Positions 1-64,000 of a stretch of DNA of 64,000 bases are shown in pieces. The stretch lies in contig NZ_BMFC01000001.1 of assembly GCF_014637725.1 (NCBI RefSeq), positions 374,632-438,631 on the forward strand, given 5' to 3'. The first letter of the stretch is position 1; every line of letters begins with the position of its first letter. Both the position numbers and the translations under genes were made by a program. Under the pieces are notes generated by a model. It was not told where the DNA came from. It did no database searches and saw only the letters and a program-made list of their open reading frames with translations. The stretch comes from Marivita lacus (lineage in GTDB: Bacteria > Pseudomonadota > Alphaproteobacteria > Rhodobacterales > Rhodobacteraceae).

Positions 1-1
1 C

Positions 2-865
2 ACGACCCTGAGACAACGCTCCGAAGAGGAAGCCGCAAAACTCCCCGCGCTGCTGGCGCGGGCCGAGCATCTTGCCGGCACTGTCCTGCTGGGTGAACAC
101 GGACGGCGGCGCGCCGGGCTGGGCGACGATTTCTGGCAATACCGCCCGATGCAGCAAGGCGATGCGCTGCGCGATATCGACTGGCGGCGGTCGGCGCGCA
201 GCGATGCGCAATTCGTGCGCGAGCGCGAATGGCAGATTGCCCAAAGCGTGATCCTCTGGGTCGATCAGGCCGCCTCCATGCGCTTTGCGTCGGATGCCAA
301 TCTCGACACCAAGGCCAACCGCGCACGGACCCTGGCGCTTGCCAGTGCAATCCTTCTGGTGCGCGGTGGCGAACGTGTCGGTCTGACCGGCTTCGACCTG
401 CCGCCGCGACGCGGGCAGGCTCAGATCACCCGCCTTGCCCATATGCTGTCGGTTGATCAGGGCGACGACTACGCGGAACCCGAAGCACGCGGCATGATCC
501 CGCAATCGCGGGCGATCTTCTTTTCCGATTTCCTGGGTGATCCCGCCCCGGTCGAGGCGGCACTGACCAAGGCGGCGGATCGCGGCGTGCGCGGCGCGCT
601 GGTGCAGATCCTCGACCCGACCGAGGAAAGCTTCCCGTTCAACGGACGCACGATCTTCCAGAGCATCGGCGGCGGGATCGTACACGAAACCCTCAAGGCG
701 GGTGATTTGCGGACACGCTACCTCGACCGTCTGGCGGAGCGCAAAGACCGGCTCGAGCGTTTCTCGCGCCTGACCGGTTGGCAATATCTCTGCCACCACA
801 CGAACGAGAGCGCGCAATCGGCGCTCCTCTGGATTTACCGGGCTATGGATGGAACCCACGGATGA
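2..865 (+). CDS. DUF58 domain-containing protein (5' end outside window)
   Basis: The frame is open from base 2 and the start codon lies to the left, so this is a C-terminal fragment of about 287 residues. It carries the DUF58 signature: a Gly-Asp-Asp-Phe stretch followed by a DIDWRRSAR block, then a von Willebrand A-like strand (ILWVDQAASM). DUF58 proteins usually sit between a MoxR ATPase and Bat-type VWA membrane proteins and are thought to act with them in envelope or complex assembly. The stop overlaps the next start (ATGA), so translation is probably coupled. A MoxR gene just upstream is expected but not visible. Confidence 0.88.
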   Translation, partial: TTLRQRSEEEAAKLPALLARAEHLAGTVLLGEHGRRRAGLGDDFWQYRPMQQGDALRDIDWRRSARSDAQFVREREWQIAQSVILWVDQAASMRFASDANLDTKANRARTLALASAILLVRGGERVGLTGFDLPPRRGQAQITRLAHMLSVDQGDDYAEPEARGMIPQSRAIFFSDFLGDPAPVEAALTKAADRGVRGALVQILDPTEESFPFNGRTIFQSIGGGIVHETLKAGDLRTRYLDRLAERKDRLERFSRLTGWQYLCHHTNESAQSALLWIYRAMDGTHG

Positions 866-3633
866 CGCTATTTGGTATCGGCTTCGCGACACCCTGGCTT
901 CTGCTGACGCTTCTGGCGCTGCCGATCCTCTGGCTGATCCTGCGCGCCGTGCCGCCTGCCCCGATCCGCCGGATGTTTCCGGGCGTCGTGTTGCTGCTGG
1001 GTCTCAAGGACGACGATCAGGTCAGCGACCGCACCCCGTGGTGGCTGCTGTTGCTGCGGATGCTGGCGGTGGCCGCCCTGATCATCGGGCTGGCCGGGCC
1101 GATCCTGAACCCGCAAACCGACGAGATCGCCGCGAATGACGGGCCGCTTTTGGTGGTGATGGACGGCTCATGGGCCAGTGCCGCAAGCTGGCGCGCCCGG
1201 ACGCAAGCGCTGGACGGTCTGCTGGCAAAGGCCGCCCGCGACGACCGTCGCGTCGCGCTCCTGAAACTGACTGCACCGGAACCGACCAGCTTTCAGACCG
1301 CCGACGACCTGCGCGCGCGGCTGGTCGGCCTGAGCCCTGACCCGTGGGCACCCGGCGATGCGCTGATCGACCGCGCACTGACCCTGCTGCCCGACGGCGA
1401 TTTCGACACCTACTGGATGTCCGACGGGCTTGACCGGGACAACCGCACGACCCTGCTGGCAACCCTCGAGGATCGCGGCACGGTGACGGTGTTCGAAGCA
1501 GGGCAAACCATTCTGGGTCTTGCGCCTGCACGGTTCGAAGACGGCAACATCGTGCTGACCGCCCTGCGCGCCCAGACCGGCAGCGACCGCGAGGTCACAA
1601 TCTTGGCCCAAGGCCGCGACCCCGCAGGCAACCCCGCCGTTCTGGCCCGTGCGACTGCCACGTTCGACGCCGACGCGGCAACGGCCGAAACCGCGCTGGC
1701 CCTGCCATCCGAACTGCGCGCACGGATCACCCGGTTCGAGATCGAAGGCAACCGCAGCGCCGGGGCCACCACCCTGCCCGACGACAGCCTGCGCCGCCGC
1801 GAGATCGCACTTGTGGCCGGGCGGGAAGACCGCGAAGGACTGCAATTGCTGTCGCCGCTGCATTACCTGCAAAAGGCGCTTGAACCCAACGCCGACCTTC
1901 TCGATGGCGCGCTGATGGACATGATCCCGGCCAATCCGGACGTGATCGCACTGGCCGATGTGGCCACGCTCGGCTCGGCCGAAGAAGAGGCGCTGCTCGA
2001 CTGGCTGGATCGGGGTGGGATCCTCTTGCGCTTTGCCGGTCCGCGTCTCGCCGCCAGCGACATCAGCCGCGACAGCGAAGACCCCCTGATGCCCGTCCGT
2101 CTGCGCGCCGGGGGCCGCAGCGTCGGCGGCGCCATGAGCTGGGGAGAGCCGAAATCGCTGGCCGAGTTCAGCGAGGACAGCCCATTCTTCGGCCTGCCCA
2201 TCCCCGCAGATGTCACCGTGACCGCGCAAGTCATGGCGCAACCCGACCCGGCATTGGCCGACAGGGTCATCGCGCAACTCACCGATGGCACGCCGCTGGT
2301 GACCCGCAAGGCCGTAGGTCAGGGACAGATCATCCTCGTCCACGTCACAGCCAATGCCGAATGGTCCTCCCTGCCGCTCTCTGGCCTCTTCGTGCAGATG
2401 CTCGAACGGCTCGCCATCGCATCCGGAAACGGCACCCAACCCAGCGCCGAAGACCTTGCCGGTACGATCTGGCAACCGAACCTCGTGCTCGACGCGTTCG
2501 GGTCGCTGAACGACGGCAACACGCTGGCCGGTGTCACCGGTGAAGCCCTTGTCGATGCGCCGCTTGGTCCCGACCTGCGCCCCGGTCTCTACCAGAGCCA
2601 GGACCGGGCGCTGGCCCGCAACGTGCTGAACGCGGACGCCACTCTGACGCCCGCCAATTGGCCGTCGAACATCACCGTCGAAGGCCTCACCCAGTCCGAG
2701 GAAACACCGCTTGCCGGATGGCTGCTGGCGCTGACCATCGCGCTCTTGCTGGCCGATATCGTGGCATCCCTGCTGCTGTCGGGTCGCCTGTCGGGGTCGC
2801 GCGCCACAACTGCGGCTGGCTTTATGCTGGCGGTGCTGCTGATGCCCGTCACCCCGGCACAGGCGCAATCCACCGAGGATGCGTTTGCACTCGCCGCCAC
2901 GTCAGAGGTGACCTTCGCGCATGTCGTCACCGGGGACGCGGCACTTGACCGGACAGCCTTGGCTGGCCTGCAAGGCTTGACGGAAACGCTCTTCTTCCGC
3001 ACCTCGGTCGAACCGGCAGATCCCGTCGCGGTGAACCTCGAGACCGACGAGCTGGCCTTCTTTCCGTTCCTCTACTGGCCGATCACGCCGGATCAGCCAA
3101 CCCCCTCAGCCGAGGCCTATGCCAAGCTGAACACCTATCTGCGGTCGGGCGGCATGATCCTTTTCGACACCCGCGATGCCGACATCGCCCGGTTCGGCAC
3201 CGGCAGCCCGAATGGCCGCAAGCTGCAACAACTGGCGGCCCCTCTCGACATTCCGCCGCTGGAACCGCTGCCCGAGGATCACGTGCTGACCCGCACCTTC
3301 TACCTGCTTCAGGATTTCCCCGGACGCCACAACAGCCGGGATGTCTGGGTCGAGGCGTCGCCTCCCGATGCCGAACTGGTCGAAGGCATGCCGTTCCGCA
3401 ACCTCAACGACAACGTCACCCCGGTGATCATCGGCGGCAATGACTGGGCCGCAGCCTGGGCGATGGACGAACGCGGCAACCCGCTGTTTCCCGTCGGGCG
3501 CGGCTATTCCGGCGAACGCCAGCGCGAGATTGCCTATCGGTTCGGGGTGAACCTCGTCATGCACGTGCTGACGGGCAACTACAAATCCGATCAGGTTCAC
3601 GTGCCTGCACTTCTTGACAGATTGGGCAATTGA
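862..3633 (+). CDS. BatA-like membrane protein with C-terminal DUF4159 domain
   Basis: The protein has 923 residues. The ATG at 862 overlaps the previous stop, and the N-terminus then begins MTLFGIGFATPWLL, typical of the aerotolerance-regulator (BatA) N-terminal domain. Two membrane helices lie near residues 8-27 and 53-75, and further hydrophobic helices near 615-665. A large periplasmic or VWA-like region sits between them. From about residue 680 to the end there is a DUF4159 domain (FFPFLYWPITPDQP, then a RSGGMILFDTRD strand). The in-frame extension upstream to 778 is rejected because it overlaps DUF58 heavily. Role is inferred: envelope maintenance together with the DUF58 and downstream proteins. 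Confidence 0.88.
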   Translation: MTLFGIGFATPWLLLTLLALPILWLILRAVPPAPIRRMFPGVVLLLGLKDDDQVSDRTPWWLLLLRMLAVAALIIGLAGPILNPQTDEIAANDGPLLVVMDGSWASAASWRARTQALDGLLAKAARDDRRVALLKLTAPEPTSFQTADDLRARLVGLSPDPWAPGDALIDRALTLLPDGDFDTYWMSDGLDRDNRTTLLATLEDRGTVTVFEAGQTILGLAPARFEDGNIVLTALRAQTGSDREVTILAQGRDPAGNPAVLARATATFDADAATAETALALPSELRARITRFEIEGNRSAGATTLPDDSLRRREIALVAGREDREGLQLLSPLHYLQKALEPNADLLDGALMDMIPANPDVIALADVATLGSAEEEALLDWLDRGGILLRFAGPRLAASDISRDSEDPLMPVRLRAGGRSVGGAMSWGEPKSLAEFSEDSPFFGLPIPADVTVTAQVMAQPDPALADRVIAQLTDGTPLVTRKAVGQGQIILVHVTANAEWSSLPLSGLFVQMLERLAIASGNGTQPSAEDLAGTIWQPNLVLDAFGSLNDGNTLAGVTGEALVDAPLGPDLRPGLYQSQDRALARNVLNADATLTPANWPSNITVEGLTQSEETPLAGWLLALTIALLLADIVASLLLSGRLSGSRATTAAGFMLAVLLMPVTPAQAQSTEDAFALAATSEVTFAHVVTGDAALDRTALAGLQGLTETLFFRTSVEPADPVAVNLETDELAFFPFLYWPITPDQPTPSAEAYAKLNTYLRSGGMILFDTRDADIARFGTGSPNGRKLQQLAAPLDIPPLEPLPEDHVLTRTFYLLQDFPGRHNSRDVWVEASPPDAELVEGMPFRNLNDNVTPVIIGGNDWAAAWAMDERGNPLFPVGRGYSGERQREIAYRFGVNLVMHVLTGNYKSDQVHVPALLDRLGN

Positions 3634-5675
3634 TGACCGGCAGCATCGTTTTCGATCCGCTCCTTCCCTGGGTGATCATCGCCGTCTTGGCGGTTCTCGC
3701 CGCGTCCGGCGTGGGCCTTGCGCTGTGGCGCGGCTTGCAGGGCTGGGCGCTGCGGGCGCTGGCCGCATTGGTCTTGCTCGCGGCGCTCGCACAGCCCTCC
3801 TACCAGGTCGAAGACCGCGCGCCGCTGTCGAACATCGTGCTGATCGTCGAAGACAAAAGCGCCAGCCAGTCGCTGGGCGATCGCCTGACCGACACCACCG
3901 GTGCGGCCGATGCGCTGGCCACCCAACTGGCCACCCGTGACAACACCGAGATCCGCCGGATCGACGTCGGTGATGGCGAAGGCGACACCGGAACGCTGCT
4001 CATGTCCGCCGTGTCCGATGCGCTGGCCGAAGAACCGCGCGGTCGGATCGCGGGCATCTTCCTGCTCAGCGACGGGCGCGTGCATGACCTGGAACGCACC
4101 CCCGACCTGCCTGCGCCCCTGCATCTGCTGCTGACAGGCAAGGAAACGGACTGGGACCGCCGCCTGATCGTCAAGAATGCGCCGGCCTTCGCCATTCTCG
4201 ACGAACCCGTCACCTTGACGTTGCGGGTCGAAGACGATGGCGCGGCGCCCGAGGCCACCTCGACGGTGATCGACATTTCCGTGGACGGGGGTGAACCGCA
4301 GCGCTTTGACATGCCCATCGGGCGCGACATCGAACTGCCGATCACCCTGCCCCATGGCGGGCTGAACGTGATCCAGTTCACCGTTCCGACCGCCGATGAC
4401 GAACTGACCGACCGCAACAACACCGCCCTCGTGCAGATCAACGGTGTGCGCGACCGGTTGCGCGTGTTGCTGGTCAGCGGCGAGCCGCATGCAGGCGGGC
4501 GCACATGGCGCAACCTGCTCAAATCCGACAGCTCGGTCGACCTTGTGCATTTCACCATCCTGCGGCCACCCGAAAAACAGGACGGCGTGCCGGTCACCGA
4601 ATTGTCGCTGATCGCCTTCCCGACCCGCGAACTGTTTCTCGAAAAGATCGAGGATTTCGACCTCATCATCTTTGACCGCTACAAGCGCCGGGGCATCCTG
4701 CCCGCGATCTATCTCGACAACGTGCGCAACTATGTCGAAGAAGGTGGCGCGGTTCTGGTCGCCGCAGGTCCCGATTTCGCCAGCGCCGACAGCATCTACC
4801 GCTCACCGCTTGCCGATATCATCCCGGCCGAGCCGACCGCACGTGTGATCGAACGCGGGTACCGTCCCGGCATCACCGATCTGGGCCAGCGCCACCCGGT
4901 CACCTCGGGCCTTGCCGGGGCCGACACCTGGGGCCGCTGGATGCGCCAGATCGAGGTCGATCCCGTTGCCGGCGATGTCGTCATGAGCGGCATCGACGAC
5001 AAGCCCCTGCTGGTACTCGACCGCGTCGGAGAAGGCCGTGTCGCACTGCTTGCCTCCGATCATGCCTGGCTCTGGTCGCGCGGCTTCGAAGGCGGCGGGC
5101 CGCAGCTCGACCTGCTGCGCCGTCTTGCGCATTGGATGATGAAGGAACCCGAGCTTGAGGAAGAAGCGCTCTGGGCCGAACCCACCGGCCAGACCATGCG
5201 CATCATCCGACGTACGCTTGACGAGACCGTAGGTACGGTCACCATCACCCGCCCCGATGGCACCGAGGAAGAGATCACTCTCGAAGAGGTGACACCCGGC
5301 CGGTTCGAGGCGCTCTATACCGGTCCCGAGATCGGTCTCTACCGTCTGGCCGAGGGTGATCAGGAGGCGGTTGTCGGCCTTGGCCCCTCAGCGCCGCGCG
5401 AGTTCGAACAGACCATCGCCAGCGGTGATCTGCTCGAACCGGTCGTTGAGGGCACACGCGGTGGTGTGCGTCGTCTGGAAGACGGCGTGCCGAGCATCCG
5501 CGCGGTCGGCGAAGGCCGCCCTGCCGCCGGTCGCGGCTGGCTTGGCATCACCCCCCGCGAGGCGTTCGAGACACTGGACGTGACCCAGACCCCCATGCTG
5601 CCGGGCTGGCTGGTTCTGCTTCTCGCCTCCGGTCTTATCCTTGGTGCATGGCTGCGCGAGGGGCGCCGGAGTTAA
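3633..5675 (+). CDS. Large Bat-operon membrane protein (VWA / glutamine amidotransferase-like)
   Basis: The protein has 680 residues. The ATG at 3633 overlaps the upstream TGA; a TTG three bases earlier is less likely. Two N-terminal helices (about residues 8-28 and 33-53) are followed by a VWA-like domain (IVLIVEDKSASQS) and later by a class I glutamine-amidotransferase-like fold (LIIFDRYKRRGILP, GGAVLVAAGPDFAS). No amidotransferase Cys-His pair is evident, so catalysis is unlikely. One helix near the C-terminus (LPGWLVLLLASGLILGAWL) leaves a short basic tail. It is the last gene of a tightly overlapping three-gene unit, and its TAA stop lies inside the TTAA boxes described separately. Confidence 0.82.
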   Translation: MTGSIVFDPLLPWVIIAVLAVLAASGVGLALWRGLQGWALRALAALVLLAALAQPSYQVEDRAPLSNIVLIVEDKSASQSLGDRLTDTTGAADALATQLATRDNTEIRRIDVGDGEGDTGTLLMSAVSDALAEEPRGRIAGIFLLSDGRVHDLERTPDLPAPLHLLLTGKETDWDRRLIVKNAPAFAILDEPVTLTLRVEDDGAAPEATSTVIDISVDGGEPQRFDMPIGRDIELPITLPHGGLNVIQFTVPTADDELTDRNNTALVQINGVRDRLRVLLVSGEPHAGGRTWRNLLKSDSSVDLVHFTILRPPEKQDGVPVTELSLIAFPTRELFLEKIEDFDLIIFDRYKRRGILPAIYLDNVRNYVEEGGAVLVAAGPDFASADSIYRSPLADIIPAEPTARVIERGYRPGITDLGQRHPVTSGLAGADTWGRWMRQIEVDPVAGDVVMSGIDDKPLLVLDRVGEGRVALLASDHAWLWSRGFEGGGPQLDLLRRLAHWMMKEPELEEEALWAEPTGQTMRIIRRTLDETVGTVTITRPDGTEEEITLEEVTPGRFEALYTGPEIGLYRLAEGDQEAVVGLGPSAPREFEQTIASGDLLEPVVEGTRGGVRRLEDGVPSIRAVGEGRPAAGRGWLGITPREAFETLDVTQTPMLPGWLVLLLASGLILGAWLREGRRS

Positions 5676-5697
5676 GACATTGTTAACAAAAGGTTAA
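5672..5697. promoter_or_regulatory. Three phased TTAA boxes: two overlapping CtrA-like sites
   Basis: TTAA occurs at 5672-5675, 5683-5686 and 5694-5697, each pair separated by exactly 7 bases. The first two read TTAAGACATTGTTAAC, which fits the published CtrA consensus TTAA-N7-TTAAC. In this GC-rich sequence the spacing is unlikely to be random. The site lies between convergent genes, so it would have to drive something unannotated to its right, or be non-functional. Confidence 0.4.
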
Positions 5698-5756
5698 AGG
5701 GTCCGAACCGGTCCCATTGTTTCGCGCGCGAAACATTCGGGCCGAAATGGACCTTT
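5696..5756 (+). ncRNA. Candidate small structured RNA (rod-like hairpin)
   Basis: The segment folds on itself almost end to end. Bases 5696-5704 pair with 5749-5756 (one bulge), 5709-5714 pair with 5739-5744 (one G-U), and 5718-5724 pair with 5729-5735, the last being a perfect 18-bp palindrome (5718-5735) with a CG-rich core. Short internal loops separate the stems. It follows CtrA-like boxes and precedes a strong intrinsic terminator at 5783-5808, so a transcript of about 110 nt is conceivable. No Rfam family is recognised. It may instead be only an mRNA 3' structure or an extra terminator element. Confidence 0.3.
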
Positions 5757-5782
5757 CGCTGCAAGCCATCAGGACAACAAGA

Positions 5783-5808
5783 AAGGCCGGTTCCAACGAA
5801 CCGGCCTT
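5783..5808. terminator. Intrinsic terminator between convergent genes
   Basis: A perfect 10-bp stem (aaggccggtt / aaccggcctt) closes a 6-nt loop. It is A/T flanked on both sides, so it can serve the plus-strand Bat-like operon and the minus-strand dsbA-like gene. Confidence 0.8.
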
Positions 5809-5834
5809 CTGACATTCTACAAGGCGCTAAGTGC

Positions 5835-6515
5835 TTAGCTCCCCAGCTTCTCGTCGATGATTTCCTCGAATTCGCCGTAGCTCATGTTCGAATAGGTGGT
5901 GCCGTCGATGACGAAAGAGGGCGTCGAGTTGATGCCATGCTCTTCGGCATTGGCCTGATACCATTCGATCAATCCGCGCGCCTTTTCGCCATTGCTCAGG
6001 CACGCCTCAAGCTGATCGTTCTCAAGCCCGGCAATCCGACCGATCTTGCGCAGCTCATCTGCGATGGCCGCCTCCGATCCGGCACGGGACCACTCGCTTT
6101 GGGTATCATAGATCATCTCGGTGATGCCGAAGAACCGATCTTCACCGCCACAACGCGCCACCAGAGATCCCCAAAGACCGTAGCGATCGAAATACACCTC
6201 GCGGTAAGTGAACTTGACCTTGCCGGTGTCGATGTAATCCGCCTTCAGGTTCTTGAACGCGCCCTGATGGAATGTCGCGCAATGCGGGCAGGTGTAGGAG
6301 GCGTATTCGATGATCTCGACCGGCGCATCCTCGGCCCCCAGCACCATTTCCTGAATGGTCACATCTGCCGCCGCGCTTTCCTGCGCGTTGGCCGCCCCTG
6401 GCAGCGTGATGGCCTGCCCGTTGATCGTGGGTGCCTTGGGTGTCCCGGCGACCCACCATCCCGCGCCCGCCACGAGGGCCGTTGCCAGTGCAATCGTCAT
6501 CATCCGTTGTTTCAT
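5835..6515 (-). CDS. DsbA-family thiol:disulfide interchange protein
   Basis: The protein has 226 residues and a signal peptide or N-terminal anchor (about residues 5-25, rich in Ala/Val). The thioredoxin-fold active site is Cys-Pro-His-Cys in the sequence YASYTCPHCATFHQ, the classical DsbA motif. The late cis-proline loop reads STPSFVIDG. The family oxidises cysteines in exported proteins in the periplasm. It lies 32 bases downstream of the DUF721 gene in the same direction, probably one operon. The partner could be a DsbB elsewhere; none is in the window. Confidence 0.93.
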   Translation of the reverse strand: MKQRMMTIALATALVAGAGWWVAGTPKAPTINGQAITLPGAANAQESAAADVTIQEMVLGAEDAPVEIIEYASYTCPHCATFHQGAFKNLKADYIDTGKVKFTYREVYFDRYGLWGSLVARCGGEDRFFGITEMIYDTQSEWSRAGSEAAIADELRKIGRIAGLENDQLEACLSNGEKARGLIEWYQANAEEHGINSTPSFVIDGTTYSNMSYGEFEEIIDEKLGS

Positions 6516-6547
6516 TGCGAAACCCTTTGTTCTGTTTGCCTTAGGAC

Positions 6548-7057
6548 TTAGGTCCGATCTTGCGTTTTTGAATAGACGTTTGTCGCCAGACGTTCCAGCG
6601 CTGCGCGCAACCCGTCATCCTGAACACCCCCGGCCACCTGTTGCGCCTCGGGCAGGATCGCCGCTGGCGTGTCATCCCGCACTTGGCGGCGATGGTCGAA
6701 ACTCACCTGACCTTCGGAGAACCCGGTCGCGGCGGTCTGCGTGATCCTGACCTTGGAGATGGCATTGTAGCCGTAAACCGCGTTCACCTTCTCGCGCAGC
6801 TTTTCCTTCTGCATCTCGAGGATCGGCGCATTGGCCCCTGTCGTCAAAAGCGTCAGCGTCGCCCCGAACCCGCCACGCCCATAATGCACCTCGACAGGGC
6901 GGCTGATCGCGGCAATGTCGTCGCCCGCGATTTCCGTCCAATGCGTCAGAAGCCGCGATTGCGCAAAGCCACGGGATTCCGAGGTCTTGCGGATCTGCGT
7001 CTGCAAGAGGCTCGCCGTGCGTTTGAAGCCGTATGTCTGACCGTTGCGCGGTGCCAT
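6548..7057 (-). CDS. DUF721 / DciA-like protein
   Basis: The protein has 169 residues. The N-terminal half has the DUF721 pattern: a basic helix, then LLTHWTEIAGDDIAAISRP, and a conserved beta region ending in the helix EMQKEKLREKVNAVYGY. DUF721 includes DciA, the replicative helicase loader or operator of most bacteria. This length and N-terminal location are usual for alphaproteobacterial members. It is divergent from mutY (82-bp spacer) and precedes the dsbA-like gene. The helicase-loading role is inferred from family membership only. Confidence 0.82.
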   Translation of the reverse strand: MAPRNGQTYGFKRTASLLQTQIRKTSESRGFAQSRLLTHWTEIAGDDIAAISRPVEVHYGRGGFGATLTLLTTGANAPILEMQKEKLREKVNAVYGYNAISKVRITQTAATGFSEGQVSFDHRRQVRDDTPAAILPEAQQVAGGVQDDGLRAALERLATNVYSKTQDRT

Positions 7058-7139
7058 GTTTGACTCCTTTGTCCGAACGCTATTCTAGTGGCCTGACGCC
7101 GTTGCAACCACCCCACAAATGAGAGCCAAAATCAAAGGT

Positions 7140-8195
7140 ATGTCAGACCTGCGTGATCCGCCCGATCCCCAACTTCTTCTGGAGTGGTACGATAGACATG
7201 CCCGCACAATGCCGTGGCGTGTCGGCCCTGCTGCCCGCGCCCAAGGCATACGCCCGGACCCCTACCGCGTCTGGATGTCCGAGATCATGCTGCAACAGAC
7301 CACCGTGGCCGCCGTCAAAAGCTATTTCGAGGCGTTCACGGCCCGTTGGCCCACGGTCAGCGATCTGGCATTGGCCGAGGATGCAGATGTCATGGCCGCA
7401 TGGGCGGGCCTTGGATATTATGCCCGCGCCCGCAACCTGCTGAAATGCGCGCGTGCTGTGCACTCGGAGCATGGCGGCGTCTTTCCAGACAGCTATGAAA
7501 GGCTTATCGCGTTGCCGGGCATCGGCCCCTATACCGCAGCCGCCATCGCCTCGATCGCCTTCGACCTGCCGGAAACGGTGCTGGACGGGAATGTCGAACG
7601 GGTGATGGCGCGGGTGTATGACGACCACACGCCGCTGCCCGCTGCGAAACCTGTCTTCATGGCCTACGCCTCGGCCTTGACGCCCCGTGAACGGCCCGGC
7701 TGCTACGCGCAGGCGGTGATGGACCTTGGCGCCACCATCTGCACCCCGCGCAACCCGGCCTGTGGCTTGTGCCCGTGGCGCAAATCCTGCGCCGCGTGGG
7801 AGGCGGGAACCGCAAAGGACCTGCCCAGGAAGACGCCGAAGAAACGCAAGCCCACGCGGCTCGGCATCGCCTATCTTGCCCGCCGGGTCGATGGCGCATG
7901 GCTGCTCGAACAGCGCCCCGACAGCGGGCTTCTGGGCGGTATGCTCGGCTGGCCCGGCAGCGAGTGGAATGACGCCCCGACCGAAGACCCGCCGATCCGT
8001 GCGGAATGGCGCACCCTGCCCGCCGAGGCGCGCCACACCTTCACGCATTTCCACCTGAAGCTTACCGTCAAGACCGCGCTTGTCCCGATGGACCGCACGC
8101 CGACACGGGGCATGTTCGTCGAGGCCGAAACCTTCGACCCAGACAACCTGCCCACGGTGATGCGCAAGGCGCATGCGTTGACGAAATCGAAATGA
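7140..8195 (+). CDS. mutY: A/G-specific adenine glycosylase MutY
   Basis: The protein has 351 residues and removes adenine mispaired with 8-oxoguanine. Visible features are the catalytic Glu in SEIMLQQTT (about residue 48), the helix-hairpin-helix LPGIGPYTAAAI (about 125-136), the catalytic Asp in VLDGNVERV (about 149), and an iron-sulfur loop with C201-x6-C208-x2-C211-x5-C217. A NUDIX-like C-terminal domain follows for 8-oxoG recognition. The ATG at 7140 is chosen over 7119 because AAAGG precedes it; the two are in frame. Confidence 0.96.
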   Translation: MSDLRDPPDPQLLLEWYDRHARTMPWRVGPAARAQGIRPDPYRVWMSEIMLQQTTVAAVKSYFEAFTARWPTVSDLALAEDADVMAAWAGLGYYARARNLLKCARAVHSEHGGVFPDSYERLIALPGIGPYTAAAIASIAFDLPETVLDGNVERVMARVYDDHTPLPAAKPVFMAYASALTPRERPGCYAQAVMDLGATICTPRNPACGLCPWRKSCAAWEAGTAKDLPRKTPKKRKPTRLGIAYLARRVDGAWLLEQRPDSGLLGGMLGWPGSEWNDAPTEDPPIRAEWRTLPAEARHTFTHFHLKLTVKTALVPMDRTPTRGMFVEAETFDPDNLPTVMRKAHALTKSK

Positions 8196-8270
8196 CGCCA
8201 CGTTACGTCAGTATTGGTGAAATGGCTTTCTGCCGTTAAGTCCTTGTTCACGTCCAACCCGAGCAGGCCC

Positions 8271-9413
8271 ATGTCCGACAGCATCTTGCACGCCTCTGCA
8301 TCCCGTCTGCCCTTCCGGGCAGCGATGCCGTTCTGGCTGTCGCTGGTGATGATCCCGCTGGTCCTGTCCGCCGCGTTTATCGGTGGGGTCTGGGTCGTGG
8401 TGCCGATCCTCGCCGCATGGGGCGTGTTCGCCACGCTGGACGCGGCACTTGGGCTCGACACCAGCAATCTCGATCCGCAGACCAAGGACAGCGCGCTTTA
8501 CTGGCACCGCATGATCACGCTGATCTGGCCGCCGCTGCAATGTGCGATGATCTTCGGCCTGATCTGGTACATCCCGCGCACCGACCATCTTGGCCCGTTG
8601 GAGATCTACCTTGTGACGGTCGGCATGGGCGTTCTGTCGGGCAGCGTCGGCATCGTCTACGCACATGAGTTGATGCACCAGCGCAACAGGTTGGAGCGCT
8701 GGCTGGGCGACATCCTGATGTGCATGGCGCTTTACGGGCATTTCCGGTCCGAGCATCTGCTGGTGCATCACCGCCACGTCGGCACCCCCCGCGATCCGGT
8801 CACCGCGCGCTTCAACGAAAGCTTCTGGCGGTTCTATCCACGCGTGCTGCGGCAAAGCCTCGTGTCATCGTTTCGCGCCGAACGCGACATGCTGGCCCGC
8901 AAGTCCCTGCCATGGTGGCATGCCAGCAATCCGTTCTGGCGCTACTGGGGACTGCAGGCGCTTTTCGTCGTGGCTGCCTTTGCACTGGGCGGTTGGCTGG
9001 GGGTTCTGATCTTCGTGCTTCAGGCCACAGCCGCGATATTCCAGCTTGAGGTCGTGAACTACGTCGAACATTACGGGCTGACGCGGAAATATCTTGGCGA
9101 CGGCAAATACGAACACGTCAAACCGCGCCACAGCTGGAACGCCTCACACACGGCGTCGAACTGGTTTCTGATCAACCTGCAACGCCATTCGGACCACCAC
9201 TACAAGCCCGACCGCCGCTTTCCTCTGCTGCAGACTTACGACGAGGACGAGGCGCCGCAATTGCCCTATGGCTACCCGGTGATGACGTTCTTCGCGCTGT
9301 TCCCGCGCAGATGGCGTGCGATGATGAACCCGAGGGTCAGCGCCTGGCGCGCGCAACACTACCCCGAGATCGACGATTGGTCCGCATACAACAAGGCCCG
9401 GCACGGGATTTGA
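8271..9413 (+). CDS. alkB: Alkane 1-monooxygenase (AlkB-type, integral-membrane di-iron)
   Basis: The protein has 380 residues and catalyses terminal hydroxylation of medium or long alkanes in the inner membrane. All histidine boxes are present: HELMHQ, EHLLVHHRHVG, the NYVEHYGL motif diagnostic of AlkB, and LQRHSDHH. Six hydrophobic helices surround them. The start at ATG 8271 is preferred; an in-frame TTG at 8214 would add 19 residues. It needs rubredoxin and a reductase. No rubredoxin gene is in the window, but a ferredoxin/rubredoxin-reductase-like flavoprotein begins at 10060. It lies 75 bp behind mutY. Confidence 0.93.
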   Translation: MSDSILHASASRLPFRAAMPFWLSLVMIPLVLSAAFIGGVWVVVPILAAWGVFATLDAALGLDTSNLDPQTKDSALYWHRMITLIWPPLQCAMIFGLIWYIPRTDHLGPLEIYLVTVGMGVLSGSVGIVYAHELMHQRNRLERWLGDILMCMALYGHFRSEHLLVHHRHVGTPRDPVTARFNESFWRFYPRVLRQSLVSSFRAERDMLARKSLPWWHASNPFWRYWGLQALFVVAAFALGGWLGVLIFVLQATAAIFQLEVVNYVEHYGLTRKYLGDGKYEHVKPRHSWNASHTASNWFLINLQRHSDHHYKPDRRFPLLQTYDEDEAPQLPYGYPVMTFFALFPRRWRAMMNPRVSAWRAQHYPEIDDWSAYNKARHGI

Positions 9414-9428
9414 TCCGTCACCGGGCCT

Positions 9429-9470
9429 GAACTCTTCGAAGAGTTCACGGCAATCCTTCGAAGGATTGCC
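9429..9470. terminator. Two abutting perfect palindromes (bidirectional terminator)
   Basis: An 18-bp palindrome at 9429-9446 and a 22-bp palindrome at 9449-9470 both have a TTCGAA core. They fill the gap between the stop codons of convergent alkB and the peroxiredoxin gene. There is no classical T-tract, so the terminator role is inferred from position. Confidence 0.6.
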
Positions 9471-9476
9471 CCGCGC

Positions 9477-9965
9477 TCAAAGCCCCTTGAGCAGCGATTC
9501 ACCGCCCGAGACTTCGCACACGCCCGGGCTTTCCTCGACATGCAGCGTGGTGACGGTGCCGTCGTCCACGATCATCGCATAGCGCTTGGACCGTGCGATC
9601 AGGCCAGCGGGAGGCGCGTCGAAATCGAGGCCGATCGCCTTGGTGAACGTGCTTTCCGCGTCGCCCAGCATGGTGATGCCCGCCTCGGTCGCGCCGGTGC
9701 TTTCGCCCCACGCCTTGAGCACGAAGGGATCGTTGACCGACACGCAGATGATCTCGTCCACGCCCTTGGCCATGAACTGATCCTTGGTGCGGATGAAGCT
9801 GGGCACATGCGCCGCGTGGCAGGTCGGGGTGAACGCGCCGGGCACGGCAAAGATTACCAGCTTCTTGCCCTTGGCGTGGTCTGCCAGCGAAACGGCCTCG
9901 GGGCCGTCGGCGCCCATTTTCACAAGTGTTGCTGCAGGAAGCGTGTCACCCGGTGCGATTGTCAT
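9477..9965 (-). CDS. Peroxiredoxin, Prx5 (AhpE/PRDX5-like) family
   Basis: The protein has 162 residues and reduces hydrogen peroxide and organic hydroperoxides in the cytoplasm. The peroxidatic cysteine lies in the Prx5 signature PGAFTPTCHAAHVPSF (near residue 49), and a second Cys near the C-terminus in GVCEVSGGES could act as resolving residue. The ATG at 9965 is chosen because GAGGGA sits about 8 bases upstream; a further in-frame ATG at 9992 lacks support. Length matches the family. It lies between alkB and a divergently transcribed flavoprotein reductase, which fits protection from oxygenase by-products, but that link is inference. Confidence 0.93.
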   Translation of the reverse strand: MTIAPGDTLPAATLVKMGADGPEAVSLADHAKGKKLVIFAVPGAFTPTCHAAHVPSFIRTKDQFMAKGVDEIICVSVNDPFVLKAWGESTGATEAGITMLGDAESTFTKAIGLDFDAPPAGLIARSKRYAMIVDDGTVTTLHVEESPGVCEVSGGESLLKGL

Positions 9966-10059
9966 GGTCTGTCCCTCGTTGATGAATTGCATCTGTTATG
10001 GGCTGGCATATAGGGTCCCGTGTAACGAGACCAATGCCATTGTGCAAAAAGGTTCAACG

Positions 10060-11283
10060 ATGCGTCATGTAATAGTCGTCGGGGCCGGACAGGCCGGGGC
10101 CTCCTGTGTTGCGCGGCTGCGGGCCAAGGGCTTTGACGGGCAGATCACCCTGATCGGGGAAGAACCGTTCCCCCCCTACCAGCGCCCGCCCCTGTCCAAG
10201 GCCTACCTGCTGGGCGAAATGGAACGCGACCGGCTTTATCTGCGGCCCGAGAGTTTCTATGCGGAACAGGGCATCACCCTGAAGCTGGGTGCGCCCGTGA
10301 CCGCGATTGATCCTGTGGCGCAGACGCTGACGGTGGGGGGCGAGGTGCTGCGGTACGACGATCTGGTGCTGACGACCGGGTCGACTCCGCGCCGCCTGCC
10401 TGCCGCGATCGGGGGTGATCTGGACGGTGTGATGGTGGTGCGCGGGTTGCACGATGTCGATGCAATGGCCGCACGCTTTGCCAAGGGTGCACACGTGCTG
10501 ATCGTGGGCGGTGGCTATATCGGGCTTGAGGCGGCGGCTGTTGCGGCCAAGCTGGGCCTGAAAGTGACCCTGGTGGAAATGGCCGACCGCATCCTGCAAC
10601 GGGTCGCCGCCCCCGAAACCTCGGCCTATTTCCGCGCGGTGCATCGGGACCATGGCGTCGACCTGCGAGAGGGCGTGGGGCTGGATCACCTGACGGGCCA
10701 CGAAGGCCGCGTGACCGGTGCGGTGCTCGGCGATGGCAGCAGGGTCGATGTGGATTTCGTGCTGGTCGGCGTCGGCATCATGCCGAACACGCAGCTTGCC
10801 GAGGCGGCGGGTGTGCGGATCGACAACGGGATCGCCACGGATGCGCTGGGGCGCACCTCTGATCCGCATATATGGGCAGCGGGCGATTGCGCGTCGTTCC
10901 CGTGGCAGGGCCAGCAGATGCGGCTGGAAAGCGTCGGCAATGCCATCGATCAGGCGGAATGCGTGGCGGACAACATCCTGGGCGAGAACCTGCCCTACGA
11001 GGCCAAGCCGTGGTTCTGGTCAGACCAGTATGACGTGAAACTGCAGATCGTCGGGCTGAACACAGGCTATGACAAAATTGTCACACGTCAGGGTGAGGGG
11101 GGAGTCGTGTCTTTCTGGTACTATGCCGGGGATCGGTTGCTGGCCATCGACGCGATGAACGATCCCCGCGCCTACATGGTGGGCAAGCGGTTGATCGAGG
11201 CGGGCAAGTCACCCGCGCCGGACGCGGTGCGCGACACGGGCACCGATCTCAAGGCGTTGCTCAAGGCGTTGCTCAAGGCGTGA
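10060..11283 (+). CDS. NAD(P)H:ferredoxin/rubredoxin reductase-like FAD protein
   Basis: The protein has 407 residues. The first FAD dinucleotide-binding motif (VVGAGQAGASCVARLRAKG) starts at residue 5, the NAD(P)H motif GGGYIGLEAAAVAAKLG lies near residue 150, and the second FAD motif near 270 ends in the sequence HIWAAGDCASFP. This is the CamA/ThcD/rubredoxin-reductase family that feeds electrons to ferredoxins or rubredoxins. The ATG at 10060 begins the Rossmann fold exactly; longer frames upstream are rejected. The tail is a short internal repeat, LKALLKALLKA. The stop overlaps the rsmD start. It may serve the nearby AlkB. Confidence 0.87.
   Translation: MRHVIVVGAGQAGASCVARLRAKGFDGQITLIGEEPFPPYQRPPLSKAYLLGEMERDRLYLRPESFYAEQGITLKLGAPVTAIDPVAQTLTVGGEVLRYDDLVLTTGSTPRRLPAAIGGDLDGVMVVRGLHDVDAMAARFAKGAHVLIVGGGYIGLEAAAVAAKLGLKVTLVEMADRILQRVAAPETSAYFRAVHRDHGVDLREGVGLDHLTGHEGRVTGAVLGDGSRVDVDFVLVGVGIMPNTQLAEAAGVRIDNGIATDALGRTSDPHIWAAGDCASFPWQGQQMRLESVGNAIDQAECVADNILGENLPYEAKPWFWSDQYDVKLQIVGLNTGYDKIVTRQGEGGVVSFWYYAGDRLLAIDAMNDPRAYMVGKRLIEAGKSPAPDAVRDTGTDLKALLKALLKA
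11248..11280 (+). repeat. 12-bp in-frame tandem repeat (2.75 copies) at gene end
   Basis: The unit ctcaaggcgttg occurs at 11248-11259 and 11260-11271, then partially at 11272-11280. It encodes Leu-Lys-Ala-Leu repeats at the reductase C-terminus and runs up to the overlapping start of rsmD. Confidence 0.85.
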
Positions 11284-11852
11284 GGATCATCGCCGGGATT
11301 CATCGCGGGCGCGCTCTGGCCAATGTTGGCAAGGGCGACCCCGGCGCGCATCTGCGGCCTACCACCGACCGCGTGCGCGAAAGCCTGTTCAACATGCTGG
11401 CCGGTGGGCGGTTCGGAGACCCGTTCGAGGAGGCGCATGTGCTCGACCTGTTTGCCGGCACCGGGGCCTTGGGGCTGGAGGCGCTGTCACGCGGTGCGGC
11501 GTCTGCGGTGTTCGTCGATGACGGGCGCAAGGCGCTGTCGCTGATCCGCGAGAACATCAAGATGTTGCGCTGCGAAACGGCGCGCGTGATCGCGCGCGAT
11601 GCCACGCGATTGCCGCCCTGCGACGGAGACCGGGCCACGCTGGTCTTTCTTGATCCTCCCTATGGCAAAGGACTGGGCGCCAAGGCGTTGGCTGCGGCGG
11701 TTGCGGGCGCGTGGCTGGCCGATGGTGCACTGATCGTGTGGGAGGAAAACACGCCGCAACTGGCGCCCGAAGGGTTCACCCGACTGGAGGCGCGGCGCTA
11801 TGGCGATACGCATGTGACGGTGCTGCAATTTGGGGAAATGTCCGAGTCGTGA
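11280..11852 (+). CDS. rsmD: 16S rRNA (guanine966-N2)-methyltransferase RsmD
   Basis: The protein has 190 residues. It starts at a GTG that overlaps the preceding TGA (GTGA). The N-terminus MRIIAGIHRGR is typical of RsmD. The SAM-binding motif is VLDLFAGTGALGLEALSRGA (about residues 53-72) and the catalytic motif is DPPYGKGLG near residue 124. It methylates G966 of 16S rRNA on the assembling 30S subunit. It is probably cotranscribed with the upstream reductase and the small gene at 11865. Confidence 0.96.
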   Translation: MRIIAGIHRGRALANVGKGDPGAHLRPTTDRVRESLFNMLAGGRFGDPFEEAHVLDLFAGTGALGLEALSRGAASAVFVDDGRKALSLIRENIKMLRCETARVIARDATRLPPCDGDRATLVFLDPPYGKGLGAKALAAAVAGAWLADGALIVWEENTPQLAPEGFTRLEARRYGDTHVTVLQFGEMSES

Positions 11853-11864
11853 TAGGGTTCGATC

Positions 11865-12038
11865 ATGGATATCTACAGCCCAACCCTGCACGAGTTGCGT
11901 GCGCTGGAGACACGGACGCAGGCAGACACCAAGTCGCCCCGGCGCGACGGGCCGGTTCTGATGACCGATTGCACCACGCCTCTGGCGGGTGAAACGCTGC
12001 TGTCGCTGCTCTGGAAACGCTGGGACCGCGAGGACTGA
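11865..12038 (+). CDS. Small hypothetical protein (57 residues)
   Basis: An ATG lies 12 bases after the rsmD stop, preceded by AGGG about 8 bases upstream. The product starts MDIYSPTLHELRALETRT and ends LLSLLWKRWDRED. It is soluble and charged, with no signal peptide or helix long enough to span a membrane. Codon use matches its neighbours, and the reading frame is followed directly by the double hairpin. I recognise no domain. It could be a small Rhodobacterales-specific protein cotranscribed with rsmD. Confidence 0.6.
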   Translation: MDIYSPTLHELRALETRTQADTKSPRRDGPVLMTDCTTPLAGETLLSLLWKRWDRED

Positions 12039-12050
12039 CGGGACCGGAGG

Positions 12051-12096
12051 CGTTTTTGCGTCGACGCAAAAACGACGCGGCATCGATGCCGCGTCG
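12051..12096. terminator. Two abutting perfect palindromes (bidirectional terminator)
   Basis: Palindrome 12051-12074 has T5 and A5 runs inside its arms around a GCGTCGACGC centre. Palindrome 12073-12096 is GC-rich around ATCGAT. They lie between the rsmD-side genes and the convergent TRAP binding-protein gene. In RNA either strand would give a hairpin with a U-run in the arm. Confidence 0.65.
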
Positions 12097-12116
12097 CCCT
12101 TGAGAACCCGTCGCCC

Positions 12117-13160
12117 TTAGCCGTCGGTGCCGCGGCTTCGGGTCGCCTCGACCGCCGCGCGGGCGTCTTCGACCAGTTGCGCGGCATCCAGTCCGCGCTT
12201 GGTCATCTCCGCGATCCACTCCTGCGTGACGGCGTCACCCAGTGCCACGATGCGCGCGGTCTCGACCTCGCTCAGGGTGGCGATCTCGTTGCCCGCCTCT
12301 TCCATGAGCGCACGCCCTTCACGGTCGCCGGTGTCATGCGCGCGGCCCGCCATGGCCGAGGTCTCGAGCCCCGAATTGGCGTCGATCACCGCCTTCAGGT
12401 CATCGGGCAGCGCGTTGTAGCTGTCCTTGTTCATCGCCCAGAGGAAGTAGAGGTTGTAGAGCGACATGTCGCCCGCCACATCCGTATGGCTGTCGGTCAG
12501 TTCATCGAGCTTGAGCGAGGGCGACATTTCCCATGTGATCACACCGCCATCGACAACGCCCTTGGACAGCGCTTCGGGGAATTGCGGGACGGGCAGGCCG
12601 ATGGGTTCCGCGCCCAGCTTTTCAAGCAGCAGCGTCGCGGGACGCGACGGACCGCGCAGTTTGAGACCGGCGAAATCGGTCAGGTCTTCGATGGCACCGC
12701 CCGTCTTGTGCACGATGCCCGGTCCGTGCATGTGGGCCGCAATCAGGTGCACGTCGGCGAAATCGTCCATCAGGTGCTGTTGCGTGTATTCCCACGCCGC
12801 GCGCGACGCCTCTTCCGCGCTTTTGGTGACCATGAAGGGCAGTTCAAGCGCCTCGGCCTCGGGGAAGCGGCCCGGCGTGTAGCCGGGGATCACCCAACCG
12901 CCGTCGATCACGCCATCGCGGATCAGGTCATATTGCGCGGTGGCTTTGCCGCCCAATTGCATGAAGGGATAGATTTCGATCTTGATCCGGCCACCCGACT
13001 CGGCTTCGACCTTTTCGACCCAGGGGTCGAGGAAGTATTTCGGGTTCGCCGAATTGGGCGACACGAAATGCTGAAAGCGCAGAGTGACCTCTTGCGCGAT
13101 GCCAGTGGTTGCGGTCAGGCCAAGCAGGGCGGCGAGAGCGGCTGTCTTGAGAAGTGTCAT
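12117..13160 (-). CDS. TRAP transporter solute-binding protein, DctP family
   Basis: The protein has 347 residues with a Sec signal peptide (about 1-22, cleaved near GIAQEV). The mature part shows the DctP pattern: VTLRFQHFVSP at the start, GRIKIEIYPFMQLGG, and the conserved Arg/Pro region FAGLKLRGPSRPATLLLEKLG around residues 165-185. It would bind an organic acid in the periplasm and deliver it to DctQM membrane subunits. No DctQ or DctM gene lies on either side, so it is an orphan here. The ligand cannot be predicted. Confidence 0.92.
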   Translation of the reverse strand: MTLLKTAALAALLGLTATTGIAQEVTLRFQHFVSPNSANPKYFLDPWVEKVEAESGGRIKIEIYPFMQLGGKATAQYDLIRDGVIDGGWVIPGYTPGRFPEAEALELPFMVTKSAEEASRAAWEYTQQHLMDDFADVHLIAAHMHGPGIVHKTGGAIEDLTDFAGLKLRGPSRPATLLLEKLGAEPIGLPVPQFPEALSKGVVDGGVITWEMSPSLKLDELTDSHTDVAGDMSLYNLYFLWAMNKDSYNALPDDLKAVIDANSGLETSAMAGRAHDTGDREGRALMEEAGNEIATLSEVETARIVALGDAVTQEWIAEMTKRGLDAAQLVEDARAAVEATRSRGTDG

Positions 13161-13193
13161 AACGGCACGGCTCCTTCATGAAGCTGGGTTCAC

Positions 13194-13344
13194 GCGCTGC
13201 TGCACTGCAGCGCAAGGGGTATTTATGCCGGGACCGAGGCTGTTGCAAATGGCTCGCAAGACTTCCGTTGATGCATCAATCGCCAAACCTTTGCCCTGCA
13301 ACACGAATTGCGACCTGACGGGGAATTGTCGCAGGTGGTTCCCC
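13194..13344. promoter_or_regulatory. Divergent promoter region with two inverted repeats
   Basis: The spacer between the TRAP gene (start 13160) and the hydrolase (start 13435) holds a 7-bp stem (13194-13200 with 13207-13213), lying in the leader of the TRAP mRNA, and an inverted repeat GGGGAA-N13-TTCCCC at 13320-13344. Either could be an operator. Nothing else is recognised in the 274-bp gap. Confidence 0.25.
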
Positions 13345-13434
13345 GCAAATGAACGGCGGGCGAAAAACAGAATTGCAGCAGGTCATGCAGTAATGTTATT
13401 CACGAATTTGAATTTATCTCTGGGAGGAGACATC

Positions 13435-14403
13435 ATGCTGTTGCGCCCGACACGCCGGACATTCCTGAAAACCGCCGCCGCCATGCCGGCCTTTGCGCTG
13501 CCCGGTGCGCAGGCGCTTGCCGAACTGGGTGGTCCCGAGGGGGGCAATCCGGGATATTTCCGGTTCACCATGGGCGAGGCCAGGATCACGATTGTCTCGG
13601 ACGGGTACCTGAGCCTGCCGACCGATGGCTTGGGCGTGAATGCCGACCCCGCCGAAGTGCAGGCGTTTCTGGCCGCGCATTACCTGTCGACCGAGACCAA
13701 CACATCCCACACCAATCACCTGATCGTCGAGATTGGCGGCAACACCGTGCTGGTCGATGTCGGGTCTGGCAACCGGTTCATGGACACGGCAGGGCGGCTT
13801 TGGGCGAATATGGACGCGGCGGGGATCGACCCGTCCGGCATCACCCATGTGGTCATCACCCATGCGCACCCGGATCACATCTGGGGCATCCGTGACGATT
13901 TCGATGAGGCGATCATTCCTGACGCGGCCTATTATCTTGGCGAGACCGAGCATGATTACTGGATGCAGGACGGGCTGGCGTCACAGGTTCCCGCAGAGAT
14001 GCAGCAATTCGTCGTTGGTGCGCAGAATTCCATCAATGTGGATGGTGCCGACTGGGAGTTGATGTCGGACGGGTTCGAGGTGGTGCCCGGTGTGCGCGTG
14101 ATCGACACGCCCGGTCACACGCCCGGCCATATGGCGGTTGTGGTCGAAAGCGGCGGTCAGCAGGTGATCGCACTGGGGGACGCGATGAGCCATGCCTATA
14201 CCAACTTTGCCCATCCCGAATGGTACAACAGTTTCGATGCCGACGGGGATCAGACCGTTGCCACCCGCACGCGGCTGTTGGATATGGCGGCGACCGACCG
14301 GATGGCGGTTCTGGGCTATCACTTTCCCTTCCCCGGTGTCGGGCACGTGATGCGCGACGGCGGAGCCTACAGCTTTGTTCCGGCGCTCTGGAAGTTCGAC
14401 TGA
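13435..14403 (+). CDS. Tat-exported metallo-beta-lactamase-fold hydrolase
   Basis: The protein has 322 residues. A strong ribosome site (GGGAGGAGA) fixes the ATG at 13435. The N-terminus has a twin-arginine motif (RRTFLK) followed by a hydrophobic stretch and Ala-x-Ala-like cleavage region near residue 30, so it is probably exported folded. The zinc motif THAHPDHIWG (H-x-H-x-D-H) lies near residue 143, further ligands are in DTPGHTPGH and GDAMSHAY, and a late His is in LGYHFPFPGVGH. The substrate is unknown. It overlaps a convergent small gene by 37 bp. Confidence 0.9.
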   Translation: MLLRPTRRTFLKTAAAMPAFALPGAQALAELGGPEGGNPGYFRFTMGEARITIVSDGYLSLPTDGLGVNADPAEVQAFLAAHYLSTETNTSHTNHLIVEIGGNTVLVDVGSGNRFMDTAGRLWANMDAAGIDPSGITHVVITHAHPDHIWGIRDDFDEAIIPDAAYYLGETEHDYWMQDGLASQVPAEMQQFVVGAQNSINVDGADWELMSDGFEVVPGVRVIDTPGHTPGHMAVVVESGGQQVIALGDAMSHAYTNFAHPEWYNSFDADGDQTVATRTRLLDMAATDRMAVLGYHFPFPGVGHVMRDGGAYSFVPALWKFD

Positions 14404-14588
14404 CGCGCAGCGCGCGGATTGGCGGCGCGGTGGGTCCAGAGCAGGTGACCCAGCGCGCCCAACGCCGACCCTGACGCGGTGCCGACATAGATCGCGCCCC
14501 TGCCGATGACGAAGTTGCAGGCCGACAAAAGAGCGATGAGTCCGACGGGCAGTCGGCTGGTGTCTGTCTGCGATGTCATCCGGGTCAT
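14367..14588 (-). CDS. Small membrane protein translationally coupled to tsaC
   Basis: The protein has 73 residues. Its ATG at 14588 overlaps the tsaC stop (ATGA), suggesting coupled translation. One or two hydrophobic helices span about residues 13-50 (LPVGLIALLSACNFVIGRG and SALGALGHLLW). The tail is polar and basic, and overlaps the 3' end of the convergent hydrolase gene. No family is recognised; the coupling is the main argument that it is real. Confidence 0.5.
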   Translation of the reverse strand: MTRMTSQTDTSRLPVGLIALLSACNFVIGRGAIYVGTASGSALGALGHLLWTHRAANPRAARQSNFQSAGTKL

Positions 14589-15538
14589 CCTTCGCGCGGG
14601 GCGGCCGCGCGGCTGAGGCGGTCGTTGATTGCGATCCCCAGGCCTTCATGCGGGATCGGCGAGACCGCGATCACACTGCCGCCCTGTGCGTCGAGCCTGT
14701 GCAGGTGGTCAAAGAGATGCGCCGCCGCTTCGACCAGATCCTCGGACGCGGACAGGTTGAGATCGCAGTCGACATCCCCGAAGCCAAGCCGCAGTTCACC
14801 CGGTTCCCAGTCGGTGGCGTTCAGGCGCACCCGCGCGACGGGGGCGTAATGCGACATGAGCTGGCCGGGTGCCGAGATCGCCTCGGCCTTGTGGCGCACG
14901 GTGAGCGGGTGGCCCAGCGTCCTGGCAAGGTCTTCTTCGGTGATGCCGCCGGGGCGCAACAGGAGCGGTTTGTCCAGAAGTCCGACGATGGTGGATTCCA
15001 CACCGACCTTGCAAGGCCCACCGTCGAGAATCGCATCGACACGCGCGCCAAGGCTGTCGGCCACATGCTGCGCCTGTGTCGGGCTGATCTGGCCGGACCT
15101 GTTGGCCGAAGGCGCGGCCACGCCGCCGCCGAATTCCCGCAGGATCGCGCGCGCCGTGTCATGCGCAGGCAACCGCACCGCGATCGACTCGAGCCCCGCC
15201 GACACAAGTGCAGAGATCGGGCTGTGTGGTTGCTTGCGCAGAACCAGAGTCAGCGGTCCGGGCCAGTAGGCGCTGGCGAGCATCTCGGCTTCCTCGGTCC
15301 AGACGACATGCTGTTTGAGCGTGTCGAGATCCGCGAAATGCACGATCAGCGGGTTGAAGCTTGGCCTGCCCTTGGCCTCGTAGATCCGCGCGACGGCACG
15401 ATCATCACAGGCGTCGGCACCAAGGCCGTAGACGGTTTCCGTCGGAAACGCGACCAGCCCACCGGAGCGCAGGATGGCGGCGGCGGTGGCGTGGCCTGCC
15501 ATGGTGTCGGGCACGATCCTTGGAGAGGTGGTGTTCAT
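14585..15538 (-). CDS. tsaC: L-threonylcarbamoyladenylate synthase (Sua5/TsaC)
   Basis: The protein has 317 residues and makes threonylcarbamoyl-AMP for the universal tRNA modification t6A37. The YrdC domain occupies about residues 10-200, with GGLVAFPTETVYGLGADA, KGRPSFNPLIVH and the nucleotide-binding SANRSGQISPT. The extra C-terminal Sua5 domain (from about 220, after the linker SAPGQLMSHYAP) makes it the long form. The ATG at 15538 gives the normal short N-terminus; in-frame starts further upstream would run into the divergent promoter. Confidence 0.94.
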   Translation of the reverse strand: MNTTSPRIVPDTMAGHATAAAILRSGGLVAFPTETVYGLGADACDDRAVARIYEAKGRPSFNPLIVHFADLDTLKQHVVWTEEAEMLASAYWPGPLTLVLRKQPHSPISALVSAGLESIAVRLPAHDTARAILREFGGGVAAPSANRSGQISPTQAQHVADSLGARVDAILDGGPCKVGVESTIVGLLDKPLLLRPGGITEEDLARTLGHPLTVRHKAEAISAPGQLMSHYAPVARVRLNATDWEPGELRLGFGDVDCDLNLSASEDLVEAAAHLFDHLHRLDAQGGSVIAVSPIPHEGLGIAINDRLSRAAAPREG

Positions 15539-15676
15539 GAAATATGACGCCGCGTTCTGGTTGATGGGGTGGGTCGCATTCGTCAGGGTCGTGTCAAAAG
15601 TTTCCATTTGCTTAGCGATCCGGCTTGCAATTGCCAAGCCACAGCCCTCAGGTCCAGACGTCCAAGGAAAGTCATT

Positions 15677-17377
15677 ATGTCTTACCGCGCCCCCGTTTCC
15701 GAAATCCGTTTCCTGTTCGATCATGTCGTCGGCTTTGACCAGGTGTCCGCGACAGAGCGTTTTTCAGATGCCACGCCAGAGACCGTGAACGCCGTACTGA
15801 GTGAAGCGGGCAAGCTGTGCGAAGAGGTTCTGTCGCCGCTCCAGCGCGCGGGCGATCTGCATCCGGCGCGGCTTGAAAACGGGATCGTGCGCACCTCTCC
15901 GGGGTTTGCCGATGGTTTCCGCGCCATCGCCGAGGGGGGATGGATCGCGATTGCGGCTGATCCGGAGCATGGCGGGATGGGCCTGCCAATGGCGATGGCG
16001 ACCGCCGTGAATGACATGATGAGCGCCGCCTGCCTGTCGATCCAGCTTGCCCCGCTGATGACGCAGGGTCAGATCGAAGCACTCGAGCATCATGCGAGCG
16101 ACGCCATCAAGGAACTTTACCTGCCCAAGCTGATTTCCGGCGAATGGATGGGCACGATGAACCTGACCGAACCGCAGGCGGGCAGCGACGTGGGCGCGCT
16201 GATCACCAAGGCCGAACCCAAGGGCGACGGCACCTACGCGATCACGGGCCAGAAGATTTATATCTCGTGGGGCGACAACGATTTTACAGAGAATGTCTGC
16301 CACCTTGTTCTGGCGCGGCTGCCCGATGCTGTGCCGGGAACCAAGGGGATCAGCCTGTTCCTCGTGCCCAAGCGCATCCCGAATGAACAGGGCGTGCCGG
16401 GTGTTGCCAACGGCCTCAAGGTTGTCAGCCTCGAACACAAGATGGGCTTGCATGGCAGCCCCACCGCCGTGATGCAGTATGATGGCGCAACCGGCTGGCT
16501 TGTCGGCGCGGAACATGACGGCATGCGCGCGATGTTCACCATGATGAACAACGCGCGTCTTGGTGTAGGGGTGCAGGGCATCGGCGTGGCCGAAGGTGCC
16601 TATCAACACGCGCTGGCCTATGCCGAGGGCCGCAAGCAGGGCCGGACCGAGAACAACTCCATCACCGACCACGCCGATGTGCGCCGGATGCTGGCCACGA
16701 TGAAGGCCGACACCTTTGCCGCGCGGGCCATTGCGCTGGCCAATGCCGTGGCCATCGACATGGAAACCGCGACAGGACATGCCGACTGGGCCGCGCGTGC
16801 GGCCTTGCTCACGCCGATCACCAAGGCGTTCGGCACCGAGACGGGGATTGACGTGGCCGAACTGGGCGTGCAGGTGCATGGCGGTATGGGATTTGTCGAA
16901 GAAACCGGTGCTGCGCAATATTCGCGCGATGTGCGTGTCACCGCGATTTACGAGGGCACCAACGGTATTCAGTCGATGGACCTTGTGGGCCGCAAGCTCA
17001 TGGATGGCGGCGAGGCCGCGTACCGTCTGCTCGACGAGATGGAGGCCGATGCCGAGGCAGCGCGCGCCGATCTGCCCGATCTGGCAGAGCCGGTCTGGCA
17101 GGCCTGCGAAACGCTGCGGGAAACGACGGAATGGATGGTCACCAAGGGCGCGCAGGACCGCTTTGCCGGGTCCGTGCCCTATCTGCGGGGCTTTGCCCGC
17201 GTGTTGGGCGCGCATTTCCACCTCAAGGCAGCGCGCGCCGACCGGGCCGGGAAACACGAAAGACTGGCCGCGTTCTATATCCACCGCCTCTTGCCCGAAC
17301 ATGTCGGTCTGTTGACCCATGCCCGACAGGGTGCGGATGATCTTTACGCCCTGAGCATGGATGATCTTGCCGCATGA
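15677..17377 (+). CDS. Acyl-CoA dehydrogenase (DmdC-like, long form)
   Basis: The protein has 566 residues. AAGGAAA precedes the ATG at 15677. The N-terminus (MSYRAPVSEIRFLFDHVVG) and the extra C-terminal domain match the long acyl-CoA dehydrogenase group that includes 3-methylmercaptopropionyl-CoA dehydrogenase DmdC. FAD and substrate motifs are MTEPQAGSD-type (seen as NLTEPQAGSDVG near 165) and the YEGTNGIQSMDLVGRK stretch near 435. Substrate is not certain: short or branched acyl-CoA or the DMSP intermediate. The stop overlaps the next start. Confidence 0.9.
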   Translation: MSYRAPVSEIRFLFDHVVGFDQVSATERFSDATPETVNAVLSEAGKLCEEVLSPLQRAGDLHPARLENGIVRTSPGFADGFRAIAEGGWIAIAADPEHGGMGLPMAMATAVNDMMSAACLSIQLAPLMTQGQIEALEHHASDAIKELYLPKLISGEWMGTMNLTEPQAGSDVGALITKAEPKGDGTYAITGQKIYISWGDNDFTENVCHLVLARLPDAVPGTKGISLFLVPKRIPNEQGVPGVANGLKVVSLEHKMGLHGSPTAVMQYDGATGWLVGAEHDGMRAMFTMMNNARLGVGVQGIGVAEGAYQHALAYAEGRKQGRTENNSITDHADVRRMLATMKADTFAARAIALANAVAIDMETATGHADWAARAALLTPITKAFGTETGIDVAELGVQVHGGMGFVEETGAAQYSRDVRVTAIYEGTNGIQSMDLVGRKLMDGGEAAYRLLDEMEADAEAARADLPDLAEPVWQACETLRETTEWMVTKGAQDRFAGSVPYLRGFARVLGAHFHLKAARADRAGKHERLAAFYIHRLLPEHVGLLTHARQGADDLYALSMDDLAA

Positions 17378-18420
17378 AGGACCGCAGCACAGCCGGAATT
17401 CGCTATCCCTGGGACACGCCCCCGGAAGAGGGCGCCGCGACCGAGATCGCCGACGGGGTGCTGTGGATTCGCCTGCCGCTGCCGATGAAGCTCGATCATG
17501 TGAACGTCTATGCGCTGGACGATGGCGAGGGCTGGACCATCGTGGACACCGGCTTTGCCTCGAACCGGGGACGCGCGCTTTGGGCGCAGTTGATGGACGG
17601 GCCGCTGAAGGGAAAGCCGATCACCCGCGTGATCGTGACCCATCACCATCCCGATCATGTCGGGATGGCCGGATGGCTGCAGTCCGAGCATGGTGCAGAG
17701 TTGGTCACCACACGCACGGCCTGGCTGACGGCACGGATGCTGCAATTGGACGAACAACCGACGCCCAGCGCGGAAACGCTGCGGTTCTGGAAGCGCTGCG
17801 GGATGGATGCGGACCTGCTGGACAAGCGCCGGACCGAACGCCCGTTCAATTTCACCGATTGCGTCGCGCCGATGCCGCTGGGCTACACCCGTATCCAGCA
17901 GGGCGACACGATCCGCGCAGGTGGGCGGACCTGGGACATCCATATCGGCAATGGTCACGCGCCCGAACATGCGACGCTCTGGTCGCAGGACGATTCGCTG
18001 ATCCTTGCGGGCGATCAGATCCTGCCCTCGATCAGTTCGAATATCGGGGTCTATGCCACGGAACCCGAGGCTGATCCGGTGGCGGATTGGCTCGAATCCT
18101 GTGAACGCCTGTCCACCATCGCCCGCGACGACCATCTGGTGTTGGGTGGGCACAAGCTGCCCTTTACCGGGCTGCCGCTGCGGCTACGCCAGTTGATCGA
18201 GAACCACCATGGTGCGCTGCGCAGGCTGGAGGCGCATCTGTCGACGGCACACTCTGCCGGTGAGTGCTTTGCGCCGCTGTTCAAACGGCAGATCGGTGAG
18301 GGCGAATACGGGCTGGCGATTGTCGAGGCGATGGCGCATTGCCAGCACCTCTGGCACGAGGGCCGCGCCACCCGGACCTTGAGCGATCAGGGCGCGTGGT
18401 TGTTTCAGACCAAGGCCTGA
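17374..18420 (+). CDS. Metallo-beta-lactamase-fold hydrolase
   Basis: The protein has 348 residues with no signal peptide, so it is cytoplasmic. The ATGA overlap with the dehydrogenase suggests coupled translation. The zinc motif THHHPDHVGMAGWL lies near residue 90, and further ligands near 195 (GNGHAPEHATLW) and 210 (LAGDQILPSISSNI). The C-terminal 120 residues form a winged-helix-like extension found in a glyoxalase-II-like group. A role beside the acyl-CoA dehydrogenase, for example hydrolysis of a thioester, is plausible but inferred from the gene pair. Confidence 0.88.
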   Translation: MKDRSTAGIRYPWDTPPEEGAATEIADGVLWIRLPLPMKLDHVNVYALDDGEGWTIVDTGFASNRGRALWAQLMDGPLKGKPITRVIVTHHHPDHVGMAGWLQSEHGAELVTTRTAWLTARMLQLDEQPTPSAETLRFWKRCGMDADLLDKRRTERPFNFTDCVAPMPLGYTRIQQGDTIRAGGRTWDIHIGNGHAPEHATLWSQDDSLILAGDQILPSISSNIGVYATEPEADPVADWLESCERLSTIARDDHLVLGGHKLPFTGLPLRLRQLIENHHGALRRLEAHLSTAHSAGECFAPLFKRQIGEGEYGLAIVEAMAHCQHLWHEGRATRTLSDQGAWLFQTKA

Positions 18421-18425
18421 GCCTG

Positions 18426-18995
18426 TCAGGCGCGTCCGCCGGTTGAGGAAAGGGTGAGCGGGGAAATCCCCAGGCTGCCCAGTGCGGCTTCCCATTTGTG
18501 AGTGTCCGTCGTGTCGAACACAACTTCGCTGCTTGCCTCGCAAACCAGCCATCCATTGGCCGCGATCTCGCGTTCAAGCTGCCCCGGTCCCCACCCGGCA
18601 TAGCCCAGAACGATCAGCCGCTTTTCCGGGCCTTTGCCCTGCACGATGCTTTCCAGCACATCCAGCGTCGCGGTCATCGCGAAGGTATCGTCTACCTGCA
18701 GGGTCGTCATGTCGGACTGGAAATCCGGCGAATGCAGAACGAAGCCACGGCCCACTTCGACCGGGCCGCCGAAGTGGACGCGTATTTCTTTCAGATTGCC
18801 GGTGTTCTCGATCGGCAGTTGATCCAAGAGGGTCTCGAAGCTCATCTCGGCCGAAGGCTTGTTGACGATCAGGCCCATTGCCCCGTCAGAGGAATGCGCA
18901 CACAAGTAGATCAGGCTGTTGGCGAAGCGGGGGTCAGGCATCCCCGGCATCGCGATCAGCAACTGCCCGGTCAGGTCGGTTATGGGTTCTGTCAT
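18426..18995 (-). CDS. YqgE/AlgH family protein
   Basis: The protein has 189 residues. It starts at ATG 18995 (MTEPITDLTGQLLIAMPGM); a long in-frame extension upstream is rejected. Family landmarks are NSLIYLCAHSSDGAMGLIVN near residue 27, HFGGPVEVGRGFVLHS near 75 and GYAGWGPGQLEREI near 135. The biochemical function of the family is unknown; AlgH was first linked to alginate gene control in Pseudomonas. It is convergent with the upstream hydrolase with only 5 bp between stops. Confidence 0.94.
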   Translation of the reverse strand: MTEPITDLTGQLLIAMPGMPDPRFANSLIYLCAHSSDGAMGLIVNKPSAEMSFETLLDQLPIENTGNLKEIRVHFGGPVEVGRGFVLHSPDFQSDMTTLQVDDTFAMTATLDVLESIVQGKGPEKRLIVLGYAGWGPGQLEREIAANGWLVCEASSEVVFDTTDTHKWEAALGSLGISPLTLSSTGGRA

Positions 18996-19116
18996 TGTCA
19001 CGTTCTGAACATGGACAGCGCAGCAAGGGGTTGCAAGACCACAGCCGGGGTCTGCACACGGCGGATCGCCGGTTTGTGACTTTTCATCGCGGCAGAAAAC
19101 CGCCATCTGCTTGGGT

Positions 19117-19938
19117 ATGACGCAGTTTCGCACCCTTGTTTCCAGTTTCGCGCTGGCTCTTGCAACCGTCCTGCCTGCGGCGGCCACGGCCTCGGACATG
19201 ATGGGCCTGTCCAAGGTCGAGCTGCGCCCCGGCTGGCGGATGGCCGATGGAACCCATATGGCGGGGCTGCACATCGTGCTGGAACCGGGGTGGAAGACCT
19301 ATTGGCGTGCGCCCGGCGATGTGGGCATTCCTCCGCAATTCGACTGGGCCGGATCAGAGAACATAGAGGCCGTGTCCGCCAACTGGCCGACGCCCTTGGT
19401 GTTCTTCGAACAGGGGATGCGGTCTGTGGGCTATATGTCCGAAGTCATCATTCCACTGCACCTGACCGCGCAAAGTGCAGGGTCGGACATGCAGATCGCG
19501 GGTGAGATGCAGATCGGCATCTGCAAGGACATCTGCATCCCCGCGACGCTTGCCTTTGCCGCCACCCTGCCGCCGGACGTGTCGCGCCCTGACCCGGTGA
19601 TTGCCGCCGCGTTGACCGACAGGCCTTATTCGGCGCGTGAGGCGGGTGTGACACAGGTCAGGTGCAGCATCGATCCCGCCACAGGCAAGGACGGGTTGAT
19701 CCTGCGCGCGAGCATCGACATGCCGTCAGCGGGCGGAACCGAATTCGTCGTGGTCGAGGCAGGCAATCCGCTTGTCTGGGTGGCCGAGCCGGACAGCTAC
19801 CGCGAGGGTGGCACACTTCATGCCAGCACGCGGCTTGTTCATGTCGAAGGTGGCAGCTTTGCGCTGACCCGGTCTGAGTTGCGCTTTACCGTGATCGGGG
19901 AGAGCCGCGCGGTCGATATCCTTGGCTGTACGCGCTGA
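19117..19938 (+). CDS. Exported DsbD N-terminal-domain protein
   Basis: The protein has 273 residues: a signal peptide (about 1-24, ending in ATASD), then a DsbD-alpha-like immunoglobulin domain. Two cysteines sit in GICKDICIPA, the pair normally used by the DsbD alpha domain to pass electrons to periplasmic partners. The transmembrane beta domain and thioredoxin-like gamma domain of full DsbD are absent and not encoded next to it. An additional Cys lies in the C-terminal LGCTR. It starts at ATG 19117, six bases after an unlikely TTG. Confidence 0.87.
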   Translation: MTQFRTLVSSFALALATVLPAAATASDMMGLSKVELRPGWRMADGTHMAGLHIVLEPGWKTYWRAPGDVGIPPQFDWAGSENIEAVSANWPTPLVFFEQGMRSVGYMSEVIIPLHLTAQSAGSDMQIAGEMQIGICKDICIPATLAFAATLPPDVSRPDPVIAAALTDRPYSAREAGVTQVRCSIDPATGKDGLILRASIDMPSAGGTEFVVVEAGNPLVWVAEPDSYREGGTLHASTRLVHVEGGSFALTRSELRFTVIGESRAVDILGCTR

Positions 19939-19940
19939 CC

Positions 19941-22900
19941 TCAGGCTGGGCGGCGCATCCGCGACAGCCCCATAACCAGCGCTGACAGGATATAGAGCGC
20001 GAGGCAGATCGCGGCGGCCCCCGTGACGAACAGGCCAAGGCTCATCGACAATGTTGAGTCGCCACCAAAGGGTGTGCCGACCAGCGCCAAGCGCAGCGCT
20101 TCGGGCAATGCTCCGGTTACGGCAAATGCGCCCATCGTTGCGCCAAGCCATGCCACGATCAGCGCGGACGCCACCGTCAGCGCCGAGCGTACTCCGCCCT
20201 GACGGAACCGCAAGCCGCGCCGGGCGGTCTGGGTGAGGCGTCCAAGATCGTTCTGGACCGCCATGAGCGACGGCACGATCAGCAGCACGAGGAACATCCC
20301 GAACCCAAGCCCGTAGACCAGAGTGATCACGGTCGGCTTCAGGAATTGCGCCTGGCTGGATTGCTCGTAGAGCAGCGGAACAAGGCCAAGAACAGTGGTC
20401 GCGGTTGTCAGGAACACCGGGCGCAGACGGTCTGCCGCGCCGTCGATGATGGACGGGAACAGCCCGCGATCCTGCGCCTTTTCGTCGATTGTCGTCACCA
20501 GCACGATTGAATCGTTGATGATGATACCGGTCATGCCCAAAAGCCCGACCACGGTGAACATGCTGAGCGGGACATCCCAGGCCGCATGGCCATAGATCGT
20601 GCCCACGAGGCCGAAGGGAATCACCGACATGACGACCATCGGGCGCGTCCAGCTTGCAAAGACCCAGGCCAGGACAAGGTAGATTGCCAGAAGCGACAGG
20701 ATCAGACCGGTTCGGGCATCGTTGAGGAAATCACCCTCCTGCTCGCTGAGGCCGGACAGGCGGTATTCCACCTGCCGTTCGCTGGAGATGGTGGGCAGGA
20801 TCTGTGTCTCGAGCGCCAGCATGATATCGTTGGCCCGCGCCGGATCGTCCTCGGAGATATCGCCCGTGACCGAGATCAGGCGAATGCCGTTTTCGCGGCG
20901 CACCGTGGAAAACCCGGCGCGGCGTTCGACGCTGACGATATCGGCAAGCTGCACATAGGCACCCTCGGGCGTGCGCATCTGGGTGCGTTCAAGAAAATCC
21001 GCCGTCAACTCGCCTGTGGGCAGTTCGACGCGGATCTCGGCGCTGCGTGGACCGTCGGGGTAGGTCGCCGCCTGAATGCCGCCCAGACGTGCCCGCAGGA
21101 CACTGCCCAGTGCGTCGGTGGTGAACCCCAGCGCCTGACCTTGCGGCGTGAGTTCGAGGATCAGTTCTTCCTTGTCGTAGGCCAGATTGTCTTCGACCGC
21201 CGACACTTCGGGATATTGCAGCAGGGCGTTTTTCAGATCCTCGGACGCCATCTTGAGCGTTTCGGCGCTGGCCCCGAAGAATTGCACGTCGAGCGCATCG
21301 CTCGCCGGTCCGCTGCCCCAGCTGCGGAAGCTGATCGTCTCGACCATCGGATGGCGCGGCACGCTGTCCTCGAGTTCACTCACGAAGGCTTGGCTCGAGA
21401 AGGGGCGCAGATCGGCGTCGATCAGTTCGATGGAAATGCCACCCAGCTGGTCGGCATCCTTCGTGTCGGTTCCGGCGATCCCGCGTCCGGCATTGCCGCC
21501 CACCTCGGCGATCACATAGTCGATCGGGTTGACGCCATGCCGCTCTTCAAAGCTGCGGGCAACATCATCGACCGCTGTCTGGAAGATGCGCATCATCTCG
21601 AACGTGTCTTCGCGAGTGGCCCCCGGCGCCATGGCGAAATTGCCGGTGACAGAGCTTTGTTCGGGCGAATTGAAGAACCGCCATTGCACGTCACCCCGGA
21701 TGAACAGCGCCGCCTGCGATGCCAAGAGCACAACAGCCCCGGCAAGCACCGCGTAGCGCGCCTGGATCACAAGCGCCATGAACGGGCGGAACAGGGTCTC
21801 GCGCATCCAGCGGAAGCCCCGGTTCACCACGCGGGACGGAACATCGTACCAGTGTTCCTTGGCCGAATGGGCAATGGCATGCGCCATGTGGTTCGGCAGG
21901 ATCAGGAAACATTCGATCAGCGACGCGGCCAGCACCGCGATCACCGTAAAGGGAATGTCGGCGATCAGGCCGCCGAACCGCCCGCCAATGGCAACAAGGC
22001 CGAAGAACGCGATGATGGTGGTGAGGGTCGCCGCAAAGACAGGCAGCGCCATGCGCTGTGCCGCGCGTTCCGCCGCTTCGACAGGGGGCAAACCGGTGCG
22101 CGCAAGATGATCGGCATGTTCGCCCACGACGATGGCGTCATCGACGACAATGCCCAAAGTGATGATCAGCGCGAACAGCGAGATCATGTTGATCGTGATC
22201 CCACCGGCATACATCAGCGCAATCGCCGCCATCATGGCCGCCGGAATCCCCGCCGCCACCCAGAAGGCCGTCCGCGCGTTCAGGAACAGGAACAGCAGCA
22301 GGACCACCAGCAACAGGCCAGTCAGGCCGTTGTCGAGCAGGATGTCCAGACGTCCGGTGATCGCCTCGGCGCGGGTGCGGATCAGATCGACGGTCACTCC
22401 GTCGGGCAAGGAGGATTGGAATTCGGCTGCCACGTCTTCGACGGTGCGCTGAATGCCGATGGCATCACCTTGGTCGCTGCGGTCGACCCGGATCGAGATC
22501 GCGGGATTGTCCCCGACGAAATAGCTGCGTTCGCGATCGACGCCTTCGATGAAGATCGTGCCGACATCGCCGACGGTCAGGTTCGATCCATCCGGGTTCG
22601 ACCGCAGGACGATATTGGCGATCTGTTCCGCGCTGCGCTTTTCGACCCCGGTGCGCACGCGCGTGTTGGCGTTGCCCACATCCCCGGCAGGATCGGCATC
22701 GACCTCCTGGGCAATGGCATCGGCAATCGCGCGCATCGAGATGTCGAACGCGATCAGGTTGGCCGAGGGCACCTCGACCACAGTGCGGGGGGCGGACAGA
22801 CCGCGAATGGTGGTGCGCGTGACGCCTTCGGCAAAAAGCCGTGCGCTGAGTTCATCGGCAAACCGCGCCAGTTGATCGACGCCCACGGGCCCGGTGATGA

Positions 22901-23345
22901 CCAGATCGGTCACCCTGTCCCGCCACGTGCCGCGCCGGACCACCGGGTCTTCGGCATCGGCGGGCAGGTTCGAGACAGCATCGATCGCGGATTGCACATC
23001 ATCGGCGGCGCGCGACATGTCCCAGCCCGGTTCGAACTCCAGCCGAATGCTGGCGCGGCCTTCGCGCGACGACGCTTCGGAGCTTTCGACACCTTCGACC
23101 GACAGGATCGCCGGTTCGAGAACCTGCACGATGCCACGGTCCACGTCCTCGGCACCGGCCCCTTCCCAGATCACCGACACATCGACATCATCGACCACCA
23201 CGTCGGGAAAGAACTGCGCCCGCATGTTCGGGATCGAGAACGCCCCGGCGGCCAGCAACAGGATCAGCAACAGGTTCGCAACCGTGCGGTGTCGCACGAA
23301 ATAGCTGAGGATGCCTCCGGCCTTGACCGACAATGTCCGCGCCAT
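19941..23345 (-). CDS. RND efflux transporter, inner-membrane permease
   Basis: The protein has 1134 residues, the expected size for the AcrB/MdtB family with twelve membrane helices and two large periplasmic loops (first helix residues 20-38, helix cluster about 340-560, last cluster about 900-1130). The proton-relay aspartates are visible in TLGIVVDDAIVVGEHAD. It exports drugs or other small molecules using the proton gradient. It starts 3 bases after the adaptor stop, forming a two-gene operon. No outer-membrane factor lies nearby, so a TolC elsewhere is needed. Confidence 0.94.
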   Translation of the reverse strand: MARTLSVKAGGILSYFVRHRTVANLLLILLLAAGAFSIPNMRAQFFPDVVVDDVDVSVIWEGAGAEDVDRGIVQVLEPAILSVEGVESSEASSREGRASIRLEFEPGWDMSRAADDVQSAIDAVSNLPADAEDPVVRRGTWRDRVTDLVITGPVGVDQLARFADELSARLFAEGVTRTTIRGLSAPRTVVEVPSANLIAFDISMRAIADAIAQEVDADPAGDVGNANTRVRTGVEKRSAEQIANIVLRSNPDGSNLTVGDVGTIFIEGVDRERSYFVGDNPAISIRVDRSDQGDAIGIQRTVEDVAAEFQSSLPDGVTVDLIRTRAEAITGRLDILLDNGLTGLLLVVLLLFLFLNARTAFWVAAGIPAAMMAAIALMYAGGITINMISLFALIITLGIVVDDAIVVGEHADHLARTGLPPVEAAERAAQRMALPVFAATLTTIIAFFGLVAIGGRFGGLIADIPFTVIAVLAASLIECFLILPNHMAHAIAHSAKEHWYDVPSRVVNRGFRWMRETLFRPFMALVIQARYAVLAGAVVLLASQAALFIRGDVQWRFFNSPEQSSVTGNFAMAPGATREDTFEMMRIFQTAVDDVARSFEERHGVNPIDYVIAEVGGNAGRGIAGTDTKDADQLGGISIELIDADLRPFSSQAFVSELEDSVPRHPMVETISFRSWGSGPASDALDVQFFGASAETLKMASEDLKNALLQYPEVSAVEDNLAYDKEELILELTPQGQALGFTTDALGSVLRARLGGIQAATYPDGPRSAEIRVELPTGELTADFLERTQMRTPEGAYVQLADIVSVERRAGFSTVRRENGIRLISVTGDISEDDPARANDIMLALETQILPTISSERQVEYRLSGLSEQEGDFLNDARTGLILSLLAIYLVLAWVFASWTRPMVVMSVIPFGLVGTIYGHAAWDVPLSMFTVVGLLGMTGIIINDSIVLVTTIDEKAQDRGLFPSIIDGAADRLRPVFLTTATTVLGLVPLLYEQSSQAQFLKPTVITLVYGLGFGMFLVLLIVPSLMAVQNDLGRLTQTARRGLRFRQGGVRSALTVASALIVAWLGATMGAFAVTGALPEALRLALVGTPFGGDSTLSMSLGLFVTGAAAICLALYILSALVMGLSRMRRPA

Positions 23346-23348
23346 GGC

Positions 23349-24815
23349 TTAACCCCCCATCCGGGATTCGATGCGTTCGACCACCTGAGCCGGCACGGGT
23401 CCTTGCGAGAGCTGTTGCAGAAGGCGTTGACGGGCCTCTTCGGGCATCCGCGTGTTTCCCTGCACAAAGGCGGTCAGACGCGCGCGGCGTTCGTCGGTCA
23501 ACTCCACCATTTCGGGCTCTTCCGGCGCTGGCTGCCCCGTGTCGCGCAGCGGGCGCACCTTGATGCCCGCGCCCAGCAGTGGCGTGCGTTCGGCAACGAC
23601 ATCGCGCCCCTGCAGGCCACGGGCGCGGACCAGCACATCATCCCCCTGCCGGCGCAGCAGGTCGACCTCCAAGACCTCGAGCCGGTCCTCTTCGGCCAGA
23701 ACCAGCACCTCGTTTGCGGCGTTCAACGCCGACGCGGGCAGGCGCGCCACGTATTCGAGCGGCGGTTCTTCGATCTGCACGGTCACGAAATCGCCGGGCC
23801 GGAACCCCGGTGCGCTGTCCAGCGTGGCGAACAACAGCCGCCCGGTCTGGCCTTCACCCACCGCCGCCCCGGTCCGGCTCAATCGGCCGGTTGCGGTCAG
23901 GTTGGTGCCGAACACGTCCAGAACCACAGTTACGTCCGTGATGGTCAGGTCGCCATCTTCATCCAGCAGCCGCGCGAATTGCTGGGTCGAGACCCGGAAC
24001 GCCACTTCGAGCGCATCGGCGTCGATGAGGCGGGCAAGCTGTTCATTCGACGAGACCAGTCGCCCCTGCACCACAGACACATCCGCCAATGTTCCCGAGA
24101 AATCCGCCGCGATCAGCGTGTCATCCAACCGCCGCCGCGCTTCTGCCTCGGCGATCACCTCGCGGGAGAGGCGCGTGGTCGCCTGATCGATCCGTGCTTC
24201 GGCCTGCGCCACAGCCTGCCGTCGCGACAACACCGCCTGCCGCGCCTGTGCTGCCGCCAGTTCCGCAACCTCGACCGTAGCTGCAGTCCCGACACCGCGG
24301 TCCTGCAGGTCGCGCTGGCGCTGGAACGCCCGTTCGCGCAGCGTGGCCTGCTCCTCGGCTGCGACAAGCTCATCGCGGGCAAGGATGATCGCCCGCTCCG
24401 CCTCGCGCTTTTCGGCCTCCGCATCGAGGATATCGCTCTGGACCCGCTGCAACACCGATTCCGCATCCGTGGGATCGATCCGCAGAAGCATCTGCCCCTC
24501 GGTGACAGTTCCGCCTTCGATGAAATCCGGCGAAATCTCGATCACCCGCCCCCCGACCGGAGCACGCAGTTCCAGGGTACGGACGCTTTCGATCTGGCCG
24601 AAGGCTGTCAGGACAGGTGTGACCGTTTCGAATTCCGCCGTGACGATGTTGACCGCAAAGACGCGTTCGCGCTGCGGAAAGCTGCGCGGCTCCTGTGCCA
24701 TGCGGTCCTGCACCGCATCCCGCACCTGAATCCCGGCATAGGCCAGCAACCCAAGCGTCAGTGAAAGCAGGAACAGCCCTGTCAGGCTACGGCGCAAAAA
24801 CCGCATGTACGACAA
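23349..24815 (-). CDS. RND efflux periplasmic adaptor (membrane fusion protein)
   Basis: The protein has 488 residues. An N-terminal helix (about 10-28, FLRRSLTGLFLLSLTLGLLA) anchors it. The lipoyl half-motifs (LRAPVGGRVIEISPDFIEGG and the later GTLADVSVVQGRLV) flank a long coiled-coil hairpin of about 100 residues rich in Glu, Ala and Arg, as in AcrA/MdtA. A C-terminal extension of about 60 residues (PEEPEMVELTDERRARLTAF) is longer than usual. AGGA precedes the ATG by about 9 bases. Confidence 0.93.
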   Translation of the reverse strand: MSYMRFLRRSLTGLFLLSLTLGLLAYAGIQVRDAVQDRMAQEPRSFPQRERVFAVNIVTAEFETVTPVLTAFGQIESVRTLELRAPVGGRVIEISPDFIEGGTVTEGQMLLRIDPTDAESVLQRVQSDILDAEAEKREAERAIILARDELVAAEEQATLRERAFQRQRDLQDRGVGTAATVEVAELAAAQARQAVLSRRQAVAQAEARIDQATTRLSREVIAEAEARRRLDDTLIAADFSGTLADVSVVQGRLVSSNEQLARLIDADALEVAFRVSTQQFARLLDEDGDLTITDVTVVLDVFGTNLTATGRLSRTGAAVGEGQTGRLLFATLDSAPGFRPGDFVTVQIEEPPLEYVARLPASALNAANEVLVLAEEDRLEVLEVDLLRRQGDDVLVRARGLQGRDVVAERTPLLGAGIKVRPLRDTGQPAPEEPEMVELTDERRARLTAFVQGNTRMPEEARQRLLQQLSQGPVPAQVVERIESRMGG

Positions 24816-24898
24816 TCCTCATGAGTGCTTCTGACTAACAGATAGCCAGAACGGAATGTTTTCCAATAACACATCTCATGGTTACACGACGATACGCG

Positions 24899-25441
24899 CT
24901 ATTTCCGTCGCAAATGTTCGTCCAATCGCGGTAAAATCTCGACAAAGTTACAGGGCCGGTGCCGATAATCGAGCTGCAGGCTCAGGATTTCGTCCCACGC
25001 ATCCTTGCAGGCACCGGGGCTTCCGGGGAGCGCAAACAGGTAGGTTCCATTGCGCACACCGCCCGTGGCGCGGCTTTGAATGGCGCTTGTGCCGATTTTC
25101 TGGAACGACACCATGGTGAACACGGTGCCGAAGGCGTCGATCTCTTTTTCATAGACATCGCGATGCGCTTCGACCGTCACATCACGGCCGGTCAATCCTG
25201 TGCCACCGGTGGAAATCACAACGTCGATCTCGGGGTTGTCGCACCACGCACGCAGCTGCGCCGCGATCTCGTCGCGCTCGTCCTGCACGATCTTGCGGTC
25301 GGCAAGGATATGCCCCGCGCCTTCGATCCGCCCGACCAGAGTGTCGCCAGAGCGATCCTCTTGCAGCGACCGCGTGTCGCTGACCGTCAGAACGGCGATG
25401 CGGATGGGCAGGAAATCCTTGGTCTCGTCGATACGGCTCAT
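24899..25441 (-). CDS. moaB: Molybdenum cofactor biosynthesis protein MoaB
   Basis: The protein has 180 residues. The MogA/MoaB molybdopterin-binding fold is seen in IAVLTVSDTRSLQEDRSGD and the signature VISTGGTGLTGRDVT, followed by LFALPGSPGACKDAWDEI. In bacteria it adenylates molybdopterin or assists in molybdate insertion. It lies 3 bases behind the uracil-DNA glycosylase gene in one operon, a pairing with no obvious functional logic. Confidence 0.95.
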   Translation of the reverse strand: MSRIDETKDFLPIRIAVLTVSDTRSLQEDRSGDTLVGRIEGAGHILADRKIVQDERDEIAAQLRAWCDNPEIDVVISTGGTGLTGRDVTVEAHRDVYEKEIDAFGTVFTMVSFQKIGTSAIQSRATGGVRNGTYLFALPGSPGACKDAWDEILSLQLDYRHRPCNFVEILPRLDEHLRRK

Positions 25442-25444
25442 GGG

Positions 25445-26233
25445 TCAGGCTTTCTTGGTCAGGCGCGCTTGCAGGTCGAGAAGATCCGCCCAGGCTTCGC
25501 GTTTGGCGGCAGGATTTCGCAGAAGGTAGGCGGGATGGAACATCGGGATCGCGGGGAGCCCTTCGGCCTCGTCCCATTGTCCGCGCAGCCGGGTGATGCC
25601 GCGTTTGCCCAGCAGCGCCTGGCACGAGATATTGCCCATGACAACCAGAACTTCGGGTTTGGCCAAGGCGATGTGGCGTTTGAGAAATGGCATCATCATC
25701 GCGATCTCGTCAGGTTTCGGATCGCGGTTCTGCGGCGGCCGCCATGGCAGCACATTGGTGATATAGACCGAATGTGCGCCTTCGCGGTCGCGTCCCAGAT
25801 CAATCGCCGCCAGCATCCGGTCCAGCAATTGCCCGGCACGGCCCACGAAGGGTTTGCCGATCCGGTCCTCGTCGCGCCCCGGAGCTTCGCCGACGATCAT
25901 CACCCGCGATCCGGGGACACCGTCGCAGAACACGAGATTGCGCGCGCCTTTCTGCAAGTCGCAATGCGGATAGGCGGCCATCACCGCTTTCAGCCCGGCC
26001 AGATCCTGCGCAGCCTTGGCCGCGGTTTCAGCCTCGGCCACCGGATCGACGGTTGCGGCGGGCGCAACCGGAACGGCAGGTTCCTGCGCACCCGGCGCGA
26101 CACCCGCTTTCGGCGGCGGAGCAACCTGTTCAAAACGGTTGATGGGCGTTTCCGAGATCGCCTCGGTCACACCCATCTCAAGCTGCCATTCCAGTGCAGC
26201 ACGCGCCGCGTGCCAGTCCATGTGCGAATCCAT
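25445..26233 (-). CDS. Uracil-DNA glycosylase, family 4-like
   Basis: The protein has 262 residues from ATG 26233; ATG 26221 is an alternative. Motif 1 is [20 protein letters not shown] (GEAPG then F-GRAG), and later motifs are [10 protein letters not shown] and [11 protein letters not shown], which belong to the thermostable family 4/SPO1 group. Most family 4 enzymes carry a 4Fe-4S cluster with a CxxC pair near the N-terminus. Here only single cysteines (PHCDLQKG and VFCDGVPG) are seen, so the cluster may differ or be absent. An Ala/Pro-rich linker precedes the domain. Confidence 0.88.
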
Positions 26234-26333
26234 AGGGTATTCTATCCCGGCAATCTGGCGCACAAAAGGGATGACGGTCTTGCCGCGCGGCGGCGCAGTT
26301 TCTATAAGCACCCGACCACTCCGAAAAGGCCAG

Positions 26334-27299
26334 ATGATGCGTTTCGATCAACGACACCTGCTTGGGATCGAACCCCTCCGTCCGGACGAAATCACGACGC
26401 TGCTCGATCTGTCGGACCAGTATGCCGACCGCAACCGAAAGCGGACGCCCAGCACCGATGTTCTGGCGGGCATGACGCAGATCAACATGTTCTTCGAGAA
26501 CTCCACCCGCACGCAGGCCAGCTTTGAGCTGGCGGGCAAACGGCTGGGCGCGGATGTGATGAACATGGCGATGCAGGCCTCGTCGGTGAAAAAGGGCGAA
26601 ACCCTTGTCGATACCGCGCTGACGTTGAATGCGATGCATCCCGATCTGCTGGTGGTCCGGCATCCGCATTCCGGCGCGGTCGACCTTCTGTCGCAAAAGG
26701 TGAATTGCGCGGTGCTGAACGCCGGTGACGGCCAGCACGAACACCCGACGCAGGCGCTTCTGGACGCGCTGACCATCCGCCGTGCCAAGGGACGCCTGCA
26801 CCGCCTGTCCATCGCCATTTGCGGTGACATCGCGCATAGCCGCGTGGCCCGGTCGAATATCCTGCTTCTGGGCAAGATGGAAAACCGCGTGCGTCTTGTA
26901 GGCCCGCCCACGCTGATGCCCGCCGGAATCGGTGAATTCGGGGTCGAAGTGTTCGAGGACATGCGCGAAGGCCTCAAGGATGTGGACGTGGTGATGATGC
27001 TGCGGCTGCAGAAAGAACGCATGGATGGCGGGTTCATCCCGTCTGAACGCGAATATTACCACCGCTACGGGCTGGACGCGGAAAAGCTGGGTCACGCCAA
27101 GGAGGATGCCATCGTCATGCATCCCGGACCCATGAATCGGGGGGTCGAAATCGACGGCACACTCGCGGACGATATCAACCGCTCCGTGATCCAGGAACAG
27201 GTCGAGATGGGTGTCGCCGTGCGCATGGCAGCCATGGACCTGCTCGCCCGGTCGCTCAGGGAACGGCGCGCGGCGCAACCCGAAGGTGTGATGGTGTGA
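26334..27299 (+). CDS. pyrB: Aspartate carbamoyltransferase, catalytic subunit
   Basis: The protein has 321 residues and catalyses the committed step of pyrimidine synthesis. Carbamoyl-phosphate site [20 protein letters not shown] lies near residue 52, a second loop is EHPTQALLD near 135, and the C-terminal motif is [18 protein letters not shown] precedes two adjacent ATGs (26334 and 26337); the first is given. It starts a close-packed five-gene operon. No regulatory chain (pyrI) is present. A pseudo-dihydroorotase three genes downstream may be its partner. Confidence 0.96.
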
Positions 27300-27844
27300 G
27301 CACGAAAATGCACATCAAGAGCAGCGAGCGCGGTGTGATCCGGGTCTTCCACATTGACCTGCCGCGCGAAGCGGTCGACCGGTTTACCACGCAGGCGGGC
27401 ACCGGGGAATGGCCGGTGCAATACGCGCTTGGGGCGACATCGCTACGGGCGGCCTTTGTCGAAGTGGTCGACCTCCGCGATCTGGGGGAAATGTCGCTGT
27501 CGCAATACCTGGTCAGCGCCCATGACGTGAGCGGAGCGGATTTCGACAAGATGCGCCCGCGCCTCGATCAGCTGACGGGCTTCGCGCTCGTGCTGCCGTC
27601 ACAGGCTTTCGACCAGACCGAACAGGATCTGACCATCGCGGCACCCCTGCGCTGGGTCGGCACGTTCAACGAACCGAAACCCGCTCCGGGCGGAGCGCCG
27701 ATCCGCACGACATCGGCCAAGGGCATAGTCGGCACCCCGAAAGGTGGGGCACCAAAAACGTCGAACACCGCCATTTGGGTCGTCATCGGCCTGTTTTTCC
27801 TGGTCCCCCTGGCGGTCGTCGCCGCCCGGGTCCTGCTCAATTGA
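27296..27844 (+). CDS. Unknown protein with C-terminal membrane anchor, pyr operon
   Basis: The protein has 182 residues and starts at a GTG that overlaps the pyrB stop (GTGA). The first 130 residues look soluble (acidic, mixed alpha/beta), followed by a Pro/Gly/Lys-rich linker ([20 protein letters not shown]) and a single helix near the C-terminus ([24 protein letters not shown]). This is a tail-anchored topology, with the soluble domain likely facing the cytoplasm. I recognise no family. Its place between pyrB and a pyrC homologue suggests a link to that complex, which is inference. Confidence 0.82.
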
Positions 27845-27862
27845 TTGTTGCCGAAAGCGCCC

Positions 27863-28252
27863 ATGATCGAATTCAAACCTGATATGTCCACCTATATCCG
27901 CGCCCATGCGGTGATGACTCTGTTTGCAATGGCGGCGGGCATGGTCATCCTGTGGGTCCTTGGCAACCCGCATATCTGGACCGGCGCGATTGGGGGTCTG
28001 GCCGCCGTGGCCCTGCGGGGCTGGTACATGGCGGACGAGGTCATGGACGAGGTCTGGGTCCTGAACCGCACGGGCCTCAAGGGCCCTTACGAGCGTCAGG
28101 CCAACCTCGATGACATCGCAAAGTTGCGCATAATTGCCGGTTCAGTGCAGATCGTGACCAAATCGGGGTTGAAGCACCTCATCAAGTATCAACCCGACCC
28201 CAAGGCGGTGATCGACACGATCAACGCGGCGCGGCAGAAGCAGGCAGCGTGA
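27863..28252 (+). CDS. Unknown two-helix membrane protein, pyr operon
   Basis: The protein has 129 residues. ATG 27863 is chosen over TTG codons at 27845 and 27848. Two helices span about residues 15-35 and 40-56 (MTLFAMAAGMVILWVLG and GAIGGLAAVALRGWYM), followed by a cytoplasmic beta-rich tail (NRTGLKGPYERQANLDDI, VTKSGLKHLIKYQP) that resembles the small PH-like domains of bacterial membrane proteins. It starts 18 bp after the preceding gene and ends one base before the next start. No family is identified. Confidence 0.78.
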   Translation: MIEFKPDMSTYIRAHAVMTLFAMAAGMVILWVLGNPHIWTGAIGGLAAVALRGWYMADEVMDEVWVLNRTGLKGPYERQANLDDIAKLRIIAGSVQIVTKSGLKHLIKYQPDPKAVIDTINAARQKQAA

Positions 28253-28253
28253 C

Positions 28254-29549
28254 ATGACACTCCTTATCACGAATGCCCGGCTGATCGACCCGGACGCCGC
28301 CACCGTCAGGACGGGTGCCGTGCTGATCCGCAACGGTGTGATCGCAGAGGTGTTCGACACACCGGCACCCGAAATCAGCACGGACAATATCCCGTCCGAG
28401 AACCGCCGCGATGCCCGTGGCAAGTGCCTTGCCCCCGGCATCGTGGATATCGGCGTCAAGATCTGCGAGCCCGGAGAACGGCACAAGGAAAGCTATGGCT
28501 CGGCCGGGCTGGCCGCAGCAGCGGGCGGTGTGACCACCATCGTCACCCGTCCCGACACGAACCCCGCCATCGACACGCCTGAAACGCTCGAATTCGTGCG
28601 CCGCCGCGCCAACGAGGCGGCCCCCGTGCATGTCCTGCCCATGGCCGCCCTGACCAAGGGGCGCGACGGGCGCGAGATGACCGAGATCGGCTTCCTGATG
28701 GATGCCGGGGCCGTCGCCTTCACCGATTGCGACCGCGTTGTGCGCGACACCAAGGTGCTGAGCCGCGCGATGACCTATGCCCGCGCTTTGGGGGCGCTGA
28801 TTGTCGGACACCCGCAGGAACCCAACCTGTCCGCAGGCGCAGCCACCACATCGGGCAAGTTCGCCTCACTGCGCGGGTTGCCGAGTGTCACACCGATGGC
28901 CGAACGCATGGGGCTGGACCGGGATATCGCCCTGGTTGAAATGACCGGTGTGCGCTACCACGCCGACCAGATCACCACGACCCGCGCCCTGCCCGCGCTG
29001 GAACGGGCCAAGCGCAACGGCTTCGATGTCACGGCTGGTGTATCGATGCACCATCTGACGCTGAACGAATACGATGTTGCCGACTACCGCACCTTCTTCA
29101 AGGTCAAGCCGCCGCTTCGGTCCGAGGATGACCGGCAGGCAGTTGTCGAGGCGGTCAAGTCCGGCCTGATCGACGTGATCGGATCGTTCCACACGCCGCA
29201 GGACGAGGAAAGCAAACGCCTCCCCTTCGAGGAAGCCGCAAGCGGTGCCGTGGGTCTGGAGACGATGCTTCCGGTGCTGATGCGCCTCTATCATTCCGGC
29301 GATCTGGACCTGCCGACGCTGTTCCGCGCGCTGTCGTTGAACCCGGCCAAGCGGCTTGGCCTTGACTGCGGTCGCCTGACCAAGGGCGCGCCTGCGGACC
29401 TCGTTCTGTTCGATCCCGACAAGCCCATTGTTCTGGACCGGTTCGAACTGAAATCGAAGTCGAAAAACACGCCCTTTGACGGCGCAAGATTGCAGGGTAA
29501 GGTTCTCGAAACCTTCGTCAGCGGAACCTCGGTCTACCGGAGCACCTGA
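28254..29549 (+). CDS. pyrC: Dihydroorotase homologue, probably catalytically inactive (PyrC'-like)
   Basis: The protein has 431 residues and the amidohydrolase/PyrC fold throughout. The first metal motif, normally D-x-HVHLREPG, reads [10 protein letters not shown] here, so both histidines are replaced by Gly67 and Lys69. The last motif, normally TDHAPH, reads SFHTPQ, and the middle HxS region reads ADQITT. A His in GHPQEP is kept. With most zinc ligands missing, hydrolysis is unlikely. Pseudomonas has a comparable inactive PyrC' needed to assemble aspartate carbamoyltransferase. A true dihydroorotase should exist elsewhere. The stop overlaps the plsY start (TGATG). Confidence 0.85.
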
Positions 29550-30160
29550 TGCCATCGCTTGAGACCAGCTTAACGCTTCTTGCCCTCTGGGGCGCTGTCG
29601 GCTATCTGCTGGGGTCCATCCCGTTCGGCTTGTTGCTGACACGGGCCTTGGGTCTGGGCAACCTGCGCGAAATCGGATCGGGCAATATCGGCGCGACCAA
29701 CGTGCTGCGCACCGGCAACAAGGGCGCGGCAGCCGCCACTCTTATTCTCGATGGGGCCAAGGGCGCAGCCGCCGTGTTGCTCGCCCGTTCCATGGCAGGC
29801 GAGGACGCCGCCCAGATCGCCGCGCTGATGGCCTTTCTGGGCCATTGCTTTCCGGTCTGGCTGGGCTTCAAGGGTGGCAAGGGTGTTGCAACATTCCTTG
29901 GCCTGATGCTGGCACTCGCATGGCCGGTGGGCCTTCTGGCCTGTGCCACGTGGTTCGCCACCGCCGTGATCAGCCGTATTTCCAGCCTGTCGGCACTGGT
30001 CGCGGCAACTTGGTCAACCCTGTGGTGCCTGCTTGTCGGTCAGGGACAGGTCTTTGTGCTCACCCTTGCGCTTGCGCTGCTGATCGTCTGGCGGCACCGC
30101 GAGAACATGGCGCGCCTCAAGGCGGGCACGGAACCCCGGATCGGCGGCAGCAAGGCCTGA
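29549..30160 (+). CDS. plsY: Glycerol-3-phosphate acyltransferase PlsY
   Basis: The protein has 203 residues with five or six hydrophobic helices. It transfers an acyl group from acyl-phosphate to glycerol-3-phosphate, the first step of phospholipid synthesis. Conserved motifs are [13 protein letters not shown] near the N-terminus, [19 protein letters not shown] around residues 40-57, and [18 protein letters not shown] near 100. It ends the pyrB operon, a common arrangement in this order. Confidence 0.95.
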
Positions 30161-30183
30161 GCTTCCGTTACAGGGAAGCTCAG
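30157..30183. terminator. Intrinsic terminator between plsY and msrA
   Basis: A 10-bp stem (ctgagcttcc / ggaagctcag) with a 7-nt loop starts in the plsY stop codon region. The convergent msrA stop is at 30194, so it can serve both directions. Confidence 0.7.
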
Positions 30184-30193
30184 GCATCTTTAC

Positions 30194-30700
30194 CTACTCC
30201 GCCGCGTCGCGCTTGGGCAGCACCCAATCCGGGCGCGGGAAATGGCAGGTGTAGCCATTCGGGAACCGCTCAAGATAATCCTGATGCTCAGGCTCGGCCT
30301 CCCAGAAATCGCCAACGGGCTCCACTTCGGTGACCACCTTGCCCGGCCAGATGCCGGACGCGTTCACATCGGCGATCGTGTCCTCGGCAACAGCTTTCTG
30401 CTGATCGTCGACATAGTAGATCGCCGAGCGATAGCTGAGCCCACGGTCATTGCCCTGCCGGTTGAGAGTGGTCGGATCGTGGATCTGAAAGAACACCTCA
30501 AGCAGCTTGCGATACGAGATCACGGACGGATCAAAGATGACCTCGATCCCCTCGGCATGGGTGCCATGATTGCGATAGGTCGCGTTGGGCACGTCGCCAC
30601 CCGTATAGCCCACGCGGGTTTCATGCACGCCGGGCAGCTTGCGGATCAGGTCCTGCATGCCCCAGAAACACCCCCCCGCCAGTACTGCACGTTCACTCAT
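30194..30700 (-). CDS. msrA: Peptide-methionine (S)-S-oxide reductase MsrA
   Basis: The protein has 168 residues. The catalytic motif GGCFWG is at residues 9-14, followed by [14 protein letters not shown] and [11 protein letters not shown], all diagnostic. It reduces the S epimer of methionine sulfoxide in damaged proteins. ATG 30700 overlaps the msrB stop (ATGA), so the two are translated as a pair. Confidence 0.97.
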
Positions 30701-31146
30701 GCCACATCCTCCACTTGATCCAGATAAGCGCCATAGCCCTCGGCCTCCATCTCGTCGCGATGGATGAACCGCAGGCTGGCGGAATTGATGCAATAGCGGA
30801 GACCACCCCGGTCGCGCGGGCCGTCCGGGAACACATGGCCCAGATGGCTGTCCCCATGGGCAGAGCGCACCTCCGTGCGGACCATCCCAAGGCTCATGTC
30901 GCGCAATTCGGTGACATGCGCCGGTTCGATCGGCTTGGTAAAGCTGGGCCAGCCGCAGCCCGACTCGTACTTGTCGGCGCTGGCGAACAGCGGCTCACCG
31001 CTGACGATATCCACGTAGATGCCGGGTTCCTTGTTGTTGAGGTACTCCCCCGTGCCGGGCCGTTCCGTCCCGCTTTCCTGCGTGACGTAGAACTGCTCCG
31101 GGGTCAGCGTCGCAATGACATCCGGGTTCTTTTCGTATTTGGGCAT
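30697..31146 (-). CDS. msrB: Peptide-methionine (R)-S-oxide reductase MsrB, zinc-free type
   Basis: The protein has 149 residues, SelR domain. The catalytic Cys is in [11 protein letters not shown], and a second Cys in SGCGWPSF can resolve the sulfenic acid. The two CxxC pairs that hold zinc in many MsrB proteins are missing; the position of the first reads [11 protein letters not shown]. This variant is known. It reduces the R epimer, complementing MsrA in the same operon. Confidence 0.95.
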
Positions 31147-31211
31147 AGATCGCCTCCTGTCCGTGAGCTTGTCCCTATAGATGGCGCGGATCGGTCAAAG
31201 TCCAACCCCTG

Positions 31212-33221
31212 TTACAGCGCGGTCTCCCGAGCGTGAGCCGCGATGCGGGGTCGCCCCGTCGCCTCGACGACGATCCGCGCCTCGACGAACATCTCGCGGG
31301 CCTCGATCTCGGCCCGCTTGACCTCGCGCGTGACCTGCAGATGCACCGAGGCCGCGCCTGCCGCTTCGGCATCCTGGGTCGCAACCGCGCTCAACGCCGT
31401 CTCGAGACGCGTCATCGCGGCCTCGGCCGTCTGGAAATCCTGCGGCGCGTCGGGCAAATGCGCGCGGAAAAGACCCTCGGACGGGCTGCTCACCAAACCC
31501 TCCCGCAGCATACGGATACGTCCCGTGACCGCACCGATCGCATTGGCCACATCCCCATGCTCGGGCAGCAACATCTCGGCATTCAGATACGCCCCCACCG
31601 CCGGATAGGTTGTCTGCGCCGATGCGCCCAGCCCCACGACCGGCACGCTCAACCCGGCACTGAGGCGCACAAGCCCCGGCACCTGCCGCAATCCGCGTTG
31701 CAACAACGGATGCACGGCAAGCATTGCCGGGTCGTCCAACCCGTCCTCGGCAAAAGCCGCCTCAAGCAGCGCGGTTCCGGTGGCGTGCGTCAACGCATCG
31801 ACGATCTGGCCTGCCATCTCTTGCGGGGAGTGCGCATGGCGCTCTCCCGATCCGGCCCGATTGCGCGCCAGCAACGCCAACGCCTTTTCCGACGCCGAGG
31901 CGTCCCAATGGGTGAACCGCCCCAGCACATGAAGCGCATCCGTCGGCGTTGGACCAGCCACCTGAACCAGCCCCCGCGACACCAAGAGCCGCAGCGACTG
32001 GGCTTCCAGACGCGTTTGCACGACGGATCCCAAGGGCTGCGGCGGAACGGTGATCCGGTCCAGCACCGCGCGCTCCCGTTCGGACAGTCCAACTGCATCC
32101 TGACCTTCGACCAGGCGCACGAAGCGCGCATCGTATTCTCCCGGCACAGCGCGGTTCAGTTGCGCGTCCAGCGCGCGATGCACCACCTCTGGCGCGTCCT
32201 GCGCCACCAGGGCGACAGGCAGCACCCGCCTCGGCCCAAGGCTCACGCCGCCGCTCAGACCTTCGCTGGTCAACCGGACCTCGCTGTCACCGCCCAGCCC
32301 ATGCGTGCGCATCGCCACTGCCTCGACCATGGTGCGATGCGGCCCAACCCGTGCGCCATCGGGGTCGATCACCGGCTGGCCGTTGCGCAGAACCGCGATA
32401 TCCGTCGTCGTCCCGCCGATATCCGACACCAGCGCGTGATCCGCCCGCGTCAGCCACCGCGCCCCGACGATGGAGGCGGCAGGCCCGCTCAGGATGGTCT
32501 CGATGGGACGCTCCTGCGCCTGTGCCGCCGACATCAGCGCACCGTCGCCCCGGACGACCATCAGCGGCGCATCGATGCCAATTTCGCGCAGGGCCCCTTC
32601 GGCCCGCCCGATCAACCGATGGGTCAGACCGATCAGCCGCGCGTTGAGAACCGCCGTCAGCGCCCGTTTCGGACCCCCCAGCTTGGCCGACAGCTCATGC
32701 GAACAGGTGACGGGTCGCCCGGTCGCCAGCCGAACCGCATCCCGCGCGGCCACCTCGTGCGCCGGGTTGCGGGTGCCGAATTGCGCAGCGATGGCAAAGG
32801 CCGACACGTCCTGCGAGCTGGCCCAATCCGCGATCCGCTGCACATCCAGCGGCGCAACCTCGGCCCCGCCGTGGCTGTGGCCCCCAGGCAACACCAAGAC
32901 CGGATCGCCGCCAAGCGCATCGGCCAGACCCTGCGCTGCCAGATCGCGCTCGGAAAAGCCGATATAGATCAACGCCACGCGCGCGCCCTGCCCTTCGACC
33001 AGAGCATTGGTGGCAAGCGTCGTCGACAGCGAGGCCAGCGCGATGTCTTGTGGAGCCACGGACGAGTTGGCCAGCACCGCCTGAACCGCTTCGCGCACAC
33101 CGATGGCCAGATCCTGTCGCGTCGTCAGCGCCTTGGCACTGGCGATCACCGCGTCTTCGTCGCGCATCAGCACCGCGTCGGTATAGGTACCGCCGGTGTC
33201 CACACCCAATAGAATTGCCAT
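31212..33221 (-). CDS. Hydantoinase/oxoprolinase family protein (HyuA-like)
   Basis: The protein has 669 residues and covers the N-terminal and ATPase-like parts of the HyuA family. The first phosphate-binding motif is LLGVDTGGTYTDAVL at residues 4-18, the second VSDIGGTTTDIAVLRNG near 268. The family hydrolyses hydantoins or 5-oxoproline using ATP, usually with a HyuB subunit. No hyuB is adjacent, so the substrate is uncertain. It lies downstream of msrB in the same direction with a 65-bp gap. Confidence 0.9.
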   Translation of the reverse strand: MAILLGVDTGGTYTDAVLMRDEDAVIASAKALTTRQDLAIGVREAVQAVLANSSVAPQDIALASLSTTLATNALVEGQGARVALIYIGFSERDLAAQGLADALGGDPVLVLPGGHSHGGAEVAPLDVQRIADWASSQDVSAFAIAAQFGTRNPAHEVAARDAVRLATGRPVTCSHELSAKLGGPKRALTAVLNARLIGLTHRLIGRAEGALREIGIDAPLMVVRGDGALMSAAQAQERPIETILSGPAASIVGARWLTRADHALVSDIGGTTTDIAVLRNGQPVIDPDGARVGPHRTMVEAVAMRTHGLGGDSEVRLTSEGLSGGVSLGPRRVLPVALVAQDAPEVVHRALDAQLNRAVPGEYDARFVRLVEGQDAVGLSERERAVLDRITVPPQPLGSVVQTRLEAQSLRLLVSRGLVQVAGPTPTDALHVLGRFTHWDASASEKALALLARNRAGSGERHAHSPQEMAGQIVDALTHATGTALLEAAFAEDGLDDPAMLAVHPLLQRGLRQVPGLVRLSAGLSVPVVGLGASAQTTYPAVGAYLNAEMLLPEHGDVANAIGAVTGRIRMLREGLVSSPSEGLFRAHLPDAPQDFQTAEAAMTRLETALSAVATQDAEAAGAASVHLQVTREVKRAEIEAREMFVEARIVVEATGRPRIAAHARETAL

Positions 33222-33248
33222 AACGCCGCCTCCTGCGATGGACCTAGC

Positions 33249-34307
33249 CTAGTCGCCCGACTTGGCCCGCGCGTTTGCGACATCGGCAAGTCGCATCACG
33301 GCCCAGCGCGCGGCATCGGCGACGGTTTCATCGGGATCGTCCACCAATCCCTGCGCCACGGCCCGCAAGTTCGGCGCTCCGGAATTGCCGATGGCATAAA
33401 GCACGTTGCGGACAAAACGGTTGCGCCCGATCCGCTTGATCGGAGATCCCGAGAACCGCTCGCGGAACGCCACATCATCCAGTTGCGCCAGTTCCGCGAG
33501 GTCGGGTGCCAACAGATCATCGCGTGCATGGTACTTCACTTCCGATGCGCGACTGGCGAACTTGTTCCAGGGACAGACGGCGAGGCAATCGTCACAGCCA
33601 TAAATCCGGTTGCCCATCAACGCGCGCAGGTCCTCATCGACCGGCCCGTGATGTTCGATGGTCAGGTAGGAGATGCACCGCCGCGCATCGAGCTGGTAGG
33701 GCACAGGAAATGCCTCCGTCGGGCACACGTCCAGACACTTGCGGCACGACCCGCAATGATCGACCTCGGCCGGGTCGGGCACCAGGTCCAGCGTCGTGAA
33801 CACCGATCCGATAAAGAACCACGACCCCAGATCACGCGATACGAGGTTCGTGTGCTTGCCCTGCCACCCAAGCCCCGCCGCCTGCCCCAGCGCTTTTTCC
33901 GGCACGGGTGCCGTGTCCACGAACACCTTCACCTCGCCGCCGGCCTCGGCAATCAGCCAGCGCGCCAGCCGCTTGAGCCGTTTCTTGAGCACATCATGAT
34001 AATCGCGGTTCTGCGCATAGACCGAAATCGCAGCCTGTTCGGGATGCTCCAGCAATTCCAAAGGATCGTGATCCGGCCCGTAATTCTCGGCCAGCATGAT
34101 CACCGAGCGCGCCTCTGGCCACAGCACCTGCGGCGCACCACGCCAATGCGCACGGTCCTCCAGCCACCCCATCTGGCCGTGATACCCCTTGTCCAGAAAC
34201 GCCTGCAGTCGCGCGGGCACCTCCGGCACGTCCCAGGGCCGACAGATGTGACAGGCCGAAAACCCTTCGGCGATCGCCTGCGATTTTATCCGGGCTGTCA
34301 GGTCCAT
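33249..34307 (-). CDS. queG: Epoxyqueuosine reductase QueG
   Basis: The protein has 352 residues and reduces epoxyqueuosine to queuosine in tRNA anticodons, using cobalamin and two 4Fe-4S clusters. The clusters are held by [16 protein letters not shown] and [13 protein letters not shown] (about residues 190-250). The cobalamin-region motif is [20 protein letters not shown] near 130-150. ATG 34307 follows a G-rich ribosome site. The C-terminal 80 residues carry a HEAT-like repeat common to the family. Confidence 0.96.
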
Positions 34308-34317
34308 CCCCGCCCCT

Positions 34318-34341
34318 GTCTTCTTCTTTTTCCAAATATGC
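34318..34341 (+). repeat. Dispersed repeat, copy A (TCTTCTTTTT-CAAATATGC family)
   Basis: The copy reads gtcttcttctttttccaaat then atgc. It lies 10 bases upstream of the queG start. On the minus (mRNA) strand it becomes GGAAAAAGAAGAAGAC in the 5' leader. Confidence 0.75.
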
Positions 34342-34410
34342 CGGGGGGTCGTCCATTGTGGCGCCATTGGTTCAAGCCCAATGGACGACGGGGCTGGCAC
34401 CCCAGTGGCG

Positions 34411-34430
34411 GATTTTTCGGACGAAAAATC
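34411..34430. terminator. AT-arm hairpin between GST and queG
   Basis: A 9-bp stem (gatttttcg / cgaaaaatc) with a 2-nt centre is placed just after the GST stop on the minus strand. It resembles the A5/T5-armed palindrome at 12051. A terminator role is likely but not certain. Confidence 0.45.
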
Positions 34431-34439
34431 TGCCCTGCC

Positions 34440-35105
34440 TCAAAAATCCAGATCGGCATAATGCGGTGGTTGGGGGAACCCCGGAACCTGATCGGCAAGG
34501 ATCGACCGAAAGGCCGGGCGCGACTTGATCTTGGCATACCAATCCTTGACCACCGCGCTGCGGTTCCAGTCCACGTCACGGATATAATCCAGCGAAGACA
34601 GATGCGCGGCCGCTGCGAAATCCGCCAGCGTCATCGTGTCGCCCGCCAGCCAACGGCGGTGATCCAGAAGCCACGCCATGTAATCGAGGTGATACTTGAT
34701 CGCCTTGGCCCCTGCCTTGACATTTCCACTGTCCGGAAAACCTTGCTTGGTGACCTTCTTGTTCACCCGCTCATAAAGCAGCTTGGACGTGACCTCGTTG
34801 TGGAACTTGTCGTCGAACCAGCCCACAAGGCGCCGCACTTCGTAGCGCGCATCAAGCGAGCGGGGCATCAGCGGCGGTGCGGGATACTTCTCTTCGAGAT
34901 ATTCACAGATTGCTGCACTTTCGGCCATGGTGCGCCCGTCGATCTTGAGAACAGGAACCTTGGCAGCAGGGTTGCGGCGCAGGAAATCCGGGTCTTTTTC
35001 CCAGTACTTCTCTTCGATCAGTTCGCACTCGATCTTCTTTTCCGCAAGGCTCAGCCGGACCTTCCGACAGAACGGAGACAACGGAACATGATACAGTTTG
35101 GCCAT
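34440..35105 (-). CDS. Glutathione S-transferase family protein
   Basis: The protein has 221 residues. The N-terminal thioredoxin-like domain reads MAKLYHVPLSPFCRKVRLSL, with Ser10/Cys13 positioned like the active-site residue of beta/zeta-type GSTs. The glutathione-binding cis-Pro is in AAKVPVLKIDG, followed by AESAAICEYLEEKYP. The helical C-terminal domain starts near 90. ATG 35105 is chosen; a TTG or longer start upstream is rejected. Substrate unknown. Confidence 0.92.
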   Translation of the reverse strand: MAKLYHVPLSPFCRKVRLSLAEKKIECELIEEKYWEKDPDFLRRNPAAKVPVLKIDGRTMAESAAICEYLEEKYPAPPLMPRSLDARYEVRRLVGWFDDKFHNEVTSKLLYERVNKKVTKQGFPDSGNVKAGAKAIKYHLDYMAWLLDHRRWLAGDTMTLADFAAAAHLSSLDYIRDVDWNRSAVVKDWYAKIKSRPAFRSILADQVPGFPQPPHYADLDF

Positions 35106-35227
35106 GCGAAGAGGGTCCCGAAGATGGTGGTTCAGACGTCCACTAATTGCCGCGAAGCGCCCCACAATACAATGGCCCCGCGCCGGTTTAATCCCGTTCG
35201 CGCGGTTTTCGTCTCATCTGCGCAGGC

Positions 35228-36013
35228 TCAATTCTGGAAACAGGCGGCCCGTCCGTCCTGATTGATGGTCTCCGCACCGCCCCGGATCGACCGGGCGCGC
35301 CGCTCCACAAAATCGCTGGGCCTCGAGGCCGATCTTGTCTTCGGGGACGGCAGGATCGCCGCCAGTCTTGCCGCCTGTAGCGCGCTGAGATCGCGGGCAT
35401 CGACGCCGAAATAATGCTGCGCCGCCGCCTGCACACCGAACACGCCCTCGTCGAATTCGGCCACGTTCAGATACAGCTCGAGGATGCGCCGCTTCGACCA
35501 CATCGCCTCTGAAACCGGGGTCAGCACCGCCTCCATACCCTTGCGCGCCCAGGACCGCTGCTGCCAAAGGAACACGTTCTTGACGACCTGTTGCGAGATG
35601 GTCGAAGCGCCCCGCGCGCCGCCTGCTTCGATCGCAGCCTGGATCGCGGCAACATCGAACCCCCAATGCAGACAGAAATTCGCGTCCTCTGCCGCGACCG
35701 CAGAGCGGAACATCACGGGCGCAATCTGATCGGCATCGACCCAGACCTGATCGACCGGCGCCCCGAGACGCCGACCTTCTGACCACATGGTGTGCGTCGT
35801 CGGCGGGTTCACGAAACCGAACAAGACCACCAACGCAAGCACCAGCACGATCAGTCCCAGACCCGCACGAACGCTCCATTTCAGCAGCCAGCGATAGGGT
35901 GCGAGGATCTTGTCCACCAGCCCCGGCTCTTTGGCCACGCGCGCGCGCTTGGACTTCGGCTTGTCCAGCCGAGGCCCCTGCTGAGATGTGTCTTTGGGTT
36001 TACCGCTCGCCAT
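35228..36013 (-). CDS. mtgA: Monofunctional peptidoglycan transglycosylase MtgA
   Basis: The protein has 261 residues from ATG 36013; in-frame ATGs at 36040 and 36052 are alternatives. A basic tail precedes one membrane helix (about 37-57, AGLGLIVLVLALVVLFGF). The GT51 domain follows, with the catalytic motif EDANFCLHWGFD and GASTISQQVVKNVFLW, then RILELYLNVAEF. It polymerises lipid II glycan strands on the periplasmic face without a transpeptidase domain. Confidence 0.93.
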   Translation of the reverse strand: MASGKPKDTSQQGPRLDKPKSKRARVAKEPGLVDKILAPYRWLLKWSVRAGLGLIVLVLALVVLFGFVNPPTTHTMWSEGRRLGAPVDQVWVDADQIAPVMFRSAVAAEDANFCLHWGFDVAAIQAAIEAGGARGASTISQQVVKNVFLWQQRSWARKGMEAVLTPVSEAMWSKRRILELYLNVAEFDEGVFGVQAAAQHYFGVDARDLSALQAARLAAILPSPKTRSASRPSDFVERRARSIRGGAETINQDGRAACFQN

Positions 36014-36171
36014 CGCAGGCACATTAGGCGCAACTGCCATCCAAGAAAACATCCTCTGTGATCCGATCCACCCTCCGGCGTAGCGGTGGTTTCCGTTACA
36101 AGCTGGACATCCGCGTGGCAACACGGTGAAACCTGTTTGCTTTTTGCCCGATATCGCACAAGACCAAGAGC

Positions 36172-36519
36172 ATGCTCATGCTTTTCGTGCTCTTGGGAAT
36201 TTACGCGGCCAGCATCTGGTTGGCCTGCGCCTATACTCTGCCCGGTCAGGCGCTGGTCCAAGGCATAGGTCTCATGTCCGTGGCGGGGGTGGCCGCGCTG
36301 ACGCTCTGGCTGCTTGTTCGCGCTGGCTATCTTGAGGCGTGGCTTGCCATCGCTCTTGTCGGTGTGATCGCGCTGCCGGCAAGCCTGATCGGACTCGGCC
36401 TGACCATGGGTGGTCTCATCCGCATCACCGCAAGAAAACGGAATTGGGTATTTGTGCTGACCCGTCTTGGGGCATCGGTGCCAATCGTACTTGGCGCCGC
36501 TCTCCTGCTTGCGCGCTGA
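36172..36519 (+). CDS. Small membrane protein, unknown
   Basis: The protein has 115 residues, almost entirely hydrophobic, with four predicted helices (about 2-20, 25-48, 53-78, 93-113) joined by short basic turns (ITARKRNW). It starts at ATG 36172 or 36178. It is divergent from mtgA and followed by a good terminator, so it is probably a single-gene unit. No family recognised. Confidence 0.68.
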   Translation: MLMLFVLLGIYAASIWLACAYTLPGQALVQGIGLMSVAGVAALTLWLLVRAGYLEAWLAIALVGVIALPASLIGLGLTMGGLIRITARKRNWVFVLTRLGASVPIVLGAALLLAR

Positions 36520-36554
36520 GCGCAGCAAATCCGCAAAATATCCTCACCATGAAA

Positions 36555-36576
36555 AACCCGGCCAGATGGCCGGGTT
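36555..36576. terminator. Intrinsic terminator ahead of gltB 3' end
   Basis: The stem aacccggcca / tggccgggtt has a 2-nt centre (or nine pairs and a 4-nt loop), with an A-run before it and a T-rich stretch after it. It lies between convergent genes and serves both the small membrane gene and gltB. Confidence 0.75.
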
Positions 36577-36600
36577 CTTGATGTCAACGCATCGCCGCGC

Positions 36601-39600
36601 TTATTCGGCAGGGACCGCCCGCTTTTCGATCTCCAGCGGATGGCTGATCTTGTCCAGCATCTCTTTCGGGCAGACTTGCATGAAGTTGCCCAGTTCAAGG
36701 TCCCAGTGCTGCAGGATGTCCTGCGCCTTGCGGCTCATGGTTTCCTCGACATGCCGTTCGATCAGACCCTTCATCTGGTCGACCCAGTGATCGACCGTCA
36801 CCGGACAAGTCACGAGGCTTTCCATGTTCATGAGCGCCTGCGCCTTGCCTTCGGGGTCATAGAGATACGCCATCCCCCCGGTCATGCCCGCGCCGAAATT
36901 GGCACCGATATCACCCAGGATCACGGCTACGCCGCCGGTCATGTATTCACAGCCGTTCGATCCGCAACCTTCGACCACGACCTTGGCCCCCGAGTTCCGC
37001 ACGGCAAAGCGTTCGCCCGCGCGACCGGCGGCAAAGAGGTACCCATCGGTCGCCCCGTAAAGCACGGTGTTGCCGATGATCGTGTTGTCGGCGGCCACCA
37101 GCGGCGACATCATCGGTGGGCGGACAACGATGGTGCCCCCCGACAGGCCCTTTCCGACATAATCGTTGGCATCGCCCGACACTTCGAGCTTGAGCCCCGG
37201 CGCTGCAAACGCCCCCAGAGACTGTCCCGCAGAGCCGGTCAGTTTCACCGTCAGGTGGTTCGGCTGCAGCGAATTGCGCATGCCGAACTTGCGCACGATA
37301 TGGCTCGAGGTGCGGGTGCCGACGGTGCGGTCGGTGTTCTGCACCGCGTAGGACAGCTGCATCTTCTCACCATCCTCGAGGAACCGCGCCGCGTCGCGGA
37401 CAATCTCGGCATCGAGCGTATCCGGCACCGGGTTGCGCGGACGGTTGCGGTCATAGACGATGTCGTCCGACCCATCGACACGGATCAGGAGCGGGTTGAG
37501 GTCCAGATCGTCCAGATGATCCGACCCACGGCTGACCTGGCTCAGCAGATCGGCGCGGCCGATCACCTCTTCCAAGGACCTTGCCCCGATCGAAGCCAGA
37601 ACGTCCCGCACTTCCTGCGCGTAGAAGGTGATGAGGTTCACCACCTTGTCCGCGTTGCCGGTGAACTTGCCCCGCAGTTCTTCGTCCTGCGTGCAGACAC
37701 CGACCGGGCAGGTGTTCGACTGGCACTGACGCACCATGATGCAGCCCATCGCGATCAGCGCGGCTGTGCCGATGCCGTATTCCTCGGCCCCCAGCATTGC
37801 CGCCATGACGATGTCACGCCCCGTGCGCAGACCACCATCGGTCCGCAAGGTCACGCGATCCCGAAGCTTGTTCATCGACAGAACCTGATGCGCCTCGGTC
37901 AGGCCCATCTCCCACGGCAGACCGGCGTATTTGATCGAGGTCGCAGGCGACGCGCCCGTGCCACCGTTGTGACCCGAAATCAGGATCACGTCCGCCTTGG
38001 CCTTGGCCACACCGGCCGCAATCGTGCCAACGCCCGACGACGCCACCAGCTTGACCGTCACCTTGCAGCGCGGGTTGATCTGCTTGAGATCGTAGATCAG
38101 CTGCGCAAGGTCCTCGATCGAGTAGATGTCGTGGTGCGGCGGCGGTGAAATCAGCGTCACACCCTTGGTCGAATGGCGCAGGCGGGCGATCAGGTCGGTG
38201 ACCTTCATCCCCGGAAGCTGACCACCCTCGCCGGGCTTTGCACCCTGAGCGATCTTGATTTCCAGCTCTTCGCACTGGTTCAGGTATTCGGCGGTCACAC
38301 CAAAGCGGCCCGACGCCACCTGCTTGATCTTGGCAGAGGGGTTGTCGCCGTTCGGCTCGGGCACGAAATGCGCCGGGTCTTCGCCACCTTCACCCGAGTC
38401 GGACTTGGCCCCGATCCGGTTCATCGCCACGTTCAGCGTCTTGTGTGCCTCGGGCGACAGCGCACCGAGCGACATGCCCGGAGTCACGAAGCGCTTGCGG
38501 ATCGAGGTAATGGATTCCACCTGCTCAAGCGGGATAGGTTCACCCAGAGGCTTGATCGCCAGCAGATCGCGCAGATGAATCGGCGGGTTCGCCTGCATCG
38601 CCTTTGAATAGGTCTTCCAGATCTCGTATGACGCTTTATTGCACGCCATCTGCATCAGGTGCATCGTCTGCGCACCCCAGGCGTGAGTTTCGCCAGATTT
38701 ACGCGCCTTGTAGAAACCGCCGATGGGCAGAACATCCTGACCCCCACGGAAGCCCAGCGCGTGGATTTCCTCGGCCTTGCGCTGCAGCCCGTTCAGGCCA
38801 ATGCCGGAAATACGGCTCAGCATGCCGGGGAAGTATTCCGCGCACATGGCCCGGCTCAGGCCCACGGCCTCGAAGTTCAGGCCACCGCGATAGGACGAGA
38901 TGACGGAAATGCCCATCTTCGACATGATCTTGAGCAAGCCCTGATCCACCGCTTCACGGTACTTGGCCACCGCCTCTGTCAACGTCAGATCCAGCAGACC
39001 GCGCTTGATGCGGTCGGCCAGCGAATCCTCGGCCAGATAGGCGTTCACGACTGTCGCACCCGCACCGATCAGCACCGCAAAGTAATGCGGGTCGATACAT
39101 TCGGCTGAGCGCACGTTGATCGAACAGAAGGTCCGCAGTCCCTTGCGGGTCAGGTGGCTGTGCACCGCGCTGGTGGCAAGGATCATCGGCATCGCCACCT
39201 TGCCTTCGCCGCAATACTCGTCCGTCAGGGTGATATGCCCTGCACCGGAGCGCACGGCGTCTTCGGCTTCGGCGCGCACACGCTCCAACGCGACCTGCAA
39301 CGCCCCCTGTTCCCCTGTTGCCGGGAAGGTACAGTCGATCTCGCAGAGACCGGCGTTGAAGTGGTTGGCCAGCTCCTTGAATTGCGCATTGCCTACGAAC
39401 GGGCTGTCCAGAACGAGGATCTCGGTCTGCGCGCTCGACTCGTCCAGCACGTTCTTGAGGTTGCCGAACCGCGTCTTGAGGCTCATCACGCGGAATTCAC
39501 GCAGGCTGTCGATCGGCGGGTTGGTCACCTGGCTGAAGTTCTGGCGGAAGTAATGCGACAGCGGGCGGTACTTCTTGGACAGAACCGCAGACGGCGTGTC

Positions 39601-41139
39601 ATCGCCCATCGACGCCAGTGTTTCCTTGCCGTCCTCGGCCATCGGGGCGAGCACCTGCTCCAGTTCCTCGATGGTGTAGCCCGCAGCGATCTGGCGACGG
39701 CGCAGTTCAGCGCCCTCGTACATCGCGGTCTCGGTCACCTTGCCCAACTCTTCGTCAAGCTCGTTGATCTTGCCGACCCATTCACCGAACGGCTGGCTGG
39801 CGGCCAGTTTGTTCTTGATCTCGACGTCGTGGTAGAGCTTGCCCTCTTTCATATCGACGGCCAGCAATTGCCCCGGTCCAAGCGCGCCCTTTTCGCGCAC
39901 GGTGCCTTCGTCGATCGGCACCATGCCCGCTTCGGAGCCGGCAATCAGCATGCCGTCGCCCGTCACGACATAGCGCATCGGACGCAGCCCGTTCCGGTCA
40001 AGCCCGGCACAGACCCAGCGACCGTCGGTCATGGCAAGCGCTGCGGGGCCGTCCCACGGCTCCATCACGGAGTTGCAGTAGGAATACATGTCGCGCCATG
40101 CCTCGGGCAGTTCGATCGCCTGCTTGGACCACGATTCCGGGACCAGCATGGTCTTGGCCATCGGGGCATTGCGGCCCGCGCGCACCAGCACTTCGAACAC
40201 GGCATCCAGAGCGGCGGAATCGGACGCGCCATTGGCGATGATCGGCTTGATGTCCTCCGCCATGTCACCGAAGGCCGAAGAGGCCATGCGGATCTCGTGG
40301 CTCTTCATCCAGTTGACGTTGCCCTTAAGCGTGTTGATCTCGCCGTTATGCGCCAACATGCGGAATGGCTGTGCCAGCCACCACTGCGGGAAGGTGTTGG
40401 TCGAATAGCGCTGGTGGTAGATCGCGAAGGCGCTCTCGAACCGCTCGTCCTGCAGGTCGGGATAGAACTCGGCCACCTGTTCGGCCAGCATCATGCCCTT
40501 GTAGATGATCGACCGGCAGGACAGTGACGCGATATACAACTGACCGATGCCAACAGCCGCCGCAGCCTTTTCGATCCGGCGGCGGATCACGTAAAGCTCG
40601 CGCTCGAATGTTTCCTCGTCCACACCCTTGGAGTTCGAAATCAGGATCTGTTCGATCTCGGGACGTGTCGCGTTGGCCTTTTCGCCAAGGCATCCCACGC
40701 TGACGGGCACGTGCCGCCAGCCGTAGATGTAATAGCCCATGCGCAGGACTTCGGTCTCGACGATGGTCCGGCAGGTCTCCTGCGCGCCGAAATCGGTACG
40801 CGGAAGGAACACCTGACCAATCGCCATAAGTTCGTTCATGCGCGGCGTGTGGCCGGTACGTTCGATCTGATCATAGAAAAAGGGCGCCGGGATCTGCACG
40901 TGAATGCCCGCGCCATCGCCGGTCTTGCCATCGGCATCGACGGCACCGCGGTGCCAGATCGCCTTCAGCGCGTCGATCCCCGCCGCGACCACCTTGCGCG
41001 ACGGCTTGCCGTCAAGGCTGACCACGAGGCCCACGCCGCAGGACGAATGCTCGTCCGCTTCAGAATAAAGACCATTTTCAGCCATCCACTTGCGCTTGGC
41101 TTCCTCGGCGCGGACCCATTCTGCATCATAGTTGGTCAT
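36601..41139 (-). CDS. gltB: Glutamate synthase (NADPH), large subunit
   Basis: The protein has 1512 residues, the family's full length. It transfers the amide of glutamine to 2-oxoglutarate. Domain order: class II amidotransferase with Cys34 as nucleophile after a propeptide (HSSCGVG), a central domain, the FMN/synthase domain with the cluster motif CIMVRQCQSNTCPVGVC near residue 1135, and a C-terminal beta-helix with GXXGXXXG repeats (GRAGERFAVRNSGAKVVVEG). It follows gltD with 68 bp between. Confidence 0.98.
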   Translation of the reverse strand: MTNYDAEWVRAEEAKRKWMAENGLYSEADEHSSCGVGLVVSLDGKPSRKVVAAGIDALKAIWHRGAVDADGKTGDGAGIHVQIPAPFFYDQIERTGHTPRMNELMAIGQVFLPRTDFGAQETCRTIVETEVLRMGYYIYGWRHVPVSVGCLGEKANATRPEIEQILISNSKGVDEETFERELYVIRRRIEKAAAAVGIGQLYIASLSCRSIIYKGMMLAEQVAEFYPDLQDERFESAFAIYHQRYSTNTFPQWWLAQPFRMLAHNGEINTLKGNVNWMKSHEIRMASSAFGDMAEDIKPIIANGASDSAALDAVFEVLVRAGRNAPMAKTMLVPESWSKQAIELPEAWRDMYSYCNSVMEPWDGPAALAMTDGRWVCAGLDRNGLRPMRYVVTGDGMLIAGSEAGMVPIDEGTVREKGALGPGQLLAVDMKEGKLYHDVEIKNKLAASQPFGEWVGKINELDEELGKVTETAMYEGAELRRRQIAAGYTIEELEQVLAPMAEDGKETLASMGDDTPSAVLSKKYRPLSHYFRQNFSQVTNPPIDSLREFRVMSLKTRFGNLKNVLDESSAQTEILVLDSPFVGNAQFKELANHFNAGLCEIDCTFPATGEQGALQVALERVRAEAEDAVRSGAGHITLTDEYCGEGKVAMPMILATSAVHSHLTRKGLRTFCSINVRSAECIDPHYFAVLIGAGATVVNAYLAEDSLADRIKRGLLDLTLTEAVAKYREAVDQGLLKIMSKMGISVISSYRGGLNFEAVGLSRAMCAEYFPGMLSRISGIGLNGLQRKAEEIHALGFRGGQDVLPIGGFYKARKSGETHAWGAQTMHLMQMACNKASYEIWKTYSKAMQANPPIHLRDLLAIKPLGEPIPLEQVESITSIRKRFVTPGMSLGALSPEAHKTLNVAMNRIGAKSDSGEGGEDPAHFVPEPNGDNPSAKIKQVASGRFGVTAEYLNQCEELEIKIAQGAKPGEGGQLPGMKVTDLIARLRHSTKGVTLISPPPHHDIYSIEDLAQLIYDLKQINPRCKVTVKLVASSGVGTIAAGVAKAKADVILISGHNGGTGASPATSIKYAGLPWEMGLTEAHQVLSMNKLRDRVTLRTDGGLRTGRDIVMAAMLGAEEYGIGTAALIAMGCIMVRQCQSNTCPVGVCTQDEELRGKFTGNADKVVNLITFYAQEVRDVLASIGARSLEEVIGRADLLSQVSRGSDHLDDLDLNPLLIRVDGSDDIVYDRNRPRNPVPDTLDAEIVRDAARFLEDGEKMQLSYAVQNTDRTVGTRTSSHIVRKFGMRNSLQPNHLTVKLTGSAGQSLGAFAAPGLKLEVSGDANDYVGKGLSGGTIVVRPPMMSPLVAADNTIIGNTVLYGATDGYLFAAGRAGERFAVRNSGAKVVVEGCGSNGCEYMTGGVAVILGDIGANFGAGMTGGMAYLYDPEGKAQALMNMESLVTCPVTVDHWVDQMKGLIERHVEETMSRKAQDILQHWDLELGNFMQVCPKEMLDKISHPLEIEKRAVPAE

Positions 41140-41207
41140 TTGGTATCCCTCCTCAGGGGCCGGTTCGCGGGGAAACGCATCCTCGCGCGGCCTGTATCAA
41201 TGTTGAT

Positions 41208-42641
41208 CTATTCCGCAGCCACGGCGCTTGCACCGTTCAACTGGCGCATGACCGCTTCGGCACAATCGCGCCCGTCGCGGATCGCCCAGACGACAAGCGA
41301 CGCGCCGCGCACGATGTCACCGACAGCATACACACCCTGCAGTGCGGTGGCACCCGAGGTGAATTCCGCCTTGATCGTGCCCCAGCGGGTCACGGCCAGT
41401 TCGGGCACACCCCAGAGCGTCGGCAAATCCTCGGGCTCGAAACCCAGCGCCTTGATCACGATATCCGCAGGTTCGATATAATCCGACCCTTCGATCACTT
41501 CGGGCATCTGGCGGCCCGTCGCGTCCGGCAGGCCAAGGCGCATCCGCTCGACGATCACGCCATCCACGGGATCACCGGTGAAGCCCTTGGGCGCGGTGAG
41601 CCATTCGAACTGCACGCCCTCTTCCTCGGCATTCTGCACCTCGCGCTGCGACCCCGGCATGTTGGCGCGGTCACGGCGGTACAGACATTTCACCGATGTG
41701 GCGCCTTGACGGATCGCCGTGCGCACGCAATCCATCGCGGTATCGCCGCCACCGATCACGACAACCTTCTTGCCCTCGGCGTTCAGCTTGCCGCTGTCGA
41801 ACCCGTCATCCGCGTCGCCAAAGCTTTTGCGGTTCGAGGCGGTCAGGTAGTCCAGCGCCTTGATGATGCCATCCGCACCCGATCCCGGCCCTGCCAGATC
41901 GCGCGACTTGTAGACACCTGTGGCGATGATCACCGCGTCGTGTTGATCGTGGATCTCCTCGAACGACATGTCCTCGCCGATGTTGCAGTTCAGGACAAAG
42001 CGCACACCGCCCTTTTCCAACTGATCGTTGCGACGCGTGACGACCGGTTTCTCGAGCTTGAAGCCCGGAATGCCATAGGTCATCAGACCGCCCGCACGAT
42101 CATAGCGATCATAGACCGTGACCTGAACACCCTGCCGGCGCAGCATGTCGGCAGCGGCCAGACCACCGGGGCCAGCGCCAATGATGCCGACGCTTTCCTT
42201 GCGCTCCCGCGCGGGCTTGACCGGCTGAACCCAGCCTTCGTCCCAGGCGGTGTCGGTGATGTATTTCTCGACCGATCCGATGGTCACGGTGCCATGGCCC
42301 GATTTCTCGATGACGCAGTTGCCTTCGCACAAACGGTCCTGCGGACAGATGCGGCCACAGATCTCGGGAAAGGTGTTGGTGGCCTGGCTGATCTCGTAGG
42401 CTTCCTGCAACCGGCCTTCGGCGGTCAGGCGCAGCCAGTCGGGAATGTTGTTGTGCAAGGGGCAGTGCGACTGGCAATAGGGCACGCCACATTGCGAACA
42501 GCGGCTGGACTGCTCCTTGGCCTTTGCATCGGCGTATTCCGCGTAAATCTCCTGGAAGTCCGCACGCCGCTCTTCGGCAGCACGCTTCGTGGGCATGTCG
42601 CGTTCAACTTTGACGAACTTCAACATTGGCTGTTTTGCCAT
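41208..42641 (-). CDS. gltD: Glutamate synthase, small subunit
   Basis: The protein has 477 residues and passes electrons from NADPH through FAD and iron-sulfur centres to GltB. The N-terminal cysteines are in CSQCGVPYCQSHCPLHNN and ICPQDRLCEGNCVIE. The FAD motif is GAGPGGLAAADMLRRQG near 150 and the NADPH motif GGGDTAMDC near 298. It is the first gene of the gltD-gltB operon, and its promoter must lie in the 42642-42750 stretch. Nitrogen control is expected, but I see no clear NtrC site. Confidence 0.97.
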   Translation of the reverse strand: MAKQPMLKFVKVERDMPTKRAAEERRADFQEIYAEYADAKAKEQSSRCSQCGVPYCQSHCPLHNNIPDWLRLTAEGRLQEAYEISQATNTFPEICGRICPQDRLCEGNCVIEKSGHGTVTIGSVEKYITDTAWDEGWVQPVKPARERKESVGIIGAGPGGLAAADMLRRQGVQVTVYDRYDRAGGLMTYGIPGFKLEKPVVTRRNDQLEKGGVRFVLNCNIGEDMSFEEIHDQHDAVIIATGVYKSRDLAGPGSGADGIIKALDYLTASNRKSFGDADDGFDSGKLNAEGKKVVVIGGGDTAMDCVRTAIRQGATSVKCLYRRDRANMPGSQREVQNAEEEGVQFEWLTAPKGFTGDPVDGVIVERMRLGLPDATGRQMPEVIEGSDYIEPADIVIKALGFEPEDLPTLWGVPELAVTRWGTIKAEFTSGATALQGVYAVGDIVRGASLVVWAIRDGRDCAEAVMRQLNGASAVAAE

Positions 42642-42754
42642 GGCTCACATCCTTCCGTTCATGTGGTCGCGTCTCATTATAGAATAGTCATCAGAAAGAA
42701 AAGTCATTACTGCTGACCTATTTTCACGTTTTTTCGCACCCCGAGGAGGAAAGC

Positions 42755-42799
42755 ATGCTGCAATGCAGCTATTTTAGGTCCGATACGGCCCTAAAATAA
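42755..42799 (+). CDS. Possible 14-codon leader peptide upstream of uppP
   Basis: GAGGAGGAAAGC gives a near-perfect Shine-Dalgarno seven bases before ATG 42755. The frame reads MLQCSYFRSDTALK then TAA. It ends 62 bp before uppP. Its second half overlaps the inverted repeat at 42770-42798, so translation could change the RNA fold. It could also be chance, or a remnant of a lost gene. Confidence 0.35.
   Translation: MLQCSYFRSDTALK
42770..42798. promoter_or_regulatory. 9-bp inverted repeat TATTTTAGG-N11-CCTAAAATA
   Basis: The arms at 42770-42778 and 42790-42798 are perfect. It lies between the divergent gltD and uppP genes and inside the possible leader peptide frame. AT-rich arms in GC-rich DNA suggest an operator or an RNA hairpin. 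A smaller repeat, GCTGCA-A-TGCAGC, is just before it at 42757-42769. Confidence 0.4.
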
Positions 42800-42861
42800 A
42801 CCTTTCTCTTGGTTTTTAACGGGTTATACCCAAGGCGATATTCGTTTCTGGACGCCCGACC

Positions 42862-43665
42862 ATGGCCCTGACCCACTTGCTTATCCTGGCTTTGATTCAG
42901 GGCATTACCGAATTTTTGCCGATTTCATCGTCGGGCCACCTGATTCTGCTGCCGAATCTGACCGGGCTGACCGATCAGGGACAAACGCTGGACGTGGCGG
43001 TGCATGTCGGGACGCTGCTTGCCGTGATCCTGTATTTCCGGTCGGACGTGAAGGTGGTGACTTGCGGTCTCGGCCGGCTCATCCAGGGCCGCATTGACAC
43101 CCAAGGCGCGTTCTGGGCGCTCTGTCTGATCATCGCGACGATCCCGGTGGTGCTCGTGGGACTTGCACTCAAACTCTCGGGCCTGAACGACCTGTTGCGC
43201 TCGACAGTCGTGATTGGCTGGATGATGCTGATTTTCGGCATCGTGCTCTATTGGGCCGACCAGACCGGCCCGGTGACGAAACGCGCCGAAAGCTGGAGCC
43301 TGAAGGACGCAACGATCATGGGCCTCTGGCAGGCGCTGGCCCTGATCCCGGGCACATCCCGATCAGGCATCACCATCACCGCAGGGCGGCAATTGGGCTA
43401 TGACCGGACCAGCGCCGCGCGACTGTCGATGCTGATGTCGATCCCGACGATCCTCGCCTCGGGCGCGCTCCTGTCGGTCGAAGTGGCGCAAGACGCGAAT
43501 ATGGCGCTCTTCAAGGACGCCGCGATCGCTGCGGTCTTTGCCTTTGTGTCGGCCCTGCTGGCCCTGAAACTGATGTTCAAGCTGCTGAAATCGATCAGCT
43601 TCACGCCCTACGTGATCTACCGGGTTGTCCTTGGTGTCGTCCTGCTGGTTATCGCCTACACCTGA
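42862..43665 (+). CDS. uppP: Undecaprenyl-diphosphate phosphatase UppP
   Basis: The protein has 267 residues with about eight membrane helices. It recycles the undecaprenyl carrier for peptidoglycan and confers bacitracin resistance. Both active-site motifs are present: QGITEFLPISSSGHLIL (residues 14-30) and PGTSRSGITITAGRQLG near 163. It is divergent from gltD and stands alone. Confidence 0.97.
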   Translation: MALTHLLILALIQGITEFLPISSSGHLILLPNLTGLTDQGQTLDVAVHVGTLLAVILYFRSDVKVVTCGLGRLIQGRIDTQGAFWALCLIIATIPVVLVGLALKLSGLNDLLRSTVVIGWMMLIFGIVLYWADQTGPVTKRAESWSLKDATIMGLWQALALIPGTSRSGITITAGRQLGYDRTSAARLSMLMSIPTILASGALLSVEVAQDANMALFKDAAIAAVFAFVSALLALKLMFKLLKSISFTPYVIYRVVLGVVLLVIAYT

Positions 43666-43679
43666 CAGGGGTCGCATGC

Positions 43680-44153
43680 CTAATCCCGATGATACGGCGT
43701 CCCCGCGATGATCGACGCGGCCCGATAGAGCTGCTCTGCAATCATCACCCGCACCAGCTTGTGCGGCCAGACCATCTTGCCGAAGGACAGAAGAAACTCT
43801 GCCTCGGTCCGCAGCGACGGGTCGATCCCGTCCGCGCCACCGATGACGAAACAGACATCCGCCCGACCATGGTCGGCCCAGCCCTGCAGTTTTCTCGCAA
43901 ATTCAGGAGAGGACATCACGCAGCCCCGCTCGTCGAGGCAGACCAGAAGGGAACCCGCCGGGATTGCCGCCCGCAGCAACGCGGCCTCTGACGCCATCCC
44001 GCCGTTCTTCTTGTCCTCGACCTCGGTCTCGCCGTCGAAGCGCCAACCAAGGCTGCGACCTGTCTGGCCGAAGCGAGACAGGTAATCGTCGGTCAGCGCG
44101 CGTTCCTCCGAGCGGCCTCCCAGCCGCCCGACCGCGCGAAGATGTACCCGCAT
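43680..44153 (-). CDS. rlmH: 23S rRNA (pseudouridine1915-N3)-methyltransferase RlmH
   Basis: The protein has 157 residues and a SPOUT fold. The SAM knot region is FVIGGADGID and the C-terminus ends in the characteristic YHR(D). It methylates pseudouridine 1915 in helix 69 of assembled ribosomes. It starts one base after the rsfS stop, the usual rsfS-rlmH pair. Confidence 0.97.
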   Translation of the reverse strand: MRVHLRAVGRLGGRSEERALTDDYLSRFGQTGRSLGWRFDGETEVEDKKNGGMASEAALLRAAIPAGSLLVCLDERGCVMSSPEFARKLQGWADHGRADVCFVIGGADGIDPSLRTEAEFLLSFGKMVWPHKLVRVMIAEQLYRAASIIAGTPYHRD

Positions 44154-44154
44154 C

Positions 44155-44520
44155 CTAGTTGGTCAGTGCAGTCCCTGCCGGGAGCCACATTTTTTCCAAC
44201 TGGTAGAACTCCCGCACTTCGGGCCGGAAGATGTGAACGATCACGTCGCCCGTGTCGATCAGCACCCAATCGCCGGTTTCCTTGCCCTCGATCTTGGACA
44301 GGATACCGCGCTCGGCTTTCAACGTTTCCACCAGCTTTTCGGCCAATGCCGACACCTGGCGGGTCGAGCGCCCCGAGCACACAACCATGTAATCGCCGAT
44401 CGACGTTTTGCCGCGCAGATCGATCTGCACGATGTCTTCGGCTTTGTTATCGTCGAGTTCAGAGAGAATCACCGCGAGCGTCGCTTCGCTGGCTGATCCG
44501 GTTCCGGGTGTGCCGGTCAT
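44155..44520 (-). CDS. rsfS: Ribosomal silencing factor RsfS
   Basis: The protein has 121 residues from ATG 44520, preceded by a G-rich ribosome site; ATG 44550 is an alternative. It is of the Iojap family (DUF143): VQIDLRGKTSIGDYMVVCSG, then GDWVLIDTGDVIVHIF and REFYQLEKMW. It binds L14 on the 50S subunit and blocks subunit joining under nutrient stress. Confidence 0.95.
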   Translation of the reverse strand: MTGTPGTGSASEATLAVILSELDDNKAEDIVQIDLRGKTSIGDYMVVCSGRSTRQVSALAEKLVETLKAERGILSKIEGKETGDWVLIDTGDVIVHIFRPEVREFYQLEKMWLPAGTALTN

Positions 44521-44672
44521 GGGCAGACCCCCGTCAGTGGCACGCGCCACATCCGTTTGAAAAGACAGGACATCGTCCTCCTAGGTAAAAACGCCGTTCC
44601 GCCCCGGCGCTGGGTGACTTGAAAATAGCACCGCACTGAGGAATTCTCAATGACCTGCACGAAAATTGGCGA

Positions 44673-47021
44673 TCATGCGCCGTAAGGAACCCACACTGTC
44701 TTGGTTTCGGTCGCCGCATCAAGGAATGCGCGGCCCTCGCCTTCGGCCCCCAGCCAGTCGCGGCTGCGCCCGTTGTTGACCCATGTCCGCTTGAGATTGC
44801 CAGCCGCACCACGCTCGATCTCGGCCGAAAGGTCGGACGACGAGAACGACCAGACCGTCTCCACATCCATGTGGCCCGCCAGCGTCGGCGCAAGCTCTGC
44901 GTGTCGCCCGGTCAGGATATTGACCACCCCGCCCGGCACATCCGACGTGTCCAGCACCTGGTATAAATCCGTGGCCGCCAGCGGGAACGGTTCCGACGCG
45001 ACCAGCACAACCCGGTTGCCCATCGCGATCGCGGGCGCCATCACCGACACGAGACCCAGAAGCGGATGATCGTCCGGGCAAAACGCCCCGATCACGCCAC
45101 AGGGTTCGCGCATGGCCAGCGCCACACCGCGCAAGGGCACCTGCGCCACGCGCCCGTCGAACTTGTCGGCCCAGGCGGCATAGGTGAACAATCGGTCCAC
45201 CGCCACATCCACCTCTTTTGCACCCGTGCGCACGCCGGTCATCTGGTTGATCCGCGCCGTGAAATCGTCTTTCCGCGCCGCAAGGTTCTCGGCGATGTAG
45301 TAAAGGATCTGCGCGCGCAGATGCGCCGTCGTCCCGGCCCAGCCCGACGCCCCCCGCGCCGCCTCGACCGCGTTGCGTACATCCTTGCGGTTCGCAAGCG
45401 GCGCCTGCCCGATCAGCTTGCCCGCCTTGGTGTACACCTCGTAGGCATAGCCCCCATCGGGCCGCGCCTGCTTGCCCCCGACATAGAGCTTCGCGGTCCG
45501 GTCCACCGCCTGTGGTTCCGTATCCGGCCCGCTGCTGAAGCCTGCGACCTTGCCCAGCGCCTTGCCGGAGCCCGATGGCTTGGTGTAGGCCATCATCCCT
45601 TCCGGCCCACCCTCGCGCCCGAACCCGCTTTCGCGCACACCGCCAAAGGGCGCTGCGGCGTCGAACATGTTGGTTCCGTTGATCCAGACCACACCGGCAG
45701 CCAGCTTGGGCGCGATATCCAGAGCGACATTGATATTCTCGCTCCAGAGCGTCGCCGCCAGCCCGTAGCGCGTGTTGTTCGCCAGATCGACCGCCTCGGA
45801 CGGCGTGCGGAACGTGGTTCCCACCAGAACCGGGCCGAATATCTCTTCCTGCATCAGCGGATCAGCGCTGCTCAGCCCGGTGATCAGCGTCGGCGGATAG
45901 AAGCAGCCCGTTTCCGGCATGTCGCAGTTCGCCCGATAGGTTTCCCCCGCCGTGTTGCCGTCCACCAGTCGCGTGATGGTCTCCAACTGTTTCGGATCGA
46001 CAATCGCGCCCACGTCGATCGACTTGTCCAAGGGCGACCCGACCCGCAGCCTGTCCATCCGCGCACGCAGTTTGGCGTGGAACCGCTCCGCGACAGCTTC
46101 CTGAACCAAGAGCCGCGATCCCGCACAGCAGACCTGCCCCTGATTGAACCAGATCGCATCGACGAGACCCTCGACCGCGCTATCGAGATCGGCATCCTCG
46201 AACACGATGTAGGGCGACTTGCCGCCCAACTCGAGCGTCAGCGCCTTTCCGGAACCGGCGGTCGCCTCGCGAATACGCCGCCCCACGGCAGTCGATCCGG
46301 TAAAGGCAACCTTGTCCACGTCCGGGTGTGTGACGATCATCTCGCCCACGCTGCCATCACCGGTGACGATGTTCACCACACCTTTCGGCAGTCCGGCCTG
46401 ACGGCAGATATCCGCGAACAGAAGCGCCGTCAGCGAGGTGTACTCCGCAGGCTTCAACACTACCGTGTTGCCCGCCGCGAGCGCTGGTGCGACCTTCCAC
46501 GCCAGCATGAGCAGCGGAAAGTTCCACGGCACCACCTGACCGCAAACCCCATGCACGTCGCGCCCGACATATTCGCTGTCAAACAGCTGCGCCTGCCCTG
46601 CGTGATAGTAGAAATGCCGCTGCGCGAGGGGGATGTCAATATCCCGGCTCTCCCGGATCGGCTTGCCGTTGTCGAGGCTTTCCAGCACCGCGAAGAGCCG
46701 CGCGTGTTTCTGCAAAAGCCGCGCCAATGCATAGATGTACCGCGCGCGACCCGGCCCGCCGAGCTTGGCCCAGCCCTTCTGCGCCCTGCGCGCCGCCGCA
46801 ACGGCCGCATCTACATCGGCCTGTGTCGCCTGAGACACATGCGCCAGCACCTCACCGGTAGCCGGGTTTCGGCTCTCGAAGACATCACCCGGTTCGGTCA
46901 TGCGCCCGTCGATGAAATGTCCGAACCGGTCGCCCTGGTCGATCAGCCACGCCAGCGCATCCGCCGCCGATTCCGGCGCGGTCCCGTAATCCATACTCTC
47001 GAATTTCTCTCGCACGGTCAT
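44673..47021 (-). CDS. Tandem aldehyde dehydrogenase (active plus degenerate domain)
   Basis: The protein has 782 residues. The first ALDH domain (about 30-490) is complete: NAD region PWNFPLLMLAWKVAPALAAG, FTGSTAVGRRI, the general base in LELGGKSPYIV and nucleophile region NQGQVCCAGSRLLVQ. A second, truncated ALDH-like domain (about 505-782) keeps the N-terminal fold (KLYVGGKQARPDGG) but stops before any cysteine motif, so it looks non-catalytic. It lies directly downstream of deoC, which releases acetaldehyde; oxidation to acetate is the inferred role. Confidence 0.93.
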   Translation of the reverse strand: MTVREKFESMDYGTAPESAADALAWLIDQGDRFGHFIDGRMTEPGDVFESRNPATGEVLAHVSQATQADVDAAVAAARRAQKGWAKLGGPGRARYIYALARLLQKHARLFAVLESLDNGKPIRESRDIDIPLAQRHFYYHAGQAQLFDSEYVGRDVHGVCGQVVPWNFPLLMLAWKVAPALAAGNTVVLKPAEYTSLTALLFADICRQAGLPKGVVNIVTGDGSVGEMIVTHPDVDKVAFTGSTAVGRRIREATAGSGKALTLELGGKSPYIVFEDADLDSAVEGLVDAIWFNQGQVCCAGSRLLVQEAVAERFHAKLRARMDRLRVGSPLDKSIDVGAIVDPKQLETITRLVDGNTAGETYRANCDMPETGCFYPPTLITGLSSADPLMQEEIFGPVLVGTTFRTPSEAVDLANNTRYGLAATLWSENINVALDIAPKLAAGVVWINGTNMFDAAAPFGGVRESGFGREGGPEGMMAYTKPSGSGKALGKVAGFSSGPDTEPQAVDRTAKLYVGGKQARPDGGYAYEVYTKAGKLIGQAPLANRKDVRNAVEAARGASGWAGTTAHLRAQILYYIAENLAARKDDFTARINQMTGVRTGAKEVDVAVDRLFTYAAWADKFDGRVAQVPLRGVALAMREPCGVIGAFCPDDHPLLGLVSVMAPAIAMGNRVVLVASEPFPLAATDLYQVLDTSDVPGGVVNILTGRHAELAPTLAGHMDVETVWSFSSSDLSAEIERGAAGNLKRTWVNNGRSRDWLGAEGEGRAFLDAATETKTVWVPYGA

Positions 47022-47054
47022 GGCTTCTTCTTTTCAAAAATATGCAAACACGAC
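47022..47054 (+). repeat. Dispersed repeat, copy B
   Basis: This 33-nt copy is nearly identical to copy C at 53131. It occupies the whole gap between the deoC stop and the ALDH start. Read on the minus strand it ends AAAAGAAGAAGCC right before the ALDH ATG, so it supplies the ribosome-binding region of that gene. Confidence 0.85.
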
Positions 47055-47055
47055 A

Positions 47056-48042
47056 TCACCCGGAAGCGTGCCGCCACGAGGCCGAATAGGCCCCGGTCAC
47101 GTGATGTTCCAACTGCCGCTCGATATCGCCCAGCAGGGACGACGCGCCAAACCGGAACAGGTCGTTCTGCACCCAGCGGTCACCCAGCTCTTCCTTCATC
47201 AGCGCAAGATACACCAAGGCATCCTTGGCCTTGGAAATCCCGCCCGCAGGCTTGTAACCCACCCGGTAGCCGGTTTCCTCGAAATAATCGCGGATCGCCC
47301 GGATCATCACCAGAGACACCGGCAGCGTGGCGTTCACGCTTTCCTTCCCGGTCGAGGTCTTGATGAAATCGGCACCCGCCATCATGCAAACAAGCGACGC
47401 CCGTGCCACGTTCTGCAACGTCCCAAGCTCTCCGGTGGCCAGGATTGCCTTCACATGCGCCTCGCCACAGGCAGCGCGAAAGGCGCGCATCTCGTCATAC
47501 AGCGCCTGCCAGTTCCCGGTCAGCACATGCCTGCGCGAGATCACGATGTCGATCTCGGCAGCACCGGACTTCACGCTTTCCTCGATCTCGGCCACCCGCA
47601 GGTGGAACGGCGAGAGGCCCGCCGGGAACCCCGTGCTGACCGCCGCAACCGGAATGCCCGACCCGGCCAGAGCATCAACGGCAGGCGCGACCATGTCGTG
47701 GTAAACGCAGACCGCCCCGACTTTCAGCCCCTCCATGCCCAGCGCCTGCAACAGATCGGCCCGCACCGGCTGGCGCGCCTTGGAGCACAGCCGGTTCACC
47801 CGTCCCACCGTGTCGTCGCCGGCCAGCGTTGTCAGGTCGATACAGGTCACCGCCCGACACAGCCACGCCGCCTGATGATCCTTCTTCACCGACCGCCGCC
47901 CCGGCAACGTTGCCGCGCGCCGTTCGATCGCCGACCTGTTCGCGGTGGCGCGCATCACCCAATCCAGATCCAGCGCCATGCCGGGATTTCGCGGCTCCAG
48001 CGTCTGCGGCAAATGCACATTGTCTGTCTGCGTCGTCTTCAT
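47056..48042 (-). CDS. deoC: Deoxyribose-phosphate aldolase DeoC
   Basis: The protein has 328 residues and splits 2-deoxyribose-5-phosphate into glyceraldehyde-3-phosphate and acetaldehyde. The Schiff-base lysine is in GADFIKTSTGK, and the second lysine in YRVGYKPAGGIS. AAGGAG precedes ATG 48042. It is longer than E. coli DeoC (about 260), with an N-terminal extension typical of the eukaryotic-like type. It forms an operon with the tandem ALDH. Confidence 0.96.
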   Translation of the reverse strand: MKTTQTDNVHLPQTLEPRNPGMALDLDWVMRATANRSAIERRAATLPGRRSVKKDHQAAWLCRAVTCIDLTTLAGDDTVGRVNRLCSKARQPVRADLLQALGMEGLKVGAVCVYHDMVAPAVDALAGSGIPVAAVSTGFPAGLSPFHLRVAEIEESVKSGAAEIDIVISRRHVLTGNWQALYDEMRAFRAACGEAHVKAILATGELGTLQNVARASLVCMMAGADFIKTSTGKESVNATLPVSLVMIRAIRDYFEETGYRVGYKPAGGISKAKDALVYLALMKEELGDRWVQNDLFRFGASSLLGDIERQLEHHVTGAYSASWRHASG

Positions 48043-48118
48043 GGAACCCCACTCCTTGAACCGTGATGCTGACATGCCCACCGGGAGCACACAAGCCACG
48101 ACGCGGCGTCCGCAGCCC

Positions 48119-48802
48119 CTATCGGATCAGGTTCGAAAACCACCGCTTGAACGCGCTTTTCTGCGGCCGCAGGATCGGCAAATGCAGGATGCGTGGTTTC
48201 GGCTGGTCCGACCAGATCAGCTCCGACGCCTCGAAGATCCGCTTGTTGAACTGCGGCGGGAACACGTAGAACCGCAGATCGGAATGCCACAGCGTTTCCC
48301 GGAACGTCGGCTGGTCGATCTTCATCCCCGCCGCATCATAGGCCGCCTGCCAATCTTCAAAAAACCGGTCCGTAGCCGCGTTCTTGCGATACAACAACAC
48401 CCCGCAATTGATCTCGGGAAAGGTCTCGGGCACCTCGGTTTGCCACATCCGCCTGTGTCGCGGCCGATGCCACAGCATCACATGCGCGCCGCACAGGTCG
48501 AACTTCAGCAACAGGTCGAACAAGGACGACAGATCGGCCCGGATCATGGTGTCATTGTCCAGATACAGGGTTTCGTCGTAAGGGCTGAACTTCAGCGCCC
48601 CCACCTTGGGCCGGGTCATGTCGGCCGGAATGACCAGCTTCTGATCGAACCCCGTGGTGTCGTCATCCTCGGCACACCAGATCGCACAGGGCATCCCCGG
48701 GTTGCGCTTTTTCACCGACGCAGCCGACCGCCGCGCCACATCCACATGCGCCTTGCCCCAGGCCACATACATCACGCCTCGGCTGCGCCCCGGCTCCGAC
48801 AT
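48119..48802 (-). CDS. Putative glycosyltransferase (GT-A, GT8-like)
   Basis: The protein has 227 residues. The nucleotide-sugar region shows a DxD motif in ETLYLDNDTMIRADLSSLF, with the usual downstream INCGVLLYRKN and LHLPILRPQ stretches. No membrane helix or signal is present. The acceptor is unknown. It lies upstream of deoC with a 76-bp gap and may be a separate unit. Confidence 0.75.
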   Translation of the reverse strand: MSEPGRSRGVMYVAWGKAHVDVARRSAASVKKRNPGMPCAIWCAEDDDTTGFDQKLVIPADMTRPKVGALKFSPYDETLYLDNDTMIRADLSSLFDLLLKFDLCGAHVMLWHRPRHRRMWQTEVPETFPEINCGVLLYRKNAATDRFFEDWQAAYDAAGMKIDQPTFRETLWHSDLRFYVFPPQFNKRIFEASELIWSDQPKPRILHLPILRPQKSAFKRWFSNLIR

Positions 48803-48912
48803 GCCATCACTCCTTTTGTCGTCAAAGCCCTAGCGCCGCCCCCAGACCAAGTAAATCCGCCCCGGTGGATTTTGCTTGACCATTCTCGGGCTTGCAGGGA
48901 TTTCACACGTCC

Positions 48913-49644
48913 ATGACCCACCAGGCCCTCATCGACATGCACTCCCGGTCCAACGGCTTCCTCTCCGACATCGGAGCCAAGGACAGCCTGGTTCCGGGTG
49001 CTGTCCTCGTTGCCGCCAGCTATGAGACCGCCGCATTCTCGCAGAGCCTCTTCGACGCGCTGGACATCCTCTGCCCCGACACACTGGACCGCGCCGTGGA
49101 CAAACGCCGTGCCGATTACCTCGCGGGCCGTGCGATGGCATCTGCCGCAATGGCGCTGCTCGAGCATCCACCGGCATCCGTGACCACCACACCCGGCCGC
49201 GCGCCGCTCTGGCCCGAAGGTCTTGCCGGCTCGATCAGCCACGCAAGGGGCCGCTGCGCCTGCCTGCTGTCGCGCGACACCAGCCGCAGCTACGGCGTCG
49301 ATACGGAGGCCATCGCATCAGGCCGCAGCCTGACGGCGATCCTGACCGAAACTCTGAACCCCACCGAACGCGACAGGATCGCCAAAGGCCCGCTGCCCGC
49401 AGCCATCAACGCCACGCTGACCTTCTCGGCCAAGGAGTCGCTCTTCAAGGCGCTTTATCCGCAGGTCGGTCGCCATTTCGGCTTCGATGCCGCCGAACTG
49501 ATCGCGCCACCGACAAGCGACAGCCTGGCCCTGTCCCTGACCACCGATCTCACTGAAACCCTGCCAAAGGGCCGCCGCTTCGACATCCACCACCGCGTGA
49601 CCGACTCCCATGTGCTGACATGGCTGTCGGTGCCTGCCCCCTGA
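48913..49644 (+). CDS. 4'-phosphopantetheinyl transferase (EntD-like)
   Basis: The protein has 243 residues. Motifs of the Sfp/EntD superfamily: GSISHARGRC near residue 105, GVDTEAI near 128 (magnesium ligands) and FSAKESLFKALYP near 180. It transfers phosphopantetheine from CoA to carrier proteins of peptide synthases or other acyl carriers. ATG 48913 is chosen over a TTG at 48892. No carrier-protein gene is nearby, so the target is outside the window. Confidence 0.92.
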   Translation: MTHQALIDMHSRSNGFLSDIGAKDSLVPGAVLVAASYETAAFSQSLFDALDILCPDTLDRAVDKRRADYLAGRAMASAAMALLEHPPASVTTTPGRAPLWPEGLAGSISHARGRCACLLSRDTSRSYGVDTEAIASGRSLTAILTETLNPTERDRIAKGPLPAAINATLTFSAKESLFKALYPQVGRHFGFDAAELIAPPTSDSLALSLTTDLTETLPKGRRFDIHHRVTDSHVLTWLSVPAP

Positions 49645-49675
49645 TCTTCTTCTTGTTCCAAATACTCCTGCACGA
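49643..49675 (+). repeat. Dispersed repeat, copy E (diverged)
   Basis: The copy reads gatcttcttcttgttccaaa, then tactcctgcacgac. It starts inside the stop codon of the phosphopantetheinyl transferase gene. Confidence 0.65.
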
Positions 49676-49721
49676 CGCCTGCAAAGGTCCGCCCTTTGGA
49701 TGACTCGAATCATTTGAAAAA

Positions 49722-49736
49722 GAACAAAATAAGAAC
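49722..49736. promoter_or_regulatory. LexA (SOS) box of dnaE2
   Basis: GAAC at 49722-49725 and GAAC at 49733-49736 are separated by exactly seven bases. This is the alphaproteobacterial LexA direct repeat (GTTC-N7-GTTC on the other strand). It lies 13 bases before the dnaE2 start in an AT-rich promoter stretch, so LexA would block transcription until DNA damage. Confidence 0.88.
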
Positions 49737-49749
49737 ATAAAAGACAGAC

Positions 49750-52734
49750 ATGTTCGCAGAGCTGTCGATCACCTCCAATTTCACCTTCCTCACCGGGGCC
49801 TCCCACCCCGAGGAGTACATGGAGCGTGCCGCCACTTTGGGTCTGTCCACCATCGCCATCACCGACACCAATTCGGTGGCGGGCATCGTCCGGGCCTGGA
49901 CCGAAGGGAAGAACCTCCGGAGGCTGATCCGCGAACGCGCCGAGCTCGAGGCGCGCAATGGTCCCATCGGCCCGCCGGTACCGGATCACATCGACCACCA
50001 GCGCAGCTTTGTCCTCACCCATGTCCCCCGACTGATCCCCGGCGCGCGCATCGTCACAGACACCGGCTTCACCGCCACCGCGCTGGCGGCCACGCGACAA
50101 GGCTGGGCGCAGTTGTGTCGCCTCATCACCACCGGACGCCGCCGGGCGCCCAAGGGCGACTGCCACCTGACGCTGGACGATCTGCTCCAATGCACGGACG
50201 GCCTGCACTGGCTCCTGCACCCGCCGACACAAGCCCAGGCGACGAAGAGCGGCGCGGGTGAGTGGTCCTCACAGGCGGAACGGCTGGGGCGCCGCTTTGC
50301 CGGGCACACCCATGTCGTGCTCAGCCCGCGGTATGACGGGCGCGACAGGCAGCATTTCGACCGGATCGCAGATCTGGCCGACACTCTTGGCCTGCCCACC
50401 ATCGCCTCGGCCACACCGCTCATGCACCATGGCCGCCGCCGCAAGATGGCCGATGTGGTCACCGCCATCCGCCAGGGCTGCCGCGTCGACGAGCTGGGCA
50501 CCCGCGCGCTGGCCAATGGCGAACAGCGCCTGCGCTCGGACCCCGAGATGCGCCGCCTGCTTGGCCCCCATGCCGAGGCTGTCACACGCGCCGCACAACT
50601 GGCCGAGGCCTGCCAATTCGATCTGGGCCAGCTGCGCTACGAATATCCAAGCGAGATCACCGGGTCTGAGACCGCCCCCCAGCGCCTCTCGCGCCTCGCC
50701 CATGAGGGACTGAAATGGCGCTACCCGCATGGCGCACCAGACAAGGTGAAAAAACTGCTCGCCCATGAACTGACCCTGATCGGCAAGTTGCACTACGAGC
50801 CCTATTTCCTCACCGTGCGCGACATCGTGGCCTTCGCCCGCGACCGCGGCATCCTCTGTCAGGGGCGCGGGTCCGCCGCCAACTCGGTGGTCTGCTACTG
50901 CCTCGGCGTCACCTCGGTCAGCCCCGAAATCGGGACGATGGTGTTCGAACGGTTTGTCTCCGAGGCGCGAGACGAGCCGCCCGACATCGACGTCGATTTC
51001 GAACATGAACGCCGCGAAGAGGTGATCCAGCATATCTACGACCGCTACGGCCGGCACCGCGCGGGCCTCTGCGCCACCGTCATCCACTATCGCGGCAAAC
51101 GCGCCATCCGCGAGGTGGGCAGCGCGATGGGCCTGTCACAGGACACCATCGGCGCGCTGTCGTCGCAACTCTGGGGCTTCTTCTCGACCAATGGCCTCGA
51201 AGAGCACCGCATGCGCGAGATCGGTCTCGATCCCGACGACCACCGCCTCATGCTGACGATGGAGCTGATCTTCGAGATCATCGGCTTCCCCCGCCACCTG
51301 TCGCAGCATGTCGGCGGCTTCATCATCACCGAAGGCCGGCTGGATGAACTGGTCCCGATCGAAAACGCCACGATGGAGGACCGCACCGTCATCTGCTGGG
51401 ACAAGGACGATATCGACGCGCTCGGCATCCTCAAGGTCGATGTGCTGGCGCTTGGCATGCTGTCCTGCATTCGCAAGGCGTTCGACCTGATGACCCTGCA
51501 TCACGGCCAGAGCTACAACCTCGCCACCCTGCCGCCCGAAGACCCCAGCGTCTACGACATGCTCTGCAAAGCCGACAGCATCGGCGTCTTCCAGGTCGAA
51601 TCCCGTGCGCAGATGAACTTCCTGCCGCGCATGAAGCCCCGCACCTTCTACGATCTGGTGATCGAGGTCGCCATCATCCGCCCCGGCCCTATTCAGGGCG
51701 ACATGGTCCATCCGTATATTCGCCGCCGCAATAGCGAAGAGGCAGTCAGCTTTCCGTCGGACGAATTGGGCGCGGTGCTGGGCAAGACGTTGGGCGTGCC
51801 GCTCTTTCAGGAACAGGCGATGCAGATCGCCATTGTCGGCGCGGGCTTCACTCCCGAACAGGCCGACCGCCTGCGCCGGTCTCTGGCGACCTTCAAGAAA
51901 CACGGCAACGTGTCAGAGTTCCGCACGCTTTTCATGCGCGGCATGCGCAACAAGGGCTATGACGAGGATTTCGCCGAACGCTGTTTCTCGCAGATCGAAG
52001 GCTTCGGCTCTTACGGCTTTCCCGAAAGCCACGCCGCCAGCTTTGCCCTGCTGGTCTATGCAAGCGCATGGATCAAGCACCACCACCCCGGCATCTTCGC
52101 CTGCGCGCTGCTGAACTCCCAACCCATGGGCTTCTACGCGCCCGCCCAGATCGTGCGCGACGCGCGCGAACATGGCGTCACCGTTCTGCCCGTCTGCATC
52201 AATGCCAGCTTCTGGGACAACGTGATGGAGCCTGACGCCAAGGGCGGTCTTGCCCTGCGGCTGGGCTTCCGCCAGATCAAGGGCCTGAACGAAGAAGACG
52301 CCGCCTGGATCGCCGCCGGGCGCGGCAATGGCTACCAGAGCGTGCGTGACCTCTGGCGCCGCGCCGGGCTGGACCCCGCCACCATCGCGCGTCTGGCCGA
52401 GGCCGACACCTTCCGCGACCTGCGCCTCACCCGCCGTCAGGCCCTGTGGGAGGCCAAGGCGCTTACCACCCGCAAGACCCTGCCGCTTTTCGATGGCGAT
52501 ATCGACGGCGAAGCCATCCATGAACCCGCCGCATTGCTGCCGCAGATGACCGAAGGCGAACAGGTGGTCGAGGATTACGTGTCCATGCGCCTCACCCTGC
52601 GCCGCCACCCGCTGGCGCTCTTGCGGCACATCCTGACACCCGATCCGTCCCGTCGGATCGAACCGTATGTTTCAACGACCAAACCGTACAAACCGCCGAT
52701 GCCCCTGCCCTTCACCCGCGGAAACCCGGATTGA
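49750..52734 (+). CDS. dnaE2: Error-prone DNA polymerase DnaE2, shortened C-terminus
   Basis: The protein has 994 residues; DnaE2 is usually about 1050-1090. The PHP domain opens with LTGASHPEEYMERAATLGL, the palm has the catalytic aspartates in PDIDVDFEHERR (about residue 410) and LGILKVDVLALGM (about 560), and helix-hairpin-helix follows near 830-890. It stops soon after LRRHPLALLR, where other DnaE2 proteins continue into an OB-fold; the last 30 residues (from TPDPSRR) look unrelated. It acts in SOS mutagenesis, normally with ImuA and ImuB, which are not adjacent here. Confidence 0.93.
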   Translation: MFAELSITSNFTFLTGASHPEEYMERAATLGLSTIAITDTNSVAGIVRAWTEGKNLRRLIRERAELEARNGPIGPPVPDHIDHQRSFVLTHVPRLIPGARIVTDTGFTATALAATRQGWAQLCRLITTGRRRAPKGDCHLTLDDLLQCTDGLHWLLHPPTQAQATKSGAGEWSSQAERLGRRFAGHTHVVLSPRYDGRDRQHFDRIADLADTLGLPTIASATPLMHHGRRRKMADVVTAIRQGCRVDELGTRALANGEQRLRSDPEMRRLLGPHAEAVTRAAQLAEACQFDLGQLRYEYPSEITGSETAPQRLSRLAHEGLKWRYPHGAPDKVKKLLAHELTLIGKLHYEPYFLTVRDIVAFARDRGILCQGRGSAANSVVCYCLGVTSVSPEIGTMVFERFVSEARDEPPDIDVDFEHERREEVIQHIYDRYGRHRAGLCATVIHYRGKRAIREVGSAMGLSQDTIGALSSQLWGFFSTNGLEEHRMREIGLDPDDHRLMLTMELIFEIIGFPRHLSQHVGGFIITEGRLDELVPIENATMEDRTVICWDKDDIDALGILKVDVLALGMLSCIRKAFDLMTLHHGQSYNLATLPPEDPSVYDMLCKADSIGVFQVESRAQMNFLPRMKPRTFYDLVIEVAIIRPGPIQGDMVHPYIRRRNSEEAVSFPSDELGAVLGKTLGVPLFQEQAMQIAIVGAGFTPEQADRLRRSLATFKKHGNVSEFRTLFMRGMRNKGYDEDFAERCFSQIEGFGSYGFPESHAASFALLVYASAWIKHHHPGIFACALLNSQPMGFYAPAQIVRDAREHGVTVLPVCINASFWDNVMEPDAKGGLALRLGFRQIKGLNEEDAAWIAAGRGNGYQSVRDLWRRAGLDPATIARLAEADTFRDLRLTRRQALWEAKALTTRKTLPLFDGDIDGEAIHEPAALLPQMTEGEQVVEDYVSMRLTLRRHPLALLRHILTPDPSRRIEPYVSTTKPYKPPMPLPFTRGNPD

Positions 52735-52784
52735 CAGTGCCGGACGATGCAGGGATCAGTGTCCCGCAAAAAAGGGAACCCAAA

Positions 52785-53129
52785 ATGATCGCCATCATCT
52801 TCGAACTCACGCCCGCCGAGGGCCAGAAAGACGCCTATCTCGACATCGCCGCCACCATGCGCCCCATGGTGGAAGAGGTTGAAGGCTTCATCTCGGTCGA
52901 ACGGTTCCAAAGCCTCACCAACCCCGAAAAGCTCCTGTCGATCAGCTTTTTCGAAGACGAAGACGCCGTGCTGCGCTGGCGCAAGCTGGCCGCGCACCGC
53001 AACGCCCAATCCAAGGGCCGGAGCGGCATCTTCTCGGACTACCGCCTGCGCGTCTGCCACGTGTTGCGCAATTACGGCATGTTCGACCGCGATCAGGCGC
53101 CCGAGGACAGCGTCAAGGTGCACGGCTAG
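52785..53129 (+). CDS. Antibiotic-biosynthesis-monooxygenase (ABM) domain protein
   Basis: The protein has 114 residues. AAGGGAACCCAAA precedes ATG 52785. A dimeric ferredoxin-like ABM fold is suggested by MIAIIFELTPAEGQKDAYL, MRPMVEEVEGFISVERFQS and LLSISFFEDEDAVLRWR. Members oxidise small aromatics or act as heme or quinol-related enzymes, often with unknown substrate. It lies 50 bp after dnaE2 and may be cotranscribed from the SOS promoter. Confidence 0.82.
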   Translation: MIAIIFELTPAEGQKDAYLDIAATMRPMVEEVEGFISVERFQSLTNPEKLLSISFFEDEDAVLRWRKLAAHRNAQSKGRSGIFSDYRLRVCHVLRNYGMFDRDQAPEDSVKVHG

Positions 53130-53130
53130 C

Positions 53131-53163
53131 GGCTTCTTCTTTTTGCAAATATGCAAACACGAC
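53131..53163 (+). repeat. Dispersed repeat, copy C
   Basis: This 33-nt copy (ggcttcttctttttgcaaat then atgcaaacacgac) starts one base after the stop codon of the ABM gene. It differs from copy B at only a few positions in the middle. Confidence 0.85.
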
Positions 53164-53208
53164 TTTGCAAACTGCTCCCCGCTGGATGACGCGGCACCTG
53201 AAACCAAA

Positions 53209-53230
53209 ATGGGCGCCCGCAGGCGCCCAT
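53209..53230. terminator. Intrinsic terminator of the aminotransferase operon
   Basis: The stem atgggcgcc / ggcgcccat is 9 bp with a 4-nt loop, followed by TTTTGG on the minus strand. It lies 23 bases beyond the aminotransferase stop. Confidence 0.8.
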
Positions 53231-53253
53231 GGATTTCGGACTTTCAGACGGGA

Positions 53254-54438
53254 TCAGATCCCGACGTCGATCATCGCCTTGGCAAGGATCGGCACCGAGT
53301 CCTTGTTCAGACCGGCGATGTTCAACCGCGAATCCCCCACGAGGTAGATCGCGTGCTCGTCGCGCAGGCGGTCCACCTGTTCGGGTGTCGCCCCAAGCCG
53401 CGAGAACATGCCCCGGTGCTGCGCGATAAAGCCGAAACGATCCGACCCCGAAAGGCGCTGCAATTCCGCCGCCAGCTGCTCGCGCAGTGCGAGCATGCCG
53501 GTGCGCATCTCTTCCAGTTCCTTGGCCCAATCCGCGCGCAAGGCGTCATCGCTCAGAACCATGGTCACAAGCCGCGCGCCATGATCGGGCGGGAAGGAAA
53601 AGTTCTGCCGGTTCAGATAGGCCAGCGTGCCCTGGTTCAGCTTGTGCGCCGACGCATCGGCGGCAACCGCCATCAGCAGACCGGTGCGTTCGCGGTAGAT
53701 GCCGAAATTCTTGGAACAGCTTGCCGCAATGATGGTTTCCGGCACCGAGGACGCGATCAGCCGGGTGGCCGCCGCGTCTTCCTCGAGGCCATCCCCAAAG
53801 CCCTGATAGGCGATGTCGACCATCGGGGTCGCGCCGGTCTTGAGCAGCAGATCGACCAGCGCTTTCCATTCGGTCATGTTCAGGTTTGCACCTGTGGGAT
53901 TGTGGCAACAGCCATGCACCAGCACCACATCCCCCCGACCGGCCTGCGCGAGGTCTTCCATCATGCCGTTGAAATCCACGCCGCGCGACTCGTCGTCGAA
54001 ATAGCGGTAGGGCACCATTTCCATGCCCATGTGCTTGAGGATCGACAGGTGGTTCGGCCATGTCGGGTCGCTGACGAAGACGCGCGCATCCGGGTTCGCC
54101 ATGCGGATCATGTCGAAACCCTGACGCACGGCACCGGTGCCACCCGGCGTTGCTGCCGCAGCCACATTGGCGCGCGGCACCGCGTCGCCCAGAACCATCG
54201 CGATCATCGCGTCGGCAAAGGCCGGATCACCGGCAAGCCCGGTATAGGCCTTGGTGGTCTCGGCCTCCCAAAGCTGCTGCTCGGCCTGCTTGACCGCGCG
54301 CATGATCGGCGTGTTGCCCGACGCGTCCTTGTAGACGCCGACACCGAGGTCGATCTTGGGGTCGCGCGGATCCTCGCGGTAGGTCTGCACCAGAGCGAGG
54401 ATCTTGTCTGCGGGTTGTTCCTTGAGAGTCTCGAACAT
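53254..54438 (-). CDS. Aspartate/aromatic amino acid aminotransferase (class I)
   Basis: The protein has 394 residues. PLP lysine is in SCSKNFGIYRERTGLL (near 246), substrate-binding Arg in GDSRLNIAGL near the C-terminus, and the N-terminus MFETLKEQPADKILALVQTY is typical of the AspC/TyrB group. The ATG at 54438 shares a base with the upstream sulfurtransferase stop (TGATG), so translation is coupled. Together they could convert cysteine to 3-mercaptopyruvate and then transfer its sulfur; the cysteine use is inference. Confidence 0.93.
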   Translation of the reverse strand: MFETLKEQPADKILALVQTYREDPRDPKIDLGVGVYKDASGNTPIMRAVKQAEQQLWEAETTKAYTGLAGDPAFADAMIAMVLGDAVPRANVAAAATPGGTGAVRQGFDMIRMANPDARVFVSDPTWPNHLSILKHMGMEMVPYRYFDDESRGVDFNGMMEDLAQAGRGDVVLVHGCCHNPTGANLNMTEWKALVDLLLKTGATPMVDIAYQGFGDGLEEDAAATRLIASSVPETIIAASCSKNFGIYRERTGLLMAVAADASAHKLNQGTLAYLNRQNFSFPPDHGARLVTMVLSDDALRADWAKELEEMRTGMLALREQLAAELQRLSGSDRFGFIAQHRGMFSRLGATPEQVDRLRDEHAIYLVGDSRLNIAGLNKDSVPILAKAMIDVGI

Positions 54439-55295
54439 CAGTTGTCTCCTGTGGCCACGGGTACGGTGGGGAACATTCCCCATTCGGACCACGAGCCGTC
54501 GTAAAGGGAATGGTCATCCTTGCCCATGCGCGCCATGGCCAAGGAGAGGATCGCCGCCGTGACGCCAGAGCCGCATGTGGTGATTGCGGGCTTCGACAGG
54601 TCCACGCCCGCCGCCTCGAAGATCGCGCGGGTCTCCTCGGGCGATTTCATCGTTTTGTCGGCGTTCAGCAGGCTCGAATAATGGACGTTCTTCGATCCGG
54701 GGATGTGCCCGCCGCGCATGCCGGGGCGCGGTTCGGGTTCTTCGCCCCGGAACCGGCCCGGTGATCGCGCGTCGATGATTTCCTGATCGCGCAGCTTGGA
54801 CGCGGCGGCGACCTGTGTGACGTCCTTGACCAGATGGGCCTGACGCCGGACGGTCATATGCCGGTCGCGCACGATCGGCGGAAGGTCTTCGAGCGCACGG
54901 CCCTCGGCCACCCATTTCGGCAGCCCGCCGTCCAGCACGGCGATATCGTTCTGTCCCATCAGCTTGAACAGCCACCAGACGCGGGCGGCGGACAAGATTC
55001 CCGAGGCATCGTAGACAACCACCTGATGACCGTCGCCCACACCCATCGCCCGCAGGCGCGACATGAACTTTTCAATCGGCGGGGCCATGTGCGGCAAGTC
55101 GGATCGGCTGTCCGAGACATCGTCGATATCAAAGAACCGTGCTCCGGGGATATGTCCGGCGATATATTCGGCTTTGGCATCGCGGCCCGAGTCCGGCATG
55201 TGCCAGGATGCATCCAGAATGCGCAGATCAGGGTCGCGCATATGCGACGCGAGCCAGTCAGTCGAAACAAGTGTTTTCGGGTCGTCCTGTGCCAT
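54438..55295 (-). CDS. sseA: 3-mercaptopyruvate sulfurtransferase
   Basis: The protein has 285 residues and two rhodanese domains. The N-terminal one is inactive (no Cys in its loop, VVVYDASGILSAARV). The C-terminal active loop is TTCGSGVTAAIL, and CGSG(V/I)T is the form found in 3-mercaptopyruvate sulfurtransferases rather than thiosulfate rhodaneses. GGTGA precedes ATG 55295. It forms an overlapping pair with the aminotransferase. Confidence 0.93.
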   Translation of the reverse strand: MAQDDPKTLVSTDWLASHMRDPDLRILDASWHMPDSGRDAKAEYIAGHIPGARFFDIDDVSDSRSDLPHMAPPIEKFMSRLRAMGVGDGHQVVVYDASGILSAARVWWLFKLMGQNDIAVLDGGLPKWVAEGRALEDLPPIVRDRHMTVRRQAHLVKDVTQVAAASKLRDQEIIDARSPGRFRGEEPEPRPGMRGGHIPGSKNVHYSSLLNADKTMKSPEETRAIFEAAGVDLSKPAITTCGSGVTAAILSLAMARMGKDDHSLYDGSWSEWGMFPTVPVATGDN

Positions 55296-55420
55296 GCATG
55301 TCACCGAGGTTGCCAAGGTCGATCCTGCATAGAACCCGAAGGATCGACGCGCAAGTAATTGCCCGCGAGGCGCGGTACGACGCGTCGACGCTTTTCGCCA
55401 ACGGGACGCAGCCCTTTCCC

Positions 55421-55894
55421 TCAGCCCGCGTTCTTGAGCAGCCGCTGTTTCTGACGGCCCCAGTCGCGCTTGGCTTCAGTCTCGCGCTTGTCGTGGTTCT
55501 TCTTGCCCTTGGCGATGCCGATCTTCATCTTCACCATGCCCTTGTCGTTGAAATACATCACCAAGGGCACAAGGGTCATGCCCTTGCGCTGGGTCTCGTT
55601 CCAGAGGCGCGACAATTCCTTGCGCGACACCAGAAGCTTGCGGCGGCGGCGTTCCTCATGCGGGAACATCGCGCGGTTGTAGGGCGCGATATAGGAGTTC
55701 ACCAGCCACAGCTCGCCATCTTCGACGGCGGCGTAGCATTCGGTGATGTTGGCACTGTTCTCGCGCAGGGATTTCACTTCGGACCCTTGGAGGATGATGC
55801 CCACTTCCAGATCGTCCTCGATGGCATAGTCGAACCGCGCGCGACGGTTGTCGGCGATCACCTTGTAGTTCGGGTTGTCCTTCGGCTTTGCCAT
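55421..55894 (-). CDS. smpB: SsrA (tmRNA)-binding protein SmpB
   Basis: The protein has 157 residues and is essential for trans-translation rescue of stalled ribosomes. Landmarks: [39 protein letters not shown] and [16 protein letters not shown] at the basic C-terminal tail. No tmRNA gene is in the window. The sulfurtransferase lies 125 bp downstream in the same direction. Confidence 0.97.
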
Positions 55895-55979
55895 CGCTGC
55901 GGTCTCCTTTGGCCCGCGAGAGGGGTAGATATATGATGTCTCGGGGTTTTTGAAACCGCTTTTGCGCGGCGGTCACGGA

Positions 55980-56007
55980 AAAGGGCGGACCGATCGGCCC
56001 GCCCTTT
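55980..56007. terminator. Intrinsic terminator of the alanine symporter gene
   Basis: The stem aaagggcgg / ccgcccttt is 9 bp around a 10-nt partly self-paired loop, followed by TTTT on the minus strand. It lies 30 bases past the symporter stop. Confidence 0.8.
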
Positions 56008-56036
56008 CCAGATCCTTTGTCGGCATTTCTGCCGGA

Positions 56037-57581
56037 TCAGGTGAATTTCTTGATTTCGCCCGACTTGAGGCGCGACCAGTAGCTGTTCAGTTCCCGCTTC
56101 ACGATCGGCATCAGCACATAGAGACCGATGATGTTGACGACTGCCATCGCAAAGATCGCCGCATCCGAGAAGTCGATGACCGGACCAAGGCTGGCCGACG
56201 CACCGATCACGACGAACAGGCAGAAGATCGACTTGAAGACCAGTTCCTGCGTCTTGCTTTCCCCAAACAGGTAGGTCCACGCCTTGAGGCCGTAATAGGA
56301 CCACGAGATCATGGTGGAGAAGGCAAAGAGGATCACGGCCAGCGCCAGCACATACTTGAACCCACCGATGGAGGACGAGAACGCCGCCGATGTCAGCGCG
56401 ACACCGGATGTGTCCCCGACGGTCCGGATCGCTGTGCCGGCTTCATTGAGAAGGTAGAGACCGGTGTTCGGATCTGAAATCAGCTGTCCGGTGATGATGA
56501 TCACCAGCGCGGTCATGGTGCAGACGATCACCGTGTCGATCAGCGGCTCGAGCAGGGATACGAAGCCTTCGGTGATCGGCTCCTTCGTGCGGACCGCCGA
56601 GTGGGCGATGGCGGCAGACCCGACCCCCGCCTCGTTCGAGAAGGCGGCGCGACGGAAGCCCTGGATCAACGCACCGACAAAACCGCCTGCGACGCCAAGA
56701 CCGGTGAAGGCGCCTGCGAAGATCTGGCCAAAGGCCCAGCCGATCATGTCGTAGTTCATCAGGATGATGATCAGCGCGGTGCCGACATAGATCACGCCCA
56801 TGATCGGCACGACCTTTTCCGTCACCCGCGCGATGGACTTGATCCCGCCGACGATGACCGCGAACACGATGCCCGCGAAGACAATTCCGGTGATCCAGCC
56901 CGGATACACGCCGAAGACATTGGTCAGCTGTGCATGGGCCTGATTGGCCTGGAACATGTTGCCGCCGCCCAGCGCGCCAAGGATGCAGAAGATCGAGAAC
57001 AGGATCGCGAGGAACCGCCCTCCCGGCACGCCGCGTTCGGCGAAGCCCTTGGTCAGGTAATACATCGGACCGCCCGACACTTTGCCGTTGGCGTATTCGT
57101 TGCGATATTTCACGCCCAGCGTACATTCGGTGAATTTCGACGCCATGCCCAGAAGACCCGCAAGGATCATCCAGAACGTCGCTCCAGGACCACCGATGCC
57201 GATGGCCACCGCCACCCCGGCGATGTTGCCAAGGCCGACAGTGCCCGAAAGCGCGGTTGCCAGCGCCTGAAAGTGGCTGACCTCACCCGCGTCGTCGGGA
57301 TCGGAGTAATCCCCACGGACAAGTGCGATGGCGTGGCCGAAGGCGCGGAACTGGATCACCCCGAAATAGACGGTGAACACTGTTGCCGCGATCACCAGCC
57401 ATGCGACGATCCACGGAAAGTTGGTGCCGGGGAAGTTGCTGAAGATCAGGTTGACGAACCAGCCGGTCGAACTCGCGAAGATACCGTTGATGGTTTCGTC
57501 GATGGATTGGGCCGAGGCCGTCAGCGCGGCCGGAAATGTAAAGCAGGCAGCAAGAACCGCCGTTGGAACAAGACGTGTCAT
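56037..57581 (-). CDS. Sodium:alanine (AGCS family) symporter
   Basis: The protein has 514 residues, a signal-like first hydrophobic segment (residues 8-24) and about ten further helices. AGCS signatures: LSGTVGLGNIAGVAVAIGIGG near 110, GGPMYYLTKGFAERG near 165 and FSNEAGVGSAAIAHSAV near 310. It imports alanine or glycine with sodium. It lies 20 bp downstream of uspA in the same direction. Confidence 0.95.
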   Translation of the reverse strand: MTRLVPTAVLAACFTFPAALTASAQSIDETINGIFASSTGWFVNLIFSNFPGTNFPWIVAWLVIAATVFTVYFGVIQFRAFGHAIALVRGDYSDPDDAGEVSHFQALATALSGTVGLGNIAGVAVAIGIGGPGATFWMILAGLLGMASKFTECTLGVKYRNEYANGKVSGGPMYYLTKGFAERGVPGGRFLAILFSIFCILGALGGGNMFQANQAHAQLTNVFGVYPGWITGIVFAGIVFAVIVGGIKSIARVTEKVVPIMGVIYVGTALIIILMNYDMIGWAFGQIFAGAFTGLGVAGGFVGALIQGFRRAAFSNEAGVGSAAIAHSAVRTKEPITEGFVSLLEPLIDTVIVCTMTALVIIITGQLISDPNTGLYLLNEAGTAIRTVGDTSGVALTSAAFSSSIGGFKYVLALAVILFAFSTMISWSYYGLKAWTYLFGESKTQELVFKSIFCLFVVIGASASLGPVIDFSDAAIFAMAVVNIIGLYVLMPIVKRELNSYWSRLKSGEIKKFT

Positions 57582-57600
57582 CTATGAAATTCCTTTGCGG

Positions 57601-58035
57601 TTAGGGAACGATCGTGCAGGGCACCGGGGCCACCTGAACCAGAGAGCCCGCGACCGAGCCGAAGACGCGGCTGGACAGCCCGCCATCGCCGTCTCGGCCA
57701 ATGACCATCTGCGTTGCACCTTCCTTCTTGGCGACATCGCACAGCGTCTTTGCCACATGCCCGTACTTGATCCGGGTTTCGACCGGCACACCGGCTGCGG
57801 CAATGGTGGATTTCAGCGGTGTCATAAGCGCTGTTTCCGCCCGCTCCAGTTCTTCGGTGCGGCGCGCGTGACGTTCCTCGATCTCTTCGGGTGTGAGGAA
57901 GGAATAAGGCGACCATTCCAGCACATGAACGATCAGGATGCTGCCCCCTTGGGCCTTGGCGCGCGATACGGCGAAATCGAGAGCACGTTTCGCGACATCG
58001 CTGCCATCATATCCAACGACGAATTTCTCGGACAT
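57601..58035 (-). CDS. Universal stress protein, UspA family
   Basis: The protein has 144 residues and a single Usp domain. The start FVVGYDGSDVAKRALDFA and the ATP-type motif GRDGDGGLSSRVFGSVAGSL (Gly-x2-Gly-x9-GS) suggest an ATP-binding member. Long polar helix EEIEERHARRTEELERAE follows strand 2. Divergent from cydA across a 310-bp gap; probably cotranscribed with the alanine symporter. Confidence 0.93.
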   Translation of the reverse strand: MSEKFVVGYDGSDVAKRALDFAVSRAKAQGGSILIVHVLEWSPYSFLTPEEIEERHARRTEELERAETALMTPLKSTIAAAGVPVETRIKYGHVAKTLCDVAKKEGATQMVIGRDGDGGLSSRVFGSVAGSLVQVAPVPCTIVP

Positions 58036-58345
58036 ACTGTCCCCCTTTGGAGTGTTCCCGGTCTCAGCGCCGGTCTGGACAATATATCACCCCGCAAGAA
58101 GTCAAATCGCCTCATTTGGCTTTTATGGAGAGGTGAACGCTGCAAAGTTACGTCTCTTGTCAGACGATTAGGACAAACTTGATGCGACATGCAGGAATTT
58201 CCGCACCCGCACAACCTGCGGAAGAATCTGCATCAGGCGGTCAAAACGGCGCGGTGTGCAATGCTGTCGCAGGAGGCGGGAAACCGGCATTCGAGGCCTA
58301 TGTCATGTGACAACAGAAAAGGTTTTGTTCAAAGGTCTTCGAAAC
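58036..58345. promoter_or_regulatory. Divergent uspA / cydA control region
   Basis: This 310-bp gap has no convincing gene. It holds an inverted repeat TTCCGCA-N11-TGCGGAA (58199-58205 with 58217-58223), a short hairpin CGTCT-cttgtc-AGACG near 58151-58166, and a TATATC-like -10 near 58081 facing uspA. A half-site TTGAT lies near 58179, but no full FNR palindrome. Oxygen control of cydAB is expected from known systems, but the factor cannot be named. Confidence 0.35.
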
Positions 58346-59731
58346 ATGGACACACTCATCCTTTCGCGCATCCAGTTCGGTGCAAATATCTCGTTTCACA
58401 TTCTATTCCCCACGATCACCATTGCGTTGGGTTGGGTGTTGCTGTTCTTCAAGCTGCGCTTTGCCGGGACGGGTGACCAGAAATGGCTCGAAGCCTATCG
58501 CTTCTGGGTCAAGGTCTTCGCGCTGAGCTTTGCGATGGGTGTCGTGTCGGGCATCACCATGTCCTTCCAGTTCGGCACCAACTGGCCCGGCTTCATGGAA
58601 AGCGTCGGCAACATCGCGGGACCGCTTCTGGCCTACGAGGTGATGACCGCATTCTTCCTCGAAGCGGTGTTCCTCGGGATCATGCTCTTCGGGATGTCCA
58701 AGGTCCCTGGCTGGCTGCACACGCTGTCCACGTTCCTCGTGGCCTTCGGGACAACCATGTCGGCCTTCTGGATCCTCGTCCTGAACAGCTGGATGCACAC
58801 ACCCGCCGGGTTCGAGATGCGCGATGGCGTGGCCTTTGCGACCGATTGGTGGGCGATCATCTTCAACCCGTCGATGCCATATCGCCTTGTGCACATGCTT
58901 CTGGCGTCGGGTTTGACCGTTGCGTTCCTGCTGGCAGGGCTCAGTGCGTTCCGCTGGCTGATCGGGGATCGGTCGGATGGTGTGCGCGCGACGATCAAGA
59001 CCGGCATGACCATCGGCGCCATTCTGATCCCGCTGCAAATCCTAGCCGGTGACTTTCACGGGCTGAACACGCTGGAACACCAGCCGCAGAAGGTGGCGGC
59101 GATGGAGGGCAACTGGGAAACCGGGCCGAACGTACCGCTCGTGCTGTTCGCCATCCCGAACGAGGAAACCCGCTCCAATGATTTCGAGATCGCGATCCCC
59201 AACGGCGCGTCCCTGATCCTCAAGCATTCGCCAGATGGCGTGGTGCCGGGACTCAATGACTTCGTGGCCGAGGATGGCACAGTTCAGCACCCGCCTGTCG
59301 CGCCCGTGTTCTTCAGCTTCCGCATCATGGTGGCGACCGGCATGGCGATGCTGCTGCTCAGCTGGACCGCCGTGTTCTTGATGGCGCGCAAGCGGCGCGG
59401 TGTCGAAGGTCTGCCAAAGCCGATGCTCTGGGCGATGGTGCCGATGGCGTTCTCGGGCTGGGTCGCAACGCTGGCAGGCTGGTACACCACCGAGATCGGG
59501 CGTCAGCCATGGTTGGTGCAAGGCGTGCTGACCACAGAAGCCGCCGTTGCCGATGTGCCCGCACCGATGGTCGCCTCGACGCTGATCGTGTATCTTGTGA
59601 TCTACGCGGCACTCCTGTCCGCCTATATCGGCGTGCTGTTCTACCTCGCCCGAAAGGCCACCAAGGGTGAACCGATCGGGCCACGCATGCCGGTTGCCGA
59701 AGAGGCCGCCGTCACAGTTGCTGCGGAGTAA
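58346..59731 (+). CDS. cydA: Cytochrome bd quinol oxidase subunit I, short Q-loop
   Basis: The protein has 461 residues with nine helices. Heme ligands: His near 18 (ANISFHILFPT), His near 182 (MPYRLVHMLLASG) and Met near 325 (FSFRIMVATGM). The late motif GWYTTEIGRQPWLVQG is conserved. It is about 60 residues shorter than E. coli CydA, because the Q-loop after NTLEHQPQKVAAMEGNW is short, as in the CioA (cyanide-insensitive) group. It oxidises ubiquinol with high oxygen affinity. Confidence 0.95.
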   Translation: MDTLILSRIQFGANISFHILFPTITIALGWVLLFFKLRFAGTGDQKWLEAYRFWVKVFALSFAMGVVSGITMSFQFGTNWPGFMESVGNIAGPLLAYEVMTAFFLEAVFLGIMLFGMSKVPGWLHTLSTFLVAFGTTMSAFWILVLNSWMHTPAGFEMRDGVAFATDWWAIIFNPSMPYRLVHMLLASGLTVAFLLAGLSAFRWLIGDRSDGVRATIKTGMTIGAILIPLQILAGDFHGLNTLEHQPQKVAAMEGNWETGPNVPLVLFAIPNEETRSNDFEIAIPNGASLILKHSPDGVVPGLNDFVAEDGTVQHPPVAPVFFSFRIMVATGMAMLLLSWTAVFLMARKRRGVEGLPKPMLWAMVPMAFSGWVATLAGWYTTEIGRQPWLVQGVLTTEAAVADVPAPMVASTLIVYLVIYAALLSAYIGVLFYLARKATKGEPIGPRMPVAEEAAVTVAAE

Positions 59732-59734
59732 GCC

Positions 59735-60745
59735 ATGACCCTTTTCGGAGATCCCGCCATCTGGCTGCCCCTCGCTTTCGCAGCCCTGCTTGGCCTGTCC
59801 ATCCTGATCTACGTGGTTCTGGACGGGTTCGATCTGGGCGTCGGTGTCCTGTTCCCCTTTGCGGACAAGGACGAGAAAGACAGCATGATCGCCTCGATCG
59901 GCCCCTTCTGGGACGCCAACGAGACATGGCTCGTGCTGGCTATCGGCATCCTGCTGGTGGCCTTTCCCAGCGCGCATGGCACCATTCTGACGGCGCTGTA
60001 CCTGCCCGTCGCGGTGATGCTGGTCGGCCTGATCCTGCGCGGCGTGTCGTTCGAGTTTCGCGTCAAGGCACCGATCAGCCACAAGGCCGCATGGGACAGG
60101 GCGTTTTATATCGGCTCCATGATGACCGCGCTCAGCCAAGGCTACATGCTGGGCATGTACATCATGGGCCTTCAGGTAACAGCGTTCACGCTGGCCTTCT
60201 CAGTTGTGACCGCCGTGTTCCTGACCGTCGCCTACAGCTTTATCGGCGCGACCTGGCTCATCCTGAAAACGGAAGGCGATTTGCAGCGCAAGGCGGTCGC
60301 ATGGTCGAAAGGCGGCATCTGGGGCGTCGTGCTGGGCCTTGGCGCAATCTCGGTGGCCTCTCCGCTGGTCAGCCAGCGCATCTTCGACAAGTGGTTCTCG
60401 ATGCCCGAGTTTTTCCTGCTCCTGCCTTTGCCGCTTATGTCGGGGGCCCTGATCGTGCTCTTGTGGGTGGCGTTGCGCCGTCTTCCCACCAGCGATGACA
60501 GCTTTGCATGGTTTCCGTTTGCCGCGACCATCGTGCTGTTCGTGTTGGGCTTTTTCGGGATGGCCTATTCGTTCTATCCGTTCATCGTACCGGACCAGAT
60601 CACCATCTACGAGGCCGCCAGCGCCCCCGAGAGCCTGTTCATTATCCTGATCGGGACGCTTTTCGTTCTGCCGATGATCCTTGGCTATACCGCGCTGGCC
60701 TATACCGTGTTCCGAGGCAAGGCGACGGCGCTCAGTTACGATTGA
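59735..60745 (+). CDS. cydB: Cytochrome bd quinol oxidase subunit II
   Basis: The protein has 336 residues with eight or nine helices. Family motifs: IYVVLDGFDLGVGVLFPF near 25, GPFWDANETWLVLAIG near 56 and RGVSFEFRVK near 98. It starts 3 bp after cydA (GGAG overlaps the cydA stop). No cydX-like small subunit or cydDC transporter follows; the gene ends the operon. Confidence 0.95.
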   Translation: MTLFGDPAIWLPLAFAALLGLSILIYVVLDGFDLGVGVLFPFADKDEKDSMIASIGPFWDANETWLVLAIGILLVAFPSAHGTILTALYLPVAVMLVGLILRGVSFEFRVKAPISHKAAWDRAFYIGSMMTALSQGYMLGMYIMGLQVTAFTLAFSVVTAVFLTVAYSFIGATWLILKTEGDLQRKAVAWSKGGIWGVVLGLGAISVASPLVSQRIFDKWFSMPEFFLLLPLPLMSGALIVLLWVALRRLPTSDDSFAWFPFAATIVLFVLGFFGMAYSFYPFIVPDQITIYEAASAPESLFIILIGTLFVLPMILGYTALAYTVFRGKATALSYD

Positions 60746-60755
60746 CGACTTTCCG

Positions 60756-60780
60756 CGTCTTCTTCTTTTTACAAATATGC
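60756..60780 (+). repeat. Dispersed repeat, copy D
   Basis: The copy reads cgtcttcttctttttacaaa then tatgc, 10 bases after the cydB stop and just before the terminator at 60789. Confidence 0.75.
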
Positions 60781-60788
60781 AAAAAAAG

Positions 60789-60815
60789 ATGCGAGAGGGC
60801 TTTGCCCTCTCGCAT
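60789..60815. terminator. Strong intrinsic terminator between cydB and serA
   Basis: The stem atgcgagagggc / gccctctcgcat is 12 bp with a 3-nt loop. The A7 run before it gives a T-run on the minus strand for serA; for cydB the T-tract is weaker. Confidence 0.85.
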
Positions 60816-60847
60816 TGATCGGATTGGCGAAGCCAATTCAAAATAGG

Positions 60848-62443
60848 TCACGCCACGTCGAATTGCAGCGGCTTGACCTGCCGGAACAGGCCGGTTTCCT
60901 TGAGCTTGTCCACCACACTGGCGGGCACCGCCTCGTCAACATAGAGCAACGCAATCGCCTCACCCTTGGCAACAGACCGGCCCAGCGTGAAGTTCGCGAT
61001 GTTCACGTTGTTCTGGCCCATGGTCATGCCCAGCGTCCCGATGATGCCCGGCACGTCCTCGTTGGTGGTATAGACCATGTGCGCCCCGATCTCGGCGTCG
61101 ATATTGATGCCCTTGATCTGGATGAAGCGCGGCTTGCCGTCGCTGAACACGGTGCCCGCGATCGAGCGTTCCCGTTCGGCGGTGACAACGGTAACCTTGA
61201 TGTACCCGTCGAAGGCGCCCGATTTCGCCTGGTTGGTCGTGCTGATCTTGATACCGCGTTCCTTGGCGATCAGCGGCGCGCTGACCATGTTCACATCCGG
61301 GTTCACACGCTTCATGATCCCCGCGATGGCGGAACAGTTGAGCGCCTCGAGATTCATCTCGGACACCGAACCGTCATACAGAATGTTGATCGCCTTGATC
61401 GGCTCGTCTGTCATCTGGCCGATGAAGCTGCCCAGATGATCGGCCAGCTTGATCCACGGCCCCATGATCTTGGCCTCTTCGGCGGTCACCGACGGCATGT
61501 TGAGCGCGTTTTCGACAGCGCCTGTCAGCAGGTAATTCGCCATCTGTTCCGCCACCTGGAGCGCCACGTTTTCCTGCGCCTCGGTTGTGGCAGCACCCAG
61601 ATGCGGCGTGCACACGACGTTGGGCAGGTTGAAGAGCGGGTTGTCGGTGGCGGGTTCTTCGGCGAACACGTCAAAGGCAGCACCGGCGACATGACCGGAT
61701 TTCAGCAGTTCCGCCAGCGCGGCTTCGTCCACCAGGCCGCCGCGGGCGCAGTTGATGATCCGCACGCCCTTCTTGGTCTTGGCAAGGTTTCCGGCAGACA
61801 GGATGTTCTTGGTCTGGTCGGTCAGAGGCACGTGCAGCGTGATGAAATCGGCGCGCTTGAGCAGATCCTCCAGCTCGACTTTCTCGACCTGCATCTGCTT
61901 GGCCTTTTCCTCGCCCAGGAAAGGGTCATAGGCCACGACCTTCATCTTGAGGCCGCGCGCACGGTCACAGACGATCCCACCGATGTTGCCCGCGCCGATC
62001 ACGCCAAGCGTCTTGCCGGTCAGTTCGACCCCCATGAATTTGGACTTTTCCCACTTTCCCGCATGGGTCGAGGCGGACGCCTCGGGGATCTGCCGCGCAC
62101 AGGCGAACATCATCGCGATGGCATGTTCGGCGGTGGTGATCATGTTGCCGAAGGGCGTGTTCATGACGATCACGCCTTTCTTGGACGCGGCGTCCTTGTC
62201 GACATTGTCAGTGCCGATTCCGGCGCGGCCGATCACCTTGAGGTTGGTTGCATTCTCGAGGATCGCCTGTGTGACCTTGGTGGCCGAACGGATCGCAAGG
62301 CCGTCATATTGACCGATCACTTCGGCCAGTTTGTCCTTGTCCTTGCCCAGATCGGGCTGGAAATCCACGTCAATGCCACGGTCACGGAAGATCTGAACGG
62401 CAGCATCGGAGAGTTTGTCGGAAATGAGTACACGGGGGGCCAT
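60848..62443 (-). CDS. serA: D-3-phosphoglycerate dehydrogenase SerA
   Basis: The protein has 531 residues, the long form. The NAD motif is GVIGAGNIGGIVCDRARG near 145, the catalytic Arg/Glu/His region is INCARGGLVDEAAL and HLGAATTEAQENVA, then an allosteric-substrate-binding domain (about 320-450) and a C-terminal ACT domain (about 455-531, TNEDVPGIIGTLG) that usually binds serine for feedback inhibition. First step of serine synthesis; lies 104 bp behind serC. Confidence 0.97.
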   Translation of the reverse strand: MAPRVLISDKLSDAAVQIFRDRGIDVDFQPDLGKDKDKLAEVIGQYDGLAIRSATKVTQAILENATNLKVIGRAGIGTDNVDKDAASKKGVIVMNTPFGNMITTAEHAIAMMFACARQIPEASASTHAGKWEKSKFMGVELTGKTLGVIGAGNIGGIVCDRARGLKMKVVAYDPFLGEEKAKQMQVEKVELEDLLKRADFITLHVPLTDQTKNILSAGNLAKTKKGVRIINCARGGLVDEAALAELLKSGHVAGAAFDVFAEEPATDNPLFNLPNVVCTPHLGAATTEAQENVALQVAEQMANYLLTGAVENALNMPSVTAEEAKIMGPWIKLADHLGSFIGQMTDEPIKAINILYDGSVSEMNLEALNCSAIAGIMKRVNPDVNMVSAPLIAKERGIKISTTNQAKSGAFDGYIKVTVVTAERERSIAGTVFSDGKPRFIQIKGINIDAEIGAHMVYTTNEDVPGIIGTLGMTMGQNNVNIANFTLGRSVAKGEAIALLYVDEAVPASVVDKLKETGLFRQVKPLQFDVA

Positions 62444-62475
62444 GTCAGTGGTCCTTTGAACAAATGGGAAGGGTG

Positions 62476-62533
62476 GCGCTCATCAGGGCTTACGCCCTTC
62501 TTCGCGAAGAAAGCCGTCAGGCTTGATGAGCGC
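62476..62533 (-). ncRNA. Perfect 58-nt four-way-junction (cloverleaf-like) element
   Basis: Outer stem 62476-62484 with 62525-62533 (9 bp) encloses three hairpins with no unpaired base between them: 62485-62498 (agggc-TTAC-gccct), 62499-62510 (tctt-CGCG-aaga) and 62511-62524 (aagcc-GTCA-ggctt). All loops are four bases. It lies in the serC-serA spacer, 15 bases after the serC stop on the minus strand. It is not a tRNA: there is no 7-bp acceptor, T-arm or CCA. A regulatory or terminator-like RNA is likely; the strand cannot be told from symmetry. Confidence 0.6.
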
Positions 62534-62547
62534 TGGATTGTGTTCGA

Positions 62548-63729
<1,182 letters not shown>

Positions 63730-63750
63730 TTATGCTATCCTTCCAGATAA

Positions 63751-63799
63751 GCGCCCCTCGTTGGGGAGGGGTGTCCCACTGCTGCGTTTATGTGGGCGC
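63751..63799 (-). ncRNA. Structured serC leader (candidate serC-type RNA motif)
   Basis: In the serC 5' leader, 63754-63759 pair with 63766-63771 (cccctc/gagggg), 63775-63779 pair with 63792-63796 (cccac/gtggg, 12-nt loop), and the ends 63751-63753 and 63797-63799 can close both. A conserved RNA called the serC motif has been described ahead of serC operons in alphaproteobacteria; I cannot confirm this is a member. Confidence 0.4.
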
Positions 63800-63923
63800 C
63801 GCATGCCGCGCAAGTCGGAAAATGCGACCATTGTGACGCATTTGGGGGTCGGCGCAGAGCACGTGTTGCGGATCGGAAACTTTGCCAAATGCCGTACGGT
63901 TTGCGATGTCGGATGCCTCCGGC

Positions 63924-63950
63924 GGGCGATATTTTTGAAAATAAGAAGAC
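63924..63950 (-). repeat. Dispersed repeat, copy F (minus orientation)
   Basis: Read on the minus strand it gives gtcttcttattttcaaaaat, then atcgcc, matching copy B with small differences. No gene start or stop is visible next to it inside the window. Confidence 0.6.
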
Positions 63951-64000
63951 CGGACCTGCGCGATTGTTCCATCTGGCCTTCTTGCGCCACCCTCGCTACA

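Follow-up and report, generated by a model that had tools for sequence, protein, structure and literature searches.

The short region between serC and serA of Marivita lacus poses a question. Within 58 nt it carries an element that can be drawn as a four-way junction, and the original prediction considered several roles for it, i.e., tuning of the serC:serA ratio, protection of mRNA ends, an attenuator, or a small repeat of a mobile family. Is the element a device of this one operon or a copy of something that is present elsewhere? The window, i.e., the whole stretch of 64,000 nt analysed here, covers positions 374,632 to 438,631 of contig NZ_BMFC01000001.1; the features of the locus are collected in Table 1. 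The clover at this site is real, it is not due to chance and it is not a single-locus regulator. The element is a member of a dispersed family; its copies are inverted doublets, with a palindrome of roughly 29 bp as the unit.

Table 1. Parts of the element and its surroundings (positions in the window)
Feature	Position	Strand	Remarks
REPIN-like inverted doublet, 58 bp	62476..62533	-	four-way junction on either strand
Outer stem, one side, with C[A/G]TC tag beside arm	62476..62484		pairs with 62525-62533
Arm hairpin of one unit, 5 bp	62485..62498		loop TTAC on +, GTAA on -
Central arm TCTTCGCGAAGA	62499..62510		includes the longest run of invariant columns in the first alignment
Arm hairpin of second unit, 5 bp	62511..62524		loop GTCA on +, TGAC on -
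Outer stem, other side, inverted tag	62525..62533		from fold and tag counts
serC, upstream gene	62548..63729	-	stop 14 nt before element
serA, downstream gene	60848..62443	-	start 32 nt after element
serC leader RF00517, separate known element	63730..63781	-	75.3 bits (gathering threshold 35)

Folding confirms the predicted architecture, a 9-bp outer stem with tetraloop arms and zero unpaired bases at the junction. The structure comprises 23 bp, with arms of 5, 4, and 5 bp. As RNA the element has a minimum free energy (MFE) of -30.6 kcal/mol and a z of -4.80; none of 200 shuffles was equally good. The proposed check of the complementary strand returned the same fold (-30.6, z -4.52). Of 31,971 58-mers taken across the window at a step of 2 and with odd starts, a register that left the element itself outside, four gave closed multibranch folds with at least three hairpins, the best at -19.2. 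The gaps had been misjudged slightly; instead of 15 and about 30 bases, 14 nt lie between element and serC stop and 32 nt between element and serA ATG.

The clover is one of two folds because a long imperfect hairpin with internal loops is nearly equal in stability (-30.4 with RNA parameters, i.e., 0.2 kcal/mol worse). With DNA parameters the long hairpin is the MFE structure (-18.7). The clover is retained in the MFE of the 104-nt serC-serA spacer and in that of a 161-nt stretch around the element; the latter as a whole has an unremarkable z of -0.96 and a centroid which is not the full clover. When the flanks of the 161-nt stretch are shifted the clover is lost from the MFE, i.e., the fold in context depends on the flanks. 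Directly upstream of serC resides its leader, RF00517, of which 76 distinct representatives (at least 34 of 52 bases identical) occur among 80 related loci.

A BLAST search with a 71-base query identified diverged copies in the own genome and matches in 5 of 40 relatives, that in G004 being an arm match only. The spacer searched against plasmids produced just two partial matches. A covariance model was built from ten copies picked for similarity. This model, R1, scores the element, which itself is among the model sequences, at 83.5 bits on the minus and 75.0 bits on the plus strand. Elsewhere in the window a weak R1 match at 49438-49520 (+; 14.7 bits, E 0.059) is probably due to chance. Of 17 Marivita genomes, 14 have model matches at E<=0.1, and 13 still do so at E<=1e-5. 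In a sample of Marivita's bacterial family with one genome taken per genus, 23 of 248 are positive at E<=1e-4. In an order sample 23 of 196 genomes were positive at E<=1e-5; this is no test of other families because every row shown, positive or negative, is from Marivita's own family. The class sample contained a single positive among 289, the own genome, and at least three other genomes of the same family. The searches scored the top first-look candidates, 150 per genome for Marivita and, with stricter filters, 22, 28, and 19 in the genus, order, and class samples. As only the best candidates were scored, the copy numbers are minimum values, and a missing match does not prove absence.

Strict units counted against a reversed pattern on both strands illustrate how numerous the family can be: 110:0 in G096, 70:11 in G094, 44:0 in G143, 24:2 in G144, 16:5 in G011, 13:3 in the own genome (G000), 12:2 in G015, and 2:4 in G332. 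The strict pattern misses variants, since G332, not above its control, has many model matches. Units at different loci which are alike in at least 24 of 26 positions make up 84 of 1,584 comparisons within genomes versus 25 of 27,932 between genomes. The most similar pair of units in the own genome agrees in 22 of 26 positions; these units are diverged, thus mobility in the own genome is not recent. Locus groups which span more than one genus number 9 of 81, and 36 cross-genus site coincidences compare with 2.5-6.3 expected from a rough random model. The copy set behind these groups is not an unbiased sample because top-scoring copies were chosen. It leaves out model matches in G198, G053, G102, G112, G120, G128, G223, G239, G240, and others as well as lower-ranking matches within the genomes included. 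L209 was set aside (same place as L168); L188 and L195, which are weak (28-30 bits) and inside predicted genes, were retained in the counts. One genome has two near-identical clovers 0.4 kb apart (L272:432-499 and 915-982), possibly a local duplication. L007 and L105, from two Marivita genomes, share an exact arm match of 18-19 bp in a shared, different context which is not a clover.

The claim of a small repeat family thus is supported by further copies in the own genome and by many units in relatives. The combination which would have marked a chance or strain-specific feature, unstructured spacers in relatives and no other copies, is absent in both halves; the spacers usually are structured, mostly with unrelated structure. 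Among the matches listed in the open-licence PMC literature none describes this repeat family, which apparently has been undescribed so far. The family is dispersed, patchy and mostly intergenic.

The anatomy was derived from 103 copies. A doublet consists of the tag C[A/G]TC, a short hairpin, TCYTCGC, the centre, and then the mirror image. The consensus of the outer stem is N-C-G-C-T-C-N-T-C, with the second N mostly A, that of the centre T-C-[T/C]-T-C-G. In the ten-copy alignment the CTTCGC columns of the central arm are invariant. The central arm varies in length from 9 to 39 nt; it is 12 nt in 48 of the 103 copies. At 206 ends the tags beside the arms are CATC (117), CGTC (26), CCTC (18), CTTC (15), and TATC (12). 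An arm pairs within itself at 88.5% and with its partner arm at 57.8%; local pairing is better in 87 copies, equal in 15, and inferior to cross-arm pairing in 1. The parse behind these figures selected the best local hairpins, a choice in favour of local pairing. The printed loops of 82 co-directional copies follow T-N-N-C in 46 of the 5' arms and G-N-N-A in 42 of the 3' arms, as one would expect from two inverted units. In G096 strict units form pairs with the tags outside in 20 cases and inside in 1, the pairs having been chosen by eye from the printed unit rows. Folding gives no preference to the clover in most of the 103 copies, the MFE structure of which is the long hairpin: a single hairpin loop is present in 72 with RNA and in 54 with DNA parameters, three loops in 17 and 24, respectively.

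How are the copies positioned with respect to genes? Of 123 copies, 93 are located between co-directional genes, 24 between convergent and 3 between divergent genes, with 3 undetermined; the respective numbers for the 81 locus groups are 53, 22, 3, and 3. Co-directional copies reside immediately behind the upstream stop, at a distance of -4 to 15 nt in 74 of 93 copies (median 5) and in 36 of 53 locus groups. The next start follows at a median distance of 26. Several convergent copies are 4-5 nt away from both stops. Genes were called by a heuristic based on codon usage, and individual distances may therefore be inaccurate. T runs in the 10 nt behind the element are short, with a maximum of 0-2 in 87 of the 93 co-directional copies and, for convergent ones, on 45 of 48 sides; at least four consecutive Ts within 10 nt follow in 1 of 93 co-directional copies, a finding that speaks against an attenuator or a terminator with a U-tract. 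The earlier interpretation is supported in part, with respect to the repeat family but not to the attenuator.

In the own genome the occupied joints include serC-serA, atpD-atpC, paaA-paaB, and the small-large subunit pair of a molybdenum hydroxylase; another copy is found at the end of typA. Weaker matches lie at ruvA-ruvB (34 bits) and rplL-rpoB (27 bits). The identities of the epsilon subunit, PaaB, RuvA, L7/L12, and LeuD pass NCBIfam cut-offs; those of TypA (a fragment), the hydroxylase small subunit, and a nitrate-type permease are below. The partners AtpD, PaaA, RuvB, RpoB, LeuC, and the hydroxylase large subunit are presumed from reading the sequences. At L182:1001-1063, the weak copy (27 bits) behind the rplL stop, the Rhodo-rpoB RNA RF03074 follows at L182:1160-1253, and then rpoB.

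At the serC-serA joint the clover is present in 3 of 17 Marivita genomes and, in a search of 30 other element-bearing genomes, in 5 of the 29 with serA beside serC, in total in 8 of 46 genomes from six genera. Perfect stems of at least 6 bp exist in 12 of the 14 remaining Marivita spacers. Further species of Marivita, in the spacer set L160-L176, have unrelated hairpin pairs at this joint, many of which resemble GTAG-tagged palindromes. Among 80 SerC records kept from at least 590 matches a clear clover was found solely in M. hallyeonensis, besides one weak match of 19.7 bits. SerC of the own genome matches that of Marivita at 91-93%, the basis on which the genus was assigned. The match of 19.7 bits, in a Maritimibacter serC-serA spacer (L083:4165-4224), is a weak long-hairpin relative with a GCTCGTC outer stem. 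In a midpoint-rooted SerC+SerA tree of the 46 genomes the clover label requires 8 changes and does not cluster. The three Marivita carriers branch first, with supports of 92/86, 87/86, and 85/80, none at star level; this suggests an old copy which was replaced later. A survey of 120 distinct serC-serA spacers assigned 44 to a GTAG- or GGAG-type tag beside a hairpin (a count with no chance control), 53 to other perfect stems of at least 6 bp, and 7 to the strict-pattern clover, with none of these in 16; L330 is a clover by the model and was counted by the strict pattern among the other stems. A z below -3 was obtained for 43 of 78 serC-serA spacers versus 22 of 76 other co-directional joints. 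The serC-serA spacers are enriched in structure, yet structured joints are common here anyway. At this joint the clover alternates with unrelated hairpins across relatives.

Is pairing maintained at the level of DNA or of RNA? A comparison of G-T and A-C mismatches on the coding strand separates the two kinds of palindrome upkeep and is usable on any REP family. In the four helices of 82 co-directional copies we counted 90 G-T and 89 A-C. The outer stem contributes 45 and 43, and the two arms and the centre 6, 9, and 30 G-T versus 15, 10, and 21 A-C; with one row per locus group the outer stem has 27 and 28. A G-T share of 0.7 is rejected with p 2.6e-8, a value that treats cells as independent, which those of related copies are not. 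The RNA controls differ: 26 tRNAs of the own genome have 32 G-T and 0 A-C, and the 76 distinct serC leaders 131 and 22, with 76 of the G-T from one fixed pair and all 22 A-C at one end pair. The signature of RNA, G-U kept and A-C avoided on the transcribed strand, is absent in the pooled 82 copies. The equality of G-T and A-C, unlike the RNA controls, suggests that the pairing of the family is upheld at the DNA level. It argues against strong selection on RNA structure, and a role in mRNA may be weak or incidental. In short, the pairing of the copies is not kept chiefly by RNA-level selection. Opposite to the pooled result, at the atpD-atpC locus alone departures lean to G-U. Covariation presents a mixed picture. 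The ten-copy alignment has 17 double-change cells versus 6.3 after shuffling, as high in 0 of 500 shuffles; pairs with double changes are 6 versus 4.7 (142 of 500) and further pair types 12 versus 12.2, and two of five covariation measures are not above shuffles. Within single loci covariation is weak: pairs changed on both sides number 3 versus 1.7 at atpD-atpC (79 of 500 shuffles reach the count) and 5 versus 2.9 at paaA-paaB (48 of 500).

These data bear directly on alternative readings. If the element were an RNA regulator devoted to serC-serA, read as a structured cloverleaf and possibly bound by a ligand or a protein, this would agree with the z of the fold, with the surplus of double-change cells (less so with the number of changed pairs), with clovers in six genera at this very joint and with the G-U lean at atpD-atpC. 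The strand test sets this candidate back, as no preference for G-U is seen in the pool. Copies occupy many unrelated joints, most relatives have unrelated hairpins at serC-serA, and Rfam searches returned no match at the element with E up to 5 and none at the gathering threshold at copies in 16 further loci. We consider such a regulator very improbable. A bidirectional intrinsic terminator appears even less credible. The convergent locus groups, some with copies close to both stops, are what it would predict; the check for U-tracts failed it, with short T runs behind nearly all copies, and the majority of locus groups is inside co-directional pairs.

Two further readings start from the repeat itself. 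According to one, the family belongs to the GTAG REPIN-RAYT systems, with the transposase located elsewhere or lost. The doublet architecture is the same, a clover alternative for REPINs is mentioned in the Figure S11 legend of PMC3116915, and some genomes combine high copy number with near-identity of units. The tag is mostly C[A/G]TC and not GTAG, and searches with PF01797 (Y1/RAYT) set this candidate back: the domain was not found in the own genome, with E. coli as a positive control, and was present in 10 of 65 genomes, i.e., in 7 of 48 with elements versus 3 of 17 without or with one weak match only. The 21 Y1 loci contain no strict unit. Three weak model matches (14.5-18.8 bits), all in G371, lie at two places near Y1 copies at differing distances and look incidental. 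This affiliation is unlikely. The other reading is purely selfish or mutational: template switching keeps the pairing, the copies have no function, and the spots behind stops merely tolerate insertion. Equal G-T and A-C counts, weak covariation within loci, the patchy distribution and the perfect or near-perfect inverted repeats L231, L240, and L241 are all compatible with it. The surplus of cross-genus site coincidences, a rough count, and arms which pair better with themselves than with each other, in a parse that favours local pairing, argue against it; we regard it as doubtful, although it deserves more weight than the readings above. The likelihoods we attach to these alternatives and to the explanation preferred below overlap and do not add up to a whole.

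We think it likely that the element belongs to a new REPIN-like family of Marivita's bacterial family and probably operates at serC-serA as a structure at the 3' end of an mRNA segment within the operon. Tuning of the serC:serA ratio and protection of mRNA ends, as originally envisaged, would both fit the placement. The doublets may spread within genomes as single-stranded or cruciform DNA, acted upon by a factor supplied in trans that would be novel or lost from the own genome. In tight operon joints copies would be kept because they provide a stable transcript structure right behind the upstream stop. At serC-serA this structure may stop 3'-to-5' exonucleases, slow down terminating ribosomes, or both; the serC segment of the mRNA would outlast that of serA, and the SerC:SerA ratio would rise. 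Any strong hairpin might suffice at this joint, which would explain the unrelated hairpins in related species. More tentatively, and with the odds against it, one may envisage a REPIN-like lineage that spreads without a RAYT or known transposase, is recognised as a DNA cloverleaf, alike on both strands, is confined to one bacterial family and became fixed at the same joints of operons, either repeatedly or long ago. The hairpin of a joint would then be recruited from whichever palindrome family is at hand, and serC-serA would be a site at which independent repeat families replace one another.

How REP doublets are moved when a transposase is lacking, and whether they are retained for a function or just tolerated, are open questions. 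The present family offers copy-rich genomes, with 110 strict units in G096, and sites common to several genera. At serC-serA it would provide a simple and testable route to unequal amounts of two enzymes from one operon, and the family may tune the output of each neighbouring gene.

Comparable hairpins are known from other operons. In E. coli operons hairpins without a uridine tract were found behind stabilised upstream genes (PMC5927463), and in Rhodobacter the puf mRNA has segmental stability (PMC6238624). With such protective hairpins (malEFG, puf), known from differential mRNA decay, the element shares a stable hairpin without a uridine tract and, by the explanation preferred here, a stabilised upstream gene. 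The structures in PMC5927463 are mostly inside coding regions, whereas here a dispersed repeat fills the spacer. REPs less than 16 nt from a stop lower translation, as reported in PMC12306157 with reference to its ref. 17. The distance is shared by the 74 of 93 co-directional copies within 15 nt.

Evidently, the family qualifies as REP: the unit is short and palindromic, it is extragenic, and it is repeated throughout the genome. REPINs were introduced as REP doublets which form hairpins (Bertels and Rainey, 2011; PMC3116915). The present doublets share with REPINs two inverted palindromic units, a short spacer, the extragenic location, compensatory changes, and the ability to form one hairpin or alternatively a clover. 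They differ in the tag, mostly C[A/G]TC and with CATC at 117 of 206 ends in place of the GTAG at the hairpin foot of that super-family, and in that the two arms often differ, as seen from the low cross-arm pairing. No RAYT flanked by the same units was detected in the 65 genomes and 21 Y1 loci searched with PF01797; the own genome has no Y1/RAYT and the relatives show no association.

The CGTC REPs (Di Nocera et al., 2013; PMC3733652) are characterised by the tag CGTC (TGTC, CCTC), stems of 8-9 bp and a CCA tail. They are mostly alphaproteobacterial, mostly dimers with tags outside (there termed HH), are positioned between co-directional and convergent genes and have no dedicated transposase, all of which is shared with the present family. 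The main text of that report does not contain the name Rhodobacter. Among the 206 ends the CGTC-type tags are a minority (CGTC 26, TGTC 5, CCTC 18) and CATC is dominant. The arms of the own element have 5 bp, and the parse of the 103 copies was restricted to 4-7 bp. The A-T pairs with which stems of CGTC REPs begin, at positions one and two, are not the rule here: AA..TT feet are present in 39 of 206 arms, a count that does not comprise other A/T combinations. Instead of the CCA tail, TCYTCGC follows, with TCTTCG or TCCTCG after the arm in most copies. Frequent G-T pairing in REP stems was taken in that report as a sign of RNA function; the family described here does not display this sign. The copies thus are REP doublets of neither class as defined: with no transposase found, as in the CGTC REPs, they unite the build of REPINs with the placement of CGTC REPs.
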